This document shows positions 1 to 64,000 of a DNA stretch of 64,000 nt, piece after piece. A program made the position numbers and the translations under genes. Position 1 is the first letter of the stretch, and each line of letters opens with the position of its first letter. A model generated the notes under the pieces. It ran no database searches and was not told the origin of the DNA. It worked only from the letters and a program-made list of their open reading frames with translations. The DNA comes from Actinotalea soli (lineage in GTDB: Bacteria > Actinomycetota > Actinomycetes > Actinomycetales > Cellulomonadaceae): assembly GCF_017565425.1 (NCBI RefSeq), contig NZ_JAGEMK010000012.1, positions 17,472 to 81,471 of the forward strand, in the 5' to 3' direction.

Positions 1-363
1 TACGACGTTGGCGATGGTCACCAAATCGGCGCCCTTGACGTTGGCCACGGCCCCCGACTCGGGCCCGCCGATGAACCCGAAGGTCTCCCCGGCGAGGGTC
101 GCGTTGACGTGGCCGCCGCCGGTCAGCGTCGTGACCTCGACCTCGAGGCCCTCCTCGGCGAAGAAGCCCTCGGCCTGGGCCGCATACAGGGGCAGGTAGC
201 CGACGCCGTGCACGGGCTCGGCGACGGTGATGGTCGTCATCTCGGTCGAGGCGGCCTCGGCCGCGGGCTCGGCGGTGCCCGGATCGGCGTCGGCCGCACC
301 ACCGCACGCGGCGAGGGTGAGGGCCGAGACCGTGGCCAGGGCCAGGAGGGAGGTCTTCTTCAC
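1..363 (-). CDS. NitT/TauT-type ABC transporter substrate-binding lipoprotein (partial)
   Basis: Periplasm-side receptor of the importer whose permease and ATPase lie upstream in the same direction. The reverse strand reads GTG at 361-363 as start, after an AGGA ribosome site, and stays open for 121 codons to the window edge, so the C-terminal part is missing. Residues 1-20 form a lipoprotein signal ending in the lipobox LAAC, followed by an Ala/Glu/Asp linker. From about residue 43 the segment VGYLPLYAAQAEGFF and a following Gly-rich stretch match the N-lobe of the NMT1/THI5-like (SsuA/TauA/ThiY) family. The substrate cannot be told: sulfonates, pyrimidine precursors and other small anions are all used by this family. 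A 131-bp gap separates it from the permease gene. Confidence 0.85.
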   Translation of the reverse strand, partial: MKKTSLLALATVSALTLAACGGAADADPGTAEPAAEAASTEMTTITVAEPVHGVGYLPLYAAQAEGFFAEEGLEVEVTTLTGGGHVNATLAGETFGFIGGPESGAVANVKGADLVTIANVV

Positions 364-428
364 GGGAGGTGTCCTTCGTGGGTGGGGACGGGGGGACGGC
401 ATGCAGGGGTGCAGGCGTGCAGGGTCAG

Positions 429-450
429 GACGACGGCGGGTGCCGTCGTC
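429..450. other. Hairpin between permease and binding-protein genes
   Basis: A perfect 9-bp stem (GACGACGGC with GCCGTCGTC) and a four-base loop lie in the 131-bp gap before the binding-protein gene. There is no T-tract, so it is more likely an mRNA processing or stability element than a strong terminator. It could set different levels of the binding protein and the membrane parts. Confidence 0.4.
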
Positions 451-494
451 GGGAGGGGACGGGGAAGGCGCGGGCGGGCTGTCGAGCGATCGGG

Positions 495-1382
495 CTACCG
501 GGTGTGTGTGATGTTGGAGAGCAGGCGCTTCTCGAACCAGGAGACGACGAGGTAGAGGGCCATCGACAGCGCGGCCAGGGTGAACACGCCGACCCAGATC
601 AGGGCGATGTCGTACGTGGACCCGGCGTACTGGATCATCCGGCCGAGGCCGGCGTTGGACCCGATGTACTCCCCGACGATCGCGCCGGTCAGGGCCAGGC
701 CGATCGCGACCCGCAGGCTCGAGGCCACCCACGGGAGTATCGAGGGGACCACCACCTTGACGAAGACCTGCCAGCGCGACGCCCCGAGGGAGTACATGAG
801 GGTGGTCAGGTCCTTGTCGACCGCCTTGACCGCCGAGTAGGTGTTGAGGATCTGGATGACGATCACCAGGGCGGTGGCCATCGCGACCTTGGAGGTCATG
901 CCCAGTCCCAGCACGAGCACGACGATGGGGGCGAGGGCGAGCTTGGGCATCGCCTCGAAGGCGATGACGAGGGGCTCGGCGGTCAGCGCGTAGGCCCGCG
1001 ACCACCAGAAGGACAGCCCGATCGCCACACCTCCCAGCACCCCGATGATGAACCCGAGCACGGTCGAGGTGAAGGTGAACCGGGCGTTGGCCAGGATGTC
1101 CCCCGACCGGAAGGCGATCACCCCGGTCTCCCAGATGCTCGAGGGCTGGCTCCAGAAGAACGGGTCCACCAGGCCCGCGCGGACGCCGAGCTCCCACCCG
1201 ACGAGGGCGATGACCACGACACCCAGGCGCAGGGCCGCGACGACCCAGCCGCGCGGCTCCTTCTCCGACCGGCGGCGTCGCATCGGTGGGGTGGTGGTCC
1301 GGCGCAGGGTCGCGAGCTCCTGGAGACTGCCCTCCGAGGTGGGCTGCCCCTCGGCGGTCGGCGGCTTGACGAGGGTAGCCAT
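495..1382 (-). CDS. ABC transporter permease, SsuC/TauC family
   Basis: Membrane subunit of the importer, 295 aa. A charged cytoplasmic N-terminus of about 45 residues is followed by about six membrane segments (for example 49-68, 106-125, 150-175, 225-240, 255-282). The ATPase-docking EAA loop is visible around residues 185-225, with the typical SLGAS at 198-202 and a downstream P-x3-P. Its ATG shares one base with the stop codon of the ATPase gene (TGATG), so the two are translationally coupled. Length and layout are usual for the SsuC/TauC/ThiX family. Confidence 0.92.
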   Translation of the reverse strand: MATLVKPPTAEGQPTSEGSLQELATLRRTTTPPMRRRRSEKEPRGWVVAALRLGVVVIALVGWELGVRAGLVDPFFWSQPSSIWETGVIAFRSGDILANARFTFTSTVLGFIIGVLGGVAIGLSFWWSRAYALTAEPLVIAFEAMPKLALAPIVVLVLGLGMTSKVAMATALVIVIQILNTYSAVKAVDKDLTTLMYSLGASRWQVFVKVVVPSILPWVASSLRVAIGLALTGAIVGEYIGSNAGLGRMIQYAGSTYDIALIWVGVFTLAALSMALYLVVSWFEKRLLSNITHTR

Positions 1383-2257
1383 CAGGCCACCGTCCCTTCC
1401 TGGGAGCTGAGACTGCTGGTGGTGTGGGTGGTGTGGGTGGTGTGGGCCCCGTTGAGCAGCTCCCGGGCGTCAGCCTTGAGCGCGACGAACTCGGGGCTCG
1501 TGACCACCGAGGGCTTGCGGGGCCGGGAGAGCGGGACCTCGAACTCGGCGATGATCCGCCCGGGCCGGGCGGACATGACGAAGACCCGGTCGGAGAGGTA
1601 GATCGCCTCGTCGATGTCGTGGGTCACGAACAGGACGGTCTTGTGGAAGTCGTCCCACAGGTCGAGGAGCCACTCCTGCATCTGCTCGCGGGTCTGGGCG
1701 TCGAGGGCTCCGAAGGGCTCGTCGAGCAGGATGATGTCGCGGTTGAACAGGATGGTGCGGAGCAGGGCGACCCGCTGCTTCATCCCGCCCGAGAGCTGGT
1801 GGGGGTAGCGGTTCTCGAAGCCAGCGAGGCCGTACGTGGTGAGCAGGGGCCGGGCGATCGCCTGGGCGGCCTTCTTGCGGACGCCACTGATCTCGAGGCC
1901 CAGGACGACGTTCTCGACCACGGTGCGCCACGGCAGCAGCAGGTCCTTCTGCAGCATGTAGCCGACGAGCCCCTGCTGGCCCGCACGGTCCACGCCGTCG
2001 ATCACGATGCGCCCGCTGCTCGGGGCGTCGAGCCCCGCGATGAGGTTGAACAGGGTGCTCTTGCCGCACCCGCTCGGCCCGATGAGGGAGATGAACTCCC
2101 CCGGTCGGACGCTGAGGTTGGCGTCGACGAGGGCGTCGACGGTGCCCCCCTCGGGGTTCGGGAAGCTGCGGTGGACCTGGTCGATCACCAGCTGCGGGGG
2201 TGCCGCCGAGGTGTCGACGTCAGGGCGAGGACTCGTCAGGGTGGATGCCACGGCCAT
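1382..2257 (-). CDS. ABC transporter ATP-binding protein, SsuB/TauB family
   Basis: Cytoplasmic ATPase of the importer, 291 aa. Walker A GPSGCGKST is at 60-68, the signature LSGGMKQR at 155-162, Walker B ILLDEP at 176-181, and the switch His at about 213. The family signature with GGM in place of GGQ is typical of NitT/TauT importers. The C-terminus carries a low-complexity Ala-His-Thr-Thr run (about 270-280) encoded by a 9-bp tandem repeat (1419-1446), probably a dispensable tail. First gene of the ATPase-permease-binding protein operon, divergent from a FadR-type regulator that probably controls it. Confidence 0.93.
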   Translation of the reverse strand: MAVASTLTSPRPDVDTSAAPPQLVIDQVHRSFPNPEGGTVDALVDANLSVRPGEFISLIGPSGCGKSTLFNLIAGLDAPSSGRIVIDGVDRAGQQGLVGYMLQKDLLLPWRTVVENVVLGLEISGVRKKAAQAIARPLLTTYGLAGFENRYPHQLSGGMKQRVALLRTILFNRDIILLDEPFGALDAQTREQMQEWLLDLWDDFHKTVLFVTHDIDEAIYLSDRVFVMSARPGRIIAEFEVPLSRPRKPSVVTSPEFVALKADARELLNGAHTTHTTHTTSSLSSQEGTVA

Positions 2258-2270
2258 CTCCTCGGTGGGT

Positions 2271-2286
2271 TCTATAATCTATAGAG
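2271..2286. promoter_or_regulatory. Operator/promoter candidate between the GntR gene and the ABC operon
   Basis: An AT-rich island in GC-rich DNA. TCTATA occurs as a direct repeat (2271-2276, 2278-2283), TCTATAGA at 2278-2285 is a perfect palindrome, and TATAAT at 2273-2278 is a consensus -10 for the plus strand. It lies 14 bp upstream of the ATPase start, the place expected for the operator of the divergent GntR protein. The regulator-site link is inferred. Confidence 0.5.
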
Positions 2287-2459
2287 CATGTCTACGGGGA
2301 GGCCGTTTCTCGCGCATGTGTCGTGTGTAAAGAGGGTGTAACGCGTCACGGGAGACCGGCCGGCGACCTGCAGGCGTCGTCGCGCCGACCCTGTCCCGTG
2401 GCACGATGACGGATCGGAGACCTGGCGCCGGGGCGCGGTCGAGGGACGAGGAGCGGCGA

Positions 2460-3152
2460 GTGCCGGGACACAGAGCGCAGGACGGCCGACCGGCCCGCAC
2501 CACCCACGAGTGGGTGCGCACACGCCTCCGGTCGGCGATCTTCGCCGGGGACTACCCACCCGGGTCCAAGCTGGTCCAGACCGAGATCGCCGAGCAGCTC
2601 GGCATCAGCGTCACCCCGGTGCGAGAGGCGATGCGCGACCTCATCAACGAGGGCCTCGTCGACTTCGACCCGCACCGCGCCGCGACCGTGCGGCGCATCG
2701 ACATCGCCGACGCGATCGAGGTCAACGAGCTGCGCCTCGTCCTCGAGCCGCTCGCCGTCCGCCAGGCCGCCGAGCACATCACCCCCGAGGAGCTCGACCA
2801 CCTGCGCGACCTCGAAACGGTCATGGAGGCCACCGAGACCCACCAGGACTGGCTCGAGGCGAACCGCGAGTTCCACCTCGCCGTCATCGAGGCCGCGCGC
2901 GCGCCGCGCCTGGCGGGGATCCTCACCCACCTGCGGCAGATCAGCAGCTACTACCTCGCGGCCTTCGCCCGGGTGGGCGGCGTCGACCACGCCAAGAGCG
3001 CCCGCGAGCACCGGGACCTCATCGCCGCCCTCGCCGAGGGGGACGGGGACCGCGCCTCCGCGATCATGGCCAACCACCTGGCCCAGACCGACCAGCTCAC
3101 CGCGGGCCTCAGCGCCTCGACCCCGACGGCGGGGGCCGACCAGGCGGGGTAG
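2460..3152 (+). CDS. GntR-family regulator, FadR/FCD subfamily
   Basis: Predicted ligand-responsive repressor of the divergent ABC operon. The chosen start is GTG at 2460, six bases after GAGGAG. An in-frame ATG at 2406 has no good ribosome site and would only add a basic, disordered 18 residues. From this start the protein has 230 aa. An N-terminal winged helix (about residues 12-80, with SVTPVREAMRDL as recognition region) is followed by an all-helical FCD domain that includes the metal/ligand-type segment NREFHLAVIEAA. Such proteins usually bind a small organic acid. The effector is unknown but is probably related to the ABC substrate. Confidence 0.9.
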   Translation: MPGHRAQDGRPARTTHEWVRTRLRSAIFAGDYPPGSKLVQTEIAEQLGISVTPVREAMRDLINEGLVDFDPHRAATVRRIDIADAIEVNELRLVLEPLAVRQAAEHITPEELDHLRDLETVMEATETHQDWLEANREFHLAVIEAARAPRLAGILTHLRQISSYYLAAFARVGGVDHAKSAREHRDLIAALAEGDGDRASAIMANHLAQTDQLTAGLSASTPTAGADQAG

Positions 3153-3213
3153 GCAGCGCCTGGAGCAGCACGTGCCTGGAGGCGGTGCGCGCCGCAGGCC
3201 CTGGGGACGACGA

Positions 3214-3253
3214 AGCGCCCGGGGCCGGTGGTCTCCCACCTGCCCCGGGCGCT
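3214..3253. terminator. Bidirectional terminator hairpin between GntR gene and clpC
   Basis: A perfect 12-bp GC-rich stem AGCGCCCGGGGC (3214-3225) with its complement (3242-3253) and a 16-base loop lies between the converging regulator gene and clpC. No T-tract is present on either side, as is common in high-GC actinobacteria. Confidence 0.7.
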
Positions 3254-3295
3254 CCCGGTGCTCAGCCCCACCCGGTCAGGGTGGGGGTCCTGCGC

Positions 3296-5845
<2,550 letters not shown>

Positions 5846-5905
5846 CTGCGCTCCTTGCGGGCGGCGTTCACCCTGCCTGGCGCAGGGTCTGGACGTCGTT
5901 CGTCA

Positions 5906-5911
5906 AGGCTA
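5906..5911 (-). promoter_or_regulatory. clpC promoter -10 candidate
   Basis: TAGCCT on the minus strand, about 60 bp upstream of the clpC ATG. Transcription starting near 5899 would give a leader of about 54 bases containing the visible AAGGAG ribosome site. It precedes clpC in sense direction and no other good -10 is seen. Confidence 0.45.
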
Positions 5912-5942
5912 ACCGCGGGTACCCCCCAGCACTGCCCGTGTT

Positions 5943-5953
5943 CGCCGCAGGCG
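5943..5953. promoter_or_regulatory. ClgR-like box upstream of clpC
   Basis: CGC-CGCAG-GCG fits the CGC-N5-GCG core of ClgR operators, which activate clp genes in actinobacteria. It lies about 44-54 bases upstream of the inferred clpC start of transcription, a normal activator distance. The motif is short, so chance occurrence in GC-rich DNA is a real alternative. Confidence 0.4.
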
Positions 5954-5997
5954 TGATCCGATCGTGAGGTCACGGGGAGCCACGGGGAGAGGGGAGG

Positions 5998-6906
5998 ATG
6001 GTCCGCGTGCCCGAGACGACTGCCCTGACCTCCGCCGAGCTTCCCGCCGGCCTCGACCCCGCAGCCCTCGACATCCGCCTCGTCGCGGTCGACATGGACG
6101 GGACCCTGCTCGACGCCGACCACCAGGTGCACCCGACCCTGTGGCCCCTGCTCGACGAGCTCGACCGACGCGGAGTGGTCTTCTGCCCCGCGAGCGGCCG
6201 CCAGCACGCGACCCTCGTCGAGCAGTTCGCCGGCCGGCCGCAGGAGCTCGCGTACATCGCCGAGAACGGCGCCTACGTCTCGCGGGACGGCGCCGAGCTC
6301 AGCTCGCGGGCCCTGGACCGGCCCCTCGTCGAGGAGGTCGTCGCGACGGTGCGGGAGCTCGCGGCGTCGGGCCCGGACGTGGGGGCCGTGGTCTGCGGCA
6401 AGCGCTCGGCCTACGTCGAGCGCGCCGACCGGCCGTTCCTCGACGAGGCCGAGCGGTACTACGCGCGGCTCACCGTGGTCGAGGACCTCCTCGCGGTCGA
6501 GGACGACGTGCTCAAGGTCGCCGTCTTCGACTTCGGCGCCGCGCACCGCACCACGGCCCCCGCCCTGCAGCGCTTCACCGCGACCCACCAGGTGGTGGTC
6601 TCGGGCCAGCACTGGACCGACGTCATGGACCGGCGCACCCACAAGGGCGCTGCGCTCGCGACGCTGCAGGAGGCGCTCGGCGTGACCCCGGCCCAGACCG
6701 TCGTCTTCGGCGACTACCTCAACGACGTGCAGATGATCGAGGCCGCCGACCTCTCCTTCGCGATGGCCAACGCCCACCCCGAGGTCCGCGAGCGCGCCCG
6801 CTACGAGGCTCCCGCCAACACCGAGAACGGCGTGGTCCGCACCCTCGCGGCGCTGCTCGGGATCCCGATGGCCGAGCTCGAGGCTAGGAGCCGGCCGGCC
6901 GGGTGA
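5998..6906 (+). CDS. HAD-superfamily hydrolase, Cof-like (subclass IIB)
   Basis: Predicted small-molecule (sugar or cofactor) phosphatase, 302 aa. HAD motif I DMDGTLLD is at about 32-39. The conserved acidic motif IV GDYLNDVQMIEAA lies near 239-251 and is followed by the typical MANAHPEVR. The long insert between them is the C2 cap of Cof/YbjI proteins. Start ATG at 5998 follows GGGGAGG. The last 23 bp overlap the convergent alpha/beta hydrolase gene. Substrate not predictable. Confidence 0.9.
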   Translation: MVRVPETTALTSAELPAGLDPAALDIRLVAVDMDGTLLDADHQVHPTLWPLLDELDRRGVVFCPASGRQHATLVEQFAGRPQELAYIAENGAYVSRDGAELSSRALDRPLVEEVVATVRELAASGPDVGAVVCGKRSAYVERADRPFLDEAERYYARLTVVEDLLAVEDDVLKVAVFDFGAAHRTTAPALQRFTATHQVVVSGQHWTDVMDRRTHKGAALATLQEALGVTPAQTVVFGDYLNDVQMIEAADLSFAMANAHPEVRERARYEAPANTENGVVRTLAALLGIPMAELEARSRPAG

Positions 6907-7843
6907 GGTGCTCGACGACGGCCGCGACCACGCCGTCGTCCGCGAGGATGCGCTGGTGGCCCAGGCCCGAGGTGGCCAGGAACCTGGCGTCGGGCCACGA
7001 GCCGGCGATGCGGGCGCCGACGGCGTACGGGGTCTCCTTGTCCTGACGGTCGTGGATGACCACGGGGTCGGGGAGGCCGCCGTCGGCCCCGAGCGGGCCG
7101 AGGTCGAAGCCCTCGACCGGGCGCTCGCAGAGCTCCTCGAGGCGGGCCTGGAGCCGGCTGCGGGTGCGCTCGGTCACGCCGATGGCCTGCGCGAACCCGT
7201 AGGAGATCCGCGCGAAGTCCTCGTTGGGGGCGATCAGCGCGAGACGCCCGACGGCGAGGTGCTCGCGCGCCACGACGACCGCCGCGGTGCACCCCATCGA
7301 GTGGGCGACCATGCCCGCGGCGGGCCCGAAGGCCCGACCGACCGCGGCGAGACCCTCGACGGCGTCGAGCACGTTGCCCTGGCCCGGGCCCATGAGCCCC
7401 GGCTCAGACTCCCCGTGGCCGGGGGCGTCGAAGGCCACGACCCGGTACCCGGCCGCGACCAGAGGGGCGACGAAGGCGCCCAGCTGACCGCGCCAGCCAC
7501 CCCAGCCGTGCACGAGGTAGATCACCGGGCCCTCGCCCCAGCTCTCCACGACGAGCTCGGCCCCGCGCTCGGTCCGGACGCGGTCGATCTGCCCGGGGTG
7601 GGGGCGGAAGTCCTTGCGACGGCCGGGGTTGCCGGGCGGGGTGCACCACAGGCGGACGGCCCGCTCGGCCGCGAGGTCCGGGGCGAGCCGGTCGAGGACC
7701 GCGAAGGTGGCCCGGAGGGCGTGGGCCCGCGCCCCCCGGACCTGGGGGGCCACCGGGGCGGCCAGGGCGGGGTCGACGCCGGCGCTGGGGGCGGCGGGGG
7801 CTGTGGTCTCGGTCGGAGCCGGGATCGGGGGCATGGGGATCAC
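6884..7843 (-). CDS. Alpha/beta hydrolase
   Basis: Predicted serine hydrolase of 319 aa. HGWGG (about 114-118) forms the oxyanion-hole loop, AHSMG is the nucleophile elbow (Ser in place), DRQDKETPY carries the likely catalytic Asp, and GLGHQRIL the catalytic His, so the triad is complete. The N-terminal 30 residues are Pro/Ala-rich. Its start overlaps the stop of the TetR gene by four bases (ATGA), so regulator and enzyme form one operon. Substrate unknown, probably a lipophilic ester. The convergent HAD gene overlaps its 3' end. Confidence 0.88.
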   Translation of the reverse strand: MIPMPPIPAPTETTAPAAPSAGVDPALAAPVAPQVRGARAHALRATFAVLDRLAPDLAAERAVRLWCTPPGNPGRRKDFRPHPGQIDRVRTERGAELVVESWGEGPVIYLVHGWGGWRGQLGAFVAPLVAAGYRVVAFDAPGHGESEPGLMGPGQGNVLDAVEGLAAVGRAFGPAAGMVAHSMGCTAAVVVAREHLAVGRLALIAPNEDFARISYGFAQAIGVTERTRSRLQARLEELCERPVEGFDLGPLGADGGLPDPVVIHDRQDKETPYAVGARIAGSWPDARFLATSGLGHQRILADDGVVAAVVEHLTRPAGS

Positions 7844-8517
7844 TCCTCGTCGTGCGGCGCGCGGCTGGGCGCGTCCTCGTCGGGCGCACGGACGGCGCCC
7901 TGGTGGTGGGGACTGCGCGCCGCGGCCAGCAGGGCGGCCACCGCGGTCCGGGCGCGCGCCTCGGCCCGCGGGTCCCGCAGCAGACGGTGCGCGTGGTAGT
8001 AGGCGAGCATCACGCCGTAGAGGTCGGCGGCGAACTGGTCGGGGGCGACGTCGACGCGGAACTGGCCGTCCGCCACCCCCCCGGCGACGATGCGCGCGAT
8101 CGTCCGGACCAGCTCACGGTGCTGCTCCTCGAGGAGGTCGCGGACGGCCCCCTCCTGGTCGTCGAGCTCGACGCTGGCCTTGACGATCAGCACCCCGCCC
8201 GGGGCGAAGGTCCGCCCGCAGGCCAGCCAGCGGTCGACCAGGGCGTGCACCCGTGGCTCCCCCCGCGGGGCCTGGAGGGCTGGCCGTACGACAGCCGCGG
8301 CGAACTGCTCGGCCGCCGTCTCGAGGACCGCGAGCTGCAGCGCCTCCTTCGAGCGGACGTGCGCGTAGAGCCCGCTCTTGGACAGCCCCGCCTCGGCCGC
8401 GAGCTGCCCCACGGTCAGGCCGCCGAGGCCCACCCGGCAGGCCACCTCGACGGCCCGCTCGAGGATCGCGGCACGGGTCCGCTGCCCCTTGCTCTCCTCG
8501 CTCGCCCCCGCATCCAC
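7840..8517 (-). CDS. TetR-family transcriptional regulator
   Basis: Repressor of 225 aa, first gene of a two-gene operon with the alpha/beta hydrolase. The N-terminal helix-turn-helix spans about 14-60, with LTVGQLAAEAGLSKSGLYAHV as the HTH core. The C-terminal ligand domain (about 85-195) resembles TetR_C_6-type domains. A 14-bp palindrome 12 bp upstream of the start is the likely autoregulatory operator. Ligand unknown, probably a substrate or product of the hydrolase. Confidence 0.9.
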   Translation of the reverse strand: MDAGASEESKGQRTRAAILERAVEVACRVGLGGLTVGQLAAEAGLSKSGLYAHVRSKEALQLAVLETAAEQFAAAVVRPALQAPRGEPRVHALVDRWLACGRTFAPGGVLIVKASVELDDQEGAVRDLLEEQHRELVRTIARIVAGGVADGQFRVDVAPDQFAADLYGVMLAYYHAHRLLRDPRAEARARTAVAALLAAARSPHHQGAVRAPDEDAPSRAPHDEE

Positions 8518-8528
8518 TCGAGCAAATT

Positions 8529-8542
8529 AGCACGATCGTGCT
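8529..8542. promoter_or_regulatory. Palindromic operator of the TetR-hydrolase operon
   Basis: AGCACGATCGTGCT is a perfect 14-bp palindrome flanked by A/T-rich bases, 12 bp upstream of the TetR start codon. GCACGATCGTGC-type sites are usual for autoregulated TetR proteins of actinobacteria. Confidence 0.65.
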
Positions 8543-8545
8543 TTT

Positions 8546-8656
8546 CTCGTGTCAGAAGCCCAGGTCGCCAGAGGTATCCCACCGTCTGACACGAGACCAG
8601 ACCACGCTCGTGTCAGACGGTGGGGGTGCCAGGGGTATCCCAGGTTCTGACACGAG
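8546..8656. repeat. Two 50-bp palindrome-ended repeat elements
   Basis: Two 50-bp units (8546-8595 and 8607-8656) each begin with CTCGTGTCAGA and end with its inverse TCTGACACGAG, and share an inner GCCAGRGGTATCCCA. An 11-bp spacer separates them. The right half of unit 1 and the left half of unit 2 form a perfect 18-bp hairpin stem (8578-8595 with 8607-8624). They lie between the dtd stop and the TetR start, so they may end dtd transcription or be a dispersed REP-like element. Confidence 0.75.
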
Positions 8657-8678
8657 AGGGGGTGGGGAGGGAGGGGGG

Positions 8679-9104
8679 TCAGGCCTCGAGGAGGATCGTG
8701 GTCGGGCCGTCGTTGACGAGCTCGACGGCCATGTCCGCGCCGAAGGCCCCGGTCTCCACGCGCAGGCCGCGAGCGCGCAGGTCGGCGACGACGGCGTCGA
8801 CGAGGGGCTCGGCCACGGGGCCGGGGGCTGCTGCGTTCCAGGTCGGACGGCGACCCTTGCGGGTGTCGGCGTAGAGCGTGAACTGGCTGACCACGAGCAC
8901 CGGGGCCCCGGCGTCGACCGCCGAGCGCTCCTCACGCAGGATGCGCAGCTCTGCCACCTTGCGCGCGATGAGCGCCACCTGGTCGGCGCCGTCCTCGTGG
9001 GTCACCCCGACGAGCACCACCAGGCCGGGCTCGTCGATCTGCCCGACCACCTCGCCGTCCACGGTGACCGAGGCGCGGCTCACGCGCTGCACGACGGCCC
9101 TCAC
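8679..9104 (-). CDS. dtd: D-aminoacyl-tRNA deacylase
   Basis: Proofreading enzyme that removes D-amino acids (and Gly on tRNA-Ala) from tRNA. 141 aa, usual length of DTD. It starts [15 protein letters not shown] and carries the [15 protein letters not shown] motif (about 75-91) with the active-site Ser-Gln and the conserved Thr, plus an [13 protein letters not shown] ending in which the Gly-Pro cis motif is conserved. Its ATG overlaps the stop of the asparaginase gene by four bases. Last gene of the minus-strand run that starts near 14.7 kb. Confidence 0.97.
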
Positions 9105-10171
9105 GACGCACCCCCGCGCGCAGCTCCCGCGTCCAGCACGGCACGGACCTCACCGACGGGGACGCCGTGACCCAGGACCGGGGTGCGACCGACCTCGCGC
9201 AGCGCCGTCAGCACCTCCTGCATCCGGGCACCATCGCCGCGCGCCAGCACCGACTCGCGGGTCCTCGCCCCGTCGAGGGCACGCTCGAGGGCACCCGCCA
9301 CGACGACGGCGCAGGGCCGCATCGACCCGTCGCGCACCTTGAGGGCCAGGCCGGTCCCGTCGGGCAGACCCGCCGCGTAGACGCCGTCCGCCCCGTCCTT
9401 GACGACCAGGCCCGGGACCGCACGCATGAGGCGGGTGACCTCGCGGCCGGGGCCCCCGACCAGCTCGGGGTGGCGGACCATCACCCGGGCGACCCGCGCC
9501 TCGGGGGTCTCCGGGGCGTCGAGGGGCAGCTCGTCGCCCGCGCCCGCGGCAGCGCTCGCGATCCGCCCGAAGGCCCGGGCCAGGCCCCGTGACGTCGTCG
9601 AGAGCAGCGGGGCCCCGCACCCGTCGACCGTGGTCAGCTCGACCGGGACCCCGGTGAGCTCGGTGAGGGTCGCACGGATGGCCTGCTGCAGCGGGTGCTC
9701 GGGGTCGAGGTACGTGGCGGTGTCCCACCCGAGCTGGGCGCAGGTGCGCACCATGGCCGCGTGCTTGCCCGAGCAGTTCTGCGTGACCGAGGAGGCGGTG
9801 CCGCCCTCGGCCCGCCAGAGGGCGGCTGCCTCGGGGTCCGAGGGGAGTGTCGGGGTGTTGAGCAGGGCGTCGACCCCGAGACCAGCCCCCTCGAGGACGG
9901 CCCTCACCACCGCGAGGTGCTCGGCCGAGCCGTCGTGGCTCGCACAGGCCAGCGCCAGCCCGCGGTCGTCGATCTCGAGACCGGCGCGCAGCATCGCCAC
10001 GGCCTGCAGGGGCTTGACCGTGGACCGGGGCCAGATCGTCGCGTCGGGGTCACCGACGGTGAGCTCGGACGAGGCCCCCTCGGGCCGACCGGGGACGAGC
10101 ACGAGGTGCCCGTGGTGCTCGGACTCGACGAGGCCCCCTCGCACCACCTCGGCGAGGAGCCCGGTCACCAT
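9101..10171 (-). CDS. Asparaginase, AnsA/ReAV-type (asparaginase II family)
   Basis: Predicted to hydrolyse L-asparagine to aspartate and ammonia in the cytoplasm, 356 aa. The start is the ATG at 10171; a much longer open frame upstream overlaps DUF2516 and is spurious. Key elements of the Rhizobium ReAV-type fold are present: STVKP (Ser/Lys pair, about 48-52), NCSGKHAAM (Cys and Lys of the metal site, about 134-142), and DGCGAP with the second Cys. This family is unrelated to E. coli AnsB. The start lies inside the end of the DUF2516 gene and the end overlaps dtd, so translation is coupled. Confidence 0.88.
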
Positions 10172-10503
10172 CCGCCGCGCGACCCGCCCGGGCGTCCACC
10201 TCGCCCCGAGTACGGGGCGATCGCGGGCTTGACGTCGACGAGGTACACGATCGAGGCCACCGCGCTGCCCAGGGCCAAGAACCTCAGGGCCCCGATGCCC
10301 AGCGGCGGCGGGATCGCGACGAAGGCCACGGCGAGGGCGACCCCGAGCAGCACGCCCCAGAACGTCTTGGTCCGCTTGCCCCCCGAGACGAAGGCGGCCG
10401 CAGGGCGGCGGGCGAGGTCGGCGATCGCGACCACGCACAGCACGAAGACGAGGAGGTACAGCGCCAGGAAGACGAAGAGCTGCGCCGAGTAGAGGTTGGA
10501 CAC
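10165..10503 (-). CDS. DUF2516 family membrane protein
   Basis: 112-aa protein with about three hydrophobic segments (8-32, 46-66, 70-92) and a Gly/Arg-rich tail. The layout matches the actinobacterial DUF2516 family of unknown function. The GTG start at 10503 is preceded at six bases by TAGGCT, so the mRNA is probably leaderless. It overlaps the asparaginase start by seven bases. Confidence 0.8.
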   Translation of the reverse strand: MSNLYSAQLFVFLALYLLVFVLCVVAIADLARRPAAAFVSGGKRTKTFWGVLLGVALAVAFVAIPPPLGIGALRFLALGSAVASIVYLVDVKPAIAPYSGRGGRPGGSRGGW

Positions 10504-10509
10504 GCCTGA

Positions 10510-10515
10510 AGCCTA
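10510..10515 (-). promoter_or_regulatory. Leaderless -10 of DUF2516, sharing the stop codon of the GGDEF gene
   Basis: On the minus strand TAGGCT is followed by six bases and then GTG. Its first three bases are the TAG stop codon of the upstream GGDEF gene (10513-10515), so the stop codon and the promoter element are the same DNA. Confidence 0.55.
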
Positions 10516-11781
10516 CGAGACCGCGGGGCTCGCGGCGTCGGCGGGGCTGCCGACCGACGGGCGCGCGAGGCCGTCGACGGGCGGTCGCGCAGTCCCCTCG
10601 GCGTGGTCCGCGGGCACGCTCACGACCTCGACCCGGTCCCGCCCCTCCCGCTTGGCGCGGTAGAGCGCGGCGTCGGCGGCGCGGTACAGGACCTCGAGAC
10701 GCCGAGGCCCTCGCCCCTCCCCCTGCTCGGCGTGCCCGGCCACGCCCTCGGGCGGCACCAGGCCTCGCGGTCCGCCCACCATCGGGGCTGGGGCGTCGCC
10801 CCGCCCGGGCATGACGTGCGCTCCGCCCGCACTGAGCGAGAGGGGCACCGCCGCCCCGTCCCAGACCATGGGCTCGGCCTGGACCGCGTGGCGCAGGGCC
10901 TCGGCCCGGTGGCCCAGGGCGTCACCGTCGACCTCGGGGAGGAGGACCGCGAGCTCGTCACCCCCGAGCCGCGCGACGAGGTCCTGGGGCCGTACGTGAC
11001 CACGCAGCACCTGCGCGACGTGGACGAGGGCGGCGTCCCCCGCAGGGTGCCCGTACGCGTCGTTGAGGTCCTTGAAGCGGTCGAGGTCGATCACCAGCAG
11101 CCCCGTGCCCCGCCCCTGGTCCGGGGAGTCGAGGAGCTCACGGGCCGCCTGCTCGAAGGCGCGTCGGCTGGCGAGGCCCGTCAGCGAGTCCGTCGTCGCC
11201 CACCTGTTCAGCTCGGCGACGAGGACGTCGTTGCGTCGCCCTGCGCTGACGAGCACCCCGGTGAGGGCGCCGAAGGCCACCGACGCGATCACCAGCTCGG
11301 AGGCCACGGCGCTGGGCGGCAGGACCGCGAGGACGACGACGGCGTCGCACGCCGTCGCGACCGCCATGACGAACCAGGCCGCGGGGGCTCGGAGGTACCC
11401 GCCCGCGTAGACCACGGCGAAGGTCAGGCTGAACCGCGCCGCGGTGCTCGCGTCCTGCGTGCCGACGTTGAAGGCGGTCACCACCAGGGTCGCGACCACG
11501 GGCAGCGCGACGAAGGACACCCGCGGCATCCGCATCGGTCGACGACGGAACGAGACCGCCACGAGGACCAGCAGGAGGGCGACCACGACGGCCAGGGCGA
11601 AGGAGGTGACGGTGGTCCCGGGGCGGTCGATCACGACGTTGTAGCCCTCGTACGCGACGAGCACGACCGAGCCGATCGCGGTGAGGGTCGCTGCGACCCG
11701 TCCGGCGACCACCCGGTCCCGGGGTTCCAGCGCGTCGACAAGGGTCACCCTGACAGGATCGGGCCGGACAAGCCCGGACAT
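10513..11781 (-). CDS. Membrane-anchored diguanylate cyclase (GGDEF protein)
   Basis: Predicted to make cyclic di-GMP from two GTP. 422 aa. About six membrane segments fill residues 25-185. A GGDEF domain follows from about 195 to 375, with the opening TDSLTGLASRRAF, the DLDRFKDLNDAYGH metal/substrate loop, and the active-site loop RLGGDELAVLLPE. GGDEL in place of GGDEF is still compatible with activity. The domain contains an unusual Gly/Pro/Ala-rich insert of about 40 residues (roughly 320-360) before the final helix. No EAL domain is fused. It sits in the minus-strand run between the FUSC and DUF2516 genes. Confidence 0.9.
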   Translation of the reverse strand: MSGLVRPDPVRVTLVDALEPRDRVVAGRVAATLTAIGSVVLVAYEGYNVVIDRPGTTVTSFALAVVVALLLVLVAVSFRRRPMRMPRVSFVALPVVATLVVTAFNVGTQDASTAARFSLTFAVVYAGGYLRAPAAWFVMAVATACDAVVVLAVLPPSAVASELVIASVAFGALTGVLVSAGRRNDVLVAELNRWATTDSLTGLASRRAFEQAARELLDSPDQGRGTGLLVIDLDRFKDLNDAYGHPAGDAALVHVAQVLRGHVRPQDLVARLGGDELAVLLPEVDGDALGHRAEALRHAVQAEPMVWDGAAVPLSLSAGGAHVMPGRGDAPAPMVGGPRGLVPPEGVAGHAEQGEGRGPRRLEVLYRAADAALYRAKREGRDRVEVVSVPADHAEGTARPPVDGLARPSVGSPADAASPAVS

Positions 11782-11802
11782 GAGGGACAGACGGTGCCGG
11801 TC

Positions 11803-12885
11803 TCAGATGTCGGGCAGCAGCCCTCGCGCGACCCCCGGCTCGGTGCCCGCGACCTCGAGCAGGTCCACCACGAGGGAGCGCAGCAGGAGGACCACGCCCT
11901 GCACCTGCCAGTCATCCCGGGAGACCTCCCACGGGTCGCTGGCCCGCGCGACGGCGGCGAGCCGCTCGCGGGCCTGGGTGGGCACCGCGCCGGCCCCGCG
12001 CGCATCGCTCAGCTCGTGGCAGGCCGTCGAGAGCTCAAGGGCCAGCTCGGCCAGCCGGTCGACCTCGTGGCCGTCACGGACGAGCATCGCGCAGCGGCGC
12101 GCCAGCACCCGCGCGTTGCGCATGGCACGGTCGGCCCGCACCGCGGCGGTCTCGAGGTCGCCCAGCTCACCCCGGTGCCGGCGGTTGGCGGGAGAGACGC
12201 GAGCGTTCTGCCGCGCGTTGGCGGCCTCGGAGCGCCACTGGTCGAGCACGGGCTGCGAGGCGCGGCCCCGCACGAGCGCCTCCTCGACGTCCTCCTCGTC
12301 GCCACGGGTCAGACCGCGCCCGAGCAGGCTCACGACCTCGGTGATCTCGTGGATGCCCTCCTCGGCGAGGGACCGGATCCGGCGGCGCGGGTCCTGCGGC
12401 CAGAGTGCGGCAGCCACCAGGGCGACTCCCCCACCGACCAGCGCGTCGACCCACCGGTCCACCGGTCCGCCCGACTGCGCCGCGGGCAGCCCCACGATGA
12501 CGATGGCCTGCACCCCGGCCTGGGTCGCGAGGAGAGCCCCGCGGTCGATGAACCGGGCGACGAGCCCGGCCACCGCCAGGACGACGGCGATCTGCACGGC
12601 CCCGCTGCCGATCACGTGCACCAGCAGGTCGCCCAGGAGAACCCCGACGGCGACGCCGATCGCGAGCTCGGCCACGCGGCGCAGCTGGCGATCGGCCGTG
12701 AACCCGAGGGCGACCCATGCCGAGACGGGGGCGAAGAAGGGATACGGGTGGCCGAGCACGTGGTGCGCGATGGCCCACGCCAGCCCTGCCGCGGCGCTCG
12801 CCAGGAGCACCGGGACGAACGCCCGCCGGACGCGTGCCCAGCCCTGCCGCACGCGTGCCCGGGCGACGACCCGGGCCGAGGTCAC
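11803..12885 (-). CDS. FUSC / aromatic-acid exporter family protein
   Basis: Predicted inner-membrane exporter-like protein, 360 aa. A hydrophobic half (about 25-165, six segments, with PFFAPVSAWVAL near the start, typical of FUSC/ArAE proteins) is followed by a charged, helical cytoplasmic half (about 170-355). It is half the size of the two-module E. coli YccS/AaeB proteins, as usual in actinobacteria. Substrate unknown. 16 bp separate it from ygfZ upstream. Confidence 0.82.
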   Translation of the reverse strand: MTSARVVARARVRQGWARVRRAFVPVLLASAAAGLAWAIAHHVLGHPYPFFAPVSAWVALGFTADRQLRRVAELAIGVAVGVLLGDLLVHVIGSGAVQIAVVLAVAGLVARFIDRGALLATQAGVQAIVIVGLPAAQSGGPVDRWVDALVGGGVALVAAALWPQDPRRRIRSLAEEGIHEITEVVSLLGRGLTRGDEEDVEEALVRGRASQPVLDQWRSEAANARQNARVSPANRRHRGELGDLETAAVRADRAMRNARVLARRCAMLVRDGHEVDRLAELALELSTACHELSDARGAGAVPTQARERLAAVARASDPWEVSRDDWQVQGVVLLLRSLVVDLLEVAGTEPGVARGLLPDI

Positions 12886-12901
12886 GCCCGGTCGACCCGG
12901 G

Positions 12902-14023
12902 TCACGGGGCCGGGCGCGGCGCGAGGCCGCGAGCCACAGGAGCCCGCGGGGCCGGACGGTCGACCGAGAGCCCTTCGCCCGCGACGACGACCTCCTGGGA
13001 CGCCGCCACGTCGCCCCCGTCGCAGGCCACGACGAGCTCGGCCGTGACGTCGGCGCTGCGCTTGACCACCGCGAGGGCCACCGGTCCGAGCTCGTGGTGC
13101 CGCGCGACCGTCGTGACCGCGCCGATCACGCGGCCGGCCAGGCTCACCTCGGCGCCGTGCGCAGGCAGCAGGTGGCCCGAGCCGTCCAGGTGCAGCATCA
13201 CCAGGCGTCGCGGCGGCCGGCCAAGGTTGTGCACCCGGGCGATCGTCTCCTGGCCCCGGTAGCAGCCCTTGTGCAGGTGGACCGCGGTGCGCAGCCAGTC
13301 GAGCTCGTGCGGGATGGTGCGGTGGTCGAGCTCGGTCGCGGCGCGCGGGCGCCACGCGGCGACGCGCAGGGCCTCGGAGGCCCACGTCCCGGCGAGGCGC
13401 CAGCCGGCGGCCTCGCGCTCGGCCACGGCGGCCTCGAGCTCGGCGCGGGGAACGAGCACCAGGCGCCACGGACGCTCACGGCCCGGGTGCTCGTCGTCGG
13501 GCGGGCCGTAGCGGGTGCCGCCGGCGAGGGTGCGCGGCCACGGGTCGCACCAGGTGACGGGCTCACCGTGGCCGGGCGCGGCGTCCACGGGCTCGCCGAG
13601 GGCCGCCCACTGCTCGGTCACGTCGACCACCTCGACGCGCATCATGAAGCGCATCGAGTCGAGCCAGGTGGCCAGCCCGGCCGGGTCGGCGGTGATCAGC
13701 CACGTCGTCGTGCCGTCGTCGACCACGGCGGCCGCGTGCTCGACGTGGCCGTGCGGGCTCAGCACGAGCGTCTCGGTCGAGACGTGCGGGGCGAGGGCCG
13801 TGAGCTCCTGCGAGGTGATCGAGTTCAGCCAGGTCAGACGGTCGGGACCGGTGACCGTCACGACCCCCAGGTGGGACTGGTCGACCACTGCTCCACCCGC
13901 CTCGAGGGCGCGCTGCTCGGCGGTCGGGTCGCCGTAGTGCCAGGCCACGCCGTGGTCGGGCCCGGCAGCCTCGACCGCACCGTGGCGGGCGAGCAGCGGG
14001 CTTCGGGGCCCCGCGGCGGTCAC
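12902..14023 (-). CDS. ygfZ: YgfZ/GcvT-type folate-binding protein (Fe-S cluster maintenance)
   Basis: Tetrahydrofolate-dependent helper for assembly or repair of some [4Fe-4S] enzymes, cytoplasmic. The start is GTG at 14023, which overlaps the stop of the preceding gene as GTGA; this gives 373 aa. The family signature KGCYRGQE (K-G-C-[FY]-x-G-Q-E with the essential Cys) is at about 267-274, inside a GcvT-like fold. The Pro/Ala/Arg-rich C-terminal end is poorly conserved. Confidence 0.93.
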   Translation of the reverse strand: MTAAGPRSPLLARHGAVEAAGPDHGVAWHYGDPTAEQRALEAGGAVVDQSHLGVVTVTGPDRLTWLNSITSQELTALAPHVSTETLVLSPHGHVEHAAAVVDDGTTTWLITADPAGLATWLDSMRFMMRVEVVDVTEQWAALGEPVDAAPGHGEPVTWCDPWPRTLAGGTRYGPPDDEHPGRERPWRLVLVPRAELEAAVAEREAAGWRLAGTWASEALRVAAWRPRAATELDHRTIPHELDWLRTAVHLHKGCYRGQETIARVHNLGRPPRRLVMLHLDGSGHLLPAHGAEVSLAGRVIGAVTTVARHHELGPVALAVVKRSADVTAELVVACDGGDVAASQEVVVAGEGLSVDRPAPRAPVARGLAPRPAP

Positions 14024-14580
14024 GGCTCGACCCGGGTCAGCCGCGCCGAGGCGTAGGACTGCAGCGGCTCGCCGAAGGCGGCGAGGTCCCAGGTCCACAT
14101 CAGCTCGCCCTGGACGAAGCCGTACAGCCGGGTCGCAGCGCTGACCTCGGCGGCGTCGGGGGTCCGGGCGATCAGGTCGCTCGCGAGGTCGATGCGCCCG
14201 TTGCCCACGATGCCGGCGTACAGCGAGAGGTGACCGGCGGGGTCCACCAGCATGAGCTCGACCGGGTGCCTGTCCTGCGGGACGTCGGCGGGGCGTTCGG
14301 GCGGGATGCGCCAGTAGCCCTGCTCGGTGCCCCACACCCGAGGCTCGGCCTCGGCGGCGTCGTCGCCGGTGGTGGGGTCGGGCACGGCGTCGGGCGCGAG
14401 CCAGAGCGTGCTGCTCCACCGCAGGTACGGGCCGCCGTCGTGGTCGACGACGACCTCCTGCGTGACCGCGGTCTCCGGGATGTTCGGGTAGACCACGACG
14501 CCCTTGCCGCGCCACGTCCCCACGAGCCAGGCCAGCGGGTAGACCTCAGGGGCGAGCCCTTCGGGCAGGGTGAACGCCAT
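14020..14580 (-). CDS. Nitrobindin-like heme-binding beta-barrel protein (FABP/THAP4 family)
   Basis: 186-aa protein of the nitrobindin family, ten-stranded barrels that bind ferric heme and react with NO and peroxynitrite. The N-terminal motif LVGTWRGKGVVVYP (about 19-32, GxWxGxG) is diagnostic. The family's usual distal loop and barrel closure (FVQGELMWTWDL near 150) are present. The N-terminus lacks a signal peptide, so it is cytoplasmic. GTGA overlap with ygfZ downstream. The role is inferred from family only. Confidence 0.87.
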   Translation of the reverse strand: MAFTLPEGLAPEVYPLAWLVGTWRGKGVVVYPNIPETAVTQEVVVDHDGGPYLRWSSTLWLAPDAVPDPTTGDDAAEAEPRVWGTEQGYWRIPPERPADVPQDRHPVELMLVDPAGHLSLYAGIVGNGRIDLASDLIARTPDAAEVSAATRLYGFVQGELMWTWDLAAFGEPLQSYASARLTRVEP

Positions 14581-14583
14581 GGG

Positions 14584-14691
14584 CTACCGCTGCCCCTGGA
14601 AGAGCTTGTAGACGACGTAGCCCGCGAACCACGTGATCGTGATCGCGGACGCGACGAGGAGTCCGATGAAGAAGATCTCGAGGGCCAGCAT
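14584..14691 (-). CDS. Small single-span membrane protein (35 aa)
   Basis: ATG at 14691 to TAG at 14584-14586 gives 35 residues: a short N-terminus, one hydrophobic helix (about 5-28), and a basic end KLFQGQR. A -10 hexamer TAGGAT lies six bases before the ATG, so it is predicted leaderless and the first gene of the nitrobindin-ygfZ run, ending three bases before the next start. Similar small proteins are found before this gene pair in other actinobacteria. Function unknown. Confidence 0.65.
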   Translation of the reverse strand: MLALEIFFIGLLVASAITITWFAGYVVYKLFQGQR

Positions 14692-14697
14692 GGACCG

Positions 14698-14716
14698 ATC
14701 CTACGACGCCTAGGCT
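14698..14716. promoter_or_regulatory. Overlapping divergent leaderless promoters
   Basis: Only 31 bp separate the two divergent start codons. The minus -10 TAGGAT (14698-14703) and plus -10 TAGGCT (14711-14716) are each exactly six bases from their ATG. The -35 region of each promoter must fall on the start codon or first codons of the other gene, so polymerase can occupy only one at a time. Confidence 0.6.
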
Positions 14717-14722
14717 TCTCGC

Positions 14723-15100
14723 ATGCCTGACGCGCGCGACCAGCCCTCCCTCGTGGTCAAGACGACCTCGGGGGCCGACCGTCCCGAGGCCTGCAACCAG
14801 GCCTTCACGGTCGCAGCCGCCGCGGTCGCCGCCGGGGCCCGGGTGAGCCTGTGGCTGACCGGGGAGGCGGCGTGGCTCGCGCTGCCCGGCCGGGCGGGCG
14901 ACGTCGAGCTCGCCCACGCGACCCCGCTCGCCGACCTGCTCGAGGTCGTGCTGGCCGAGGGTCAGGTCACGGTGTGCACCCAGTGCGCGGTCCGCCGGGG
15001 CATCGAGCCGACCGACCTGCTGCCCGGGGTGCGTGTGGCGGGGGCGCCGAGCTTCGTCGAGGAGACCCTGCGACCCGGGACCCAGGCGTTGGTCTACTGA
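14723..15100 (+). CDS. DsrE-family protein
   Basis: 125-aa cytoplasmic protein of the DsrE/DsrF-like fold. VVKTTSGADRPEACNQAF (about 11-28) is the usual first strand-helix, VSLWLTGEAAWLA the second, and CTQCAVRRGI (about 88-97) carries two Cys where sulfur-handling members have their active Cys. A role in sulfur transfer is possible but many actinobacterial members have unknown functions. Leaderless promoter, divergent from the 35-aa gene. Confidence 0.8.
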   Translation: MPDARDQPSLVVKTTSGADRPEACNQAFTVAAAAVAAGARVSLWLTGEAAWLALPGRAGDVELAHATPLADLLEVVLAEGQVTVCTQCAVRRGIEPTDLLPGVRVAGAPSFVEETLRPGTQALVY

Positions 15101-15122
15101 GCTGCGGCGCGGGGCGGACCGA

Positions 15123-15857
15123 TCAGCCGACGAGGACCCGGCCCACGACGTACACGAGGATCCCGCTGACCGAGACGGGCAGCACGAGGGCGGCCAGGGC
15201 TGCCGTCCTGCGCTCGAGGGACGGCACCCCGTCGAAGAGAACGTGCAGGGCGGCGACGAGCAGCCCGGTCGCGAGTCCCAGGAGGGCCCCGGCGAGGATC
15301 GAGACCGAGGGCATCACGGCGCCCACCGTCCCGCCCGCGACGACGGCAGCGCCCGTGGTCATGACGGCACCGGTCCAGCCTCCCAGGGGAACGGCCGAGA
15401 CCGCGGCGCCGATCGCGAGGGCCACCGCCCCGCTCACCACCAGGGAGGTGCCCCCCGGGGTCCGCCCCGAGGCCACCCAGCCTGCGGCCGCGGTCACGAT
15501 CAGCACCCCCGTCACCGTCCCCGTCACGGACTCGACGAGGCGCAGCCGCCCGTCCTGCCGAGCGAGCTCGTTGACGAAGGCCAGCAGCACCGCGAGGGCC
15601 AGGACGATCGGCAGGTCCCGCAGGTAGGGCTCGCCCCGGGTCGCCGTGATCGCGAGGACGGCCCCGGCCCCGGAGAGGGCGATCACCACCCCGGCACCGA
15701 GCGGGCTGGGCAGGCCGAGCAGCCGGGGCCAGCCGATCGCGAAGAGCAGCACCAGCAGGATCGAGACCCCCACCAGGGGGAGCTCGCCGAAGAAGGCAGC
15801 CGCAGCGACGAGGGTGGCCACGGCCGCGGTCAGCACGGCCCGCGTCGAGACGTCCAT
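15123..15857 (-). CDS. Multi-spanning membrane protein of unknown function
   Basis: 244 aa from ATG 15857, almost wholly hydrophobic with about eight membrane helices separated by short loops. A longer frame upstream to 16037 is Arg/Pro-rich and not membrane-like, so it was left out. Convergent with the DsrE gene and divergent from glnR. No motif recognised; actinobacteria often carry an uncharacterised protein of this type beside glnR. Confidence 0.6.
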
Positions 15858-16042
15858 CAGCGCACCACGGGCCGCGCGAGCGGACGAGCCGGGTCCGGGT
15901 GGCGAGGGCGGCGCGCGGGATCGGCGGGCGCGGCGAGGGCGGGGCTGAGCACGGTGCAGAGTCTCGCAGATCGGCGCCTGGTCACCCTCCCGGGCCGACG
16001 GCGGTACCTTTACCCCCACGTCATCCGCAGGAGGCAACCCCC

Positions 16043-16819
16043 GTGGCAGACCTTTTGCTGCTCACACCCAGCGCTGGGGGCTCCGCCCAGGTGCTCCCCG
16101 CCCTCGGGCTGCTCGGCCACCGGGTCCGGGTGCTCCCGGTCGAGCCGTCGGCCCTGCTCGACGCGCCCGACTCCGACGTGCTGCTGCTCGATGCGCGGCG
16201 CGACCTCGCGGCCGCCCGCTCGACGTGCCGGCTGCTGCGCGCCACCGGGCTGAGCGTCCCGCTGGTCCTCGTGCTGACCGAGGGCGGCCTCACCGTCGTC
16301 ACGGCCGAGTGGGGGGCCACGGACATGCTCCTCGAGGACGCCTCCCCGGCCGAGGTCGAGGCCCGGCTGCGGCTCGCGATGGAGCGCTCCTCCGAGGAGC
16401 ACCCCGTCGTCGACGTCGAGGAGATCTCGAGCGGGGAGCTGACCATCGACGCGGGCGGGTACACGGCACGCCTGCGCGGCCGTCCCCTCGACCTCACCTA
16501 CAAGGAGTTCGAGCTCCTGAAGTACCTCGCGCAGCACCCGGGCCGGGTGTTCACCCGTGCGCAGCTGCTGCAGGAGGTCTGGGGGTACGACTATTTCGGC
16601 GGCACCCGGACGGTCGACGTCCACGTGCGGCGCCTGCGCGCCAAGCTCGGCCCCGAGCACGAGCAGCTGATCGGGACGGTCCGCAACGTCGGCTACCGCT
16701 TCGACCCCCCGCGGGACCGACCCGGCGTCGAGGTGGTCGCCGAGTCGTCGCGGCCCGTCGAGCCAGTCTCTCCGACCGACCTCGACCCCCACGGCGGGAC
16801 CCCGTCCGGCCCCTCGTGA
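16043..16819 (+). CDS. glnR: GlnR, global nitrogen-metabolism regulator (OmpR-type)
   Basis: Atypical orphan response regulator that controls ammonium uptake and assimilation genes. The start is GTG at 16043, eight bases after GCAGGAGG; 258 aa. An N-terminal receiver-like domain (about 1-120, beginning [12 protein letters not shown]) is followed by an OmpR/PhoB winged helix (about 130-225) with [18 protein letters not shown] and [18 protein letters not shown]. It matches Streptomyces GlnR along its length, including [15 protein letters not shown]. GlnR is not controlled by Asp phosphorylation by a cognate kinase, and no kinase gene lies nearby. Followed by the mrp operon. Confidence 0.92.
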
Positions 16820-16845
16820 CGCGCCGGACGTCGGCTTCGCTTACC

Positions 16846-16910
16846 CTGGGGGGCGGTGCGCCGGGAAGACTGGTCGGCAGTCCGCTCCCCCCTGCCCTCT
16901 TGGAGTCCAC
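16846..16910 (+). other. Possible structured RNA leader of the mrp operon
   Basis: Between glnR and the antiporter operon. A G-run GGGGGGCGG (about 16851-16859) can pair with the later CCGCTCCCCCC, enclosing GCCGGGAAGACTGGTCGGC. The inner part can fold either as GCCG/CGGC or as GACTG/CAGTC, two mutually exclusive stems. This looks like a regulated leader, but I cannot name an RNA family for it. Conservation was not tested. Confidence 0.35.
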
Positions 16911-17024
16911 GTGACTGGCGCACGCCTGTGCCTCTTGGCCGACGTCCCCGCCCTGCGCACCCCCGCAGCGGCCTCCCCGGTCTCCACCCCGCAGCCCACG
17001 CCCGTGGGCGGGGGTGACGCGTGA
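16911..17024 (+). CDS. Small upstream ORF (37 aa) overlapping the mrpA start
   Basis: GTG at 16911 follows TTGGAG by a few bases and reads 37 codons to a TGA that overlaps the mrpA GTG start (GTGA), the same coupling seen between all other genes of this operon. The product is Ala/Pro/Thr-rich with no recognised motif. It may be a leader peptide that couples translation to mrpA, or a fortuitous frame. Confidence 0.35.
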   Translation: MTGARLCLLADVPALRTPAAASPVSTPQPTPVGGGDA

Positions 17025-19915
17025 TCCTCCCCGTCCTCCTCGGCGTGCTGGTCGTCGCCGTCGCCGCGACCCCGCTGCTCGACCGCGGCCTGGGCCGCAA
17101 CGCCGGCTGGGTCCTCGCCGGGGTCTTCGGCACCCTGGCCGCCGTGGTCGGGGCGCAGGCCCCGGCCGTCCTCGGCCGCGGCGAGACCCTCGAGTTCTTC
17201 GTCCCGTGGATGCCGACCCTCGACGTCGGCCTGCACCTTCGACTCGACGGCACCTCCTGGCTCTTCGCGATGCTCGTCCTGGGCGTCGGCGCCCTGGTCA
17301 TGGCCTACTCGACGCGGTACTTCCCGCCCGGTCGACGGACCGGCTTCTACGGGCTCATGACCGCCTTCGCGGTCGCGATGCTCGGCCTGGTGCTCGCGGA
17401 CGACGTCGTGGTGATGTTCGTCTTCTGGGAGCTCACGACGATCTGCTCCTTCCTCCTCATCGGCCTCTCGGGGGAGTCGGCGAACCGGCCCGCGGTCCGC
17501 ACCTTCATCCTCACCGGCCTGGGCGGCCTGGCCCTGCTCGCCGCCGTCGTGATGCTCATGGTCAACGCGGGCACGAGCCGCCTGTCGACGATCCTCGCCG
17601 AGACCGACTGGCAGGCCAGCCCCGGCTGGTCGGTCGCCGTCGCGCTGCTGGTGATCCTGGCCGCCTTCACCAAGTCGGCCCAGTTCCCGTTCCACTACTG
17701 GCTGCCCGACGCGATGGCCGCGAGCACCCCGGTGAGCACCTACCTGCACGCCGCGACCATGGTCAAGGCCGGGATCTACCTGCTCATGCGGTTCACGCCG
17801 GTGTTCGGCGACTTCCCGCTGTGGAACGTGCTGCTCATCGGCACGGGCCTCGTGACGGCCTTCATCGGGGCCCTGTTCGCCCTGCAGCGCACCGACCTCA
17901 AGGAGCTCCTGGCCTACTCGACGGTGAGCCAGCTCGGCCTGCTCGTCGCGATCATCGGCGTCGGCACCCCCTACGCCCTGGCGGCTGCCGGGGTGCACAC
18001 CCTGGCCCACGCGCTGTTCAAGGCCTCGCTCTTCATGCTCATGGGCGTCGTGGACACGCGGAACGGCACGCGGGACATCCGCGAGCTGCCCGGGCTCTGG
18101 CGTGCCATGCCGGCCACGGCCACGCTGATGACCATCGGGGCGCTCTCGATGGCCGGCATACCGCCCCTGCTGGGCTTCGTCAGCAAGGAGGCGATCCTCG
18201 ACGCGATGGTCGGGCTCCCTGGCGAGCCGTGGGTCGGCCTCCTGGTCGCCCTCGGGGCCGTCGCGGCCTCCACCCTGACCTTCGCCTACTCGTTCCGGAT
18301 GGTCTACGGGGCCTTCGGCGGATCTCCCGGCACCGCCAAGCACGGCGAGGCCGGCCCCAGCTACCTCCTGGCCCCGGCCGTGACGGCGCTGAGCGGCCTG
18401 GTCCTGGCCTTCGCCCTTCCCGTGCTCGACCCGCTGGTCGACCGCCTCGTGCTCGACACGACGGGGACGGCGCACGAGAGCCACCTGGCCCTGTGGCACG
18501 GGTTCAACCTGCCCCTCCTGCTCTCCGCGATCGTGATCGGCCTCGGTGCGGTGCTCGCCTGGCAGCGGGTCGCCGTGGACCGGGTCCTGGACCGCCAGCT
18601 CGTCCCCGTGCAGGGCACGCAGGTCTTCGAGGCCGCCTACCGCGGCGTGATCGCCGCCGGTGTCCGGATCGGTCGCCTGACCGCCTCGAACGCCCCGGCC
18701 CCGTACCTGGCAGCCATCTTGCTGACCCTCGGCGGCACCGCCATCGCGGTGACCCTCGGTCGGCCCGTGGTCCCCGCACAGCCCGAGCCGACCACGCGAC
18801 CCACCGACTGGCTGCTCGTCGCGCTGATCCTCGTCGCCGTCACCGCGGTCGTGATCACGCGGTCGCGGCTCGCCGCCGTGGCGCTGGTCGGTGTCGTGGG
18901 CTTCGCGGTCGCGCTGTGGTTCCTGCTGCTCGGTGGCTTCGACCTCGCGCTGACCCAGCTGCTGGTCGAGATCCTCACCGTGGTGGTCGCGGTGCTCGTG
19001 CTGCGCCGGCTCCCGCGCGCCTTCCACCCCACCCCACGCGCACGGCGCCTGGGAGCCGGGGTGGTCGCCGTCGTGATGGGCGTCGCGGCCGGCCTGGCGG
19101 CCTTCGCCCTGACCGGCCGTCGGGAGATGTCCCCCGCCTCGGAGTACTTCCTGCGCAACGCCGAGGAGGAGACGGGCGGGACCAACGTCGTCAACACGAT
19201 CCTGGTCGACTTCCGTGCCCTGGACACCCTCGGTGAGCTCGTCGTGCTGGGGGTCACCGGCCTGATCATCATCGGGGTGCTCGAGTCCGCCCGGCTCAAC
19301 CACGGCCGTCTGCCCGAGAAGGTCGCGGGCTTCGCGCAGAACGTGGTGTTCTCCGCCCGCGAGAACTCCCTGATCATGCGGACCGTGGCCCGAGGCCTCG
19401 GGCCGGTGCTCACGCTCCTGTCCCTCTACCTGCTGCTCCGCGGCCACTCGGCCCCCGGCGGCGGGTTCATCGCGGCCCTCGTCGGCGGCGCCGGGTTCGC
19501 GCTGGCCTACCTCGCCGCCCCCGCCGCGGCCCGTGCCCGGATCCGGCTGCCGTACCCGCGGCTCATCGCCGCGGGGGTCGCCATCGCGGGCGGGTCCGGG
19601 ATCCTCGGCTACCTCGAGGGCTCGTTCCTGCGCCCGCTGCACGTCGACATCCCGCTGCCGGGTGACGGCTACTACCACTTCACCACCGCGCTGATCTTCG
19701 ACGTCGGCGTGTACCTCGCCGTCATCGGCGTCCTGCTCACGGCCCTGAACCGGCTCGGCACCGAGGACGACATCCACGCCGAGGAGCCACTCGGCCCCGG
19801 GGTCGAGAGCACCGACGAGGACGACCCGGACTCCGAGGACGAGACCAACGACGAGATCGACGAGGGGACGGCCGCCGAGCCGGACCTCGCGTCGCCGAAG
19901 GGAGGCCGACGATGA
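17021..19915 (+). CDS. mrpA: Na+/H+ antiporter subunit MrpA (fused MrpA-MrpB)
   Basis: Largest membrane subunit of the multi-subunit Mrp antiporter, which exports Na+ in exchange for H+ and supports pH and salt tolerance. 964 aa from GTG 17021. The N-terminal part is NuoL-like: FWELTTICSFLLIG (conserved Glu) and FTKSAQFPFHYWLPDAM with the conserved Lys. After a linker, a C-terminal MnhB-type domain (about 730-900) has the typical RGHSAPGGGFIAAL. The last 40 residues are a very acidic tail. A/B fusion is usual in actinobacteria. Four-base overlap with mrpC. Confidence 0.96.
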   Translation: MILPVLLGVLVVAVAATPLLDRGLGRNAGWVLAGVFGTLAAVVGAQAPAVLGRGETLEFFVPWMPTLDVGLHLRLDGTSWLFAMLVLGVGALVMAYSTRYFPPGRRTGFYGLMTAFAVAMLGLVLADDVVVMFVFWELTTICSFLLIGLSGESANRPAVRTFILTGLGGLALLAAVVMLMVNAGTSRLSTILAETDWQASPGWSVAVALLVILAAFTKSAQFPFHYWLPDAMAASTPVSTYLHAATMVKAGIYLLMRFTPVFGDFPLWNVLLIGTGLVTAFIGALFALQRTDLKELLAYSTVSQLGLLVAIIGVGTPYALAAAGVHTLAHALFKASLFMLMGVVDTRNGTRDIRELPGLWRAMPATATLMTIGALSMAGIPPLLGFVSKEAILDAMVGLPGEPWVGLLVALGAVAASTLTFAYSFRMVYGAFGGSPGTAKHGEAGPSYLLAPAVTALSGLVLAFALPVLDPLVDRLVLDTTGTAHESHLALWHGFNLPLLLSAIVIGLGAVLAWQRVAVDRVLDRQLVPVQGTQVFEAAYRGVIAAGVRIGRLTASNAPAPYLAAILLTLGGTAIAVTLGRPVVPAQPEPTTRPTDWLLVALILVAVTAVVITRSRLAAVALVGVVGFAVALWFLLLGGFDLALTQLLVEILTVVVAVLVLRRLPRAFHPTPRARRLGAGVVAVVMGVAAGLAAFALTGRREMSPASEYFLRNAEEETGGTNVVNTILVDFRALDTLGELVVLGVTGLIIIGVLESARLNHGRLPEKVAGFAQNVVFSARENSLIMRTVARGLGPVLTLLSLYLLLRGHSAPGGGFIAALVGGAGFALAYLAAPAAARARIRLPYPRLIAAGVAIAGGSGILGYLEGSFLRPLHVDIPLPGDGYYHFTTALIFDVGVYLAVIGVLLTALNRLGTEDDIHAEEPLGPGVESTDEDDPDSEDETNDEIDEGTAAEPDLASPKGGRR

Positions 19916-20220
19916 CCCTCGCCCTGAGCATCGGCATCCTCGTGGCCGGCGGTGTCTTCATGCTGCTGCAGCGCGGGATGATCCGCATCGTGCTCGGCTT
20001 CATCATGCTGAGCCACGCCGTGAACCTGATCCTCATGTCGGCGGGGGTGACCTCGCGCCGTGACGCACCGCTCATGGCCACGGCCGACCCCGCCACCGCC
20101 GCGGACCCGCTCCCGCAGGCCTTCGTGCTGACGGCCATCGTCATCGCCTTCGCGATCACGATCTACATGCTGACCCTCGCCGTGGCCCGCAGCGACGACG
20201 ACACCGAGGACCCCTCATGA
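19912..20220 (+). CDS. mrpC: Na+/H+ antiporter subunit MrpC
   Basis: 102-aa NuoK-like subunit with three membrane helices. The conserved stretch LGFIMLSHAVNLILM (about 28-42) and PLPQAFVLTAIVIAFAIT (about 65-82) identify it. The ATG overlaps the mrpA stop and its own stop overlaps mrpD (ATGA both times). Works only within the assembled Mrp complex. Confidence 0.95.
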   Translation: MTLALSIGILVAGGVFMLLQRGMIRIVLGFIMLSHAVNLILMSAGVTSRRDAPLMATADPATAADPLPQAFVLTAIVIAFAITIYMLTLAVARSDDDTEDPS

Positions 20221-21836
20221 ACGCCGCCCTGCTCCCGCTGATCGTGGCGGTGCCGCTGCTCGTGGCGGCCCTGCTCGTGGTCCTCGACGACTCCCCCGCC
20301 GTCCGTCGCTGGTTGATGATCCTGCCGAGCGTCGGCGCCCTCGCCGCGGGCGGGCTGATGATCGCCGAGACGGCCGACGGGACGGTCCTGGCCCACAACG
20401 TCAGCCTCTGGCCGAACGGCATCGCGATCCCCTTCGTCGCTGACGCGTTCACCGCGCTCGTGCTCACGACGACGGCCCTGCTCACCCTGGTCGCCTCGGC
20501 CTTCGCCATCGCCGTGGGGACCGTCCGCGCCCGGTACTTCCCCGTCCTGGTCCTCGTGCTCAGCGCCGGGGTCTACGGGGCGCTGATGACCGGAGACCTC
20601 TTCAACCTGTTCGTCTTCATCGAGGTCATGCTGCTGCCCTCCTACGGGCTCCTGGCGATGACCGGCGGCTTCACGCGGCTCACCGCCGGCCGCCTCTACG
20701 TCACGGTCAACCTGCTGACCTCGACGATCTTCCTCGCAGGGGTCGGCCTCATCTACGGGGTGGCGGGCACCGTGAACCTCGCCGAGCTCGCCGGCGCCGC
20801 GCACGAGTCTCCCCTGGTGGCCGCCGCCGCCGGGGTCTGCCTGCTGGCCCTGTCGGTCAAGGCCGCCGTCGTGCCGGTGCACGGCTGGCTGACCCGGGCC
20901 TACCCCGCGACCTCCCCCGCCGTGACGGCGCTGTTCTCGGGCCTGCACACCAAGGTCGCGATCTACGCGATCTACCGGATCTACGCGGTGGTCTTCGACG
21001 GCGACTCGCGGTACCTGTGGATCGGCCTCGTGGTCTTCAGCGCCACGATGGTCATCGGGGTCATGGGAGCCGTGGGCCAGGACACCACCCGGTCCATCCT
21101 CGTGTTCCACATGGTCAGCCAGATCGGCTACATCCTGCTGGGGGTCGCGCTCTTCACGCCGCTGGGCCTCATGGCGGGGATCTTCTACCTGATCCACCAC
21201 ATGATCGTGAAGGCATCCCTCTTCCTCTCGACCGGCGCGATCGAGCACGCCTACGGGCACAGCAGGCTCGACCGGCTCGGGTCGATCGCCCGGCGCGAGC
21301 CGATCCTCGCGGCGGCCTTCCTCGGCGCCGCCCTGTCCCTCGCGGGCCTGCCGCCCTTCTCGGGCTTCGTCGCCAAGCTGAGCCTGGTCACCGCCGCGGT
21401 CGACGCCCAGCAGTGGGCCGTGGTCGCGACCGCGGTGGCGGTCAGCCTCGTCACCCTCATGTCGATGCTCAAGATCTGGGGCACCGCCTTCTGGGGCCCC
21501 AAGCCCGACGACGAGGAGGAGGTCGCCGGCAGCGGCACCGGGATCGACTCCCAGGCCCCGCTCGGCAGCCCGGCCGCGACGGCCGAGGCTGACGGAGGCG
21601 CCGCTCCGGCCACGCAGACGGCGGTCGCCGCACCGGCGGCCACGGCACCCCGGCCCGAGGACGGCAGCGCGACCCGCTCCCGGGTCCGTCCCGCGGTGCT
21701 GCTGCCCTCGGTGGTCCTGACCCTCGTGACGCTGGGCATCGGCCTGGGCGCCGAGGGCCTGCTCTCCCTGAGCAGCCAGGCGGCCGCCGGCCTGCTCGAC
21801 ACGTCGGCCTACGTCGAGGCGGTGATCGGCCGATGA
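20217..21836 (+). CDS. mrpD: Na+/H+ antiporter subunit MrpD
   Basis: 539-aa NuoM/N-like subunit, about 14 membrane helices. Conserved FNLFVFIEVMLLPSYGLL near 126-143 with the key Glu, KAAVVPVHGWLTRAYP with Lys (about 218-233), and the HHMIVKASLFL segment (about 325-335) are intact. An Ala/Glu/Pro-rich loop of about 60 residues (430-490) is inserted before the last helix. Middle gene of the four-base-overlap operon. Confidence 0.95.
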   Translation: MNAALLPLIVAVPLLVAALLVVLDDSPAVRRWLMILPSVGALAAGGLMIAETADGTVLAHNVSLWPNGIAIPFVADAFTALVLTTTALLTLVASAFAIAVGTVRARYFPVLVLVLSAGVYGALMTGDLFNLFVFIEVMLLPSYGLLAMTGGFTRLTAGRLYVTVNLLTSTIFLAGVGLIYGVAGTVNLAELAGAAHESPLVAAAAGVCLLALSVKAAVVPVHGWLTRAYPATSPAVTALFSGLHTKVAIYAIYRIYAVVFDGDSRYLWIGLVVFSATMVIGVMGAVGQDTTRSILVFHMVSQIGYILLGVALFTPLGLMAGIFYLIHHMIVKASLFLSTGAIEHAYGHSRLDRLGSIARREPILAAAFLGAALSLAGLPPFSGFVAKLSLVTAAVDAQQWAVVATAVAVSLVTLMSMLKIWGTAFWGPKPDDEEEVAGSGTGIDSQAPLGSPAATAEADGGAAPATQTAVAAPAATAPRPEDGSATRSRVRPAVLLPSVVLTLVTLGIGLGAEGLLSLSSQAAAGLLDTSAYVEAVIGR

Positions 21837-22273
21837 TCTCGGCACTGCGCTGGGGGCTGCGGATCCTCGCGTTCCCCGTCTACTACGCCCTCGAGGTGGT
21901 CAAGGCGAACCTCGTCCTGGCCAAGGACCTGCTGACCCCGGGCAGCTCGATCAGCGCGGGGTTCATCGAGGTCCCGCTCCGTGCGCGCACGGACATCGAG
22001 ATCACCACCATCGCCAACATGATCACGCTGACCCCGGGCACCGTCACCGTCGCGGTCCGCAAGGCCCCCGCGACCCTCTGGGTGCACGGCATGTACGTCG
22101 AGGACCCGGACTCCTTCCGGGAGGGCATCTACGCGATGGAGGCGCGCATGATCGGCTTCCTGCGGCGCGACCCCGAGCCAGGTCCCGTCCCGCCTCCGGT
22201 CGAGCGTCACCCGGCCCCGCCCCCGGACATCGACCCCGTGCCCGAGCACCCCGGACCCGAGGAGCGCGCATGA
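21833..22273 (+). CDS. mrpE: Na+/H+ antiporter subunit MrpE
   Basis: 146-aa MrpE with one clear membrane stretch at the N-terminus and the diagnostic central part TTIANMITLTPGTVTV (about 60-75). This part is followed by a soluble region and a Pro-rich tail (about 115-146). Overlaps its neighbours by four bases on both sides. Confidence 0.93.
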   Translation: MISALRWGLRILAFPVYYALEVVKANLVLAKDLLTPGSSISAGFIEVPLRARTDIEITTIANMITLTPGTVTVAVRKAPATLWVHGMYVEDPDSFREGIYAMEARMIGFLRRDPEPGPVPPPVERHPAPPPDIDPVPEHPGPEERA

Positions 22274-22527
22274 ACGTCATCGACGTGGCCTTCGCGGTCA
22301 TCGTGCTGTCGATGCTGGCCGCCACGATCCGCATCCTCAAGGGGCCCTCGGACGCCGACCGGGGTGCCGCGGCGGACATCATCTTCTTCGGCTTCGTGGC
22401 GCTGGTCGTCCTCCTGGGCCTGCGCCTGGAGACCGGGTACATCATCGACCTCGCCCTGGTCGGGACCATCGTGGGGTTCATCGCCGCGCTGTCCCTGGCC
22501 CGGCTGATCACGGGAGGCAAGAGATGA
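22270..22527 (+). CDS. mrpF: Na+/H+ antiporter subunit MrpF
   Basis: 85-aa subunit with three membrane helices. It begins with an IDVAFAVIVLSMLAAT helix, and the loop LKGPSDADRGAAADI (about 25-39) is the family signature. Overlaps mrpE and mrpG by four bases. Confidence 0.93.
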   Translation: MNVIDVAFAVIVLSMLAATIRILKGPSDADRGAAADIIFFGFVALVVLLGLRLETGYIIDLALVGTIVGFIAALSLARLITGGKR

Positions 22528-22898
22528 CCGTGACCCTCGCCGGCATCGGCACGGCCCTGATCCTGCTCGGCGTCGCGGTCTTCGCCCTCGGTGCCTTCGG
22601 CCTGCTGCGGCTGCCTGACGTGTACTCGCGGCTGAGCGGCGTGACCATGGCGGGCGGGCTGGGCATCAGCCTCATCCTGGTGGGCGTGCTGATGCACCAC
22701 CCCACCCCGCTCAACACCGCCAAGGTCGCCCTCGCGATCCTCATCCAGCTGGGCACGGCGGCGGTCGGCGGCAACGCCATGGCGCGTGCCGGCTACCTGA
22801 CCCACGCCCAGCGCTCCGCGGCCACGCACCACGACGAGCTCGCCGAGGCCGAGATCGACCCCGAGGCGCCGACCCCGCGGACGAGCCCGGCAGAGTAA
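22524..22898 (+). CDS. mrpG: Na+/H+ antiporter subunit MrpG
   Basis: 124-aa subunit with three membrane helices. FGLLRLPDVYSRLSGVT (about 28-44) is the diagnostic loop of the PhaG/MnhG family. The C-terminal 25 residues are acidic and soluble. Last gene of the mrp operon; its TAA stop is also the start of the -10 hexamer TAAGGT of the next gene. Confidence 0.93.
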   Translation: MTVTLAGIGTALILLGVAVFALGAFGLLRLPDVYSRLSGVTMAGGLGISLILVGVLMHHPTPLNTAKVALAILIQLGTAAVGGNAMARAGYLTHAQRSAATHHDELAEAEIDPEAPTPRTSPAE

Positions 22899-22901
22899 GG
22901 T
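22896..22901 (+). promoter_or_regulatory. Leaderless -10 made from the mrpG stop codon
   Basis: TAAGGT begins with the mrpG TAA stop, and six bases later comes the GTG start of the alpha/beta hydrolase gene. This gives the hydrolase its own leaderless promoter within an otherwise co-directional run. Confidence 0.5.
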
Positions 22902-22907
22902 CCGCCC

Positions 22908-23822
22908 GTGACCGATGCGAGCGCCGTGCTGGTGGATGGACCGTGGGAGCACCGCCTCGTCGCGGCGAACGGCTCGCGGTTCCACGTCGCGGTCGGCGCC
23001 ACCACCCCCGGGGCCGACGACGACGCCCCCTGGGTGATCCTGCTGCACGGGTTCCCCCAGCACTGGTGGGCCTGGCGCCACCAGATCCCGGCCCTCGCCC
23101 GCGCGGGCTACCGGGTGGCCGCGATGGACCTGCGCGGCACGGGCGCCTCGGACAAGCCGCCGCAGGGCTACGGGCTGCCGACCCTCGCCCGGGACGTCGC
23201 CGGGGTGATCCGTTCCCTGGGTGCGCAGGACGCCGTCGTCGTCGGTCAGGGAGCAGGTGGGGCCCTCGCGTGGTCGATGCCGGCCCTGCACCCCGGGGTG
23301 ACCCGGGCCGTCGCGGCCCTGAGTGCACCGCACCCGTTGCGGATGCACTCCGGGACCGTGGCCCGCGCACTGCTGACCACCTCGGCGGCCCGACGCCTGG
23401 CCTTCGCCCAGCTGCCCTGGTTCCCGGAGCGCCAGCTCACCCACCGCGACCTCACCACGCGCCTGCTCGGCGAGTGGGGAGCGCCCGGCTGGCTCTCGGC
23501 CGAGGAGGCCAGGGTCTACCGGGAGGCCGCCCAGGTGCCCTTCGCGGCGCACAGCAGCATGGAGACCCTGCGCTGGCTGGTGCGCTCGACCCCCCGCATG
23601 GACGGGCGGCGCTACCTCGCAGCCCTGCGCGCGGCCCCGGCCGTGCCGGTGCTGCAGGTGCACGGCACGGTGGACCGCTGCATCCCGGTCCGGGTCGCGC
23701 GTGGCGGCCCCGGGGCGCCCTACCGCTTCGAGACGGTCGTCGGGGCCGGGCACTACCTGGCCGAGGAGGCCCCCGAGGAGGTCACGGCCCTGCTGCTGGA
23801 CTGGCTGGCCGACCTGCCCTGA
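22908..23822 (+). CDS. Epoxide-hydrolase-like alpha/beta protein without a visible nucleophile
   Basis: 304-aa protein with the layout of EphF-type epoxide hydrolases: [17 protein letters not shown] (oxyanion-hole HGFP, about 45-61) and [13 protein letters not shown]. The nucleophile elbow reads [12 protein letters not shown] (about 110-121), where family members have GHDxGG or GxSxG, so the Asp or Ser nucleophile is replaced by Gly. A late Asp (GTVDRCIP) and His (GAGHYLAEE) are in place. Either a non-catalytic member or an enzyme with another nucleophile. Start GTG 22908. Its last 41 bp overlap the convergent nth. Confidence 0.82.
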
Positions 23823-24558
23823 CCGGGTCGCCGCCCTCGTGGGCTCCTGGGACGGGCCCGCCCTTGACGAGGGCTGCGGCCTGCTCCGGGTCCTGCTCGC
23901 CGATGCCCGCCGAAGGGCACAGGACGGCCAGCGGGCAGGCCCCGCAGGCCGGCCGTCGGGAGTGGCAGGTACGCCTCCCGTGGAAGATCATCCGGTGCGA
24001 GAACATCGTCCACGCACGCCGCGGGAGCTGGGCGCACAGCTCGGCCTCGACCTTGACCGCGTCCTCCTCCGTGGTCAGCCCCAGCCGTCGGGCCACGCGG
24101 CCCACGTGGGTGTCGACCGGGAGGCCCGGCACGTCGAAGGCGTTGCCGAGGACGACGTTGGCCGTCTTGCGCCCGACCCCGGGCAGGGCCACCAGGTCGG
24201 CCATGCGCGCCGGGACCTCGCCGTCGTGATTCTCGACCAGGGCGCGGCCCAGCCCTCGGAGGGACTCCGCCTTGGCACGGAAGAACCCGGTCGGGCGGAT
24301 GAGCTCCTCGAGCTCGGCCCGGTCGGCCTCGGCGTAGGCGCGGGCGTCGGGGTACCTGGCGAACAGGACGGGCGTGACGAGGTTGACCCGGACGTCCGTG
24401 GTCTGGGCCGAGAGCACCGTCGCGACGAGCAGCTCGAGGGGGGTCTCGAAGTCGAGCTCGCACCGCGCGTCGGGATAGCGCTCGCCGAGGAGCCGGTCGA
24501 CGCGCCGGGTGCGGCGGGTCCGGGCGAGGGGGGTCTCCGGAGGGTGCGCACGGGCCAT
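23782..24558 (-). CDS. nth: Endonuclease III (DNA glycosylase/AP lyase)
   Basis: Base-excision repair enzyme that removes oxidised pyrimidines and cuts abasic sites. 258 aa. The helix-hairpin-helix [13 protein letters not shown] (about 128-140) with the catalytic Lys, [12 protein letters not shown] with the catalytic Asp (about 148), and the four-Cys [4Fe-4S] loop C-x6-C-x2-C-x5-C (about 197-213) are complete. A tail of about 45 residues beyond the cluster is not conserved; it is encoded in the overlap with the hydrolase gene. Gene order nth/crp/whiB/ponA2 is the same as in mycobacteria. Confidence 0.97.
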
Positions 24559-24611
24559 GCCTGCAGCGTACGAGCAGGCAGGCCCATTGGGGTGAACCTG
24601 GGACGACCTGG

Positions 24612-24637
24612 CTCAAGTACCCCCCGGGGGCGCCGAC
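24612..24637 (+). promoter_or_regulatory. FliA/WhiG-like (sigma-28 type) promoter candidate
   Basis: CTCA at 24612-24615, a 16-base spacer, then GCCGAC at 24632-24637 followed by AA. This fits sigma-28-family promoters of actinobacteria (consensus close to CTCA/TAAA, N15-17, GCCGATAA). It lies 52 bases before the ATG of the next gene, leaving room for its GAGGAAGG ribosome site. Confidence 0.45.
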
Positions 24638-24689
24638 AACTCCCTGGAGCGGAACCGCACGGGCGGGCCCCAGGAGCGAGGAAGGCGAC

Positions 24690-25100
24690 ATGGCGATCAT
24701 GCCGGTCGGTGCGGTGTCGGGTCCGTCCTCGGACCCCCTCGACCGTCGCGCGGCGCGCCGTTCGGTGCGGGCCGAGAAGGCCCAGCTCGATCGCTGGAGA
24801 CGCCTGCTGCGCGCCCGCCTCGACCTCGCGGTGGCTGCCTTCGCGCCGCCCGAGCCGCTGGGCTCGATGACCTGGGACGTGCTGCCCGAGGCCGGCCACG
24901 ACCTGCCCTCGACCCGGGAGCTCAGCGCGGCCGTGACGAGCGTGACGCCGCTGGACCCCGTCGAGCTCATGACGCGCCTGCGTCACCTCGACCGCCGGCT
25001 CGCCAGCTACGGAGCAGAGCTCGACACGGCCCTCGAGGCCTCCACCGAGAGGATGCTGCGGCAGCTGGCCACGCGTGAGGCGCAGCACGGCGGTCGCTGA
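24690..25100 (+). CDS. Small helical protein, possibly RsiG/AmfC-like
   Basis: 136-aa soluble protein of unknown function. Residues about 21-50 form one long charged helix, VRAEKAQLDRWRRLLRARL, which resembles the helix of RsiG (AmfC), the c-di-GMP-dependent anti-sigma factor of WhiG. Only the spaced Arg and Asp of the RsiG E-x3-S-x2-R-x3-Q-x3-D motif line up, so similarity is partial. A second helix pair (about 90-130) follows a Pro-rich link. A sigma-28-like promoter lies upstream. The last 26 bp carry the first of two CRP-like sites. Confidence 0.5.
   Translation: MAIMPVGAVSGPSSDPLDRRAARRSVRAEKAQLDRWRRLLRARLDLAVAAFAPPEPLGSMTWDVLPEAGHDLPSTRELSAAVTSVTPLDPVELMTRLRHLDRRLASYGAELDTALEASTERMLRQLATREAQHGGR
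25075..25088. promoter_or_regulatory. Degenerate CRP-like site
   Basis: GTGAGGCGCAGCAC, part of a 17-bp stretch that recurs 60 bp downstream with a single change. It keeps the GTGA half-site and has GCAC in place of TCAC, so it is probably a weaker second site for the CRP protein encoded just downstream. It lies inside the end of the preceding coding region. Confidence 0.35.
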
Positions 25101-25134
25101 CCCCTGCGCCATGAGGCAGGATGGGGCGCAGCGC

Positions 25135-25148
25135 GTGAGGCGCATCAC
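25135..25148. promoter_or_regulatory. CRP/GlxR site upstream of crp (autoregulation)
   Basis: GTGAGGCGCATCAC fits the GTGA-N6-TCAC core of CRP/GlxR operators exactly. It lies directly before the crp ribosome site (25149-25155), so binding would block transcription or initiation of crp itself. Confidence 0.6.
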
Positions 25149-25164
25149 GGAGGGACGGAACGGC

Positions 25165-25842
25165 GTGGATGACGACGTGGTGCTCGCAGCACCGCTCTTC
25201 GCGGCGATCGACAGCGAGGCAGCGCACGCGCTGCTGGCGTCGATGAAGCAGATCCCCCTGCCGCGGGGTCGGGCCATCTTCCACGAGGGAGAGCCCGGGG
25301 ACAGGCTGTACGTCATCGGCTCGGGCAAGATGAAGCTCGGGCGCCGGTCCAACGACGGCCGCGAGAACCTGCTCGCCGTGCTCGGCCCGGCCGAGATGTT
25401 CGGCGAGCTCTCCCTCTTCGACCCCGGCCCGCGCACCGCGACCGCGACCGCCGTGGCCGACGCCGTCCTGTACGAGCTCGGTCACGCCGAGCTGATCGCG
25501 TGGCTCGAGGAGCACCCCGCGGTCGCCAAGCACCTGCTCGAGGCCCTCGCGCGGCGCCTCCGCCGTACCAACGAGGCCCTCGCCGACCTGGTGTTCTCCG
25601 ACGTGCCCGGCCGGGTGGCCAAGGCCCTGCTCGACCTGTCCCGCCGCTTCGGCGAGCCTGCCGAGGACGGTCTGCGGGTCGCCCACGACCTCACCCAGGA
25701 GGAGCTCGCCCAGCTGGTCGGCGCCTCGCGCGAGACGGTCAACAAGGCCCTCGCGGACTTCGCCGGGCGTGGGTGGGTGCGCCGCGAGGGGCGGGCGATC
25801 GTGCTGCTCGACATCCCCCGCCTGGAGCGCCGCGCGCGCTGA
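25165..25842 (+). CDS. crp: Crp/GlxR-type cAMP-responsive regulator
   Basis: Global transcription factor, 225 aa from GTG 25165 (preceded by GGAGGGA; the frame extends further upstream but without a ribosome site). The cyclic-nucleotide domain has FHEGEPGDRLYVIGSGKMKL, FGELSLFDPGPRTATAT (the cAMP-binding Gly-Glu...Arg-Thr phosphate cassette) and a dimer helix. The HTH reads LTQEELAQLVGASRETVNKAL. Near-identity of these blocks to mycobacterial CRP (Rv3676) and corynebacterial GlxR supports the call. One exact and one degenerate CRP-like site lie upstream. Confidence 0.95.
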   Translation: MDDDVVLAAPLFAAIDSEAAHALLASMKQIPLPRGRAIFHEGEPGDRLYVIGSGKMKLGRRSNDGRENLLAVLGPAEMFGELSLFDPGPRTATATAVADAVLYELGHAELIAWLEEHPAVAKHLLEALARRLRRTNEALADLVFSDVPGRVAKALLDLSRRFGEPAEDGLRVAHDLTQEELAQLVGASRETVNKALADFAGRGWVRREGRAIVLLDIPRLERRAR

Positions 25843-25861
25843 GCCTGCTGGTCACCGACCG

Positions 25862-25906
25862 AGCGGTCAGCGAAGGAGCGGTCAGCGAAGGAGCGGTCAG
25901 CGGGCG
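25862..25906. repeat. 15-bp tandem repeat after crp
   Basis: AGCGGTCAGCGAAGG occurs twice and a third time with a changed end (25892-25906), in the short gap between the convergent crp and RidA-like genes. Potentially variable in copy number. No stem-loop is seen. Confidence 0.6.
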
Positions 25907-25930
25907 AGCAGGCCGCGGCCGAGCGTCATC

Positions 25931-26401
25931 TCAGCCGAGCTCGACGACCAGCTCGACCTCGACCGGCGAGTCCAGCGGCAGCACCGCGACGCCCACCGCG
26001 CTGCGCGCGTGCACCCCGGCCTCGCCGAAGACCTGGCCGAGCAGCTCGCTCGCGCCGTTGATGACCGTCGGCTGACCCGTGAACCCCGGGTCGCTCGCGA
26101 CGAAGCCGACCACCTTGATCACGCGGCGGACCCGGTCGAGGCTGCCCGCGAGCTCGGCGATCGCGGCGAGGGCGTTGAGGGTCGCGGTGCGGGCGAGACC
26201 CGCAGCCTCCTGCGGCGCGACGAGCCCCTCCCCCTCGCCGACCTTGCCGGTCGCGGGGAGCGTGCCGTCGACGAAGGGCAGCTGGCCCGAGGTCCACACC
26301 TGGCTCCCCACCCGCACCGCCGGCACGTACGCCGCGACCGGCGCGGCGACCGGCGGGAGGGTGATGCCGAGCTCGGTGAGGCGCTGGCTGACCCCGCTCA
26401 T
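25931..26401 (-). CDS. RidA/YjgF-family protein
   Basis: 156-aa cytoplasmic protein of the Rid family, enamine/imine deaminase-like. GSQVWTSGQLPFVDG (about 32-46), ATLNALAAIAELAGSLD, VVGFVASDPGF and ARSAVGVAVLPLDSPVEVELV (about 133-153) match the family. The Arg normally needed for iminoacrylate hydrolysis lies in the last motif as HARSAVG, so activity is plausible. The ATG shares a base with the stop of the DUF4177 gene. Same neighbours as in mycobacteria (Rv3678c). Confidence 0.88.
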   Translation of the reverse strand: MSGVSQRLTELGITLPPVAAPVAAYVPAVRVGSQVWTSGQLPFVDGTLPATGKVGEGEGLVAPQEAAGLARTATLNALAAIAELAGSLDRVRRVIKVVGFVASDPGFTGQPTVINGASELLGQVFGEAGVHARSAVGVAVLPLDSPVEVELVVELG

Positions 26402-26568
26402 CAGGAGCTCTCGCCCGTGGGGCGCTTGAGGTAGGCGACGAGCCCGTTGTTGTCCGGGCCAGGGATCACCTGGACGAGCTCCCAGCCGTCCGAGCCCCAC
26501 TGGTCGAGGATCGCCTTGGTGGCGTGGACGATGAGCGGAACGGTTGCGTACTCCCACGTGGTGGCCAT
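26401..26568 (-). CDS. DUF4177 domain protein (55 aa)
   Basis: ATG 26568 to TGA 26401-26403. It reads TTWEYATVPLIVHATKAIL, then WGSDGWELVQVIPG, the core of DUF4177, and ends LVAYLKRPTGESS. A TAGGCT hexamer six bases before the ATG indicates a leaderless mRNA. Stop and RidA start overlap (TGATG). A similar tiny gene sits at this place in mycobacteria. Function unknown. Confidence 0.85.
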   Translation of the reverse strand: MATTWEYATVPLIVHATKAILDQWGSDGWELVQVIPGPDNNGLVAYLKRPTGESS

Positions 26569-26574
26569 GGCGCG

Positions 26575-26580
26575 AGCCTA
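26575..26580 (-). promoter_or_regulatory. Leaderless -10 of the DUF4177-RidA operon
   Basis: TAGGCT on the minus strand, exactly six bases before the DUF4177 ATG. Confidence 0.5.
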
Positions 26581-26624
26581 TCGTCGTGAGGGCCCGGACG
26601 ACGGGGCCCTCACGGCGTCGCGGC

Positions 26625-26921
26625 TCAGCGCGGGCGGTAGGCGTGCAGCGGGGCGAGCAGGTCCGGCTGGGCCGCGAGCTCCTCACGCCACGAGACGACG
26701 TCGGGCCGGCTGCGCAGCAGGGCACGGCGCTGGCGCTCGGTCATGCCACCCCACACCCCGAAGAGCACCTTGTGGTCGAGGGCGTCGACGAGGCACTCGA
26801 GGCGGACGGGGCACTCCTGGCAGACCCCCCGGGCCGAGCGCTGCGCAGCGCCCTCGACGAAGAGGTCGTCCGGGCACGCCTCCACGCAGGCCGCGTGCGC
26901 CGTCCAGTGCTGGTCCTCCAT
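26625..26921 (-). CDS. whiB4: WhiB-family Fe-S transcription factor (WhiB4-like position)
   Basis: 98-aa redox-sensing regulator with a [4Fe-4S] cluster. Start ATG 26921 after a GAGAGGA site. The four cluster Cys are C12 and the C-x2-C-x5-C group in GVCQECPVRLECL (about 33-45). C16 is an additional fifth Cys. The turn WGGMTERQRRALLR (about 58-71) and a basic Arg stretch complete the family pattern. The symbol rests on gene order with ponA2 and crp as in mycobacteria, not on specific residues. A candidate -10 TACGGT lies near 26947-26952. Confidence 0.88.
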   Translation of the reverse strand: MEDQHWTAHAACVEACPDDLFVEGAAQRSARGVCQECPVRLECLVDALDHKVLFGVWGGMTERQRRALLRSRPDVVSWREELAAQPDLLAPLHAYRPR

Positions 26922-27020
26922 CGGTCCTCTCCCCCCTCGCAGGTCCACCGTAGACGGCTCGGGCACCCAGGTGTATGGGCCGTTCGGGTCCGCGGGCTCA
27001 CGGGGCCGTCCCGGGGCTAG

Positions 27021-27058
27021 CCCGGGGTGGCCCCGGGGTGGCCCCGGGGTGGTCCCGG
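27021..27058. repeat. 11-bp tandem repeat upstream of ponA2
   Basis: CCCGGGGTGGC/T repeats three and a half times (starts 27021, 27032, 27043, 27054). Each unit contains the CCCGGGG near-palindrome. It lies in the gap between divergent whiB and ponA2, upstream of the ponA2 promoter, and could vary in copy number. Confidence 0.6.
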
Positions 27059-27122
27059 AGGTGCTCACAGAGCCTCCACACCTCAGGCGCCCGGGAGCCG
27101 GGGTGATGACGGTGGGCTCACG

Positions 27123-27128
27123 TACCCT
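27123..27128 (+). promoter_or_regulatory. ponA2 leaderless -10
   Basis: TACCCT followed by seven bases and ATG 27136. This supports ATG 27136 as the start over the upstream in-frame ATG at 27106. Confidence 0.45.
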
Positions 27129-27135
27129 GGAGGGC

Positions 27136-29559
27136 ATGGTGTCTTCTGCGTCCTCCCGGTCTGGTCAGGGCCGTCAGGTCAACGTCTTCCAGGCCGTGGC
27201 GCTGCTCGGGGCGTTCGTGGTCATGGCCGTCCTCGGCGGCGTGCTGGCCGCGGGTCTCGTGATGCCGGCGGTCGCGACCACGAGCACCCTCACCGAGAAC
27301 TCGGTGCGGCTCTTCGACGACCTGCCCGAGGAGCTCGAGGAGGTGCCCCTGTCGGAGAAGTCCACGGTGGTCGCCGCCGACGGCACCGTCCTGGCCGAGT
27401 TCTTCCACGAGGACCGCATCGTCGTGGGCCTCGACGAGATCTCCCAGCCGATGAAGGACGCGGTCATCGCGACCGAGGACCGCCGCTTCTACGAGCACGG
27501 CGGCATCGACCCCACGGGCATGGCCCGCGCGCTGGTGAACAACGCGATGAGCGACGACGTCGAGGGCGCCTCGACGCTGACCCAGCAGTACGTCAAGAAC
27601 GCCCTCATCCAGGCCGCCCAGGTCAGCGACGACCCGGCTGAGGTCCAGGCGGCGATCGCCGCGGCCCGCGAGACGGAGGGCGCGGCCGGCTACGCCCGCA
27701 AGCTCGAGGAGGCCAAGCTGGCGATCGCCCTCGAGAAGCGCATCAGCAAGGACGAGATCCTCGAGCGCTACCTGAACATCGCGCAGTTCGGGCTCTCGGT
27801 CTACGGGGTCGAGGCCGCGGCCCAGCACTTCTTCTCGGTGCCCGCCAGCGAGCTGACCTACCTGCAGGCGGCGACCATCGCGGGGGTCACGCAGTCCCCG
27901 TCGGCCCTGGACCCCGAGCGCAACCCCGAGGCCTCGGAGGAGAAGCGCAACACCGTGCTCCGCCTGATGCGCCAGGAGGGGTACATCGACCTCGAGCAGC
28001 TCCGCGCCGGAGTAGGCACCCCCATCGGCGAGACCCTCAACATCGGTGACGTCAAGCTCGGCTGCGGCGAGGCCAACTCGGTCTCCCACGCGGGGTACTT
28101 CTGCGACTACGTCACCAAGGTGATCGCCAGCGACGCGACCTTCGGCGAGACCCGGACCGACCGCGTGAACCGGCTGCTGCGCGGCGGGCTGACCATCACG
28201 ACGACCCTGGACCCCGACCTGCAGCTCATCGCGGACACCGAGGTCAAGAACGGCATCCCGGTCAACGACCCGTCGGGGGTCGCCTCGGCGATCTCGGTGG
28301 TCGAGCCGGGCACCGGGCACATCCTGGCGATGGCCCAGAACAGGGTCTACAACAGCTCCCTCGAGACCGCCCCCGGCGAGACCGCGGTCAACTACAACAC
28401 CGACAGCGCCTACGGCTCCTCCAAGGGCTTCGCCCCGGGCTCGACGTTCAAGCCCTTCACGCTGGTGCAGTGGCTCAAGGACGGCCACAGCCTCAACGAG
28501 GTGATCGACGGCCGGCTCAAGCCGCTCAACGAGAACATGTTCACGGCCTGCGGCGCTCCCGGGGTCAACCGCGAGTGGAACCCGGGCAACGCCGAGGGCA
28601 GAGGCGCGTTCATGACCGTCCAGGACGCGACACGCAACTCGGTCAACAGCGGCTACTTCGAGATGGCCACCCAGCTGGACCTGTGCAACATCATGGAGAC
28701 CGCCTCCTCGATGGGCGTGCACAAGCCCGACGGCGAGCCCTTCTCGCCGTACCCCGCCAACGTGATCGGCAGCGACTCGGTCGCCCCGCTCACCATGGCC
28801 GCAGCCTTCGCGACCTTCGCCTCGGGCGGCACGTACTGCGAGCCCATCGCGATCACCCAGGTGCTCGACACCAACGGCGAGGAGTTGCCGGTCCCCGAGG
28901 CCAACTGCCGCGAGGTGCTCAGCCCCGAGATCGCCGCCGGCATGAACCACGCGCTCAGCCAGGTGTGGACCGGGACCGGCCGAGCCATCGGGGCCCTCGA
29001 CCGGCCCTCGGCCGGCAAGACCGGCACCACCTCGCGCAACGAGTACACCTGGTTCGTGGGCTACACCCCGCAGATGGCCGGCGCGGTGTGGGTCGGCTTC
29101 CCCGACGCGATGCGCCCGGTGCAGTTCATGACCGTCGGCGGAACCTACCGGGACTACACGTACGGCTCCTCGATCGCCGGTCCCACGTGGAAGCGGTTCA
29201 TGGAGCAGGCCCACGCGGGGCTGCCTGTCGAGGGCTTCACCCCGATCAACGACCGCCTGCTCTACGGCGAGCGGATCGCGATCCCGAGCGTCTCGGGCCA
29301 GTCGGTCGACGCGGCCCGCCAGACGCTGGTGGCCCGCGGGTTCAACGCGGTCGTGAGCACCAGTCCCGTGTACTCCTCGGCACCCGCGGGGACGGTGGCC
29401 TACACCACCCCCGGCTCGGGGAGCACCTCGACCCGGGGCTCGGTCGTCACGATCGTGCCGTCCCGCGGCCCCGAGCCGCGGTCCGCCCCGGAGCCCCCGG
29501 GCGACGAGGGCGGTGGCGATCAGCCCGGTAACGGCCCGTCCGACGGGGACGACGGCTGA
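27136..29559 (+). CDS. ponA2: Bifunctional class A penicillin-binding protein (PonA2-like) with PASTA domain
   Basis: Peptidoglycan synthase at the cell membrane, 807 aa. A membrane anchor (about 18-48) is followed by a GT51 glycosyltransferase domain with ATEDRRFYEHGGID (catalytic Glu about 114) and STLTQQYVKN. The transpeptidase domain has the three motifs: GSTFKP (SxxK Ser), SVNSG (SxN), and AGKTGTTS (KTG). One C-terminal PASTA domain (IPSVSGQSVDAARQTL onward) and an acidic Gly/Asp tail end the protein. Domain order and neighbours agree with mycobacterial PonA2. Confidence 0.95.
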   Translation: MVSSASSRSGQGRQVNVFQAVALLGAFVVMAVLGGVLAAGLVMPAVATTSTLTENSVRLFDDLPEELEEVPLSEKSTVVAADGTVLAEFFHEDRIVVGLDEISQPMKDAVIATEDRRFYEHGGIDPTGMARALVNNAMSDDVEGASTLTQQYVKNALIQAAQVSDDPAEVQAAIAAARETEGAAGYARKLEEAKLAIALEKRISKDEILERYLNIAQFGLSVYGVEAAAQHFFSVPASELTYLQAATIAGVTQSPSALDPERNPEASEEKRNTVLRLMRQEGYIDLEQLRAGVGTPIGETLNIGDVKLGCGEANSVSHAGYFCDYVTKVIASDATFGETRTDRVNRLLRGGLTITTTLDPDLQLIADTEVKNGIPVNDPSGVASAISVVEPGTGHILAMAQNRVYNSSLETAPGETAVNYNTDSAYGSSKGFAPGSTFKPFTLVQWLKDGHSLNEVIDGRLKPLNENMFTACGAPGVNREWNPGNAEGRGAFMTVQDATRNSVNSGYFEMATQLDLCNIMETASSMGVHKPDGEPFSPYPANVIGSDSVAPLTMAAAFATFASGGTYCEPIAITQVLDTNGEELPVPEANCREVLSPEIAAGMNHALSQVWTGTGRAIGALDRPSAGKTGTTSRNEYTWFVGYTPQMAGAVWVGFPDAMRPVQFMTVGGTYRDYTYGSSIAGPTWKRFMEQAHAGLPVEGFTPINDRLLYGERIAIPSVSGQSVDAARQTLVARGFNAVVSTSPVYSSAPAGTVAYTTPGSGSTSTRGSVVTIVPSRGPEPRSAPEPPGDEGGGDQPGNGPSDGDDG

Positions 29560-29561
29560 GG

Positions 29562-30476
29562 ATGCCCTCCACCCCTCTGCGCCTGCTCGGCGCCGCGGCC
29601 CTCGCCGGGGCCGCGGGGTTGACCTGGTCCCTGGTCGAGGCCCGCTCCTACGTGCTCCGCGAGGTCACGGTCCCCGTCCTCGCGCCTGGATCTGCTCCGC
29701 TGCGGGTGCTGCACCTGTCCGACCTGCACCTGACCCCGTCCCAGGACGACAAGATCGCCTGGGTCCGGTCCCTCGCCGACCTCGAGCCGGACCTCGTGGT
29801 GGACACCGGGGACAACATGGCGCACGTCGACGCGCTGCCTGCCCTGCTGCACGCCCTCGACCCGCTGCTCGGCACCCCCGGGGCCTTCGTCATGGGCTCG
29901 AACGACTACTACGCGCCGATCCCCAAGAACCCGGCGCGCTACCTCGCCCCCGGTCGGTTCCCTGTCATCCCGCCCGAGCGCACCCTGCCCGCCGCCGAGC
30001 TCGCTGCGACCCTGCGCGACGCCGGGTGGAAGGACCTCACCAACCGTCGGGACGCGCTGACCGTCGGCGGGCAGACCATCGCCCTCGCGGGGGTCGACGA
30101 CCCGCACCTGGACCGCGACCGCTTCCCCGCCCCGCAGGACTCCCCCGAGGCGGACCTCAGGCTCGGCGTCACCCATGCCCCGTACCGCCGGGTGCTCGAC
30201 GCCATGCACGCCGAGGGCTCCGACCTCGTCCTCGCAGGCCACACCCACGGCGGCCAGCTGTGCGTCCCCGGCTACGGCGCCCTCGTCACCAACTGCGACC
30301 TCGACACCGGCCGGGTCAAGGGCCTGCACGGCTGGCCGGGCGCCCGACCCGACGCCCCGGGGGGCGCGGACTCCACCTGGCTGCACGTCTCCGCGGGCCT
30401 CGGCACCTCCCCGTACACCCCCGTGCGGTTCGCCTGCCGGCCCGAGGCGACGCTGCTGACGTTGACGGCCCGCTGA
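29562..30476 (+). CDS. Metallophosphoesterase, membrane-anchored
   Basis: 304-aa calcineurin-like phosphoesterase. One N-terminal membrane helix (about 7-25) is followed by metal-site motifs: HLSDLHLT (D-x-H), DTGDN (GD), GSND (GNHD variant with Ser for His-side Asn context), and GHTHGGQL. Residues match YaeI/YkuE-type enzymes that act on phospholipid precursors or phosphodiesters. It starts two bases after the ponA2 stop, so co-expressed. The same pair occurs in mycobacteria (Rv3682-Rv3683). Confidence 0.9.
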   Translation: MPSTPLRLLGAAALAGAAGLTWSLVEARSYVLREVTVPVLAPGSAPLRVLHLSDLHLTPSQDDKIAWVRSLADLEPDLVVDTGDNMAHVDALPALLHALDPLLGTPGAFVMGSNDYYAPIPKNPARYLAPGRFPVIPPERTLPAAELAATLRDAGWKDLTNRRDALTVGGQTIALAGVDDPHLDRDRFPAPQDSPEADLRLGVTHAPYRRVLDAMHAEGSDLVLAGHTHGGQLCVPGYGALVTNCDLDTGRVKGLHGWPGARPDAPGGADSTWLHVSAGLGTSPYTPVRFACRPEATLLTLTAR

Positions 30477-30524
30477 CCGGTTTCACCGAGGCGCCAGGCC
30501 TGGGCTATCCTTGTCAGGCTCCAC

Positions 30525-30601
<77 letters not shown>

Positions 30602-30608
30602 TGGGCAC

Positions 30609-30648
30609 ACGAGCCCCTGACCAGCGATCACGCTGGTCAGGGGCTCGT
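30609..30648 (+). terminator. Terminator after tRNA-Pro
   Basis: A perfect 18-bp stem (30609-30626 with 30631-30648) and four-base loop ATCA, followed by a weak CTCGTTCC. The strongest terminator in this part of the window. Confidence 0.85.
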
Positions 30649-30657
30649 CTCGTTCCG

Positions 30658-30663
30658 TAGCAT
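30658..30663 (+). promoter_or_regulatory. Leaderless -10 of the Nudix gene
   Basis: TAGCAT, six bases before the GTG start at 30670, placed just behind the tRNA terminator. Confidence 0.5.
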
Positions 30664-30669
30664 CGGTGC

Positions 30670-31170
30670 GTGCCCGTACCAGAGTTCATCACCCACCTGC
30701 GCCGCTCGATCGGCCACGACCTGCTGTGGATGCCGGGGGTGTCAGCCGTCGTCCTCGACGACGCGGGGCGCGTCCTCCTGGGCCGCCGCTCCGACAACGG
30801 CCGGTGGGCCGTGCCGAGCGGCATCCTCGAGCCAGGGGAGCAGCCGGCCGTCGGGCTGGCCCGCGAGGTGCTCGAGGAGACCGGCGTCGAGGTCGAGGTC
30901 ATCGCCCTCACCGCGGTCGAGAGCGGTGAGCCCATCGGCTACGACAACGGCGACCGCGCCCAGTACGTCGACCTGTGCTTCTGGTGCCGTCCCGTCTCGG
31001 GCGAGGCCCACGTCGCCGACGACGAGTCCCTCGAGGTCGGGTGGTTCCCGACCGACGCCGTCCCGCCAGACCTCCTGGACACCTCGGTCGGCAGGCTCGA
31101 GCGCGCCCTCGCCTACGTCGCCGAGCACGAGGCCGGTCGCGGGCCCCAGACGTTCTTCCACCGGGACTGA
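30670..31170 (+). CDS. Nudix hydrolase
   Basis: 166-aa pyrophosphohydrolase-type protein. The Nudix box is complete: GILEPGEQPAVGLAREVLEE followed by TGV (about 56-78), with the REVLEE metal ligands. It begins with a helical arm (about 1-20) and ends with a short WFPTDAVP-type segment. Start GTG 30670. Substrate not predictable; actinobacteria have many such housekeeping Nudix proteins. Confidence 0.93.
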   Translation: MPVPEFITHLRRSIGHDLLWMPGVSAVVLDDAGRVLLGRRSDNGRWAVPSGILEPGEQPAVGLAREVLEETGVEVEVIALTAVESGEPIGYDNGDRAQYVDLCFWCRPVSGEAHVADDESLEVGWFPTDAVPPDLLDTSVGRLERALAYVAEHEAGRGPQTFFHRD

Positions 31171-31206
31171 CCGGTCGGGCCCAGCGGCCGGACTGACCGC
31201 TGGGTC

Positions 31207-31959
31207 TCAGCGCCAGCGGAACATCCTCGCCGCGACCGGGATGAGCACCGCGGTCCAGCCGATCATCGCCAGCATCTGGGTGACCGGCAGCCCGTCGCCG
31301 AACCACCCCTCGCTCATCGCCTGGGCGGCAGCCCCCAGAGGCAGGTACGCCGCCACCTCGGCGAGCCCGGCGGGCATCAGCGGCCCCGGTGTCCACACCC
31401 CCGCGAGGAAGAGCATCGGGAAGTACAGGAGCATGCCGACCCCGTTGGCCGAGGAGGCCGTCGGGACGACGGCGGCGAGCACGCAGCCCAGGGCGGTCAT
31501 GTGGACCGCGCCGAGCAGGAAGCCCACCAGGACCACCCCGGGCTGGCTCGGGGCTGCGACGTCGAAGGCGACCGAGGCCGCCACGAGGGCCACGGCCACC
31601 GCGACCACCAGGGCGGCGATGTTGATGCTCACCTGAGCGACCAGCAACCGTGAGGCAGGCAGCGGCGTGGTCGACAGACGGCGCAGCACCCCCTTCTCGC
31701 GATAGGTGCCGAAGACCGCAGGGAAGGTCGTGAGGGAGGTCGTCGCGATGGCCATGGCCACGGCGACCGGGGCGTAGAGGTCGATGGGACGCAGGCCAGC
31801 GAACCCGGGGATGTCGCCGATGGGCTCACGCATCCCGGGCAGCGCGAAGGCCATGAGCACGAGCAGCACCGTCGGGAAGGCCAGGGCGAAGAACACCGTC
31901 CCGGCGTCACGCAGGTAGAGCCGTCCCTCGGCGAGGGTCAGGGCACGGAGCGCGGTCAT
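31207..31959 (-). CDS. ABC-2 type transporter permease
   Basis: 250-aa membrane protein with six helices, typical of DrrB/ABC-2 exporters. The segment FGTYREKGVLRRLSTTPLP (about 82-100) is the family signature between the second and third helices. Starts one base after the stop of the ATPase gene, forming a two-gene exporter with it. Probable drug, lipid or peptide efflux; substrate unknown. Confidence 0.9.
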   Translation of the reverse strand: MTALRALTLAEGRLYLRDAGTVFFALAFPTVLLVLMAFALPGMREPIGDIPGFAGLRPIDLYAPVAVAMAIATTSLTTFPAVFGTYREKGVLRRLSTTPLPASRLLVAQVSINIAALVVAVAVALVAASVAFDVAAPSQPGVVLVGFLLGAVHMTALGCVLAAVVPTASSANGVGMLLYFPMLFLAGVWTPGPLMPAGLAEVAAYLPLGAAAQAMSEGWFGDGLPVTQMLAMIGWTAVLIPVAARMFRWR

Positions 31960-31960
31960 C

Positions 31961-32959
31961 TCAGGCCTCCTGGTAGCTGGGGGACGCGGTGCGACCGGTG
32001 AGGGTCACGAACGCGTCCTCGAGGGTCATCCGCTCAGCCGCGACATCCACCGGCTCGAGCCCGGCACGGGCGAGGGCGAGCAGCGCCGGGCCCACCATCT
32101 CCCGGCCCCCGCGCAGCACGACCTCGTCCTCAGGGGTGACGACCGTGGGCGAGGTCTCGGGGCCGGCCTGGGGCGGGGTCACGCGCAGCTCGGCGAGCTC
32201 GTCCACGGCCTGCAGGGCCTCGTCCAGGGCGCGGCGTGGGGTCGTCGTGGCCAGCCGGAGGCGCAGCACCTGACCACCCTGCACCGAGGCGATGAGCCCG
32301 GCGGGGGTGTCGGTCGCCACGACCTCGCCCTGGTCGATCAGGACCACCCGGTCGCACAACCGCTCGGCCTCGTCCATGAAGTGGGTGACCAGCACGATCG
32401 TGACGCCGTCGTCGCGCACCTGCTCGATGAGGTCCCAGGTGTCCCGCCGCGCCTGCGGGTCCAGCCCGGTGGTGAGCTCGTCGAGCACCGCGACCTCAGG
32501 GTTGCCCACCAGGGCGAGGGCGATCGACAGCCGCTGCTTCTGCCCGCCCGACAGGCCTGCGTACGGGGTGTCGAGGTGGCCGCCCAGGCCGAGCCGCGCG
32601 GCGAGCTCACGCCCGTCGGCCGGGTCGTCGTAGAAGGAGCCGTACAGGTCGAGGGCCTCCCCGGCGCGGAGCTTGGCCGGGAGCTCGCTCTCCTGGAGCT
32701 GGCAGCCGACCCGTTGCCGCAGCGCGGCGCCGTCCCGGGCCGGGTCCAGCCCGAGCACCTCGACCCGCCCGGCGTCCCGTACCCGCAGGCCGGTGAGGCA
32801 CTCGACGGTGGTCGTCTTGCCGGCACCGTTGGGGCCGAGGACGCCGAGGATCTCACCTCGGCGCAGCTCGAGGGAGACGTCGGTCACGGCGGGAACCCCG
32901 CCGTAGGACTTGGCCAGGTGCTCGACCTGGGCGATGACAGGGGCAGGAGAACTGGTCAT
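31961..32959 (-). CDS. ABC transporter ATP-binding protein (DrrA-like exporter)
   Basis: 332 aa from ATG 32959 (the frame runs farther upstream but is Arg/Pro-rich and without a ribosome site). Walker A GPNGAGKTT (about 43-51), signature LSGGQKQR (about 140-147), Walker B VAVLDE (about 160-165), then His switch THFMDEAE. An accessory C-terminal part (about 230-330) is typical of DrrA/CcmA-type exporter ATPases. Paired with the permease downstream. Confidence 0.92.
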   Translation of the reverse strand: MTSSPAPVIAQVEHLAKSYGGVPAVTDVSLELRRGEILGVLGPNGAGKTTTVECLTGLRVRDAGRVEVLGLDPARDGAALRQRVGCQLQESELPAKLRAGEALDLYGSFYDDPADGRELAARLGLGGHLDTPYAGLSGGQKQRLSIALALVGNPEVAVLDELTTGLDPQARRDTWDLIEQVRDDGVTIVLVTHFMDEAERLCDRVVLIDQGEVVATDTPAGLIASVQGGQVLRLRLATTTPRRALDEALQAVDELAELRVTPPQAGPETSPTVVTPEDEVVLRGGREMVGPALLALARAGLEPVDVAAERMTLEDAFVTLTGRTASPSYQEA

Positions 32960-33087
32960 GGCGGGCTCCTCGGTCGGGAGAGGGCAGGGACGGGTAGGGA
33001 CGGCGCGCGGGCGCTTCGCGGGTCGCTGGCGGCGGCCCGCTCCGTGGGTCCACCGGCGGCGGCCGCCGGGCGGACAGGGTGCGGGTG

Positions 33088-33121
33088 CGCTCGTCGTGGG
33101 CACGCCGCCCCTCGACGAGCG
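33088..33121 (-). terminator. Hairpin after the YtrA-type operon (possible terminator)
   Basis: CGCTCGTCG and CGACGAGCG form a 9-bp stem with a 16-base loop, directly after the stop of the 33132 permease gene. No T-tract. The 172-bp gap between the two ABC operons holds nothing else recognisable. Confidence 0.45.
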
Positions 33122-33131
33122 ATGCGGGGCG

Positions 33132-33893
33132 TCAGGTCGCGAGCTTGCGCACCTGGACGCCGAGGATCAGGCGGTGGGCGGCGAGGCTCATGGCGCCCAG
33201 CACGAGCAGGACGAGCACCACCCTGGGTGCCAGGCCGAGGTCACCCAGCGCCGCCGTCGAGAGAGCCGGGGTGGCCAGCAGGATCGGCCCTGCCGTCAAC
33301 GGCAGCGCGAGGGTTCCCCACCACCCGCCGGCCCGGTAGTAGACGATGCCGACCAGCACCCCGCTGAGCTGGCCCGCGAGGAAGAGCAGCCCCACGTCGA
33401 GCACCACCAGCCCGACCTGACCGGAGCTGGTGAACAGGCCCCCGGCGCCGTCGACCCCGTGGGCCCACCCGGTCCATCCGTACACGGCCCTCTCGAGCTG
33501 CAGCGCCAGGGTGAAGAGCGCGGCGTACGCGACCGCCATCACCACCGCAGCGGTGAGGGCGGCCCAGCCGAGGCTGCGTCGAGTCAGCCCGGCGCCGATG
33601 TGGATGTTGGTGTAGGTGGTGATGCCGACGATGGCGATCGAGAACGGGAACCAGGTGAGCCCTTGCCGCGCGTGCTGCACGATCGACCCGGCGGGGGTCG
33701 TGACGTTCGAGACGATGATCGTGGCGGCCGCGACCAGGACGACGAGCATGCCCAGGGCCCAGAGGAACATGAAGCCGTGGGTCTGGAGCAGCCAGCGCAG
33801 TCCCGTGCGGTAGCCCGAGCGGTGCGACGGCGTCGCGGGGCGGGGCGTGGACCGCGTCGGGGTGGGGCTGGCGGTGGACGTCGGGAGGCTCAT
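33132..33893 (-). CDS. ABC exporter membrane subunit of a YtrA-type operon
   Basis: 253-aa membrane protein with about six helices (first near 35-55). Only the cytoplasmic N-terminus is Thr/Pro/Ser-rich. It has no ATPase of its own; its ATG overlaps the stop of the neighbouring ATPase gene by four bases. Position in a GntR-ATPase-permease operon matches Bacillus ytrABC-like efflux systems that answer cell-wall antibiotics. The substrate is unknown. Confidence 0.75.
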   Translation of the reverse strand: MSLPTSTASPTPTRSTPRPATPSHRSGYRTGLRWLLQTHGFMFLWALGMLVVLVAAATIIVSNVTTPAGSIVQHARQGLTWFPFSIAIVGITTYTNIHIGAGLTRRSLGWAALTAAVVMAVAYAALFTLALQLERAVYGWTGWAHGVDGAGGLFTSSGQVGLVVLDVGLLFLAGQLSGVLVGIVYYRAGGWWGTLALPLTAGPILLATPALSTAALGDLGLAPRVVLVLLVLGAMSLAAHRLILGVQVRKLAT

Positions 33894-34768
33894 CGTGCCG
33901 GCTCCTTCGCGGTGAGGTGGACGACCAGGCTCTGCAGGTCCACCGGGCCCACCTCGAGCCCGGCGGCATGGGCCTCGGCCCGGGCAGCGTCGTCCAGGGT
34001 GGCGTCGACGGTGGCCTGGACCGTGGGCCCGAGCTGCTCGCGTCGCAGGACGCGACGGCCTGCGACGAAGGCGTCGACCGCGGGTCCGGGACCTGTCACG
34101 CGGGCCCCTCGGGCGCCGAGGACGTCGGCGTCCTCGGCGAGGAGCACCCCGCCCCGGTCGAGGATCACGACGTGCTCGAGCAACCGCTCGATCTCCTCGA
34201 TGAGGTGGCTCGAGAGCACGATGGTGCGCGGGTGCTCGACGTAGTCCTCGAGCAGCGCGTCGTAGAAGGCGTGCCGGGACGGCGCGTCCATGCCGAGGTA
34301 GACCTCGTCGAAGAGCGTCAGCTCGGCCCGGGTGGCGAGCCCGACGACGGCTCCGAAGGCCGAGCGCTTGCCGCGCGAGAGCTTGGTGGGCTTGCGCCGG
34401 GGGTCCAGCTCGAAGGTGTCCATGAGACGGTCCGCGAGGTCGCGGTCGAAGTGCGGGCGGGCCCTCTCGAGGTAGTCGAGGGTGTCCTTCATCCCGGTGT
34501 CGACCTCGACGTCACCGCTCTCTCGGACCAGGCAGGTCCCGGCCATGACGCGAGGGTTCTCCCACGGGTCCTCCCCGTCGACCAGCACCCGGCCGGCCGA
34601 GGGGCGGCGGAAGGCCGCGAGCACCGAGAGCAGGGTGGTCTTGCCCGAGCCGTTGCGGCCCAGAAGACCGTGGATCGCGCCGGGGGCGAGCGTGAGGCTG
34701 GCCCTCTCGAGGGCCACCGTCCGGCCGTACTCGACCGTGAGGTCCTGGACCTCGACGCCGAAGCTCAT
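33890..34768 (-). CDS. ABC transporter ATP-binding protein (YtrB-like)
   Basis: 292 aa. Walker A GLLGRNGSGKTTLLS (about 34-48), a degenerate signature KLSRGKRSAFGAV in place of LSGGQ (about 134-146), Walker B LTLFDEVYLGMDA (about 156-168), then His switch SSHLIEE. Degenerate signatures with SRG are usual in YtrB/BcrA-like exporters. Coupled by four-base overlaps to the GntR gene and the permease gene. Confidence 0.88.
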   Translation of the reverse strand: MSFGVEVQDLTVEYGRTVALERASLTLAPGAIHGLLGRNGSGKTTLLSVLAAFRRPSAGRVLVDGEDPWENPRVMAGTCLVRESGDVEVDTGMKDTLDYLERARPHFDRDLADRLMDTFELDPRRKPTKLSRGKRSAFGAVVGLATRAELTLFDEVYLGMDAPSRHAFYDALLEDYVEHPRTIVLSSHLIEEIERLLEHVVILDRGGVLLAEDADVLGARGARVTGPGPAVDAFVAGRRVLRREQLGPTVQATVDATLDDAARAEAHAAGLEVGPVDLQSLVVHLTAKEPAR

Positions 34769-35208
34769 CGCACTCCTCCGTCCTCGAGGGCGGCGCCCTC
34801 CGGAGCGGCCGTCCGCGCGACCTGGGGGGCCGCCGTCGGGCCGGAGCCGGCGTCGAGCTGGCGCAGCCGGTCCGCCACCTCGGTGAGGGGGATCCCCAGC
34901 ACGCGCGCCTCGGCGACGAGGGGCTCGAGGACGTCGGTGAAGAACCGCTCGCGCCGCCCGGCCATGAGCTGGTCGCGGGCCTCGGGGCTCACGAACATGC
35001 CGACACCGCGGCGCTTGTAGAGGACGCCCTCGTCGACGAGCTGGGCGAAGGCCTTGGCGGCCGTGGCGGGGTTGATCCGGTACGTCGTGGCGTACTGGGT
35101 GGTGGACATGACCTGCTCCTCCTCTCGGAGGCTGCCGTTGAGGATCTCGGTGCGGATCCGGTCGGCGATCTGCAGGTAGATGGGGTCGCGTCCGTCGAAC
35201 ACGGTCAC
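34765..35208 (-). CDS. GntR-family regulator, YtrA subfamily
   Basis: 147-aa short repressor heading the ABC operon. Start GTG 35208 after GGGAGG. The winged helix covers about 9-75 (YLQIADRIRTEILNG, YATTYRINPATAAKAFAQL, KRRGVGMFV), followed by two helices for dimerisation (about 85-120) and a Pro/Ala tail. YtrA proteins act without large ligand domains and repress their own operon. The perfect inverted repeat just upstream is the likely operator. Confidence 0.9.
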   Translation of the reverse strand: MTVFDGRDPIYLQIADRIRTEILNGSLREEEQVMSTTQYATTYRINPATAAKAFAQLVDEGVLYKRRGVGMFVSPEARDQLMAGRRERFFTDVLEPLVAEARVLGIPLTEVADRLRQLDAGSGPTAAPQVARTAAPEGAALEDGGVR

Positions 35209-35225
35209 ATCCTCCCTCGCCGCCG

Positions 35226-35265
35226 GGTTCCGTGGTTCATTACTCCACTAATGAACCACGGAACC
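35226..35265. promoter_or_regulatory. 40-bp operator of the YtrA-type operon
   Basis: GGTTCCGTGGTTCATTA and its exact complement TAATGAACCACGGAACC (17 bp each) flank a six-base spacer, 17 bp upstream of the GntR start. The arms are the AT-richest DNA nearby and probably hold the promoter too. YtrA sites are known as long inverted repeats. Confidence 0.75.
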
Positions 35266-35302
35266 ACCGCTCGCACAACCCCCCGCCCCTCGCAGGACAG
35301 AT

Positions 35303-35343
35303 CGGGGTCGATCAGGGTCACCATCTGACCCCGATCGACCCCG
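35303..35343. other. Imperfect hairpin of unknown role
   Basis: CGGGGTCGATC-A-GGGTCA and TGACCC-C-GATCGACCCCG form a long stem with single bulges around the loop CCATC, in the 272-bp gap between the YtrA operon and asd. It may be a second terminator for asd or the operator of an unknown factor. Confidence 0.4.
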
Positions 35344-35389
35344 GTACCGGCGAACGGCAGGGCGCGGAGGCGTCACGAGGGGGAACGGC

Positions 35390-35424
35390 GAGAGGCGCCG
35401 TCCCTCGGGGGGACGGCGCCTCTC
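35390..35424 (-). terminator. Terminator after asd
   Basis: Perfect 14-bp stem GAGAGGCGCCGTCC (35390-35403) with its complement (35411-35424) and seven-base loop, 57 bp behind the asd stop codon. Confidence 0.75.
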
Positions 35425-35480
35425 GGTACGGGGTGACGCTGCTGCTCAGACGGCCACGGGCACGTGCAGCGGGTCGAGGG

Positions 35481-37843
<2,363 letters not shown>

Positions 37844-38109
37844 GGTGCAACGCTCCCGGTGTGGTCTCGACTCGGCGCGGGCAGGCCGCGCCCGGACCGC
37901 TGGAGCATAGTGCCGCTCAGATTCCGGACACCGAGGCTTTCAGCATCCGGATGGCTGCAAGCCCTCTCGCGGACGCGACACAGACGGGACGAGGACCGGT
38001 GAGCACGACGCCCTGGACGGTGCCGGTGCTCCCCGAGACGGGTCACCGCCCGGGCGCACGGCCCCTCGACCCGGCCCGCACCTGACCGCTGCGGACGAAG
38101 GAGCAGACC

Positions 38110-38619
38110 ATGCAGAGCCCTCGACGCCCACGGCGCACCCGACCCGCCCTCGGGGCGCGGGCCGGCGCGACCGCCGTCCTGCTCGCCGCCCTCGCCGTGA
38201 CCGGGTGCGCGAGCCCGGGGCAGCCCGGCGCCCCCGCCGAGGACGACGGGGCCGCGTCGGGCCCGGCACCTGAGGAGACTGCCGCCGCCGAGGGCACCAC
38301 CGACCTGACGATCACGGTCGACCCCACGGGTGAGGGCGCGTCGAGCACGTACACCCTGACCTGCGACCCCGCCGGGGGCGACCACCCCGACCCCGAGGCT
38401 GCGTGCGCCCTCCTCGAGGAGGTCGGGGTCGAGGCGTTCGCACCGGTCCCCCGGGACGCCTCCTGCACCCAGCAGTACGGCGGCCCGCAGACCGCGACGG
38501 TCGAGGGCACGCTGGGCGGTGAGCAGATCGACGCGCGCTTCGCGTACACCGACGGGTGCGAGATCAGCCGCTGGGACGGCGTCGCCGATCTCCTCCCTGC
38601 GGACGCGGGCCTGCTCTAG
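38110..38619 (+). CDS. Lipoprotein with subtilisin-inhibitor-like (SSI) domain
   Basis: 169-aa exported protein: signal segment ending in the lipobox VTGCA (Cys about 34), then an acidic Ala/Pro linker and an SSI-type domain (about 75-165). The domain keeps both Cys pairs, in YTLTCDPAGGDHPDP and the later SCTQQYGG / YTDGCEIS. SSI proteins inhibit extracellular subtilisin-like proteases through a loop after the third Cys. Here that loop reads CTQQYGG (Gln at P1) where SSI has Met-Val, so its target is unclear. Good ribosome site GAAGGAG before ATG 38110. Confidence 0.8.
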   Translation: MQSPRRPRRTRPALGARAGATAVLLAALAVTGCASPGQPGAPAEDDGAASGPAPEETAAAEGTTDLTITVDPTGEGASSTYTLTCDPAGGDHPDPEAACALLEEVGVEAFAPVPRDASCTQQYGGPQTATVEGTLGGEQIDARFAYTDGCEISRWDGVADLLPADAGLL

Positions 38620-38622
38620 GTT
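38617..38622 (+). promoter_or_regulatory. Leaderless -10 made from the lipoprotein stop codon
   Basis: TAGGTT begins with the TAG stop of the SSI-like lipoprotein gene, and six bases later comes ATG 38629 of the ABC ATPase. Confidence 0.5.
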
Positions 38623-38628
38623 CGGACC

Positions 38629-39636
38629 ATGTCGATCACGGTGCAGGGGGTCCGGCGGCACTTCGGCGCGGTGCGAGCGGTGGACGGGATCGACCTCGTC
38701 GCCCGCAGCGGCGCGGTGACCGCCCTGGTCGGCCCCAACGGCTCAGGCAAGACCACCCTCCTGCTGCTGCTGGCCGGCCTGCTGCGCCCCGACGCCGGCA
38801 CGATCGACGTCGCGGGCCACGAGCCCGGGGTCGGCACCGGTGCGCGGGCCGTCACCGGCTGGATGCCCGACTCCTTCGGCACCTGGGACTCCCTCACCGC
38901 CCGGGAGGTGCTCACCACGGTCGGCGCCGCCTACCGCCTGCCGGCCGCACAGGCTGGGGAGCGCGCCGCCGAGCTCCTCGACCTGGTGCACCTGACCGAC
39001 CTGGCGGACCGTCCGGCCCACGTGCTCTCCCGCGGGCAGAAGCAGCGGCTCGGCCTCGCCCGAGCCCTGGTCCACGACCCGCAGGTGCTGCTGCTCGACG
39101 AGCCCGCCTCCGGGCTGGACCCGCGCTCGCGGGTCGACCTGCGGGTGCTGGTGCGCACCCTGGCCGCGCAGGGCAGGACGGTGCTCGTCTCGAGCCACGT
39201 CCTGGTCGAGCTCGACGAGATGGCCGACGACGCCGTGTTCATCTCGGCAGGTCGCACCGTCGCGGCCGAGAGCCTGGCGACAGCCTCCGCGGCACGCCGG
39301 CCCTGGAGGCTGCGGGCCCTCTCCCGGACCGGCCTCACAGCCTGGCTCGACGAGGCCGGCATCCCGTGGCGCGCGGACGGGGACGGCGCGGACCAGGTCG
39401 CCGCCGAGCCCGCGCCAGCCGGGTTCGGCCCACCCGCGGTCGACCCCACGGAGGCGAACGGGCCGGATGCGGCGCCCGCCACCGCGGGGATGGTCGTCGT
39501 GGACCTCGAGGGTGAGGCCGCAGCAGCCGACCTGCTCCGCGCGGCGGTCGGTGCGGGGGTCGCGGTGACCTCGCTCGCACCGGCCTCGGGGGCCCTGGAG
39601 TCCGCCTACCTGGCCCTCGAGGAGGAGCGACGATGA
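38629..39636 (+). CDS. ABC transporter ATP-binding protein
   Basis: 335-aa ATPase of an ABC-2 exporter. Walker A GPNGSGKTT (about 36-44), signature LSRGQKQRLGLARAL (about 137-151), Walker B LLLDEPASGLD, and the His switch in SSHVLVELDEM. After the ATPase domain (about 1-215), a C-terminal extension of 120 residues without motif contains an Ala/Pro/Gly-rich insert. Predicted leaderless. Overlaps the permease gene by four bases. Confidence 0.9.
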   Translation: MSITVQGVRRHFGAVRAVDGIDLVARSGAVTALVGPNGSGKTTLLLLLAGLLRPDAGTIDVAGHEPGVGTGARAVTGWMPDSFGTWDSLTAREVLTTVGAAYRLPAAQAGERAAELLDLVHLTDLADRPAHVLSRGQKQRLGLARALVHDPQVLLLDEPASGLDPRSRVDLRVLVRTLAAQGRTVLVSSHVLVELDEMADDAVFISAGRTVAAESLATASAARRPWRLRALSRTGLTAWLDEAGIPWRADGDGADQVAAEPAPAGFGPPAVDPTEANGPDAAPATAGMVVVDLEGEAAAADLLRAAVGAGVAVTSLAPASGALESAYLALEEERR

Positions 39637-40784
39637 GCGTCCGGACCGAGGAGCTCGGCGGGGCGCCGAGCAGGCCCGACCCCGTCCCGATGGTCCCCGG
39701 CACCTGGGGCCTCACCTGGCACGGGGTGCGGACCGTGGCGCGGCTCGAGCTGCGTCAGCGCATCCGCTCGACCCGCTGGGTGATCTCGCTGGTGGCCTTC
39801 GGCCTCGTGGTCGGTGCCGTCACCCTGCTCACCTGGCTCGTCTCGGACACGGAGCCGGGATTCGGGGCCGGTCGGACGATGTTCGGCTTCATCGTCTTCT
39901 TCGTCCTCTTCCTCGGGCTGCTCGTCTCGCCGACCCTGTCGGCCACCTCCATCAACGGCGACCGCGCGGCCGGCACCCTCGCGACCCTGCAGGTCACCCT
40001 GCTCAGCGCGGCCGAGATCGCCGTCGGCAAGCTCCTGGCCTCGTGGCTCGCCTCGCTGGCGTTCCTCGCCGTCTCCGCGCCCTTCCTGCTGTGGGCCCTG
40101 GCCACCGGCGGGACCCCGGCCGTGGCGGTGGTGACCACGCTGGTCCTGCTCGCCGTGATGCTCGCGGTGGTCTGCGCGATCGGCCTGGGCTTCTCGGCCC
40201 TGACCACCCGCACCGCCGGGTCCTCGGTCCTGACGTACGTGGCCGTGGCCAGCCTGTCCATCCTGACCCTCGTGGTCTTCGGCCTGACCCTCCCTCTGGT
40301 CAGCGGCGAGGAGACCCAGCAGGTGTACCGCGAGGACTGGCGCGCCGCCGAGGAGGCAGCCCTCGAGTCCGGCGGGGAGTACGTGCCGGGCCCGTGCGAG
40401 TGGTTCGAGGAGGAGGTCTACGTCGCGCACACCGAGCGGACCTGGTGGCTGCTCGCGGTAAACCCGTTCGTCATCGTCGCCGACGCGATGCCCGGGGCCC
40501 CGGAGACCGACGCCCACGGCGGGTACGTCGGCGAGGGCGATCCCATGTCGCTCATCCGCTACGGAGTCCGGCAGGCGCGGCTCGGTCCGCCCGAGACCCA
40601 GGACTGGTGCTACCAGCAGCCCGTCACCCAGGGCTCCGGACGCGCAGAGCTCGACGCCCTGAGCCCGGCCTGGCCGTGGGGCCTCGGCGCGAATTTGCTC
40701 CTCGCGGTCGGTGGGGTGGTCCTGGCGGTCCGCCGTCTCCGGATCCCGCAGGACCGACTGCCGCAGGGCACCCGCGTGGCGTGA
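39633..40784 (+). CDS. ABC-2 type transporter permease
   Basis: 383-aa membrane protein with six helices. The first (about 48-70) follows a soluble N-terminus, and an unusually large extracellular loop of about 110 residues (about 235-350) lies before the last helix. The DRAAGTLATLQVTLL segment (about 110-124) is typical of NatB/ABC-2 permeases. Works with the ATPase upstream; substrate unknown. Confidence 0.88.
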   Translation: MSVRTEELGGAPSRPDPVPMVPGTWGLTWHGVRTVARLELRQRIRSTRWVISLVAFGLVVGAVTLLTWLVSDTEPGFGAGRTMFGFIVFFVLFLGLLVSPTLSATSINGDRAAGTLATLQVTLLSAAEIAVGKLLASWLASLAFLAVSAPFLLWALATGGTPAVAVVTTLVLLAVMLAVVCAIGLGFSALTTRTAGSSVLTYVAVASLSILTLVVFGLTLPLVSGEETQQVYREDWRAAEEAALESGGEYVPGPCEWFEEEVYVAHTERTWWLLAVNPFVIVADAMPGAPETDAHGGYVGEGDPMSLIRYGVRQARLGPPETQDWCYQQPVTQGSGRAELDALSPAWPWGLGANLLLAVGGVVLAVRRLRIPQDRLPQGTRVA

Positions 40785-40837
40785 CCGCCCACGCTCGCGC
40801 AGGAGCGGACCGGCTCAGCCCGCAGGCGCAGGCCGGC

Positions 40838-41500
40838 TCAGGGGTGCAGGGCCTGGAACTCGGCGTCGGCCGCGACCTCGTCGTCGACGTCGAGGCGCAG
40901 GTGGGCGAGCACCGTCTGCAGCACGCGCAGGGCTGACGAGGCCCGCTCGCCCCAGTTCGACAGGTAGGAGAACTGCCACCACCACAGCGCCTCGAGCACC
41001 TCGCCCGAGTCGTGGTGCCGCAGCCCCTGGGCGAGGGCGCCGACCACGAGGACGACGTCGCTCGAGACCGAGGAGGTCACGACCTCACGGCCGAGCACCG
41101 GGTCGTCTACCTCGGCGTAGTCGTCGATGCCTTCGAAGACGTTGCCCAGGGCGGCACGCAGCGGGTCAAGGTCGACGTCGGGGCCGACGTCGGGCTCGAA
41201 GCGCTCCGAGGGCACGACGTCGACCATCGCCCCCAGGCGGGCCCCGGCGGCGAGCACGTCGGAGATCGCCAGGAGCAGCAGCGGGATGGCGGCCTCGGGG
41301 TTCGCCCCGGCGGCCACCTCGGTGACCGTGGTGGTGAAGGCCCGGGACTCGGCGGCCATGGTGTCGGCCACCTCGCGCAGGTCGGCCGGGGCCTGGGCGC
41401 GCCCTGGACCGTCGGGCTGGGCGCGGCCTGCGGGGGCGACCGGGGTGGCGTCGTCGCTGCCGGGCTGGGGGGTCGGGACCGTGGGGGTGGTGTCAGGCAC
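40838..41500 (-). CDS. DUF5063 family protein
   Basis: 220 aa from GTG 41500. The disordered Thr/Pro-rich first 40 residues are followed by an all-helical domain (about 45-215) ending [24 protein letters not shown], a typical DUF5063 C-terminus. The start overlaps the recR stop by eight bases. The same neighbour follows recR in many actinobacteria. Function unknown; a link to DNA repair or replication rests only on position. Confidence 0.75.
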
Positions 41501-42092
41501 TGATCTGCCTCCGTCCTTCGAAGGCCCGCCCAAGCGTGACCTCATCGGCGTACTCCAGGTCTCCGCCCACCGGCAGCCCGGAGGCGAGCCGGGTGACCCG
41601 CAGGCCCATGGGGACCAGGAGTCGGGCGAGGTAGGTCGAGGTGGCTTCACCCTCGACGTTCGGGTCCGTCGCGAGGATGACCTCGGTGACGGTGCCGTCG
41701 GCGAGACGGCTCATGAGCTCGGAGATCCGCAGGTCGTCCGGCCCGACGTTGTCGATCGGGTTGATGGCCCCGCCGAGCACGTGGTACTTCCCACGGAACT
41801 CCCGGGTCCGCTCGATCGCGACGACGTCCTTGGGCTCCTCGACCACGCAGATCACCTCGTTCGAACGACGAGGGTCCCGGCACACGCGGCAGTGCTCCTC
41901 CTGGGAGACGTTGCCGCAGACGGTGCAGAACTGGACCCGGGCCTTGACCTCGGTCAGCGCGTCGACGAGTCGACGGACGTCCACGGGGTCCGCGGCGAGC
42001 AGGTGGAAGGCGATCCGTTGCGCGCTCTTGGGACCGACGCCGGGCAACCGCCCGAGCTCGTCGATCAGGTCCTGGACCGCACCCTCGTACAC
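41493..42092 (-). CDS. recR: Recombination mediator protein RecR
   Basis: Helps RecF/RecO load RecA on gapped DNA. 199 aa, usual length. An HhH segment ([18 protein letters not shown], about 13-30), a zinc finger C-x2-C-x8-C-x2-C in [16 protein letters not shown] (about 56-71), and a Toprim domain with [14 protein letters not shown] (acidic Glu) and AT-DPNVEGE complete the family pattern. Start GTG 42092, with TAGTCT as leaderless -10 six bases upstream, so it has its own promoter apart from dnaX. Confidence 0.97.
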
Positions 42093-42098
42093 CCGACC

Positions 42099-42104
42099 AG
42101 ACTA
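42099..42104 (-). promoter_or_regulatory. recR leaderless -10
   Basis: TAGTCT on the minus strand, exactly six bases before the recR GTG and within the 17-bp gap after dnaX. Confidence 0.5.
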
Positions 42105-42109
42105 GTTCC

Positions 42110-44542
42110 TCAGGACGGGTCGTCGGGGATCTCGTCGATGACGGTCCCGCCGAGCATCTGCGCGACCAGGGGGGCGCCGACGAGGCCCGAGGAGGCGAGG
42201 TCCGGGTCGTCCGGGTCGTACTCGTCCTCCGAGGCGGGCCGGGTGGGCTGGCGCACCGGGCTGGCGGCGGGCGCGGGACGGCTCCCGGGGCCCGGCGCCG
42301 TCCTGGGGGCCGGGGCCGGCTCGGGGTCCGGTTCGGGCCCGTCGGGGATGCCGTCGGTCGGGGCCGGGGTCGAGGTCTCGCGGGAAGCTGCAGAGCTCGT
42401 CGCGGGTGCCGAGTCCGCCGCTCCCGAGCTCGACCGGGACGACCCGCCGGTGGGCTCGGGGGCGGTGCGCGGCGCGGCGGGCCGGTCCGGCGCGCTCGCG
42501 GTCGCCGGGACGTCCCAGGAGGCCTCGGCCTCGCGGGTCGAGATGCGCCCCGTCCCCCCTCCCGAGGCCGCTGACGGGGACCGTCCGCCACCATCGCTCG
42601 CGGGGGCATCCCCGGGCTGGCCTGCGGGGTCGGCCGGCGGGGCGGCCGGAGCAGCGTCGGCGAGTGCGGTCTCGATCCGCAGGTCGAGGCCGAGGGTCTC
42701 GTGCAGGGCACGCTGGACGTTCTCGGGGTGCGGGCCCGTGCGGAAGGTCGTCGCCAGCTGCGGGGTGCTGAAGGCCAGGGACAGGGTCTGCTCGGCGACC
42801 CCGGCGACGTGGGCGTTCTGGCTGACCAGCACCCAGGTGGCCATGCGGAGCCCACGCAGGGTCTGCAGCACCTCGGGCCACCGGCGCCGCACCGTCTCGG
42901 CGTCGAGGCCGGGCGTCGCGGCGGGCTGGGCCGTCGGGGGTACCGGGGTGGGCTGGGCCGGGGTGGGCTGGGGTGTCGGGCTGGGCTGGGGTGTCGGGCT
43001 GGGCTGGACTGTCGGGCTGGGCTGGGCCGCTGGGACCGGGGCGCTGGGCTGGGCGGCCGCGGGCTCCGCGACCTCGGGCTCGGGCGCCGTGGAGCTCTCG
43101 CCGGGGTCGGCCGCCGACGCCACCTGCGTGGGCGACGCGGCGGAGGCTGTCGGGACGCCGTCCGGGGAGACCTCCGGGGCTGCCGACCCCCGCGGGACCG
43201 ACCCGTGCGGGGCGCTCGGCTGCTCGCGGTCGGCCGTCCCCTGCTCGGCGGCGACGACGCCGGGCGCGGGGCGCACGGTCGCGACCGGGATCGGGGCAGC
43301 AGCCGGCACCTCTGGCGGGGCCGCACCGGCGGCGGGGGCCGGGGCGGGGGCGGCGGCCGGGGCGGCAGCAGGGCGCGTTCCCCCGCTCAGCTCCCGCTCG
43401 ACGCGGTCGATCCTGGCACCGAGCCCGCGAGCGCCGTCGTCGGCGGCGGGGAGCAGGAGGCGGGCGACGAGGAGCTCGAGGTGCAGCCGCGGGGAGGTCG
43501 CCCCCGTCATCTCGGTGAGGGCCTCGTTGACCAGGTCGGCCGACCGGGAGAGCTCGGCCGCCCCGAGCACCGACGCCTGGGCGCGCATGCGTTCGAGCTG
43601 GTCGGCGGGCAGGTCCCTGAGCACGGCCTGCGCCGCCTCCCCGGAGGCGGCGATGACGATGAGGTCGCGCAGCCGCTCGAGCAGGTCCTCGACGAACCGC
43701 CGGGGCTCGTGGCCGGAGCTGACCACGCGGTCGACCACCCGGAAGGCGCTCGCGCCGTCCCGCGCGGCGATCGCGTCGACCGTGTCGTCGAGCAGGGCCG
43801 CGTGGGTATACCCGAGCAGGGCGACGGCCCGCTCGTAGTCGATCCCCTCGGCGGTCGCCCCGGCGACGAGCTGGTCCAGCACGGACATCGAGTCACGCAC
43901 CGAACCACCACCCGCGCGGACCACGAGGGGCAGCACGCCGGCGCCGACCGGGACGCCCTCGGTGGTGCAGACCTTCTCGAGGTAGGGCAGCAGGGTGTCG
44001 GGGGCGACGAGGCGGAAGGGGTAGTGGTGGGTCCGTGACCGGATGGTCCCGATGACCTTGTCCGGCTCGGTCGTCGCGAAGACGAACTTCACGTGCTCGG
44101 GCGGCTCCTCGACGATCTTCAGCAGCGCGTTGAACCCCTGCGAGGTGACCATGTGGGCCTCGTCGAGGATGAAGATCTTGAAGCGGTCGCGGGCCGGGGC
44201 GAAGGTCGCGCGCTCGCGCAGGTCCCGTGCGTCGTCGACACCACCGTGGCTCGCGGCGTCGATCTCGACGACGTCGAGCGACCCCGCCCCGCCGCGGGCG
44301 AGCTCGACGCACGAGGGGCACGTCCCGCACGGGGTGTCCGTCGGTCCCTCGGCGCAGTTGAGGCAACGCGCCAGGATCCGGGCCGACGTCGTCTTGCCGC
44401 AGCCTCGCGGGCCGGAGAACAGGTAGGCGTGAGTCACCTTGTCGCTGCGCAGGGCCTGCATGAGCGGGTCGGTGACGTGCTCCTGCCCGATCACCTCGGT
44501 GAAGGTCTCGGGCCGGTAGCGGCGGTACAGGGCGGTGCTCAC
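42110..44542 (-). CDS. dnaX: DNA polymerase III subunit gamma/tau
   Basis: Clamp-loader ATPase of the replisome, 810 aa. Walker A GPRGCGKTTSARIL (about 45-58), zinc site CLNC...CGTCPSC (about 62-80), Walker B with DEAHM (about 128-132), sensor 1 FATTEPDKV. The clamp-loader core ends near 370. Then comes a long Pro/Ala-rich linker containing a six-residue tandem (PSPTPQ type), a second conserved domain (about 540-630) that would contact the polymerase, and an acidic C-terminus. No slippery frameshift site seen. Start GTG 44542, leaderless. Confidence 0.96.
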   Translation of the reverse strand: MSTALYRRYRPETFTEVIGQEHVTDPLMQALRSDKVTHAYLFSGPRGCGKTTSARILARCLNCAEGPTDTPCGTCPSCVELARGGAGSLDVVEIDAASHGGVDDARDLRERATFAPARDRFKIFILDEAHMVTSQGFNALLKIVEEPPEHVKFVFATTEPDKVIGTIRSRTHHYPFRLVAPDTLLPYLEKVCTTEGVPVGAGVLPLVVRAGGGSVRDSMSVLDQLVAGATAEGIDYERAVALLGYTHAALLDDTVDAIAARDGASAFRVVDRVVSSGHEPRRFVEDLLERLRDLIVIAASGEAAQAVLRDLPADQLERMRAQASVLGAAELSRSADLVNEALTEMTGATSPRLHLELLVARLLLPAADDGARGLGARIDRVERELSGGTRPAAAPAAAPAPAPAAGAAPPEVPAAAPIPVATVRPAPGVVAAEQGTADREQPSAPHGSVPRGSAAPEVSPDGVPTASAASPTQVASAADPGESSTAPEPEVAEPAAAQPSAPVPAAQPSPTVQPSPTPQPSPTPQPTPAQPTPVPPTAQPAATPGLDAETVRRRWPEVLQTLRGLRMATWVLVSQNAHVAGVAEQTLSLAFSTPQLATTFRTGPHPENVQRALHETLGLDLRIETALADAAPAAPPADPAGQPGDAPASDGGGRSPSAASGGGTGRISTREAEASWDVPATASAPDRPAAPRTAPEPTGGSSRSSSGAADSAPATSSAASRETSTPAPTDGIPDGPEPDPEPAPAPRTAPGPGSRPAPAASPVRQPTRPASEDEYDPDDPDLASSGLVGAPLVAQMLGGTVIDEIPDDPS
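42973..43026. repeat. 18-bp tandem repeat inside dnaX
   Basis: Three 18-bp units (42973, 42991, 43009) with few changes encode a six-residue PSPT-Q repeat in the disordered linker of dnaX. The surrounding 42935-43060 is made of related GGGCTGG motifs. In-frame copy-number change would only alter linker length. Confidence 0.75.
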
Positions 44543-44548
44543 GCCAGA

Positions 44549-44554
44549 ACCCTA
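44549..44554 (-). promoter_or_regulatory. dnaX leaderless -10
   Basis: TAGGGT on the minus strand, exactly six bases before the dnaX GTG start. Confidence 0.5.
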
Positions 44555-44672
44555 CGCGGGGAGGGGGACACCGCGGCACCCGCGAGCGCCTCCCGGTGCG
44601 CACGCGGGCCGCCCCGTCCACAGCCCCGGCACCGCGGGCCACGATCCCCCTCGGAACCGCCCCCCTTGAGCC

Positions 44673-44693
44673 TCACACGGTGTCAGGGTGTGA
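44673..44693. promoter_or_regulatory. MerR-type operator
   Basis: TCACAC-N9-GTGTGA is a perfect inverted repeat directly before the MerR-family gene, with TTGAGC (44666-44671) as a possible -35 on its left edge. MerR proteins bind such sites between -35 and -10. The rest of the 154-bp gap to dnaX shows no gene. Confidence 0.6.
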
Positions 44694-44696
44694 CCT

Positions 44697-45536
44697 ATGG
44701 GCATGACCCCGTCCGACGAGCACCTGCTGAGGATCGGCGACCTCTCCCGGCTGTCGATGATCAGCGTCCGCATGCTCCGGCACTACGACGAGCACGGCGT
44801 GCTGCGCCCCACGCGCGTCGACCCCGACTCGGGCTACCGCCTGTACTCCAGCGCCCAGCTGCGCACCGCGGCACGGGTCCGCGAGCTGCGGGACGTCGGC
44901 CTCGGGGTCGCCGAGCTGGCCCGGTGCGTCCCGCTGCTCGACGACGCCGACGCGATGCGGGAGGTGCTGGCCGAGCACCGGCTCCGCCTGGAGACCGAGG
45001 CCGGGACGGTCGCCGACCGGATCCGCGGGGTCGATCACCTCATCACCGCGTTGGAGGAACCGCTGATGTCCATCGAGATCACGCACCGCACCGTCCCTGC
45101 CCGCACCGTCGCGAGCCTGCGGGACACCATCCCCACCTACGCCGACGAAGGGCTGCTGTGGCAGCGCCTCATGGTCGGCCTGCCGGCCGCGGGGGCCGTC
45201 CCTGCCGAGGACCCCCGCTCGGTCGCCGTCTTCCACGACCCCGACCACGTCGAGGCGGGGCCCGACGTCGAGGTCCAGCTCGACGTCGTCGGACCGTTCG
45301 CCTCGGACGGGGAGGTCGCCTGCGTCGAGGTGCCCGAGCAGGAGGTCGCCGTCGGGGTGCTCCGCGGCTCGTACGACGGGATCTCCGAGGTCATGGAGGC
45401 CCTGGGCCGGTGGGTCCCCGAGAACGGCTACACCTTCGCCGGGCCGATGTTCAACGTGTACGTGGTCAGCCCCCAGGAGGACCACGACCCGAGCCGCTGG
45501 GTGACCGAGGTGTGCATGCCCGTCACGCGGGGCTAG
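44697..45536 (+). CDS. MerR-family regulator with GyrI-like effector-binding domain
   Basis: 279 aa, BltR/BmrR-like. The MerR winged helix covers about 10-80 (LRIGDLSRLSMISVRMLRHY, VDPDSGYRLYSS), a coiled linker about 85-120, and the GyrI/AraC-effector-type domain about 125-279, which usually binds cationic hydrophobic compounds. ATG 44703 is an alternative start six bases downstream. No target gene is divergent here, so it may regulate itself or a distant efflux gene. Confidence 0.9.
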   Translation: MGMTPSDEHLLRIGDLSRLSMISVRMLRHYDEHGVLRPTRVDPDSGYRLYSSAQLRTAARVRELRDVGLGVAELARCVPLLDDADAMREVLAEHRLRLETEAGTVADRIRGVDHLITALEEPLMSIEITHRTVPARTVASLRDTIPTYADEGLLWQRLMVGLPAAGAVPAEDPRSVAVFHDPDHVEAGPDVEVQLDVVGPFASDGEVACVEVPEQEVAVGVLRGSYDGISEVMEALGRWVPENGYTFAGPMFNVYVVSPQEDHDPSRWVTEVCMPVTRG

Positions 45537-45574
45537 CAGGTCGCGGGGCTAGCGGGTCGCGGGGCTAGCGGGTT
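45527..45574. repeat. 16-bp tandem repeat holding the stop codons of both convergent genes
   Basis: Three 16-bp units GCGGGGCTAGCRGGTY (starts 45527, 45543, 45559). Because each contains the palindrome GCTAGC, a TAG can be read on either strand. The MerR gene stops in unit 1 (45534-45536) and the convergent membrane-protein gene stops in unit 3 (45565-45567). Confidence 0.75.
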
Positions 45575-45990
45575 GCGACGCCGCGTCGCGCGACGGTCCG
45601 CGCGCCGACGACCACCACCACGGTGGCGATCCCGACGGCCCCCGCGACCGCGGCGATCGAGAACCGCCCAGAACCATCGGATCCCGCTGCCACGACGACG
45701 GCGACGGCGGCGCCGACCATGGCGACGACCAGTGCGCTGCGACCGGCGAGCTCGACCCGACGCGTGGCATCGGGGCGGGGCAGGACCGCGGCGACGACCG
45801 CCACGAGGACGGCGGAGACCCCCGAGACCCCGGCGACGACGAGGAACGTCGGCTGCTCGGAGGGGCCCGCCGCGAGCCCGGCGGCGATGGCGACCCCGAG
45901 GAGCAGGAGCGCCACGAACCAGGCCAGGAGGGAGACGAGCAGCATCGTGGCCGGGGGCAGCGGAGACGCCACCTGGGCTGTGCGGTCCAC
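45565..45990 (-). CDS. Small four-helix membrane protein
   Basis: 141 aa from GTG 45990, preceded by GAGGGGG. A 16-residue cytoplasmic start is followed by four hydrophobic helices (about 17-43, 47-71, 80-103, 107-131) separated by charged loops, and a basic end. No motif recognised. Minus strand, convergent with MerR gene, 125 bp after the next gene's stop; probably its own unit. Confidence 0.55.
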   Translation of the reverse strand: MDRTAQVASPLPPATMLLVSLLAWFVALLLLGVAIAAGLAAGPSEQPTFLVVAGVSGVSAVLVAVVAAVLPRPDATRRVELAGRSALVVAMVGAAVAVVVAAGSDGSGRFSIAAVAGAVGIATVVVVVGARTVARRGVATR

Positions 45991-46114
45991 CGTGATGCCC
46001 CCTCGTGCATGCCCGTGCGTGCTCGCGGGCAGCCTATCGGGCAAGGGCGCCCTCCGGTCGGACGCCCTCACCTGGTCCGCCGGGACCACCCCACCCGGTC
46101 CGGGCAGACCCCAC

Positions 46115-47470
46115 CTAGTCCGCCCTGACCACCGGGTCGCGCAGGACCGATCGCAGCAGGGGCCGGGTGCTCTCGACGGCGCCGAGCACCAGGAGAACCC
46201 CGCCGGTCAGGCAGACGGCGAGCATCACCATGCCGCCCGGGCTGCTCACCCCGGTGAGCCCGAGCCACGGCGCGAACATGAGCACCGAGGTCGCCGTCGA
46301 CCCGACGACCACGAACAGCAGAGGACCGAGGACCTCACGACGTCGCACCTCGTCGAGCAGCTCGGCCGGCACGCCCGCAAGGTGCTGCAGGCCGTACTCG
46401 CGACGTCGGTCGAGGACCGAGGCCGCCTGCGCCACCCCGGCCGAGACGGCGGCGAGGACGAAGGCGATGACCAGGGTCAGCAGGGCGCCGGTGCTCAGGT
46501 CGGTGAGGAGCAGCTGTTGGTCGGCGTCGTCGGTGCTGGCCGCGGCCAGGGACGGCACGATGGCGAGAGCTCCCGCGACGAACCCCGCGAGCCCGAGGCC
46601 CCCGACGACGCGCCACGCGGCCCGGGGGTCGTCGAGCAGGCGCCGGGCGGCGAGCAGCCGGGCCGGGGTCGAGGCGCGGCGCAGCTGGATCCGCGCCAGG
46701 AGCCCGAGCACCCACGGCCCCACCACGTTGAGGGTGGCGAAGGCGAGCCCGAGGCTCCCGACGAGGAACACGAACGCTGCGGCGCCGAGGGAACCGAGGG
46801 CCGTGCTGATCACGATGAAGGTGCCGATGCCCACGAGGGCGACGACCAGCCGGATCACGCTCATGCCCTTGGGCCTCTGGCGGCGTGCCACCCCGAGGGG
46901 GGAGACGACCACGCGACGCAACGACACCGCCCCGGAGACAGCAGCGAGCAAGGGCACCGCCAGCAGGACGATCAGGACGACCGTCCCGCCCACCCACAGC
47001 TCCCCCACCGCGAAGCTGCTGCCCTGGAACGGCACCAGGGCCCACAGCGGCAGCAGCAGGCCGTAGAGGAGGACCCCGAGGGCCGCGCCGACCAGGCCCT
47101 GGCCCGAGGTCTCGACCAGGGTGAGGCCCACCACCTCCCGCGGGGTGACCCCCAGCAGGCGCAGCGTCGCCAGCCGGGCGTCCCGACGGGCGAGGCCGAG
47201 CCGGGCCGCCGCTCCCCCGAGGGTCAGCAGCGGGACCCCGAGCAGGACGACCGCGGTCCACGCGAGGACCACGTAGATGTCGGACCACTCCGCCTGGAAG
47301 GCCGTCTGCGGCTGGGCCTCGCGGCCGACGAAGCCCAGCAGCCCACCCACCACCGACAGGGTCAGGGCCGTGGTGACCGCGAAGGCCGCGACTCCCAGGG
47401 CCGTGGTGAGCTGGGTGTCCTTCCCCCCGGCGCGGTGCAGGCCGGGGGCGAGGGCCAGCACGGCCCTCAT
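46115..47470 (-). CDS. FtsX-like ABC permease
   Basis: 451 aa from ATG 47470 (longer upstream frame is antisense-like and was rejected). About eight to ten membrane helices; two FtsX-type cores (about 20-190 and 310-440), each with the ALRLLGVTPREVVGLTLVE-type cytoplasmic loop (first about 102-120, second DRRREYGLQHLAGV about 362-375). Unusual for a MacB-like permease in lacking a large extracellular domain, as in Streptomyces-type exporters. Four-base overlap with its ATPase. Confidence 0.85.
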   Translation of the reverse strand: MRAVLALAPGLHRAGGKDTQLTTALGVAAFAVTTALTLSVVGGLLGFVGREAQPQTAFQAEWSDIYVVLAWTAVVLLGVPLLTLGGAAARLGLARRDARLATLRLLGVTPREVVGLTLVETSGQGLVGAALGVLLYGLLLPLWALVPFQGSSFAVGELWVGGTVVLIVLLAVPLLAAVSGAVSLRRVVVSPLGVARRQRPKGMSVIRLVVALVGIGTFIVISTALGSLGAAAFVFLVGSLGLAFATLNVVGPWVLGLLARIQLRRASTPARLLAARRLLDDPRAAWRVVGGLGLAGFVAGALAIVPSLAAASTDDADQQLLLTDLSTGALLTLVIAFVLAAVSAGVAQAASVLDRRREYGLQHLAGVPAELLDEVRRREVLGPLLFVVVGSTATSVLMFAPWLGLTGVSSPGGMVMLAVCLTGGVLLVLGAVESTRPLLRSVLRDPVVRAD

Positions 47471-48222
47471 CGGAGCACCCCACGGTCCACGACGGTTCCG
47501 TCGCGCATCTCGATGCTCTCGTCGCACCAGCCGGCCACGGTCGCGTCGTGGGTCACGACGACGAGGGCGGCCCCGGCTGCTCGGGTGGTCTCGGTCAGCA
47601 CGCGCATCACCTCGGCACCGGTGGCCTGGTCGAGGGCCCCGGTCGGCTCGTCGGCGAAGACGACCGCGGGACCGGTGATCAGGGCACGTGCCACGGCGAC
47701 GCGCTGGGCCTGCCCGCCCGAGAGCTCGCCGGGGCGGCGCTGCTCCATGCCCGCCAGTCCCAAGGAGTGCATCCACTGTGCGGCCAGCTCGGTCGCCTGC
47801 CTGCGGTTCGCACCCAGGAGCATCGAGGGCAGGGCGATGTTCTCGATCGCGGGCAGCTCGGAGAGGAGCTGGCCGAACTGGAAGACGAACCCGTAGTGCC
47901 GTCGTCGCAGCAAGGACCTCTCCCGCTCCCCGAGGGTGCCCACCTCACGCCCCCGCAGCGTCACCGTCCCGGCGTCGGGCACGAGGATCCCGGCCAGGCA
48001 GTGCAGCAGGGTGGACTTGCCCGAGCCCGAAGGGCCCATGACCGCGAGGGAGCGCCCACCGTCGAGGTCGACGTCGACCCCCGCGAGGGCCGTCGTCGTG
48101 CCGAAGCGCTTGGCCAGTCCGCGGGCGGTCATCGCCGGGCCTGCCGTGGCGGGGGGCGCCGAGACGGGCGGCGGCGTCGTCGAGCGTGGTGTCGTGGTCG
48201 GCGTGATCGGAGCGTGGTCCAT
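47467..48222 (-). CDS. ABC transporter ATP-binding protein (LolD/MacB type)
   Basis: 251 aa from ATG 48222; an in-frame ATG about 30 codons in could be the true start because the first 28 residues are only Pro/Thr/Ala. Walker A GPSGSGKST, signature LSGGQAQRVAVARAL, Walker B VVFADEPTGALD, His switch VVTHD, and the Q-loop FQFGQLLSELPAIEN typical of LolD/MacB. Partner of the FtsX-like permease; such pairs export peptides or lipids, or remodel the envelope. Confidence 0.92.
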   Translation of the reverse strand: MDHAPITPTTTPRSTTPPPVSAPPATAGPAMTARGLAKRFGTTTALAGVDVDLDGGRSLAVMGPSGSGKSTLLHCLAGILVPDAGTVTLRGREVGTLGERERSLLRRRHYGFVFQFGQLLSELPAIENIALPSMLLGANRRQATELAAQWMHSLGLAGMEQRRPGELSGGQAQRVAVARALITGPAVVFADEPTGALDQATGAEVMRVLTETTRAAGAALVVVTHDATVAGWCDESIEMRDGTVVDRGVLR

Positions 48223-48308
48223 GGCGTCCAACCTCCCGCGAGGGAGGGGGTGCCCGCGTCGCACGACGGGCGGGTCCTCGCGGCGGCCGGCTGCACCCGA
48301 GGGCTGGT

Positions 48309-48364
48309 CCGGGGTCCGTCCACGGTCGTACACGGCCCGGGGTCCGTCCACGGTCGTCCACCGG
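48309..48364. repeat. 28-bp direct repeat upstream of the LolD-type operon
   Basis: Two adjoining copies (48309-48336, 48337-48364) begin CCGGGGTCCGTCCACGGTCG. Each contains two phased GTGGACG/GTGTACG boxes when read on the minus strand. They lie 87 bp upstream of the ABC ATPase start and immediately behind the SRP RNA, so they may be tandem operator sites for a regulator encoded elsewhere. Nothing else is seen in the gap. Confidence 0.55.
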
Positions 48365-48373
48365 GCATGCAAG

Positions 48374-48462
48374 GACCCCCCGCACACCCGTCAGAGCCCG
48401 CCTGCCCTTGCTGCCTTCCGGCCCTGGGGGAGTTCAGCGAGATGACGCCGCACGAGGGGTCG
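48374..48462 (-). ncRNA. ffs: Signal recognition particle RNA (bacterial small type, 4.5S)
   Basis: The minus strand carries the invariant SRP core GGCCGGAAGGCAGCAAGG (near 48407-48424) with the GGAA tetraloop region, bounded by arms that pair (GACCCC near 48457-48461 with GGGGGGTC near 48375-48382). About 89 nt, usual for actinobacteria; ends are approximate. A -10 TAGGCT on the minus strand (48469-48474) fits its promoter. It lies in the gap between metI and the LolD-type operon. Confidence 0.92.
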
Positions 48463-48479
48463 ACGACAAGCCTAACGCA

Positions 48480-48513
48480 GCCCGGCGCCCCGGATCGACC
48501 CGGGGCGCCGGGC
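48480..48513 (-). terminator. Terminator of the metQNI operon
   Basis: A perfect 14-bp stem GCCCGGCGCCCCGG (48480-48493) with its complement (48500-48513) and six-base loop, seven bp after the metI stop and just upstream of the SRP RNA promoter. Confidence 0.8.
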
Positions 48514-48519
48514 TCGGGC

Positions 48520-49188
48520 TCAGCGCCGCAGCGCCTTGCGGGCCAGGGCGTTGCCGAGCACCTGCACGAGCTGCACCAGCACGATGATGATCGCGACGGT
48601 GGCCCACACGACCTCCCAGTTGAAGCGCTGGTAGCCGTGCCGGATGGCGAAGTCGCCCAGACCCCCGGCACCGATCATGCCCACCACGGCCGACATGTCG
48701 ATCACCGCGATGGTCAGGAAGGTGAAGGCCAGGATCAGCGGCCCGAGGGCTTCGGGGATGAGCACCGACCACACGATCCGCCAGCGCGAGGCGCCCATGG
48801 CCCGGGCCGCCTCGACCACTCCGGGGTCCAGGGCCACGAGGTTCTGCTCGACGAGCCGCGCGAAGGCCACCGCAGCCATGATCGCCATCGGCGGGATGGC
48901 CGCCTCGATCCCGATGGTCCGCCCGACCAGGGCCATGGTCAGCGGCCCGACGGCGAAGACGAAGATGATGAACGGGATCGGTCGGATCGTGTTGATGAGC
49001 AGGTTGAGCACCGTGAAGACGATGCGGTTCTCCAGGAAGTTCCCCCGCCGCGTCACGTACACGGCCAGCCCGAGGGCCAGGCCCGCGACGCCCGCGATGA
49101 GCAGCGAGATCGAGACCATCCAGAGGGTCTCGCCGAAGGCCTTCTGCAGCAGCGGGACCAGGTAGTCCCAGTCGGTCTCGTTGTTCAT
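48520..49188 (-). CDS. metI: Methionine ABC transporter permease
   Basis: 222 aa, about five helices. ATG 49188 overlaps the metN stop by four bases. The cytoplasmic loop DPGVVEAARAMGASRWRIV (about 125-143) is the EAA docking motif, and the end IGYAGGGGLGD-type region reads MIGAGGLGDFAIRHGYQRF, diagnostic for MetI. Works with MetN and MetQ for D/L-methionine uptake. Confidence 0.95.
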   Translation of the reverse strand: MNNETDWDYLVPLLQKAFGETLWMVSISLLIAGVAGLALGLAVYVTRRGNFLENRIVFTVLNLLINTIRPIPFIIFVFAVGPLTMALVGRTIGIEAAIPPMAIMAAVAFARLVEQNLVALDPGVVEAARAMGASRWRIVWSVLIPEALGPLILAFTFLTIAVIDMSAVVGMIGAGGLGDFAIRHGYQRFNWEVVWATVAIIIVLVQLVQVLGNALARKALRR

Positions 49189-50399
49189 CGACGCCACCTC
49201 CTCAGGTGGGTGAAGGGATTCCACGTGGGACTGTCGGCGTCGGCCAGACGGTCGGTGTCGACGGCCTGCGGCAGGGTCGGGGAGGACGGCCCCTCGTCGC
49301 CCTCGGGGGAGGCGGTCGTCGCGCGGGGCCCGACGGCGTCAGGGTCGGCGAGCGGGTGCTCGGCGGTCCCGAGGTCGAGGACCGACGTGGTGCTCGACAG
49401 GTCGGTGATGAAGCCCGCGATGGCGGCGTCCTCACCGGCGAGCTCAAGGGTCAGGGACCCGTAGGGACGCTCGGCGATCTCGACGATGCCGCCGTAGATG
49501 ATGGTGCCGTCGACCGGGTGCTCGCGCAGGGCCCGGGTCAGGTCGGTCGAGGAGGCGCCGTCCTCACGCACCGCGACGGTCACGATGCGACCGGGGTGGC
49601 GGTGCCGCAGCCGCTCGAGGGCCGCGGGGCTGGGCCGGTCCCGCAGGGCGGTCCCGACGAACCGTCGCGTGGCCCGGTGCTCGGGACGGGCGAAGACCGA
49701 GTACACGTCGCCGTGCTCGACGACCTTGCCCCCCTCCATGACGGCCACGCGGTCGCAGGCGTACTTCACGACGTCCATCTCGTGGGTGATGACGACGACG
49801 GTCACGCCGAGCTCGCTGTTGACCCGGCGCAGCAGGTCCAGCACGTCCTGGGTGGTCTCCGGGTCCAGGGCCGACGTCGCCTCGTCCGCGAGCAGGATCT
49901 TGGGGTTGGTCGCCAGCGCCCGGGCGATCCCCACTCGCTGCTTCTGCCCGCCGGAGAGCTGGGAAGGGTACTGACGTGCCTTGTCGGCGAGCCCGACGAA
50001 GTCCAGCAGCTCGGCGATCCGGTCCTTGCGCTCCTCGCGGGGCCAGCCGGCGACCGCGAGCGCGTAGCCCACGTTGCCGGCCACGGTGCGCGAGGAGAGC
50101 AGGTTGAACTGCTGGAAGATCATCCCGATCCCGGCGCGGACCCGACGCAGCTCGCGCTCGGGCAGGGCGGTGACGTCCTGACCGTCGACGATCACCTCGC
50201 CGGCTGTCGCGGGCTCGAGGGCGTTGATGAGGCGCACCAGGGTCGACTTCCCGGCACCGGAGTAGCCGATGACGCCGAAGATCTCACCGGTGCGGATGTC
50301 CAGGGTCACGTCGTCGACGGCGCGGACCTCGCCGGACTTCGCAGGGAAGGTCTTGACCGCGTGGCGGAAGCTGACCATCGGTGGAGCGGTCGTGCTCAC
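49185..50399 (-). CDS. metN: Methionine ABC transporter ATP-binding protein
   Basis: 404 aa from GTG 50399. Walker A GYSGAGKSTLVR (about 48-59), the MetN-type Q-loop GMIFQQFNLLSSRTV, signature LSGGQKQRVGIARAL, Walker B ILLADEATSALDP, and the C-terminal NIL (ACT-like) methionine-sensing domain (about 265-345) that inhibits transport when the cell is full. The last 55 residues are a non-conserved Pro/Ser/Asp tail. Two hairpins precede it after metQ. Confidence 0.95.
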   Translation of the reverse strand: MSTTAPPMVSFRHAVKTFPAKSGEVRAVDDVTLDIRTGEIFGVIGYSGAGKSTLVRLINALEPATAGEVIVDGQDVTALPERELRRVRAGIGMIFQQFNLLSSRTVAGNVGYALAVAGWPREERKDRIAELLDFVGLADKARQYPSQLSGGQKQRVGIARALATNPKILLADEATSALDPETTQDVLDLLRRVNSELGVTVVVITHEMDVVKYACDRVAVMEGGKVVEHGDVYSVFARPEHRATRRFVGTALRDRPSPAALERLRHRHPGRIVTVAVREDGASSTDLTRALREHPVDGTIIYGGIVEIAERPYGSLTLELAGEDAAIAGFITDLSSTTSVLDLGTAEHPLADPDAVGPRATTASPEGDEGPSSPTLPQAVDTDRLADADSPTWNPFTHLRRWRR

Positions 50400-50431
50400 G
50401 GGGGCCTCGTTCCGAGGTTGGGGTTGGGGGT

Positions 50432-50529
50432 GTCGTCGGGGCAGTACGACCCCCTGCGGCGTGCTGCCCCGACGACGTGCGGTGCGCGGGGACCCGGCCG
50501 GCCGGTCGAGGCCGGCCAGGTCCCCGCGC
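50432..50529 (-). terminator. Two strong hairpins between metQ and metN
   Basis: First: 13-bp perfect stem (50432-50444 with 50464-50476). Second: 20-bp stem with one mismatch (50484-50503 with 50510-50529), directly after the metQ stop. They would end most transcripts after metQ, so more binding protein than transporter is made. No T-tract. Confidence 0.7.
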
Positions 50530-50536
50530 CGAGGAC

Positions 50537-51454
50537 TCAGCCCTGGGAGTCGGCCTGGACCTCGGCGAGGTAGCCCTGGAGCTCCTCGGCGGACTGGTCC
50601 GCGATGACTGCCGTGCCGCCCGAACCGGCCACGAGGGCGTCCTGGACCTCGGGGTCCTTGTACAGCTCGATCAGCGCGGCGAAGCGCGGGTCGTCGGCGT
50701 TGTCGGCCCGGGCCGCCCAGACGTTGATGTACGGGCGGGCGGCGTCCGAGCTGGCGTCGTCCTGGTAGAGGGCGTCGGCGGCGTCGATCCCGGCGTCCTC
50801 GAGGAAGTCGTTGTTGATGATCGACGCGGAGACCGAGTCCAGGGCCAGGGCCGTCTGCTGGGCGTCGACCGGCGTCACGGTCACGCGGGACTCGTCGGCG
50901 AGCACGTCGGCCTCGGTCGAGAAGGCCGTGCCGCCGTCGCGCAGGGCGATCAGACCGGCGTCCTGCAGCACCAGCAGGGCACGCGAGAGGTTGGTCGGGT
51001 CGTTGGGGACCGCGATCTCGCCGCCCTCGGGGATGTCGTCGACCGAGGTGAACTCGGACGAGTACAGGCCCAGCGGGTAGACGGCGGTCGCCGCGATCGG
51101 GACGAGGTCCTCCCCGGCCTCCACGTTGTACTGGGCGAGGTAGAGGATGTGCTGGAACTGGTTGAGGTCGAGCTGCTCCTGGCTGAGGGCCGGGTTGGGC
51201 TGGGAGTACTCGGTGAAGTCGATGATCTCGACCTCGAGGCCCTCGTCGGCGGCCTTCTGCTCGAAGAGCCTCCACTCGTCGGAGGAGGCCCCGACGACGC
51301 CGATGGTCACGGGCTCGTCGGCGGCGGAGGCGTCCTCGGCGCCCGTCTCGGCGTCCCCGCTCTCAGGGGAGCAGGCTGCGAGGCCCAGGGTCAGGGTCGC
51401 GGCGGCGAGGATGGCCGAGGTGCGCAGGGCGGGGCGGCGGGTGGTGCGGCTCAT
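50537..51454 (-). CDS. metQ: Methionine-binding lipoprotein MetQ
   Basis: 305-aa receptor of the methionine importer. A Tat-free Sec signal with lipobox LAAC (Cys about 28), an acidic linker, then a NlpA/MetQ domain with VTIGVVGASSDEWRLF (about 50-65) and FEYSQPN-type strand reading FTEYSQPNPALSQEQLDLNQFQH within about 80-105. The domain runs to the end (about 300). Preceded by a 316-bp leader with a Met-rich ORF. Confidence 0.95.
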   Translation of the reverse strand: MSRTTRRPALRTSAILAAATLTLGLAACSPESGDAETGAEDASAADEPVTIGVVGASSDEWRLFEQKAADEGLEVEIIDFTEYSQPNPALSQEQLDLNQFQHILYLAQYNVEAGEDLVPIAATAVYPLGLYSSEFTSVDDIPEGGEIAVPNDPTNLSRALLVLQDAGLIALRDGGTAFSTEADVLADESRVTVTPVDAQQTALALDSVSASIINNDFLEDAGIDAADALYQDDASSDAARPYINVWAARADNADDPRFAALIELYKDPEVQDALVAGSGGTAVIADQSAEELQGYLAEVQADSQG

Positions 51455-51672
51455 GATGGATTCCTTCGGTGGTGCCGGCGGTGTCCCGGCGGGGGTTCAG
51501 GGGGAGGCGTGCTCAGCGGCACGCAGCACCACGGGCTGCCGGTCGCTGCTCAGAGGGCAGGGCACGACGCCGCGGGCGCGGTGGGGCAGGCGGGGTTCCG
51601 GCAGCTGAGGTGCCGGGGGCCGACGGTCGGAGCGGTGGAGCTGGGCCCGGTGTCCGGGCGGTCAGTCGGGGC
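51455..51672 (-). other. Long structured leader of metQ
   Basis: 218 bp between the Met-rich leader ORF and metQ with no further gene. On the minus strand it can form several stems: GCCCGG-ACA-CCGGGC right after the leader ORF stop, CGGCA...TGCCG, CCGGCAG...CTGC-type pairing, and GCCGG...CCGGC just before the ribosome site. No SAM riboswitch core is recognised. Suited to attenuation controlled by the upstream ORF. Confidence 0.45.
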
Positions 51673-51771
51673 TCAGGCGGTCGCGGCGTCCCGCTGCAGC
51701 ATTCGCATGCACATCATCGCGCGGGCGGAGGCCGCGTCGATGTGCAGGGCGAGCATGCTGTGGCGGGTCAT
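51673..51771 (-). CDS. Met-rich leader peptide of the metQNI operon (32 aa)
   Basis: ATG 51771 to TGA 51673-51675, same direction as metQ. Six of 32 residues are Met, four of them in MMCMRM (19-24), with one Cys between. The start MTRHSMLALHID recalls the MxxRxHVDL pattern of the Cys-rich leader peptides found before sulfur-assimilation genes in actinobacteria. The ATG follows a -35/-10 at a distance that makes the mRNA leaderless. Ribosome stalling at the Met cluster when methionyl-tRNA is scarce would change folding of the downstream leader. Not experimentally known; called from sequence and position. Confidence 0.6.
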   Translation of the reverse strand: MTRHSMLALHIDAASARAMMCMRMLQRDAATA

Positions 51772-51777
51772 GGCGCC

Positions 51778-51806
51778 ATCGTGCCCCGGCCCGACGCGTC
51801 CACCAA
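51778..51806 (-). promoter_or_regulatory. Promoter of the metQ leader
   Basis: On the minus strand TTGGTG (51801-51806), a 17-bp spacer and CACGAT (51778-51783), then six bases to the ATG of the leader ORF. Spacing is ideal, the -10 itself is weak. Confidence 0.4.
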
Positions 51807-51865
51807 GCGGGATGGACACATGTCTCGCATCATGGGACGCGAGACGCCCGTTCTCGTCTCAGCAC

Positions 51866-51879
51866 GTGACCGGGGTCAC
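51866..51879. promoter_or_regulatory. CRP/GlxR-like site upstream of the metQ leader
   Basis: GTGACCGGGGTCAC has the GTGA-N6-TCAC core of CRP/GlxR sites, about 95 bp upstream of the inferred metQ transcription start. It also lies in a stretch that could be remnant coding DNA, so it may be chance. Confidence 0.35.
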
Positions 51880-52000
51880 GCCGGCGAGGCTCGCCGGGCT
51901 CGTGCGCCGGCGCCGCTCCGGGCGCTGCACGCAGCACCACCTCGACACCTCCCTCTGGCCGCCGTCCTGCATCGGTGGCCCCTCCCGGGACGAGGACCTC

Positions 52001-52207
52001 GTGCCCCGCATCCAGCTCTCCAACGTCTACGTGGACGACCAAGCCAAGGCCCGGGCCTCGTACACCGAGGTGCTCGGGTTCGTCCCACGCACCGACATCC
52101 CGGTGGGCGAGCTCCGGTGGCTCACCGTGGGCTGGTGCGCGAGATGCTCCCGCGCGCTGCCTGCCCCCGTGCCAGACGTGGCGGCCCGACGAAATCAGGC
52201 GGGGTGA
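52001..52207 (+). pseudogene. Truncated VOC (glyoxalase/bleomycin-resistance) family gene
   Basis: From GTG 52001, after GGACGAGGA, the frame reads PRIQLSNVYVDDQAKARA, SYTEVLGFVPRTDIPVGE, LRWLTV, the first strand-helix unit of a VOC domain of the DUF/glyoxalase type. Then similarity stops abruptly (after about 46 residues) and unrelated residues follow to TGA 52207. Family members have about 125-135 residues, so about two thirds is lost. The end overlaps the convergent small membrane-protein gene, whose arrival or a deletion may have removed the rest. Confidence 0.7.
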
Positions 52208-52542
52208 GCGAAGCCTGTCGAGCTGAGCGTGACGGTGTAGCCGAGCAGGCCTGCCAGGAGCAGTGCCACGAGGGCCAGCCCCACCAGGGCGAACCGCGCC
52301 CGCCGCACCCACCAGGACGTGGCCACGACCACCCCCCAGAACCCGAGGACGACGGCCGAGCTCACCACGGCGGTGGTGCGGCGGTACTCCTCGGTGCAGC
52401 TCGGGTCCCCGGGATAGACGGCCGGGCACACGACGTCGAAGCCCTCGGCCCACCAGATCGCCGCGAGGGACGCGATCGCGACGAGGGTGCCGAGGAGGAT
52501 CGGGACCCAGCGGTGGCGCGGGCCGGAGCGGGTGGTGCTCAT
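52195..52542 (-). CDS. Small membrane protein of unknown function (115 aa)
   Basis: Start ATG 52542. Three hydrophobic helices (about 14-30, 58-78, 84-105) with an extracytoplasmic loop between helices 1 and 2 that holds two Cys (VVCPAVYPGDPSCTE), which could form a disulfide. No family recognised. Its 3' end overlaps the VOC remnant by 13 bp. Confidence 0.6.
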   Translation of the reverse strand: MSTTRSGPRHRWVPILLGTLVAIASLAAIWWAEGFDVVCPAVYPGDPSCTEEYRRTTAVVSSAVVLGFWGVVVATSWWVRRARFALVGLALVALLLAGLLGYTVTLSSTGFAHPA

Positions 52543-52667
52543 CGGTCGATCACACCACGCGGCCCAGGTCGCCCTCGACCGGAGGCGAGCCGTCTGCCGT
52601 GACCCGGGAAGGCCCGCTGCGGCCCGGTTCGGCTCCCGGGCGCTCCTCCGGTACCCTCGGTGGGCCA

Positions 52668-52752
52668 GGAGGATTCGCCTAGTGGCCTATGGCGCACGCT
52701 TGGAAAGCGTGTTGGGTTAACGCCCTCGGGGGTTCGAATCCCCCATCCTCCG
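52668..52752 (+). tRNA. tRNA-Ser(GGA)
   Basis: Class II tRNA: acceptor GGAGGAT/ATCCTCC, anticodon stem CACGC/GCGTG with loop TTGGAAA (anticodon GGA), long variable arm, T-arm GGGGG-TTCGAAT-CCCCC, discriminator G; CCA is not encoded. Confidence 0.96.
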
Positions 52753-52762
52753 CAGCCGAAGG

Positions 52763-52786
52763 GCCCGCGACCTGCAGCGATGTGGG
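52763..52786. repeat. Direct repeat, left copy (candidate attachment site), within tRNA-Ser terminator
   Basis: GCCCGCGACCTGCAGCGATG plus TGGG, identical to 54608-54631. The left copy is part of the stem-loop (GGGCCCGCGACC ... GGTTGCGGGCCTT, 52761-52796) that looks like the terminator of tRNA-Ser, 10 bases after its end. Similarity extends with small changes over about 46 bp. The 235 bp that follow, up to the next start, contain no gene that I can support. Confidence 0.7.
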
Positions 52787-53021
52787 TTGCGGGCCTTCGT
52801 CGTGATCGCTCCGGGCCGCTGGCGGAGTGGTGGTGGGAGAGCGCCTCCTCGATCGTGGTGTTCGGCTCGACGCCCACCAGCTGCGCGATGCCGAGGCACT
52901 TCGGGCCGCCCGTGCGACCGACTCCACCGGGTGCACAGAGCCTCACCGCGGACGCCTGCGCGCTTGCTCGTCGCGGAGTGCGCGGGCTCAAGGTCACGCG
53001 CGCGCCGCCGATGAACCTGAG

Positions 53022-54599
53022 GTGAGTGACCAGCCTGCGACGAATTGGCCCAGCACCGAGGCGGCAGCGTCAGCGGGCTGGACGATCCGGTCAGAGCTGG
53101 ATCCGGTGGGCTCCCAGCTCAGCTGGTACCACGCTGCCCTTGCGGCCGACGAGCTCGAACTCGCCGGCCGCATCGTGCGCGCGCCGGTAGCAGGTACCGA
53201 GCACGAGGCCTCCAGGCGCACATCCCTCGCGGAAGCGCTCGTCCTCGTGGGACGCCCTGCCGAGGCGCGCCCGCTGCTCGAGGCCGACGGTGTCAGACCT
53301 CCGCAGCCCAGCGGCCCAGTGGACTGGCCTCAGGTGGTGCTGGGTTCCACCTACGCAGCGACCGGCGATGACGGCGCGTGGGCATGGCTGACCGCGAAGC
53401 TGAGCGACGTCCTCTCTCCGGAGTGGCGACTACGGCTGACTCGAGTGGTAGCGGCCGTGGCAGATCATCGAGGGGACCTCCCCGTGGCCGACGCGGCGTG
53501 GGCGGACGTCGCAGAGCTCGGCGGTACTTCATCTCCACGCCTGGCGCAGCGCGCCGCCCTCGCGAACATCCTTCGCCGCAAGCGTGAAGGCTCGCCCGAA
53601 TCGATCATCGACGTCGTCGTGGGAGCGTACGGAACCTTGCGCGGAGCTGCCGTCGACGACGCCGCGACGCGCAACGCCGTGATGCGTACTGCGGGCGCTC
53701 TGAACGAGCGTGGGGATCGCGCCGGCGCCCGGCTCCTGCTCAGGGTCGCGACAGGCATGCTGCCGCGAGATGCGGCGATGGAAACGGCCCTGCGTCGCTC
53801 GCGCCCCGAGCCGAGCCGAGCCCTGCTTGTCAGGCTCGCTGGCGTCGGCCTGGCAACCAGCGTCGCAGTTGCCTACGTTGTCGTGCGGGGAGCAGCGTCG
53901 CCGCAGACGCTCGGCGCCGAGATCCGGGGCACCACTCTGGTGCTGGCCGCGGTCCTCGGCCTGGTGACGCGACTGAGCTCGCTGCCCGGGTTCACGATGC
54001 CGGAGACGCGCGTCTGGCGGGGTCTTCGCTCGATGCGATACGACCCGGTGGAGGCCCGAGGGGGGACCTCAGGCATCTCAGGGTGGCTAGGCGTGGCCGG
54101 CGTCCTCGGGGCCGTTGCAACCATGGTGACGATCGCGGGCGTGCTGTCAGGCGCCACTTCGGACGGAGCGTGGCCGTTGTGGGCCACCACCGGCGGCTCG
54201 ATGGTCCTGTGGCTGGTCCTCACCGCTGCAGGGGGCGCTGGTGGCGTGCTCGTGCTGCGCCAGGTGCGCGGCGCGGTCGGGCGACGAAGAGTGGCGAGGG
54301 CTCGAGCGGAAGCCGCCGCACGCGCCGATCAGCTCGCAACCGTGTGCGCCTGCTGGGACAGCATCAGCACATGGGGCGCCGACGCGCGACGCTACGCCGA
54401 GCGCCATCTGACCATCGCCGGACCACCGGTACCCGTGGCCGTTCCTGACAGCCGTCTCCGCATGTGCCCTGCGTCGGGTCTCCCTTGGCTCACCGGCCCA
54501 CTCGGGCAGGGCGAGCGATTCGTGGCGCTCAAGGGCGCACTGCGCGACGTCGACGACTCGCCAGCCGGACGGCCCGCGACGCAAGGGTTCTACCTCTAG
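53022..54599 (+). CDS. Large hypothetical protein with TPR-like N-terminus and four membrane helices
   Basis: 525 aa from GTG 53022; an in-frame extension to 52827 runs through DNA next to the tRNA and is not convincing. Residues about 35-260 are Ala/Leu-rich helices with TPR-like spacing (for example AEALVLVGRPAEARPLLEA). Four membrane helices follow (about 268-288, 304-321, 352-376, 386-412), then a basic coiled segment (415-440) and a soluble end with three Cys. No known family. Its codon use has more A/T third positions than the neighbours, suggesting transfer. It is the main gene of the insertion. Confidence 0.6.
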   Translation: MSDQPATNWPSTEAAASAGWTIRSELDPVGSQLSWYHAALAADELELAGRIVRAPVAGTEHEASRRTSLAEALVLVGRPAEARPLLEADGVRPPQPSGPVDWPQVVLGSTYAATGDDGAWAWLTAKLSDVLSPEWRLRLTRVVAAVADHRGDLPVADAAWADVAELGGTSSPRLAQRAALANILRRKREGSPESIIDVVVGAYGTLRGAAVDDAATRNAVMRTAGALNERGDRAGARLLLRVATGMLPRDAAMETALRRSRPEPSRALLVRLAGVGLATSVAVAYVVVRGAASPQTLGAEIRGTTLVLAAVLGLVTRLSSLPGFTMPETRVWRGLRSMRYDPVEARGGTSGISGWLGVAGVLGAVATMVTIAGVLSGATSDGAWPLWATTGGSMVLWLVLTAAGGAGGVLVLRQVRGAVGRRRVARARAEAAARADQLATVCACWDSISTWGADARRYAERHLTIAGPPVPVAVPDSRLRMCPASGLPWLTGPLGQGERFVALKGALRDVDDSPAGRPATQGFYL

Positions 54600-54607
54600 G
54601 ACTGCAC

Positions 54608-54631
54608 GCCCGCGACCTGCAGCGATGTGGG
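54608..54631. repeat. Direct repeat, right copy (candidate attachment site)
   Basis: Exact 24-bp copy of 52763-52786, nine bases after the stop of the 525-aa gene. After the exact part, GGTGGGCC(C)TTCGTCGT(-)ATCG continues to match the left copy with small indels. Together they bound a 1.8-kb segment downstream of tRNA-Ser. Confidence 0.7.
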
Positions 54632-54723
54632 CGGTGGGCCCTTCGTCGTATCGAGGCGGCCGACGGATGTGCCAGGCTCGACCCGGCATCGTCTGGCTGG
54701 GTTCCGACTGGATCGAGGTTGTC

Positions 54724-55113
54724 ATGGCTGGCACGCCAGCAGGCTGGTACGACGACGGGACCGGCACGACGCGTTGGTTCGACGGTCAGAGCTGGACTGA
54801 CGCCGTCCAACCGCCGGCCGAGACCCCGAGTGGTCTGGGTGGGCAGATCGCCAGGATCGAGGCCGACGCGGTGTCCGGCGGTCAGCCACGTCCGGCTCCG
54901 CAGGGTGCGAGCTACGTCGTCCTGCAGGTGATCCTCAAGGAAAAGCTCTGGGGAACGGGTTCGGGGAACCTGACCGAGCTGGAGAAGGTGATCAACGCGC
55001 AGGCCGCTCTCGGGTACCGGTTGCACACCATCACCACGGCAGCGTCGGGCAGCAAGGGCCTCGGCGGCGGGGACCGGATCCAGGCGACGATGGTCTTCGA
55101 GAAGCTGTCGTAG
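54724..55113 (+). CDS. DUF2510-DUF4177 protein
   Basis: 129 aa from ATG 54724. Residues 4-26 (PAGWYDDGTGTTRWFDG, then WTD) form a DUF2510 motif, common at the N-terminus of actinobacterial exported or membrane-linked proteins. About 62-128 form a DUF4177 domain (YVVLQVILKEKL, LEKVINAQAALGYRLHTI, RIQATMVFEK). A short disordered linker joins them. No membrane segment. Function unknown. The gene lies just outside the right-hand direct repeat. Confidence 0.75.
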   Translation: MAGTPAGWYDDGTGTTRWFDGQSWTDAVQPPAETPSGLGGQIARIEADAVSGGQPRPAPQGASYVVLQVILKEKLWGTGSGNLTELEKVINAQAALGYRLHTITTAASGSKGLGGGDRIQATMVFEKLS

Positions 55114-55191
55114 CCTGCTCACCGCTCGTTCTGGCAGGTGGACGACCTGAGCTGTCAGCCCTTCGTCCTCCGCGGCCGTGAGCGGGCCAGC

Positions 55192-56427
55192 TCAGGCAGC
55201 GGGCGGGCTGCCGTCGTCGTCTGTGTGCAGTGCGTCGAGGCGGGGCGCCCGGCGCAGGCCGGCGGTCGCGCCGCCGACGACGGCGACGCCGCAGCACAGG
55301 GCTGCGAGGACCAGCGCCGTGGTCAGCCCGGCGGTGGCCGCGACAGCTCCCCCGGCAGCAGCCCCCAGAGGCTGACCACCCCAGGCGATCATGCGGGCGG
55401 TGGTGTTCACCCGTGACTGCAGCGGCATGGGCGTGATCGTCTGGCGGACGATGATCGCGTGCAGGATCGCCACCGTCGCCGCCAGCTGCCAGCACACCAG
55501 GAGCGCTGCCGCCAGCCACCACGTGGAGGGCAGGGAGAGGGCCAGCAGCGCCACGCAGGCCACGGCCCACGCTCCCAGGCTCAGGGTCCCGATGCGCAGG
55601 CGGCGCTGCAGTCGCGGCGTCGCCACCGTGGCGAGCAGGGCACCGGCCGGACCGGCCGCGTAGAGCAGTCCCAGGGCCGCCTCGCCCGGACCTAGGCCGT
55701 AGCGCTGGCTCGCCAGGACGATGAGCAGGCCGGTGACGGCACCGCCGGCGAGGCTCCCGGCCGTGCCGATCAGGGTGAGGACCCTGATCACGTCCTGCTG
55801 CCAGAGGTAGCGCAGCCCCTCGGCGATGTCGGCCAGCGGCCCCCGGCCCGAGCTCGACCGCGCCTCGTTCCAGCGCACCGGCAGCAGCAGCAGCAGCGAC
55901 AGCACGTACGTCGCCGCGTCCACGGCGATCAGCGTCACCGGCGCGAGCACCACGAGCAGGACGCCGGCGGCAGCAGGACCCGCGAGCCCGATCACGGTGC
56001 TCACGCCGGAAAGCTTCGCCATCGCCGGGCCGATGCCGCCCCGACCCACGAGGGCCGGGACGGCACCGAAGCTGCCCGCGTCGAAGAACACGAAGCAGCT
56101 CGAGGTGGCGAGGGCCACGAGCAGCAGCTGGGTGGTGCTGAGCACCCCGAGGCGGTCAGCCACGGGGATGCTCGCCATGGCCACGGCGCTGAGGGCGGTG
56201 GTCGTCAGCATCGTGCGCCGTGCACCCCACCGGTCCACCAGGGCGCCGGCGGGCAGACCCAGCACCAGGTAGGGCAGTCCTTCGAACGCGGCCAGCAATC
56301 CCGTGATCAGCGGGTCTCCGGTCCGCTGGTACACCAGGACCGGCAAGGTGACCATGGTGAGCGCGTTGCCGACCCAGGAGACCGCGCGGCTGACGACGAA
56401 GAGCCCGAACCTGCTCACAAGGGCCAC
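55192..56427 (-). CDS. MFS transporter (EntS-like MFS_3 type)
   Basis: 411 aa, twelve membrane helices. The loop GALVDRWGARRTML (about 61-74) between helices 2 and 3 is the MFS motif A. Family features match MFS_3 exporters such as EntS. It is the last gene of the metallophore import operon, 11 bp after the binding-protein gene, which suggests export of the same metallophore or a related function. Confidence 0.88.
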   Translation of the reverse strand: MALVSRFGLFVVSRAVSWVGNALTMVTLPVLVYQRTGDPLITGLLAAFEGLPYLVLGLPAGALVDRWGARRTMLTTTALSAVAMASIPVADRLGVLSTTQLLLVALATSSCFVFFDAGSFGAVPALVGRGGIGPAMAKLSGVSTVIGLAGPAAAGVLLVVLAPVTLIAVDAATYVLSLLLLLPVRWNEARSSSGRGPLADIAEGLRYLWQQDVIRVLTLIGTAGSLAGGAVTGLLIVLASQRYGLGPGEAALGLLYAAGPAGALLATVATPRLQRRLRIGTLSLGAWAVACVALLALSLPSTWWLAAALLVCWQLAATVAILHAIIVRQTITPMPLQSRVNTTARMIAWGGQPLGAAAGGAVAATAGLTTALVLAALCCGVAVVGGATAGLRRAPRLDALHTDDDGSPPAA

Positions 56428-56438
56428 TCAGGCCGGGA

Positions 56439-57476
56439 TCACGGGTGCAGGGCCTGGCTCAGTCGCTCCACGCCGTCGACGACCCGCAGGTTGGTCGAGT
56501 CGCTCTCCGGCATGGTCACCACGCGCCCCTCGCTCACGGCCGCGACTCCCGGCAGCAGCTCGGACAACCCAGCCACGGCGGCCTCGGTGTCGGCACCCGG
56601 GCCGGTCAGCAGGACGATCGTGCCCGGGTCCCGGCTCAGGACGTCCTCGCGGGAGATCTCGCTGTAGTACTGCCCCGGGGGCAGCTCGCCGGCGTAGAGG
56701 TTGTGCCCGCCGGCCTTCTCGGCGATGTCGGTGTAGACGCCGTCGTACGTGTAGAGGACGCCGTCGTAGTCGGCGATGAAGACCAGCGGGGTCTCGGGCT
56801 GGTCCGCGACCCGCGTCTCGACAGCATCCAGGCGCTCGCGCAGCTCGTCGGCGAGCTCCTCGGTCGCGGAGGTCTCACCGAGCAGCGTGCCGATCGCGTC
56901 CAGGTCGGTGAAGACGTCCTCGACGGTCGCCGCCGTCGCGTCGTCGCCGCAGAAGCCCGACAGCACGAGCACCTGGGTGCCCTGGGAGGCCAGCTCGTCG
57001 ATGGTCGGCAGCTGGGAGCCGTCGAAGAGGTACTCACCGTCGGCCCAGATGAGGTCCGGCTGGGCGGCGGCGAGCTGCTCCCGGGTCAGGGCTGCGGCGC
57101 TCAGGACCGGGATCTCGGCGAGGGCGTCGGCGTACTCCTCCGACGGCGTCCCGTTGGCGGAGTTGTACTGCCCCACCAGGCGGTCCCCCTCGTCGACCGC
57201 GAGCAGCACCTCGGTCGAGGTGGTCCACCCCGACACGACGCGCTGGGCGGGTTCGTCGAGCGTCACGGTACGCCCGCAGTTCTGCACGCTGACCTGCCCG
57301 GCGGTCACCTCGGCACCGTCCACCTCCGAGGAGGTCGGCGTGGTCGTATCGGTCGAGGTGCAGGCGGAGAGCAGCAGCACCGCCGCGGCAGGCGTCGCCC
57401 AGCGGGCCAGCTGTCGCGTCGCGGGGCGCGTCGTCGGGCGTGAGGTCGGGCGTGAGGTCGGGTGACAGGCCGTCAT
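56439..57476 (-). CDS. FecB/BtuF-type metallophore-binding lipoprotein
   Basis: 345-aa receptor. A long N-region of Thr-Ser-Arg-Pro repeats precedes the signal helix and lipobox LSAC (Cys about 39). The periplasmic-binding fold (about 70-340) has QNCGRTVTLDEPAQRVVSG and later VFIADYDGVLYTYDGV and RVVTMPESDSTNLRVVDG. Overlaps the ATPase stop by four bases. Ligand: probably a siderophore or zincophore. Confidence 0.88.
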   Translation of the reverse strand: MTACHPTSRPTSRPTTRPATRQLARWATPAAAVLLLSACTSTDTTTPTSSEVDGAEVTAGQVSVQNCGRTVTLDEPAQRVVSGWTTSTEVLLAVDEGDRLVGQYNSANGTPSEEYADALAEIPVLSAAALTREQLAAAQPDLIWADGEYLFDGSQLPTIDELASQGTQVLVLSGFCGDDATAATVEDVFTDLDAIGTLLGETSATEELADELRERLDAVETRVADQPETPLVFIADYDGVLYTYDGVYTDIAEKAGGHNLYAGELPPGQYYSEISREDVLSRDPGTIVLLTGPGADTEAAVAGLSELLPGVAAVSEGRVVTMPESDSTNLRVVDGVERLSQALHP

Positions 57477-58285
57477 GGGGACTCCAGTGCTATCGAGGGG
57501 CTGGTGGGACAGGCAGAGCGCGGGGCGAAGCTGAGCTGCGCCCTGCCGGTGAGCGGGTTGGTCCCGCAGTGCGCGTGCACCTCGAAGACCTCGCGCAGCA
57601 GGTCGGTGGTCAGCACCTCCGCAGGCGCCCCCTGAGCGACCAGCCGACCACCGGCCATCACGAGGAGGTGGTCGCAGGCTGCTGCGGCGAGGTTGAGGTC
57701 GTGCAGGACGGTGACCACCGTCACCGGGAGGTGGGTCACGAGGTCCAGCAGCTCCAGCTGACCCGCGATGTCGAGGTGGTTGGTGGGCTCGTCCAGGACG
57801 AGGAGGTCTGCCTGCTGAGCCATCGCGCGGGCGAGCAGGACGCGCTGCTTCTCGCCCCCGGACAACGCCGTGAAGAGGCGGGTTCGGAGGTGCCCCGCGC
57901 CGACCCGGTCCAAGGCGTCGGCGACCACGTCGTTGTCGTGGTGCGACGCGCGGCCCAGCGGCCCGAAGTGCGGTGTGCGTCCCACCATCACTGCCTCGTG
58001 CACCCTGGCGTCCACGGCGAGGAACCCGTCCTGCACCATCGCTGAGACGCGCTGGGCGGCCTGGCGGGCGGACAGGTCGCGATGGACGTCTCGCCCGCCG
58101 ACGAGGACGCTGCCGGCGGCAGGGCGCAGAGCCCGGTACACGACCCGGCACACCGTGGACTTGCCGCTGCCGTTGGGCCCGACGATGCCGGTCACCGTCC
58201 CCGGGGCGCACGCAAAGCTGACGTCGTCGACGATGGTGCGGCGGCCGATGTCGACGCTGAGGCCTCGCACCTCCAGGGAGGTCAC
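57473..58285 (-). CDS. FecE-type ABC transporter ATP-binding protein
   Basis: 270 aa from GTG 58285. Walker A GPNGSGKST (about 36-44), the FecE-type signature LSGGEKQRVLLARAMAQQA (about 141-159), Walker B LLVLDEPTNHLD, and His switch VTVLHDLNLAA. The last 40 residues after the domain are poorly conserved. Coupled by four-base overlaps to permease and binding-protein genes. Confidence 0.93.
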   Translation of the reverse strand: MTSLEVRGLSVDIGRRTIVDDVSFACAPGTVTGIVGPNGSGKSTVCRVVYRALRPAAGSVLVGGRDVHRDLSARQAAQRVSAMVQDGFLAVDARVHEAVMVGRTPHFGPLGRASHHDNDVVADALDRVGAGHLRTRLFTALSGGEKQRVLLARAMAQQADLLVLDEPTNHLDIAGQLELLDLVTHLPVTVVTVLHDLNLAAAACDHLLVMAGGRLVAQGAPAEVLTTDLLREVFEVHAHCGTNPLTGRAQLSFAPRSACPTSPSIALESP

Positions 58286-59346
58286 AGCGGCCGCCCCTGA
58301 CGGCGGAGCAGGACCAGGAAGAACGGCACCCCCACGAGCGCGGTCACCACGGTCAGCGGCAGCTCGACAGGTTGCGCCGCGGTGCGGCCGACCAGGTCGG
58401 CCAGGATCAGGAACACACCTCCGGTCAGGGCAGCCAAGGGCAGGAGCGCCCGATGGTCGGTGCCGATGACCAGGCGGACCGCGTGCGGGGCGATCAGGCC
58501 GACGAACCCGATGCCGCCCGCCACGGCGATCACCGCCGCGGTCAGCAGAGCCGCCACCACCAGGAGCTGCAGGCGCAGGGCGCCGACGCGCAGCCCCAAC
58601 GACGCCGCGACCTCGTCCCCGAGGACCAGGGCGTTGAGAGCCCGGGCCTTCAGCAGGAGCCACGCCGTACTGGCGATGACGATCAGGGCGGGGAGAGCGA
58701 GCGAGCTCCACTGGGCACCGGACAGCGTCCCGAGCAGCCAGAAGAGCACCGCCTGCAGCTGCGCACCGCCCTGGCGCAGCTGCAGGTAGCTGGTGACGGC
58801 CTGGAAGAGGTAGCCGAGCGCGACACCTGCCAGCAGCAGGCGCACCGGGTCCACGCGCCCGTCGCGCTGCCCCAGGAGCAGCACGAGCACCAGGGTGACC
58901 AGCGCGCCGGCGAAGGCGGCTGCCGAGACCCCGAGGCCTCCCACGGCGCCCAGCGTGAAGACCGCGACCGCCGCTGCGGAGGCGCCGGCGGAGACACCCA
59001 GCACGTACGGGTCCGCCAGCGGGTTGCCGACGACAGCCTGCAGCACGGTCCCGGCCACGGCGAGTCCCGCACCGGCGATGAGGGCCAGCAGCACTCGTGG
59101 CACCCGCACCGACCAGACGATCTGGTCGTGGATCGGGTGCGGTGCGGGCCCCCCCGACCGCAGGCCGCCGACATGGCTCCACACGACCGCCAGCACCTGG
59201 CTCGGAGCGATCCGGACAGCCCCCGCGCTGGTCGCGAGCACGGCTGAGAGGAGGACCAGCGCGAGCAGCACCAGGCCGAGCACCCGTGCCCGAGACCGAG
59301 GCGTGGGCACGACAGCCCCCGACTCCGTGGCGACGGCGTCGATCAC
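58282..59346 (-). CDS. FecCD-family metallophore ABC permease
   Basis: 354 aa, ten membrane helices; start GTG 59346 after GCAGGAG. Family blocks: RVPRVLLALIAGAGLAVAG (about 80-98), QAVVGNPLADPYVLGVSAGA, and GGIGFVGLIAPHAVRLVIG (about 274-292, docking to ATPase). A single permease gene indicates a homodimer. First gene of the operon, with a Zur/Fur-like box 19 bp upstream. Confidence 0.94.
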   Translation of the reverse strand: MIDAVATESGAVVPTPRSRARVLGLVLLALVLLSAVLATSAGAVRIAPSQVLAVVWSHVGGLRSGGPAPHPIHDQIVWSVRVPRVLLALIAGAGLAVAGTVLQAVVGNPLADPYVLGVSAGASAAAVAVFTLGAVGGLGVSAAAFAGALVTLVLVLLLGQRDGRVDPVRLLLAGVALGYLFQAVTSYLQLRQGGAQLQAVLFWLLGTLSGAQWSSLALPALIVIASTAWLLLKARALNALVLGDEVAASLGLRVGALRLQLLVVAALLTAAVIAVAGGIGFVGLIAPHAVRLVIGTDHRALLPLAALTGGVFLILADLVGRTAAQPVELPLTVVTALVGVPFFLVLLRRQGRPL

Positions 59347-59364
59347 CTCCTGCCTCCAGACTAT

Positions 59365-59379
59365 TGAGAACGATTATCG
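59365..59379. promoter_or_regulatory. Zur/Fur-type box upstream of the metallophore operon
   Basis: TGAGAACGATTATCG is a 15-bp imperfect palindrome close to the actinobacterial Zur box (TGAAAACGATTTTCA type). Iron genes in actinobacteria usually carry a DtxR/IdeR box (TTAGGTTAGGC type), which is absent here, so zinc control is the more likely reading. Confidence 0.6.
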
Positions 59380-59422
59380 CTGCGCACAGTAGGCCCGCCG
59401 TGAGCCGCGGTCAAGAAGTGAT

Positions 59423-59439
59423 CCCCCCCCCCGGGGGGG
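59423..59439. repeat. Homopolymer palindrome C10-G7
   Basis: Ten C followed by seven G in a noncoding stretch between the metallophore operon and the next plus-strand gene. Such tracts slip easily during replication or sequencing. The surrounding 135 bp hold no gene. Confidence 0.6.
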
Positions 59440-59481
59440 CGATAGCTACACCCACTGACCACGTCCTCGCCGGCGGTCCTC

Positions 59482-60114
59482 GTGTACTCGTCGCCCCCGC
59501 CCCCTCAGGTTCCGCGCCGGCGGGCACCTCGTCCCGAGCCCGGCGAGCGGTACACCTGGTTCCCGGCCCCCGAACGCGCTGGCCGCGCTGACGGTGACGG
59601 TGACGGTGACGGTGACGGTGACGGTGACGGTGACGGTGACGGTGACGGTGACGGTGACGGTGACGGTGACGGTGACGCATCATGGGCGGATGAGGTCGAG
59701 ACGCTCCGCACCAGGCTCTCGCGCGCACGAGCCGGCCGGGTGACGGACCGCGACTCGCGGCGGGACTCGGCCTCTACTCCACCGCGATCCCCTGTCGTCA
59801 CCCCGGACGGACGGTACCTGGTCGTCCGGGGGCGGTTGTGGCGCCGGTCGGACCCGTCGCTCGACCCGCACGAACGCGAGCGCCTGACCAGCGAGCTCAT
59901 GGCGGCCCGTCGCGCCAAGGGAGCAGCGATGCGAGCCGACGACGCCGAGGCACGCGAAGCGGCCCGGGCTCGGGTCGATGCTGCCAAGCACGCCCTCGGC
60001 GAGCGGGGCCCCGTCTGGTGGGAGGACGACGCCCCCGACCTGACTCGTCGCATGGCACGGACGACGCTCTATGCCGAGTGGTGGGCCTCCCTCACCGAGG
60101 GCGAACGGAGCTGA
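59482..60114 (+). CDS. Conserved hypothetical protein with (Gly-Asp)14 repeat in its N-terminus
   Basis: Frame from GTG 59482 (210 aa). The conserved part begins near residue 105 (TPDGRYLVVRGRLWRRSDPSL) and runs through ELMAARRAKGAAMRADDA, ALGERGPVWWEDDAPDL to the end, a small-protein family widespread in bacteria, function unknown. The N-terminal half is a Pro-rich segment plus the acidic (GD)14 run, absent from usual members. A start at GTG 59740 (125 aa) would give a normal-length protein and leave the repeat as upstream DNA. Neither start has a clear ribosome site. Confidence 0.65.
   Translation: MYSSPPPPQVPRRRAPRPEPGERYTWFPAPERAGRADGDGDGDGDGDGDGDGDGDGDGDGDGDGDASWADEVETLRTRLSRARAGRVTDRDSRRDSASTPPRSPVVTPDGRYLVVRGRLWRRSDPSLDPHERERLTSELMAARRAKGAAMRADDAEAREAARARVDAAKHALGERGPVWWEDDAPDLTRRMARTTLYAEWWASLTEGERS
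59593..59676. repeat. Hexanucleotide tandem repeat (GGTGAC)14
   Basis: Fourteen perfect copies of GGTGAC over 84 bp. In the forward frame it reads Gly-Asp, and copy number changes would never break the frame. Confidence 0.95.
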
Positions 60115-60181
60115 CGGGCAGTGAGGTGTACCGCGGTTGCGCGTGACGCCGGGCACGCGGACGGCACGTAGGCTCGTCCTC

Positions 60182-60616
60182 GTGGCGACGTTCTCCTCGG
60201 TATCCCGACAGCACGTCCTCCAGGCCCTCGCCGAGTACGACGCCCGTGGCGGCGAGGAGTTCCTCGAGGCGTACGGCTTCTCACCCTCGCCGGACTACCC
60301 CCTGGTGCACGAGGGCCGGAGCTACGACTCGCGGGCGGTCCTCGGGGTCGCGCACCGTTTCGCGACCGGCCGCCTCGCTCCACCGGACGAGTTCACCGGT
60401 GGCATGGACGCGGCGGTGACGATCCTGCGCAAGCGTGGCTTCGAGGTCACCGAGCCGGCCACGGCTCGGCGCCCAGCGCCGCAGCGAGTCCCCCGCGCTC
60501 CCCGGACGCCGCGCTCGCCGGCACGGTCGACGGCCGCCGCGCCTCCCGCGCCCAAGGTCTGCCCGACCTGCTCGATGACGCTCCCCGGCACCGGCATCTG
60601 CGACTACTGCGCCTGA
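60182..60616 (+). CDS. ScoMcrA-head-like protein with C-terminal zinc ribbon
   Basis: 144 aa from GTG 60182, with TAGGCT seven bases upstream (leaderless); the frame extends to 60137. Residues about 3-95 (VSRQHVLQALAEYDARGGEEF, YDSRAVLGVAHRFATG, DEFTGGMDAAVTILRKRGFEV) match the N-terminal head domain of ScoMcrA-type modification-dependent endonucleases. A basic Pro/Ala linker leads to a CPTC...CDYC zinc ribbon. There is no SBD, SRA or HNH domain, so it cannot act as a nuclease alone. It may be a stand-alone DNA- or protein-binding helper. Confidence 0.7.
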   Translation: MATFSSVSRQHVLQALAEYDARGGEEFLEAYGFSPSPDYPLVHEGRSYDSRAVLGVAHRFATGRLAPPDEFTGGMDAAVTILRKRGFEVTEPATARRPAPQRVPRAPRTPRSPARSTAAAPPAPKVCPTCSMTLPGTGICDYCA

Positions 60617-60667
60617 CGCCACCGGGCTGCTCTCCTCGGAGAACGCCTACGAGCTAGTCGCCGCGTA

Positions 60668-60693
60668 CGGTAGACGAACTAGTCCGTCTACCG
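60668..60693. promoter_or_regulatory. TetR operator of the DoxX-TetR operon
   Basis: CGGTAGAC-GA-ACTAGT-CC-GTCTACCG is a 26-bp inverted repeat with one mismatch pair, 11 bp upstream of the DoxX-like gene. Its position and symmetry fit the site of the TetR protein encoded as second gene. Confidence 0.7.
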
Positions 60694-60704
60694 CTGGAGT
60701 CCTC

Positions 60705-61205
60705 ATGGCCGCGCCCCAGAACCCCGCGACGACGCCGACCACCTCAGGTCGCGCGACGCCCGTCGCTCCCGCGCCGAGCTCGGTCCCGCGCACCGTGGGG
60801 CGGTTCGCGCTGGCAGCGGCCCTCGCCACGGCAGGGATCGGGCACCTGACCGTGAGCCGGGAAGAGTTCCAGGCCCAGGTGCCGCCGTGGGTGCCGCTCG
60901 ACCCGGACGTCGTCGTCCTTGCCTCCGGGGTGGTCGAGATCGCCCTCGCGGCCGCCCTCGCCCTTGCTCCGCGCAAGCATCGCTGGCTGGTCGGGTGGGT
61001 GGTGGCCGCCTTCTTCGTGGCGATCTTCCCGGGCAACATCTCCCAGTACGTGACGGGAACCGACGGCTTCGGGCTCGACACCGATCAGGCCCGCGCGCTC
61101 CGGCTGCCCTTCCAGCCCGTCCTGGTGCTCTGGGCCCTCTGGTCGACAGGCGCCTGGCGCACCTGGCGCGCCCGACGAGCTGCCGCAGGTGGCGGTTCGC
61201 GATGA
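60705..61205 (+). CDS. DoxX-family membrane protein
   Basis: 166 aa with about four membrane helices (about 32-48, 72-90, 98-112, 134-150) after a disordered Thr/Pro N-terminus. The stretch GIGHLTVSREEFQAQVPPWVP (start about 44) is typical of the DoxX-like/DUF4345 group with HFT...F...P pattern. Ends in an ATGA overlap with the TetR gene, so they form an operon under one operator. Role in redox or stress response is inferred from family only. Confidence 0.82.
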   Translation: MAAPQNPATTPTTSGRATPVAPAPSSVPRTVGRFALAAALATAGIGHLTVSREEFQAQVPPWVPLDPDVVVLASGVVEIALAAALALAPRKHRWLVGWVVAAFFVAIFPGNISQYVTGTDGFGLDTDQARALRLPFQPVLVLWALWSTGAWRTWRARRAAAGGGSR

Positions 61206-61825
61206 TCGTGACCGACCTCGGGTCCCTGACCTCCCCGCGGGTGGTGGGCCGCCCGACCCGCGACGGAGGGCAGGCCGAGGCGGCCCGTCGCATCCTCGAC
61301 GTCGCCGCCCCGATGTTCTACGGGCAGGGGGTGCGAGCCATCAGCGCGGACGCGGTGATCGAGGCAGCCCGGGTCACGAAGGCGACCTTCTACCGGCACT
61401 ACCCGACCAAGGACGACCTCGTCGTCGCCTACCTCCACGACGTCTCCGACGCCGAGCGACGTGCCCTGCAGCACTGGCGGTCCCAGCACCCCCGTGACCC
61501 GGCCAGGGTCCTCGAGAGATACGCCCGCACGGTGGGGACGCAGGCCTGCGGTCCGGAGTTCCGCGGCTGCCCTTTCCTCAACGCGATCGCCGCGCACCCC
61601 GACCCCACCCATCCTGTGCGCATCGCCGCCGAGGAGCACCGGGCGTGGTTGCGCTCGTACGCGACAGACCTGCTCACCGAGATGGGCGTCCGTGACGCTG
61701 GACTGGTCTCCGTCCAGCTCGTCATGCTCCGCGACGGCGCGATGGCCACGGGGGACGACGTCCAGCCGGGTCGCGTCACCCAGGCGCTGCTCCGCGCCGG
61801 TGCTGCGGTGGTGCGAGGGGCGTGA
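61202..61825 (+). CDS. TetR-family transcriptional regulator
   Basis: 207 aa, ATG 61202. HTH at about 30-72 (YGQGVRAISADAVIEAARVTKATFYRHYPTKDDL contains the recognition helix). The C-terminal domain (about 90-200) includes GCPFLNAIAAHPDP, characteristic of an often redox- or electrophile-sensing TetR group with a conserved Cys. It likely represses itself and the DoxX-like gene. Confidence 0.92.
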   Translation: MIVTDLGSLTSPRVVGRPTRDGGQAEAARRILDVAAPMFYGQGVRAISADAVIEAARVTKATFYRHYPTKDDLVVAYLHDVSDAERRALQHWRSQHPRDPARVLERYARTVGTQACGPEFRGCPFLNAIAAHPDPTHPVRIAAEEHRAWLRSYATDLLTEMGVRDAGLVSVQLVMLRDGAMATGDDVQPGRVTQALLRAGAAVVRGA

Positions 61826-61885
61826 GGCTGCCTGGTTGGTAGCGTGACCTGCGCGTCAGCGAGGGCGGAGGGGGCAGCGTGAGTC

Positions 61886-63463
61886 GTGAGGGCAGCACGC
61901 CCGCCGTTCCCCGATCACGGCGTGGCTGATCGTCCCGGCCGCTGGAGCATCGCCAGGGCCGCGGTCCTCGTCACCGGCCTGACGGCCTTCTCGACAATCC
62001 TCGGCTTCGGTCGCGACGTGGTGATCGCTGCCGTGTTCGGCGCGGGCCCCTCCCTCGATGCCTACCTCGTCGCCCAAGGGCTGATGAACCTCGTGCTTGC
62101 CCTGGTCGCCGGCGCCATGGCTCGGTCGGTGATCCCTGTGACCGCCAGGGAGGCAGCCATCGAGGACGCCGCGGGGGGCCGGTGCCGGGGGCATCGCGGG
62201 TTCGACGTCGCGCTCACGGTGACCATGGCCGTCCTGGGGATCGGCGCCGTGCTCATGGGGATCCTGGCTGCGCCGGTGACGTCACTGCTCGCCCCGGGGT
62301 TCGGCCCTGAGCAGGCCGAGCTCACCGCCTCCTTGACCAGGGTCGTGCTGGTCGCGACGGTTCTCATCGCTGGCACCAACATGCTCGCGGCCCTCGCCCA
62401 GGCCCACGGGCGGTTCACGTGGTCGGCCCTCGAGGGCGTGCCGTTCAACCTGGTGATGATCACCGCCGCGGGGCTGTTCGGTCCGCGCCACGGGGTGCTG
62501 GCCCTGGCGGTGGGCTTCGTCCTCGGGTCAGGAGCGCGCCTGCTGCTGCAGCTCCCGCCCCTGCGCCACCTCGGACGTGTCCGGCCGAGCATGGCGCTGC
62601 GCGACCCGGCCTTCCAGGAGGTCGCACGGCTCGTGCCGGCGATGCTCGTGGGCACGGCCGTGGTGAACATCAACACGCTGGTCGACCGCGCGGTCGCCTC
62701 GACCCTCGCCGAGGGCAGCATCACGGCGATCTCCTACGGGTGGCGCCTGGTCCACCTCCCCGAGGCCCTGATCATCACCGCACTGCTGGTGCCCCTGTAC
62801 CCGGCGCTGGGTGCGGCCGCCACGAACAAGCCCGAGCTGCGCAGGCTCGTCGGGAGGGGGATGTCGGTCACCGTCACCGTCCTCACGCCCCTCTCCGTGG
62901 CGCTGGCCGTCGCCGCCCACCCCGCGGTGACCGTCGCCTTCGGGCACGGGGCGTTCGATGCCCCTGCCGTCGCCTCGACGGCCGGCGTGGTCGTGTGGTT
63001 CGCCCCCGGTCTCCTCGCTCTGGGGATCCGGCAGGTCGTGGTGCGCGCCTCCTACGCGATCGGGGACCGACGCTCCCCGGTCGTGGTCTCACTGGTCGCT
63101 GTCGCCGTGAACGTCGTGGGGGACGTGGTTCTCGCACCCGTGATGGGGGCGCCTGGGATAGCGCTGGCAACCTCGGTCTCGCTGATCGTCGCTGGCCTCG
63201 TGAATGCCTGGCTTCTCCACCGCCACCATGCCGCGATGCCGCCGGTCGGAGCGCTGATGGCGCGCGCCGCTGTGCTTGCGGTTCTGACCTGGCTCGTCGG
63301 GACGGCGTCACGCGACGCACTCCCCAGCGCCCCGGCCCTCGTTGTCGGGGCAGTCGTCGGACTCGTGGTGTGCGGAGCGTACGTCGTCGGACTCTGGCTG
63401 CTCAGGGCCCCTGAGCGCACGTTGCCGTGGGAGATGCTCCGGGCCGCCCGCCGACGCCCGTGA
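61886..63463 (+). CDS. MurJ/MviN-family lipid II flippase-like protein
   Basis: 525 aa, about fourteen membrane helices of the MATE/MOP fold. GFGRDVVIAAVFGAGPSLDAYLVA (about 32-55) is the MurJ start block. Later VNINTLVDRAVASTL (about 253-267) and ISYGWRLVHLPEAL match. The GTG 61886 start is used; GTG 61922 (VADRPGRW) is an alternative. GGAGGGGG (61869-61876) is better placed for GTG 61879, which opens only a 16-codon frame. It carries polysaccharide or lipid II precursors; a second MurJ is often the housekeeping one. Confidence 0.88.
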   Translation: MRAARPPFPDHGVADRPGRWSIARAAVLVTGLTAFSTILGFGRDVVIAAVFGAGPSLDAYLVAQGLMNLVLALVAGAMARSVIPVTAREAAIEDAAGGRCRGHRGFDVALTVTMAVLGIGAVLMGILAAPVTSLLAPGFGPEQAELTASLTRVVLVATVLIAGTNMLAALAQAHGRFTWSALEGVPFNLVMITAAGLFGPRHGVLALAVGFVLGSGARLLLQLPPLRHLGRVRPSMALRDPAFQEVARLVPAMLVGTAVVNINTLVDRAVASTLAEGSITAISYGWRLVHLPEALIITALLVPLYPALGAAATNKPELRRLVGRGMSVTVTVLTPLSVALAVAAHPAVTVAFGHGAFDAPAVASTAGVVVWFAPGLLALGIRQVVVRASYAIGDRRSPVVVSLVAVAVNVVGDVVLAPVMGAPGIALATSVSLIVAGLVNAWLLHRHHAAMPPVGALMARAAVLAVLTWLVGTASRDALPSAPALVVGAVVGLVVCGAYVVGLWLLRAPERTLPWEMLRAARRRP

Positions 63464-63569
63464 CACCACGGCCAGGGACGCCAGCACCCGAGCACGCTCC
63501 GTGCGAGCTCAGCCGTCCGCGACAGAACCGGCGCACGGAAGCACGTCAACGCAGGTAGCGTCACGGGCC

Positions 63570-63794
63570 ATGGAGGAGCGGTCAACGGACGGGCGGGACG
63601 GCGCAACGAGCCCCTGGCCCGGAACCGTCGTCCTCATGTGCGGGTCGACTGGGGCGATCACGCAGGTGGTTGCCCTCGCCTCGGAAGGAGGTGCAGTCGA
63701 CCGCTGGTTCCTGCTCGTGACGTTCCTGGTGGTGGCTGCGAGTGGACTCGGGATGACTATCACCGCCCGACGGGGGCGTCGCCCCTCGGCGTGA
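63570..63794 (+). CDS. Small membrane protein (74 aa)
   Basis: ATG 63570 with TAGCGT eight bases upstream (possible leaderless start). A charged N-terminus leads to two hydrophobic helices (about 19-37, 45-65) and a basic end ARRGRRPSA. No family recognised. Isolated between murJ-like gene and the rRNA operon end. Confidence 0.45.
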   Translation: MEERSTDGRDGATSPWPGTVVLMCGSTGAITQVVALASEGGAVDRWFLLVTFLVVAASGLGMTITARRGRRPSA

Positions 63795-63856
63795 GCCCGA
63801 GCACCTGGGATTGCGCCTTCGACGGTCCAGGACGTCGACCTCGCGCACGGTGAACG

Positions 63857-63891
63857 CAGAAAGGGCCACCCCATCGGGGTGGCCCTTTCTG
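63857..63891 (-). terminator. rRNA operon terminator
   Basis: A perfect 16-bp stem CAGAAAGGGCCACCCC (63857-63872) with its complement (63876-63891) and a three-base loop, just behind the 5S gene; on the minus strand it ends in CCCTTTCTG, a partial T-run. Confidence 0.88.
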
Positions 63892-63897
63892 AAAAGG

Positions 63898-64000
63898 TGT
63901 TCGGCGGCGACCTACTCTCCCACACAGTCTCCCGTGCAGTACCATCGGCGCAGAAGGGCTTAGCTTCCGGGTTCGGAATGGAGCCGGGCGTTTCCCCTTC
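63898..64000 (-). rRNA. 5S rRNA (partial, 3' part)
   Basis: The reverse strand reads the conserved 5S core CGCCCGGCTCCATTCCGAAC, then CCCGGAAGCTAAGC and ends GTAGGTCGCCGCCGAAC. The 5' end lies beyond the window, and 23S and 16S must follow to the right, because 5S is the last gene of the minus-strand operon. Confidence 0.95.

Follow-up and report, generated by a model that had tools for sequence, protein, structure and literature searches.

We identified a short ORF in front of the methionine ABC transporter operon metQNI of Actinotalea soli that is conserved in the family Cellulomonadaceae and that, judged from sequence comparison, probably encodes a Met/Cys leader peptide controlling metQNI by ribosome stalling. 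It was found in a 64,000-nt stretch of DNA (hereafter, the window). A leader of this kind before a Met transporter is not new, since metL of Streptomyces lividans is already in print (PMC8079986). What is new here is the preference for the codon CGA directly before an internal Met in these leaders. Leader peptides are usually judged by the number of their control codons, whereas in this case the codon preceding the control codon is kept: CGA, for which an inosine-type tRNA is the only one found, is retained before the control Met in three families, despite its absence from that position in the 556 of the organism's own genes that were examined. If this is true, the sensitivity of an attenuator would be set by codon pairs, and one synonymous change can test it. 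In addition, control of Met uptake by the combined supply of Met and Cys becomes testable in Actinobacteria, whose methionine operons reportedly lack conserved RNA structures, none having been seen before them as far as that account covers them (PMC1262725).

Results

Leader ORF and its promoter

The leader ORF directly precedes metQNI (Table 1) and contains one Cys codon and six Met codons, five of which are internal; its Met/Cys cluster falls in the C-terminal half of the peptide. A first-pass annotation of the same DNA, made from the sequence alone, had described a 32-codon sense ORF with six Met codons, four of them within MMCMRM, and this description was exact. Its layout of promoter elements (TTGGTG, a 17-nt spacer, CACGAT and 6 nt to the ATG) was also recovered as described. 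The accompanying claim that these elements form a promoter for an mRNA starting at or near the ATG held for position, which is typical across leaders of the family, but not for sequence, as the strict consensus is absent. A general consensus scan of 51300-51900 detected no sigma-70 promoter; thus, the leader promoter is weak by consensus and its support comes from its position. A NANNNT box ending 6-7 nt 5′ of an in-frame start was present in 78 of 103 family leaders versus 81 of 958 control ATGs, a comparison in which leaders with several in-frame starts had several tries. TTG was found in the −35 zone in only 21 of these 78 leaders, and the box was mostly absent in two genera, g20 (1/11) and g21 (4/15). 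The mRNA of the window leader is predicted to be leaderless and to start at the leader AUG, which fits the promoter position.

Upstream of the leader, the plus strand (51995-52121) encodes the N-terminal part of a glyoxalase/bleomycin-resistance-like domain, apparently from a truncated gene; the Pfam match is weak (E 0.006) and under the cut-off. The metQNI leader has an SRP RNA and a tRNA gene in its vicinity (48368-48464, minus strand, and 52668-52752, plus strand), and relatives have them as well, in a different arrangement (loci L093, L133 and L153). Several g20 genomes contain two adjacent copies of metQ (e.g., G556:C246:22184-24553).

Table 1. Features of the metQNI leader region in the window
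Feature	Position	Strand	Remarks
Leader peptide ORF, MTRHSMLALHIDAASARAMMCMRMLQRDAATA	51673..51771	-	32 codons + TGA; ATG at 51771, TGA 51675-51673
Met/Cys cluster MMCMRM	51700..51717	-	MMCCRM and similar in relatives
Codon pair CGA AUG (Arg-Met), conserved	51700..51705	-	within MMCMRM
-35-like TTGGTG	51801..51806	-	read from sequence
-10-like CACGAT	51778..51783	-	ends 6 nt before leader ATG; predicted leaderless start
metQ, methionine-binding lipoprotein, MetQ/NlpA family	50537..51454	-	TIGR00363 E 1.1e-44, below curated cut-off
metN, ATPase (start approximate)	49185..50399	-	named by sequence as read and by place between metQ and metI
metI, permease	48520..49224	-	NF008049 E 3.6e-45, below curated cut-off
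GAAGGAA, Shine-Dalgarno-like, before metQ	51461..51467	-	metQ ATG at 51454
Leader-metQ gap, C-rich	51455..51672	-	218 nt; no U-tract terminator found
Hairpin GCCCGG ACA CCGGGC	51645..51659	-	13 nt after stop codon; fold read by eye
Hairpin CCGGCA CCTCAGC TGCCGG	51598..51616	-	recurs in near relatives

Conservation of the leader in Cellulomonadaceae

With the 32-residue peptide as query, 17 of the 150 family genomes searched had a match at E≤1. At 12 of the 23 loci of this first family search (the window included), the match lay immediately 5′ of metQ and on its strand; named relatives that have a close metQ were Actinotalea, Cellulomonas, Oerskovia, Flavimobilis and an uncultured Cellulomonadaceae record. 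When the search started from metQ, the gene was detected in 155 of 200 family genomes. The matches listed provided 112 upstream regions, 103 of which contained a leader (two or more Met/Cys within eight residues), and 110 of which were long enough for a conservation test. Here we required an ORF of 18-62 codons starting with ATG, containing at least three Met/Cys in eight residues and located between −500 and −60. Such an ORF was present in 95 of the 110 family regions. Among the controls, it occurred on 10 of 110 opposite strands, in 43 of 550 dinucleotide-shuffled sequences and in 3 of 56 metQ regions sampled elsewhere in the order, from families other than this one; the related genomes in these counts are not independent of each other. 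Thus, in the sampled families of the order, the leader belongs to Cellulomonadaceae rather than to its sisters. The first-pass annotation had asked for a comparison of regions upstream of metQ, and in this comparison a short ORF with clustered Met/Cys is conserved in relatives.

Comparison of the window genome with that of its nearest relative revealed 0 changes in the 99 positions of the leader and 43 in 900 of metQ, with 15 changes in the 100 nt before the leader and 5 in the first 150 nt after it. Within genera, changes in the leader showed no excess at the third codon position (537, 372 and 457 at positions 1, 2 and 3), so coding selection receives no support from the codon-position test. 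NCBIfam contains no family for the leader peptide. An order-wide profile search with leaders of the window group gave matches at E≤1 in 242 of 396 genomes, mostly at chance level; two of the 29 new loci (L024 and L026) lie before metQ. In addition, no such leader was seen in the metQ regions of two other families in the class (f45, 7 loci; f35, 4 loci), where the operon may start elsewhere. In another family of the order, a single locus (L224) has a lone leader-like ORF, MAPVSTSIVLRASLRPSPGRMMRMCA, 227 nt upstream of metQ, which would be either an independent gain or a remnant.

Met and Cys content of metQ leaders and Cys leaders

Besides the window genome, one near relative has the core MMCMRM. 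Other leaders of the window group have MMCCRM, MCCCRM, MMCGRM or MMCARM, and cores elsewhere in the family are CCRMSCR...RMCC, MMCCR...GCCR, VMCCRRMPAGRMC, CCRMSC, or RMC near the stop. In total, the 95 leaders contain 333 Cys and 235 Met, which corresponds to 11.6% and 8.2% of residues, versus 3.2% and 2.9% in other ORFs of the same regions, Met/Cys content having been a criterion in the selection of leaders.

Leaders of sulfite reductase genes from the same genomes provided a better, paired control. Thirty genomes were searched and 27 had matches to PF03460. A leader-like ORF, chosen by a Met/Cys rule similar to that for metQ leaders, was present upstream at 16 of the 21 loci scanned (L171-L190 and L198; frames mostly of 570-670 aa, which we read as assimilatory sulfite reductases) and absent at five. 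These are Cys leaders such as MTTAAHLLLVTARHESTACARNSFCCCC, several of them of an MTTAA...CC type. Across the 16 same-genome pairs, the number of Met residues rose from 17 in sulfite-reductase leaders to 37 in metQ leaders and that of Cys fell from 77 to 61 (Wilcoxon p 0.009 and 0.03), where Met may shift by one because some metQ peptides were cut by the script at an internal Met and a few had a start placed too far upstream. In the last 18 residues, a count free of most of this start-choice error, Met rose from 14 to 33 and Cys fell from 72 to 53 (p 0.009 and 0.005). This paired rise indicates that Met was added before the Met transporter. The suggestion that the leader is the Met counterpart of Cys leaders is therefore borne out in the doubled Met and lowered Cys relative to paired Cys leaders, but the core is mixed and Cys exceeds Met overall; a Met-dominated leader fits the window and one near relative and does not hold as a general feature.

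A conserved CGA-AUG codon pair

In the 103 family leaders, the Arg codon before an internal Met was CGA in 90 of 99 cases, compared with 15 of 380 for the other Arg codons of the leaders and 5 of 216 in a metQ control; leaders had been selected for Met/Cys content, but not for Arg codons. After Cys, CGA accounted for 0 of 91 Arg codons, none standing there unless Met followed. Counted by distinct leaders, 84 of 101 had Arg-Met and 81 had CGA-AUG, which occurred in 16 of the 22 genera and was missing in six. All 90 copies of CGAATG inside leaders were in frame, at distances of 3 to 20 codons from the stop and with varying flanking sequence. Elsewhere in the 112 family regions the hexamer was found four times outside the leader, three times in regions without a called leader and six times on the opposite strand; the 56 outgroup regions contained 10 sense and 8 antisense copies.

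Codon usage of the organism itself was assessed in 556 genes, called by script from 784 kb of the 3.63-Mb genome. CGA made up 1310 of 18,640 Arg codons and preceded ATG in 0 of 251 Arg-Met pairs. That CGAATG is a specially avoided word of the genome was rejected, with 14 copies seen versus 17.8 expected from shorter words. The rarity of these shorter words (e.g., A before A at codon borders) accounts for the absence of CGAATG from genes; thus, genes follow a general bias, which the leaders override. One other short intergenic ORF in the same 784 kb had CGA-ATG in frame; the next gene called on its strand is 13.3 kb away. An origin of CGA in complementarity to downstream RNA was also rejected: values for own and swapped downstream sequences were 0.34 and 0.34 for five-letter words, and 0.04 and 0.12 for six-letter words.

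The pair is not limited to Cellulomonadaceae. When 345 genomes of the class were searched with metL, the 30 best matches yielded 29 leaders, all 29 located upstream of metN, and CGA was used in 29 of their 30 Arg-Met pairs; we refer to these leaders as Streptomyces by their likeness to metL. In a third family (f38), Met-rich leaders such as MSRASSDTARIVSTALGRGMSMCPMRMRRCR precede metQ in the ten loci read, with CGA in 8 of 12 Arg-Met pairs and CGAATG in 8 of the 10 loci. The Arg-Met pairs of sulfite-reductase Cys leaders also use CGA (4/4).

Arg tRNAs of the window genome have the anticodons ACG, CCG, CCT and TCT, and no TCG was detected (ARAGORN, 44 distinct tRNA sequences in the stretches of the genome covered; Rfam gave 45 genes, the additional one having 90 nt, the size of Leu or Ser tRNAs). 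As ACG, an inosine-type tRNA, is the only one found for CGA, this codon should be read by inosine-adenine wobble according to established decoding rules, and the CGA-AUG pair is probably decoded slowly, which would make stalling at Met sharper. For the Salmonella his leader, strong stalling is attributed to CGA in the findings as reported (PMC4046918), and in yeast CGA-AUA is listed among conserved inhibitory pairs, with inosine-adenine wobble stressed as the cause (PMC6379720). Among the open-licence papers listed, no title or abstract opening described CGA-AUG in leader peptides.

Region between leader and metQ

The gap of about 218 bp before metQ noted in the first-pass annotation is exact, whereas the word foldable applies to it weakly: RNA spanning the leader stop, with 20 nt on the 5′ side and 90 nt on the 3′ side, was more stable than shuffled sequences in 20 of 22 genera, with a mean z of −1.57 (MFE). 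Hairpins of different sequence also follow soon after the leader stop in several window-group relatives, as read by eye. No intrinsic terminator (GC hairpin and U-tract) was found in the window gap. Pairing of the leader with downstream RNA was not above swapped controls (six tests, p 0.26 to 0.98), and such pairing was rejected as a family-wide rule, none of the six tests being significant. Without its last 15 nt, the gap averages 141 to 288 nt by genus. All 103 family gaps contained more C than G (means 0.48 and 0.29), as did 46 of 56 outgroup regions (0.37 and 0.31).

Known RNA elements were also considered and rejected. The window leader had no Rfam match at gathering scores, no SAM-I riboswitch or other Rfam element was found for the leader in the loci of five relatives, the SAM-I covariance model did not match the window leader, and the organism's genome had no RF00162. 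A conserved element, GCTGATGGCC, occurs 51-97 nt after the leader stop at 43 loci in genera g3, g7, g8, g11 and g21, in four of the five behind a GCTCGCC-type sequence (e.g., L079, L093 and L098). It was not found in the window group, had no Rfam match in the loci scanned, and might serve in pausing or as a site for a regulator.

Discussion

Proposed mechanism and alternative explanations

According to the mechanism that we propose, a ribosome that has begun on the 5′ AUG would stall at MMCMRM when charged Met-tRNA (or Cys-tRNA) is scarce, and CGA, occupying the P site until Met arrives, would lengthen the vacancy at the Met codon. The stalled ribosome may then keep the C-rich downstream RNA from Rho, or refold the RNA, so that transcription continues into metQNI; with Met in ample supply, the ribosome would complete the leader and transcription would stop before metQ. 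These two output steps are the least certain, and Rho-type attenuation in particular is a guess of low certainty; for Cys leaders, it was put forward earlier as a weak prediction in the portion of the study concerned (PMC1262725). We further suggest, tentatively and at somewhat less than even chances, that CGA-AUG acts as a codon-pair amplified Met sensor, in which a small dip in Met-tRNA leads to a long stall, and that metQNI leaders, Streptomyces metL, leaders of the third family and some Cys leaders represent one old mixed Met/Cys device.

Met uptake should matter in the organism, since its genome had no match to PAPS reductase (PF01507) and no PF03460 match of sulfite-reductase size, the single one lying in a 933-aa frame that we read as nitrite reductase. 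The same pattern (no PF01507 match, one PF03460 match each, 875-947 aa) was observed in the window genome (G000) and in G125, G113 and G139, and these genomes likely do not assimilate sulfate. Dependence on imported sulfur amino acids, which these few genomes point to, would fit a Met-shifted leader.

The Cys codons might instead be the sensor, as in leaders of sulfate-assimilation operons, with Met codons incidental and Met uptake providing an alternative sulfur source at Cys shortage. The overall excess of Cys over Met (333 vs 235) agrees with such a reading, as do the Cys leaders at 16 of 21 sulfite-reductase loci in the same genomes and those described in Actinobacteria (PMC1262725, PMC4633059, in the parts devoted to such leaders). 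We nevertheless regard it as unlikely, because the paired Cys leaders have about half as much Met and more Cys, the window leader has five internal Met and one Cys, f38 leaders are of the type exemplified above, and the sole fixed codon pair ends on Met, CGA being absent after Cys (0/91). Somewhat less credible still is that CGAAUG serves as an RNA element, either as a binding site for a protein or because a fold requires it, and that its in-frame position is a by-product, so that the ORF would matter less than the RNA. The variable flanks and distances to the stop (3 to 20 codons), the in-frame position of all 90 leader copies, a downstream complementarity equal to that of swapped controls and an enrichment of Met/Cys that is a signal at the amino-acid level all oppose it, although the hexamer is conserved in three families and RNA around the stop is more stably folded than shuffled sequence in 20 of 22 genera.

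It is improbable, too, that the leader hands ribosomes to metQ by translational coupling, with no attenuation involved. In mycobacteria, overlapping Cys uORFs are said to deliver ribosomes in this way. The window leader stops 218 nt before metQ and the genus means of the gap (141 to 288 nt) are long for coupling; moreover, metQ has its own Shine-Dalgarno-like sequence. Coupling draws some support from the missing terminator in the window gap and from a leaderless uORF layout like that described for mycobacteria (PMC4633059, as far as that description extends). Finally, many mechanical ORFs arise in a GC-rich stretch such as this one, but a chance ORF is next to impossible here and is refuted for the family by the conservation controls (95/110 vs 10/110, 43/550 and 3/56), with similar ORFs before metQ in many genera. 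Control of metQNI by ribosome stalling on a Met/Cys leader is the reading that we prefer.

Comparison with known systems

SAM riboswitches and T-boxes of methionine genes place the same pathway under 5′ RNA control, whereas the window leader has no Rfam match. Classical trp and his attenuators contain control codons for the amino acid of their own operon. The control codons of the window leader are alike, but it differs from these attenuators in that no U-tract terminator was found in the window gap and mutually exclusive helices involving the control codons gave no signal above swapped controls.

Actinobacterial Cys leaders resemble the window leader in the short ORF, the sulfur-amino-acid codons near its end and the lack of a clear terminator, and differ in their Cys runs, compared to the Met/Cys mix here, and in the genes that they precede, as far as the descriptions of these leaders go (PMC1262725, PMC4633059). 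With its one Cys, the window leader has no Cys run. The mycobacterial Cys leaders are leaderless in the account given of them, as is predicted for the window leader (PMC4633059).

As far as the open-licence literature was followed, no published leader of a Met transporter was found besides metL of S. lividans TK24 (SLIV_29928), MSTTSDRTPATEATTTPGARCMCRRMCAF, which is reported as a methionine leader before metNIQ (PMC8079986). A search of the window genome with metL gave chance-level matches only (best E 0.415). The metL leader differs from the window leader in preceding metN rather than metQ and in its N-terminal sequence, and the portion of that report dealing with the leader names methionines and threonines, with nothing seen there on a Cys signal, other genera or CGA-AUG (PMC8079986). 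Like the window leader, metL is a short Met/Cys leader before a Met ABC transporter. It is described as leaderless, as is predicted for the window leader, and as having no typical Rho-independent terminator; it ends in RMC and two further residues, and RMC near the stop is also present in some family leaders (PMC8079986, as regards metL). In addition, metL homologues share the CGA-AUG pair with the window leader.
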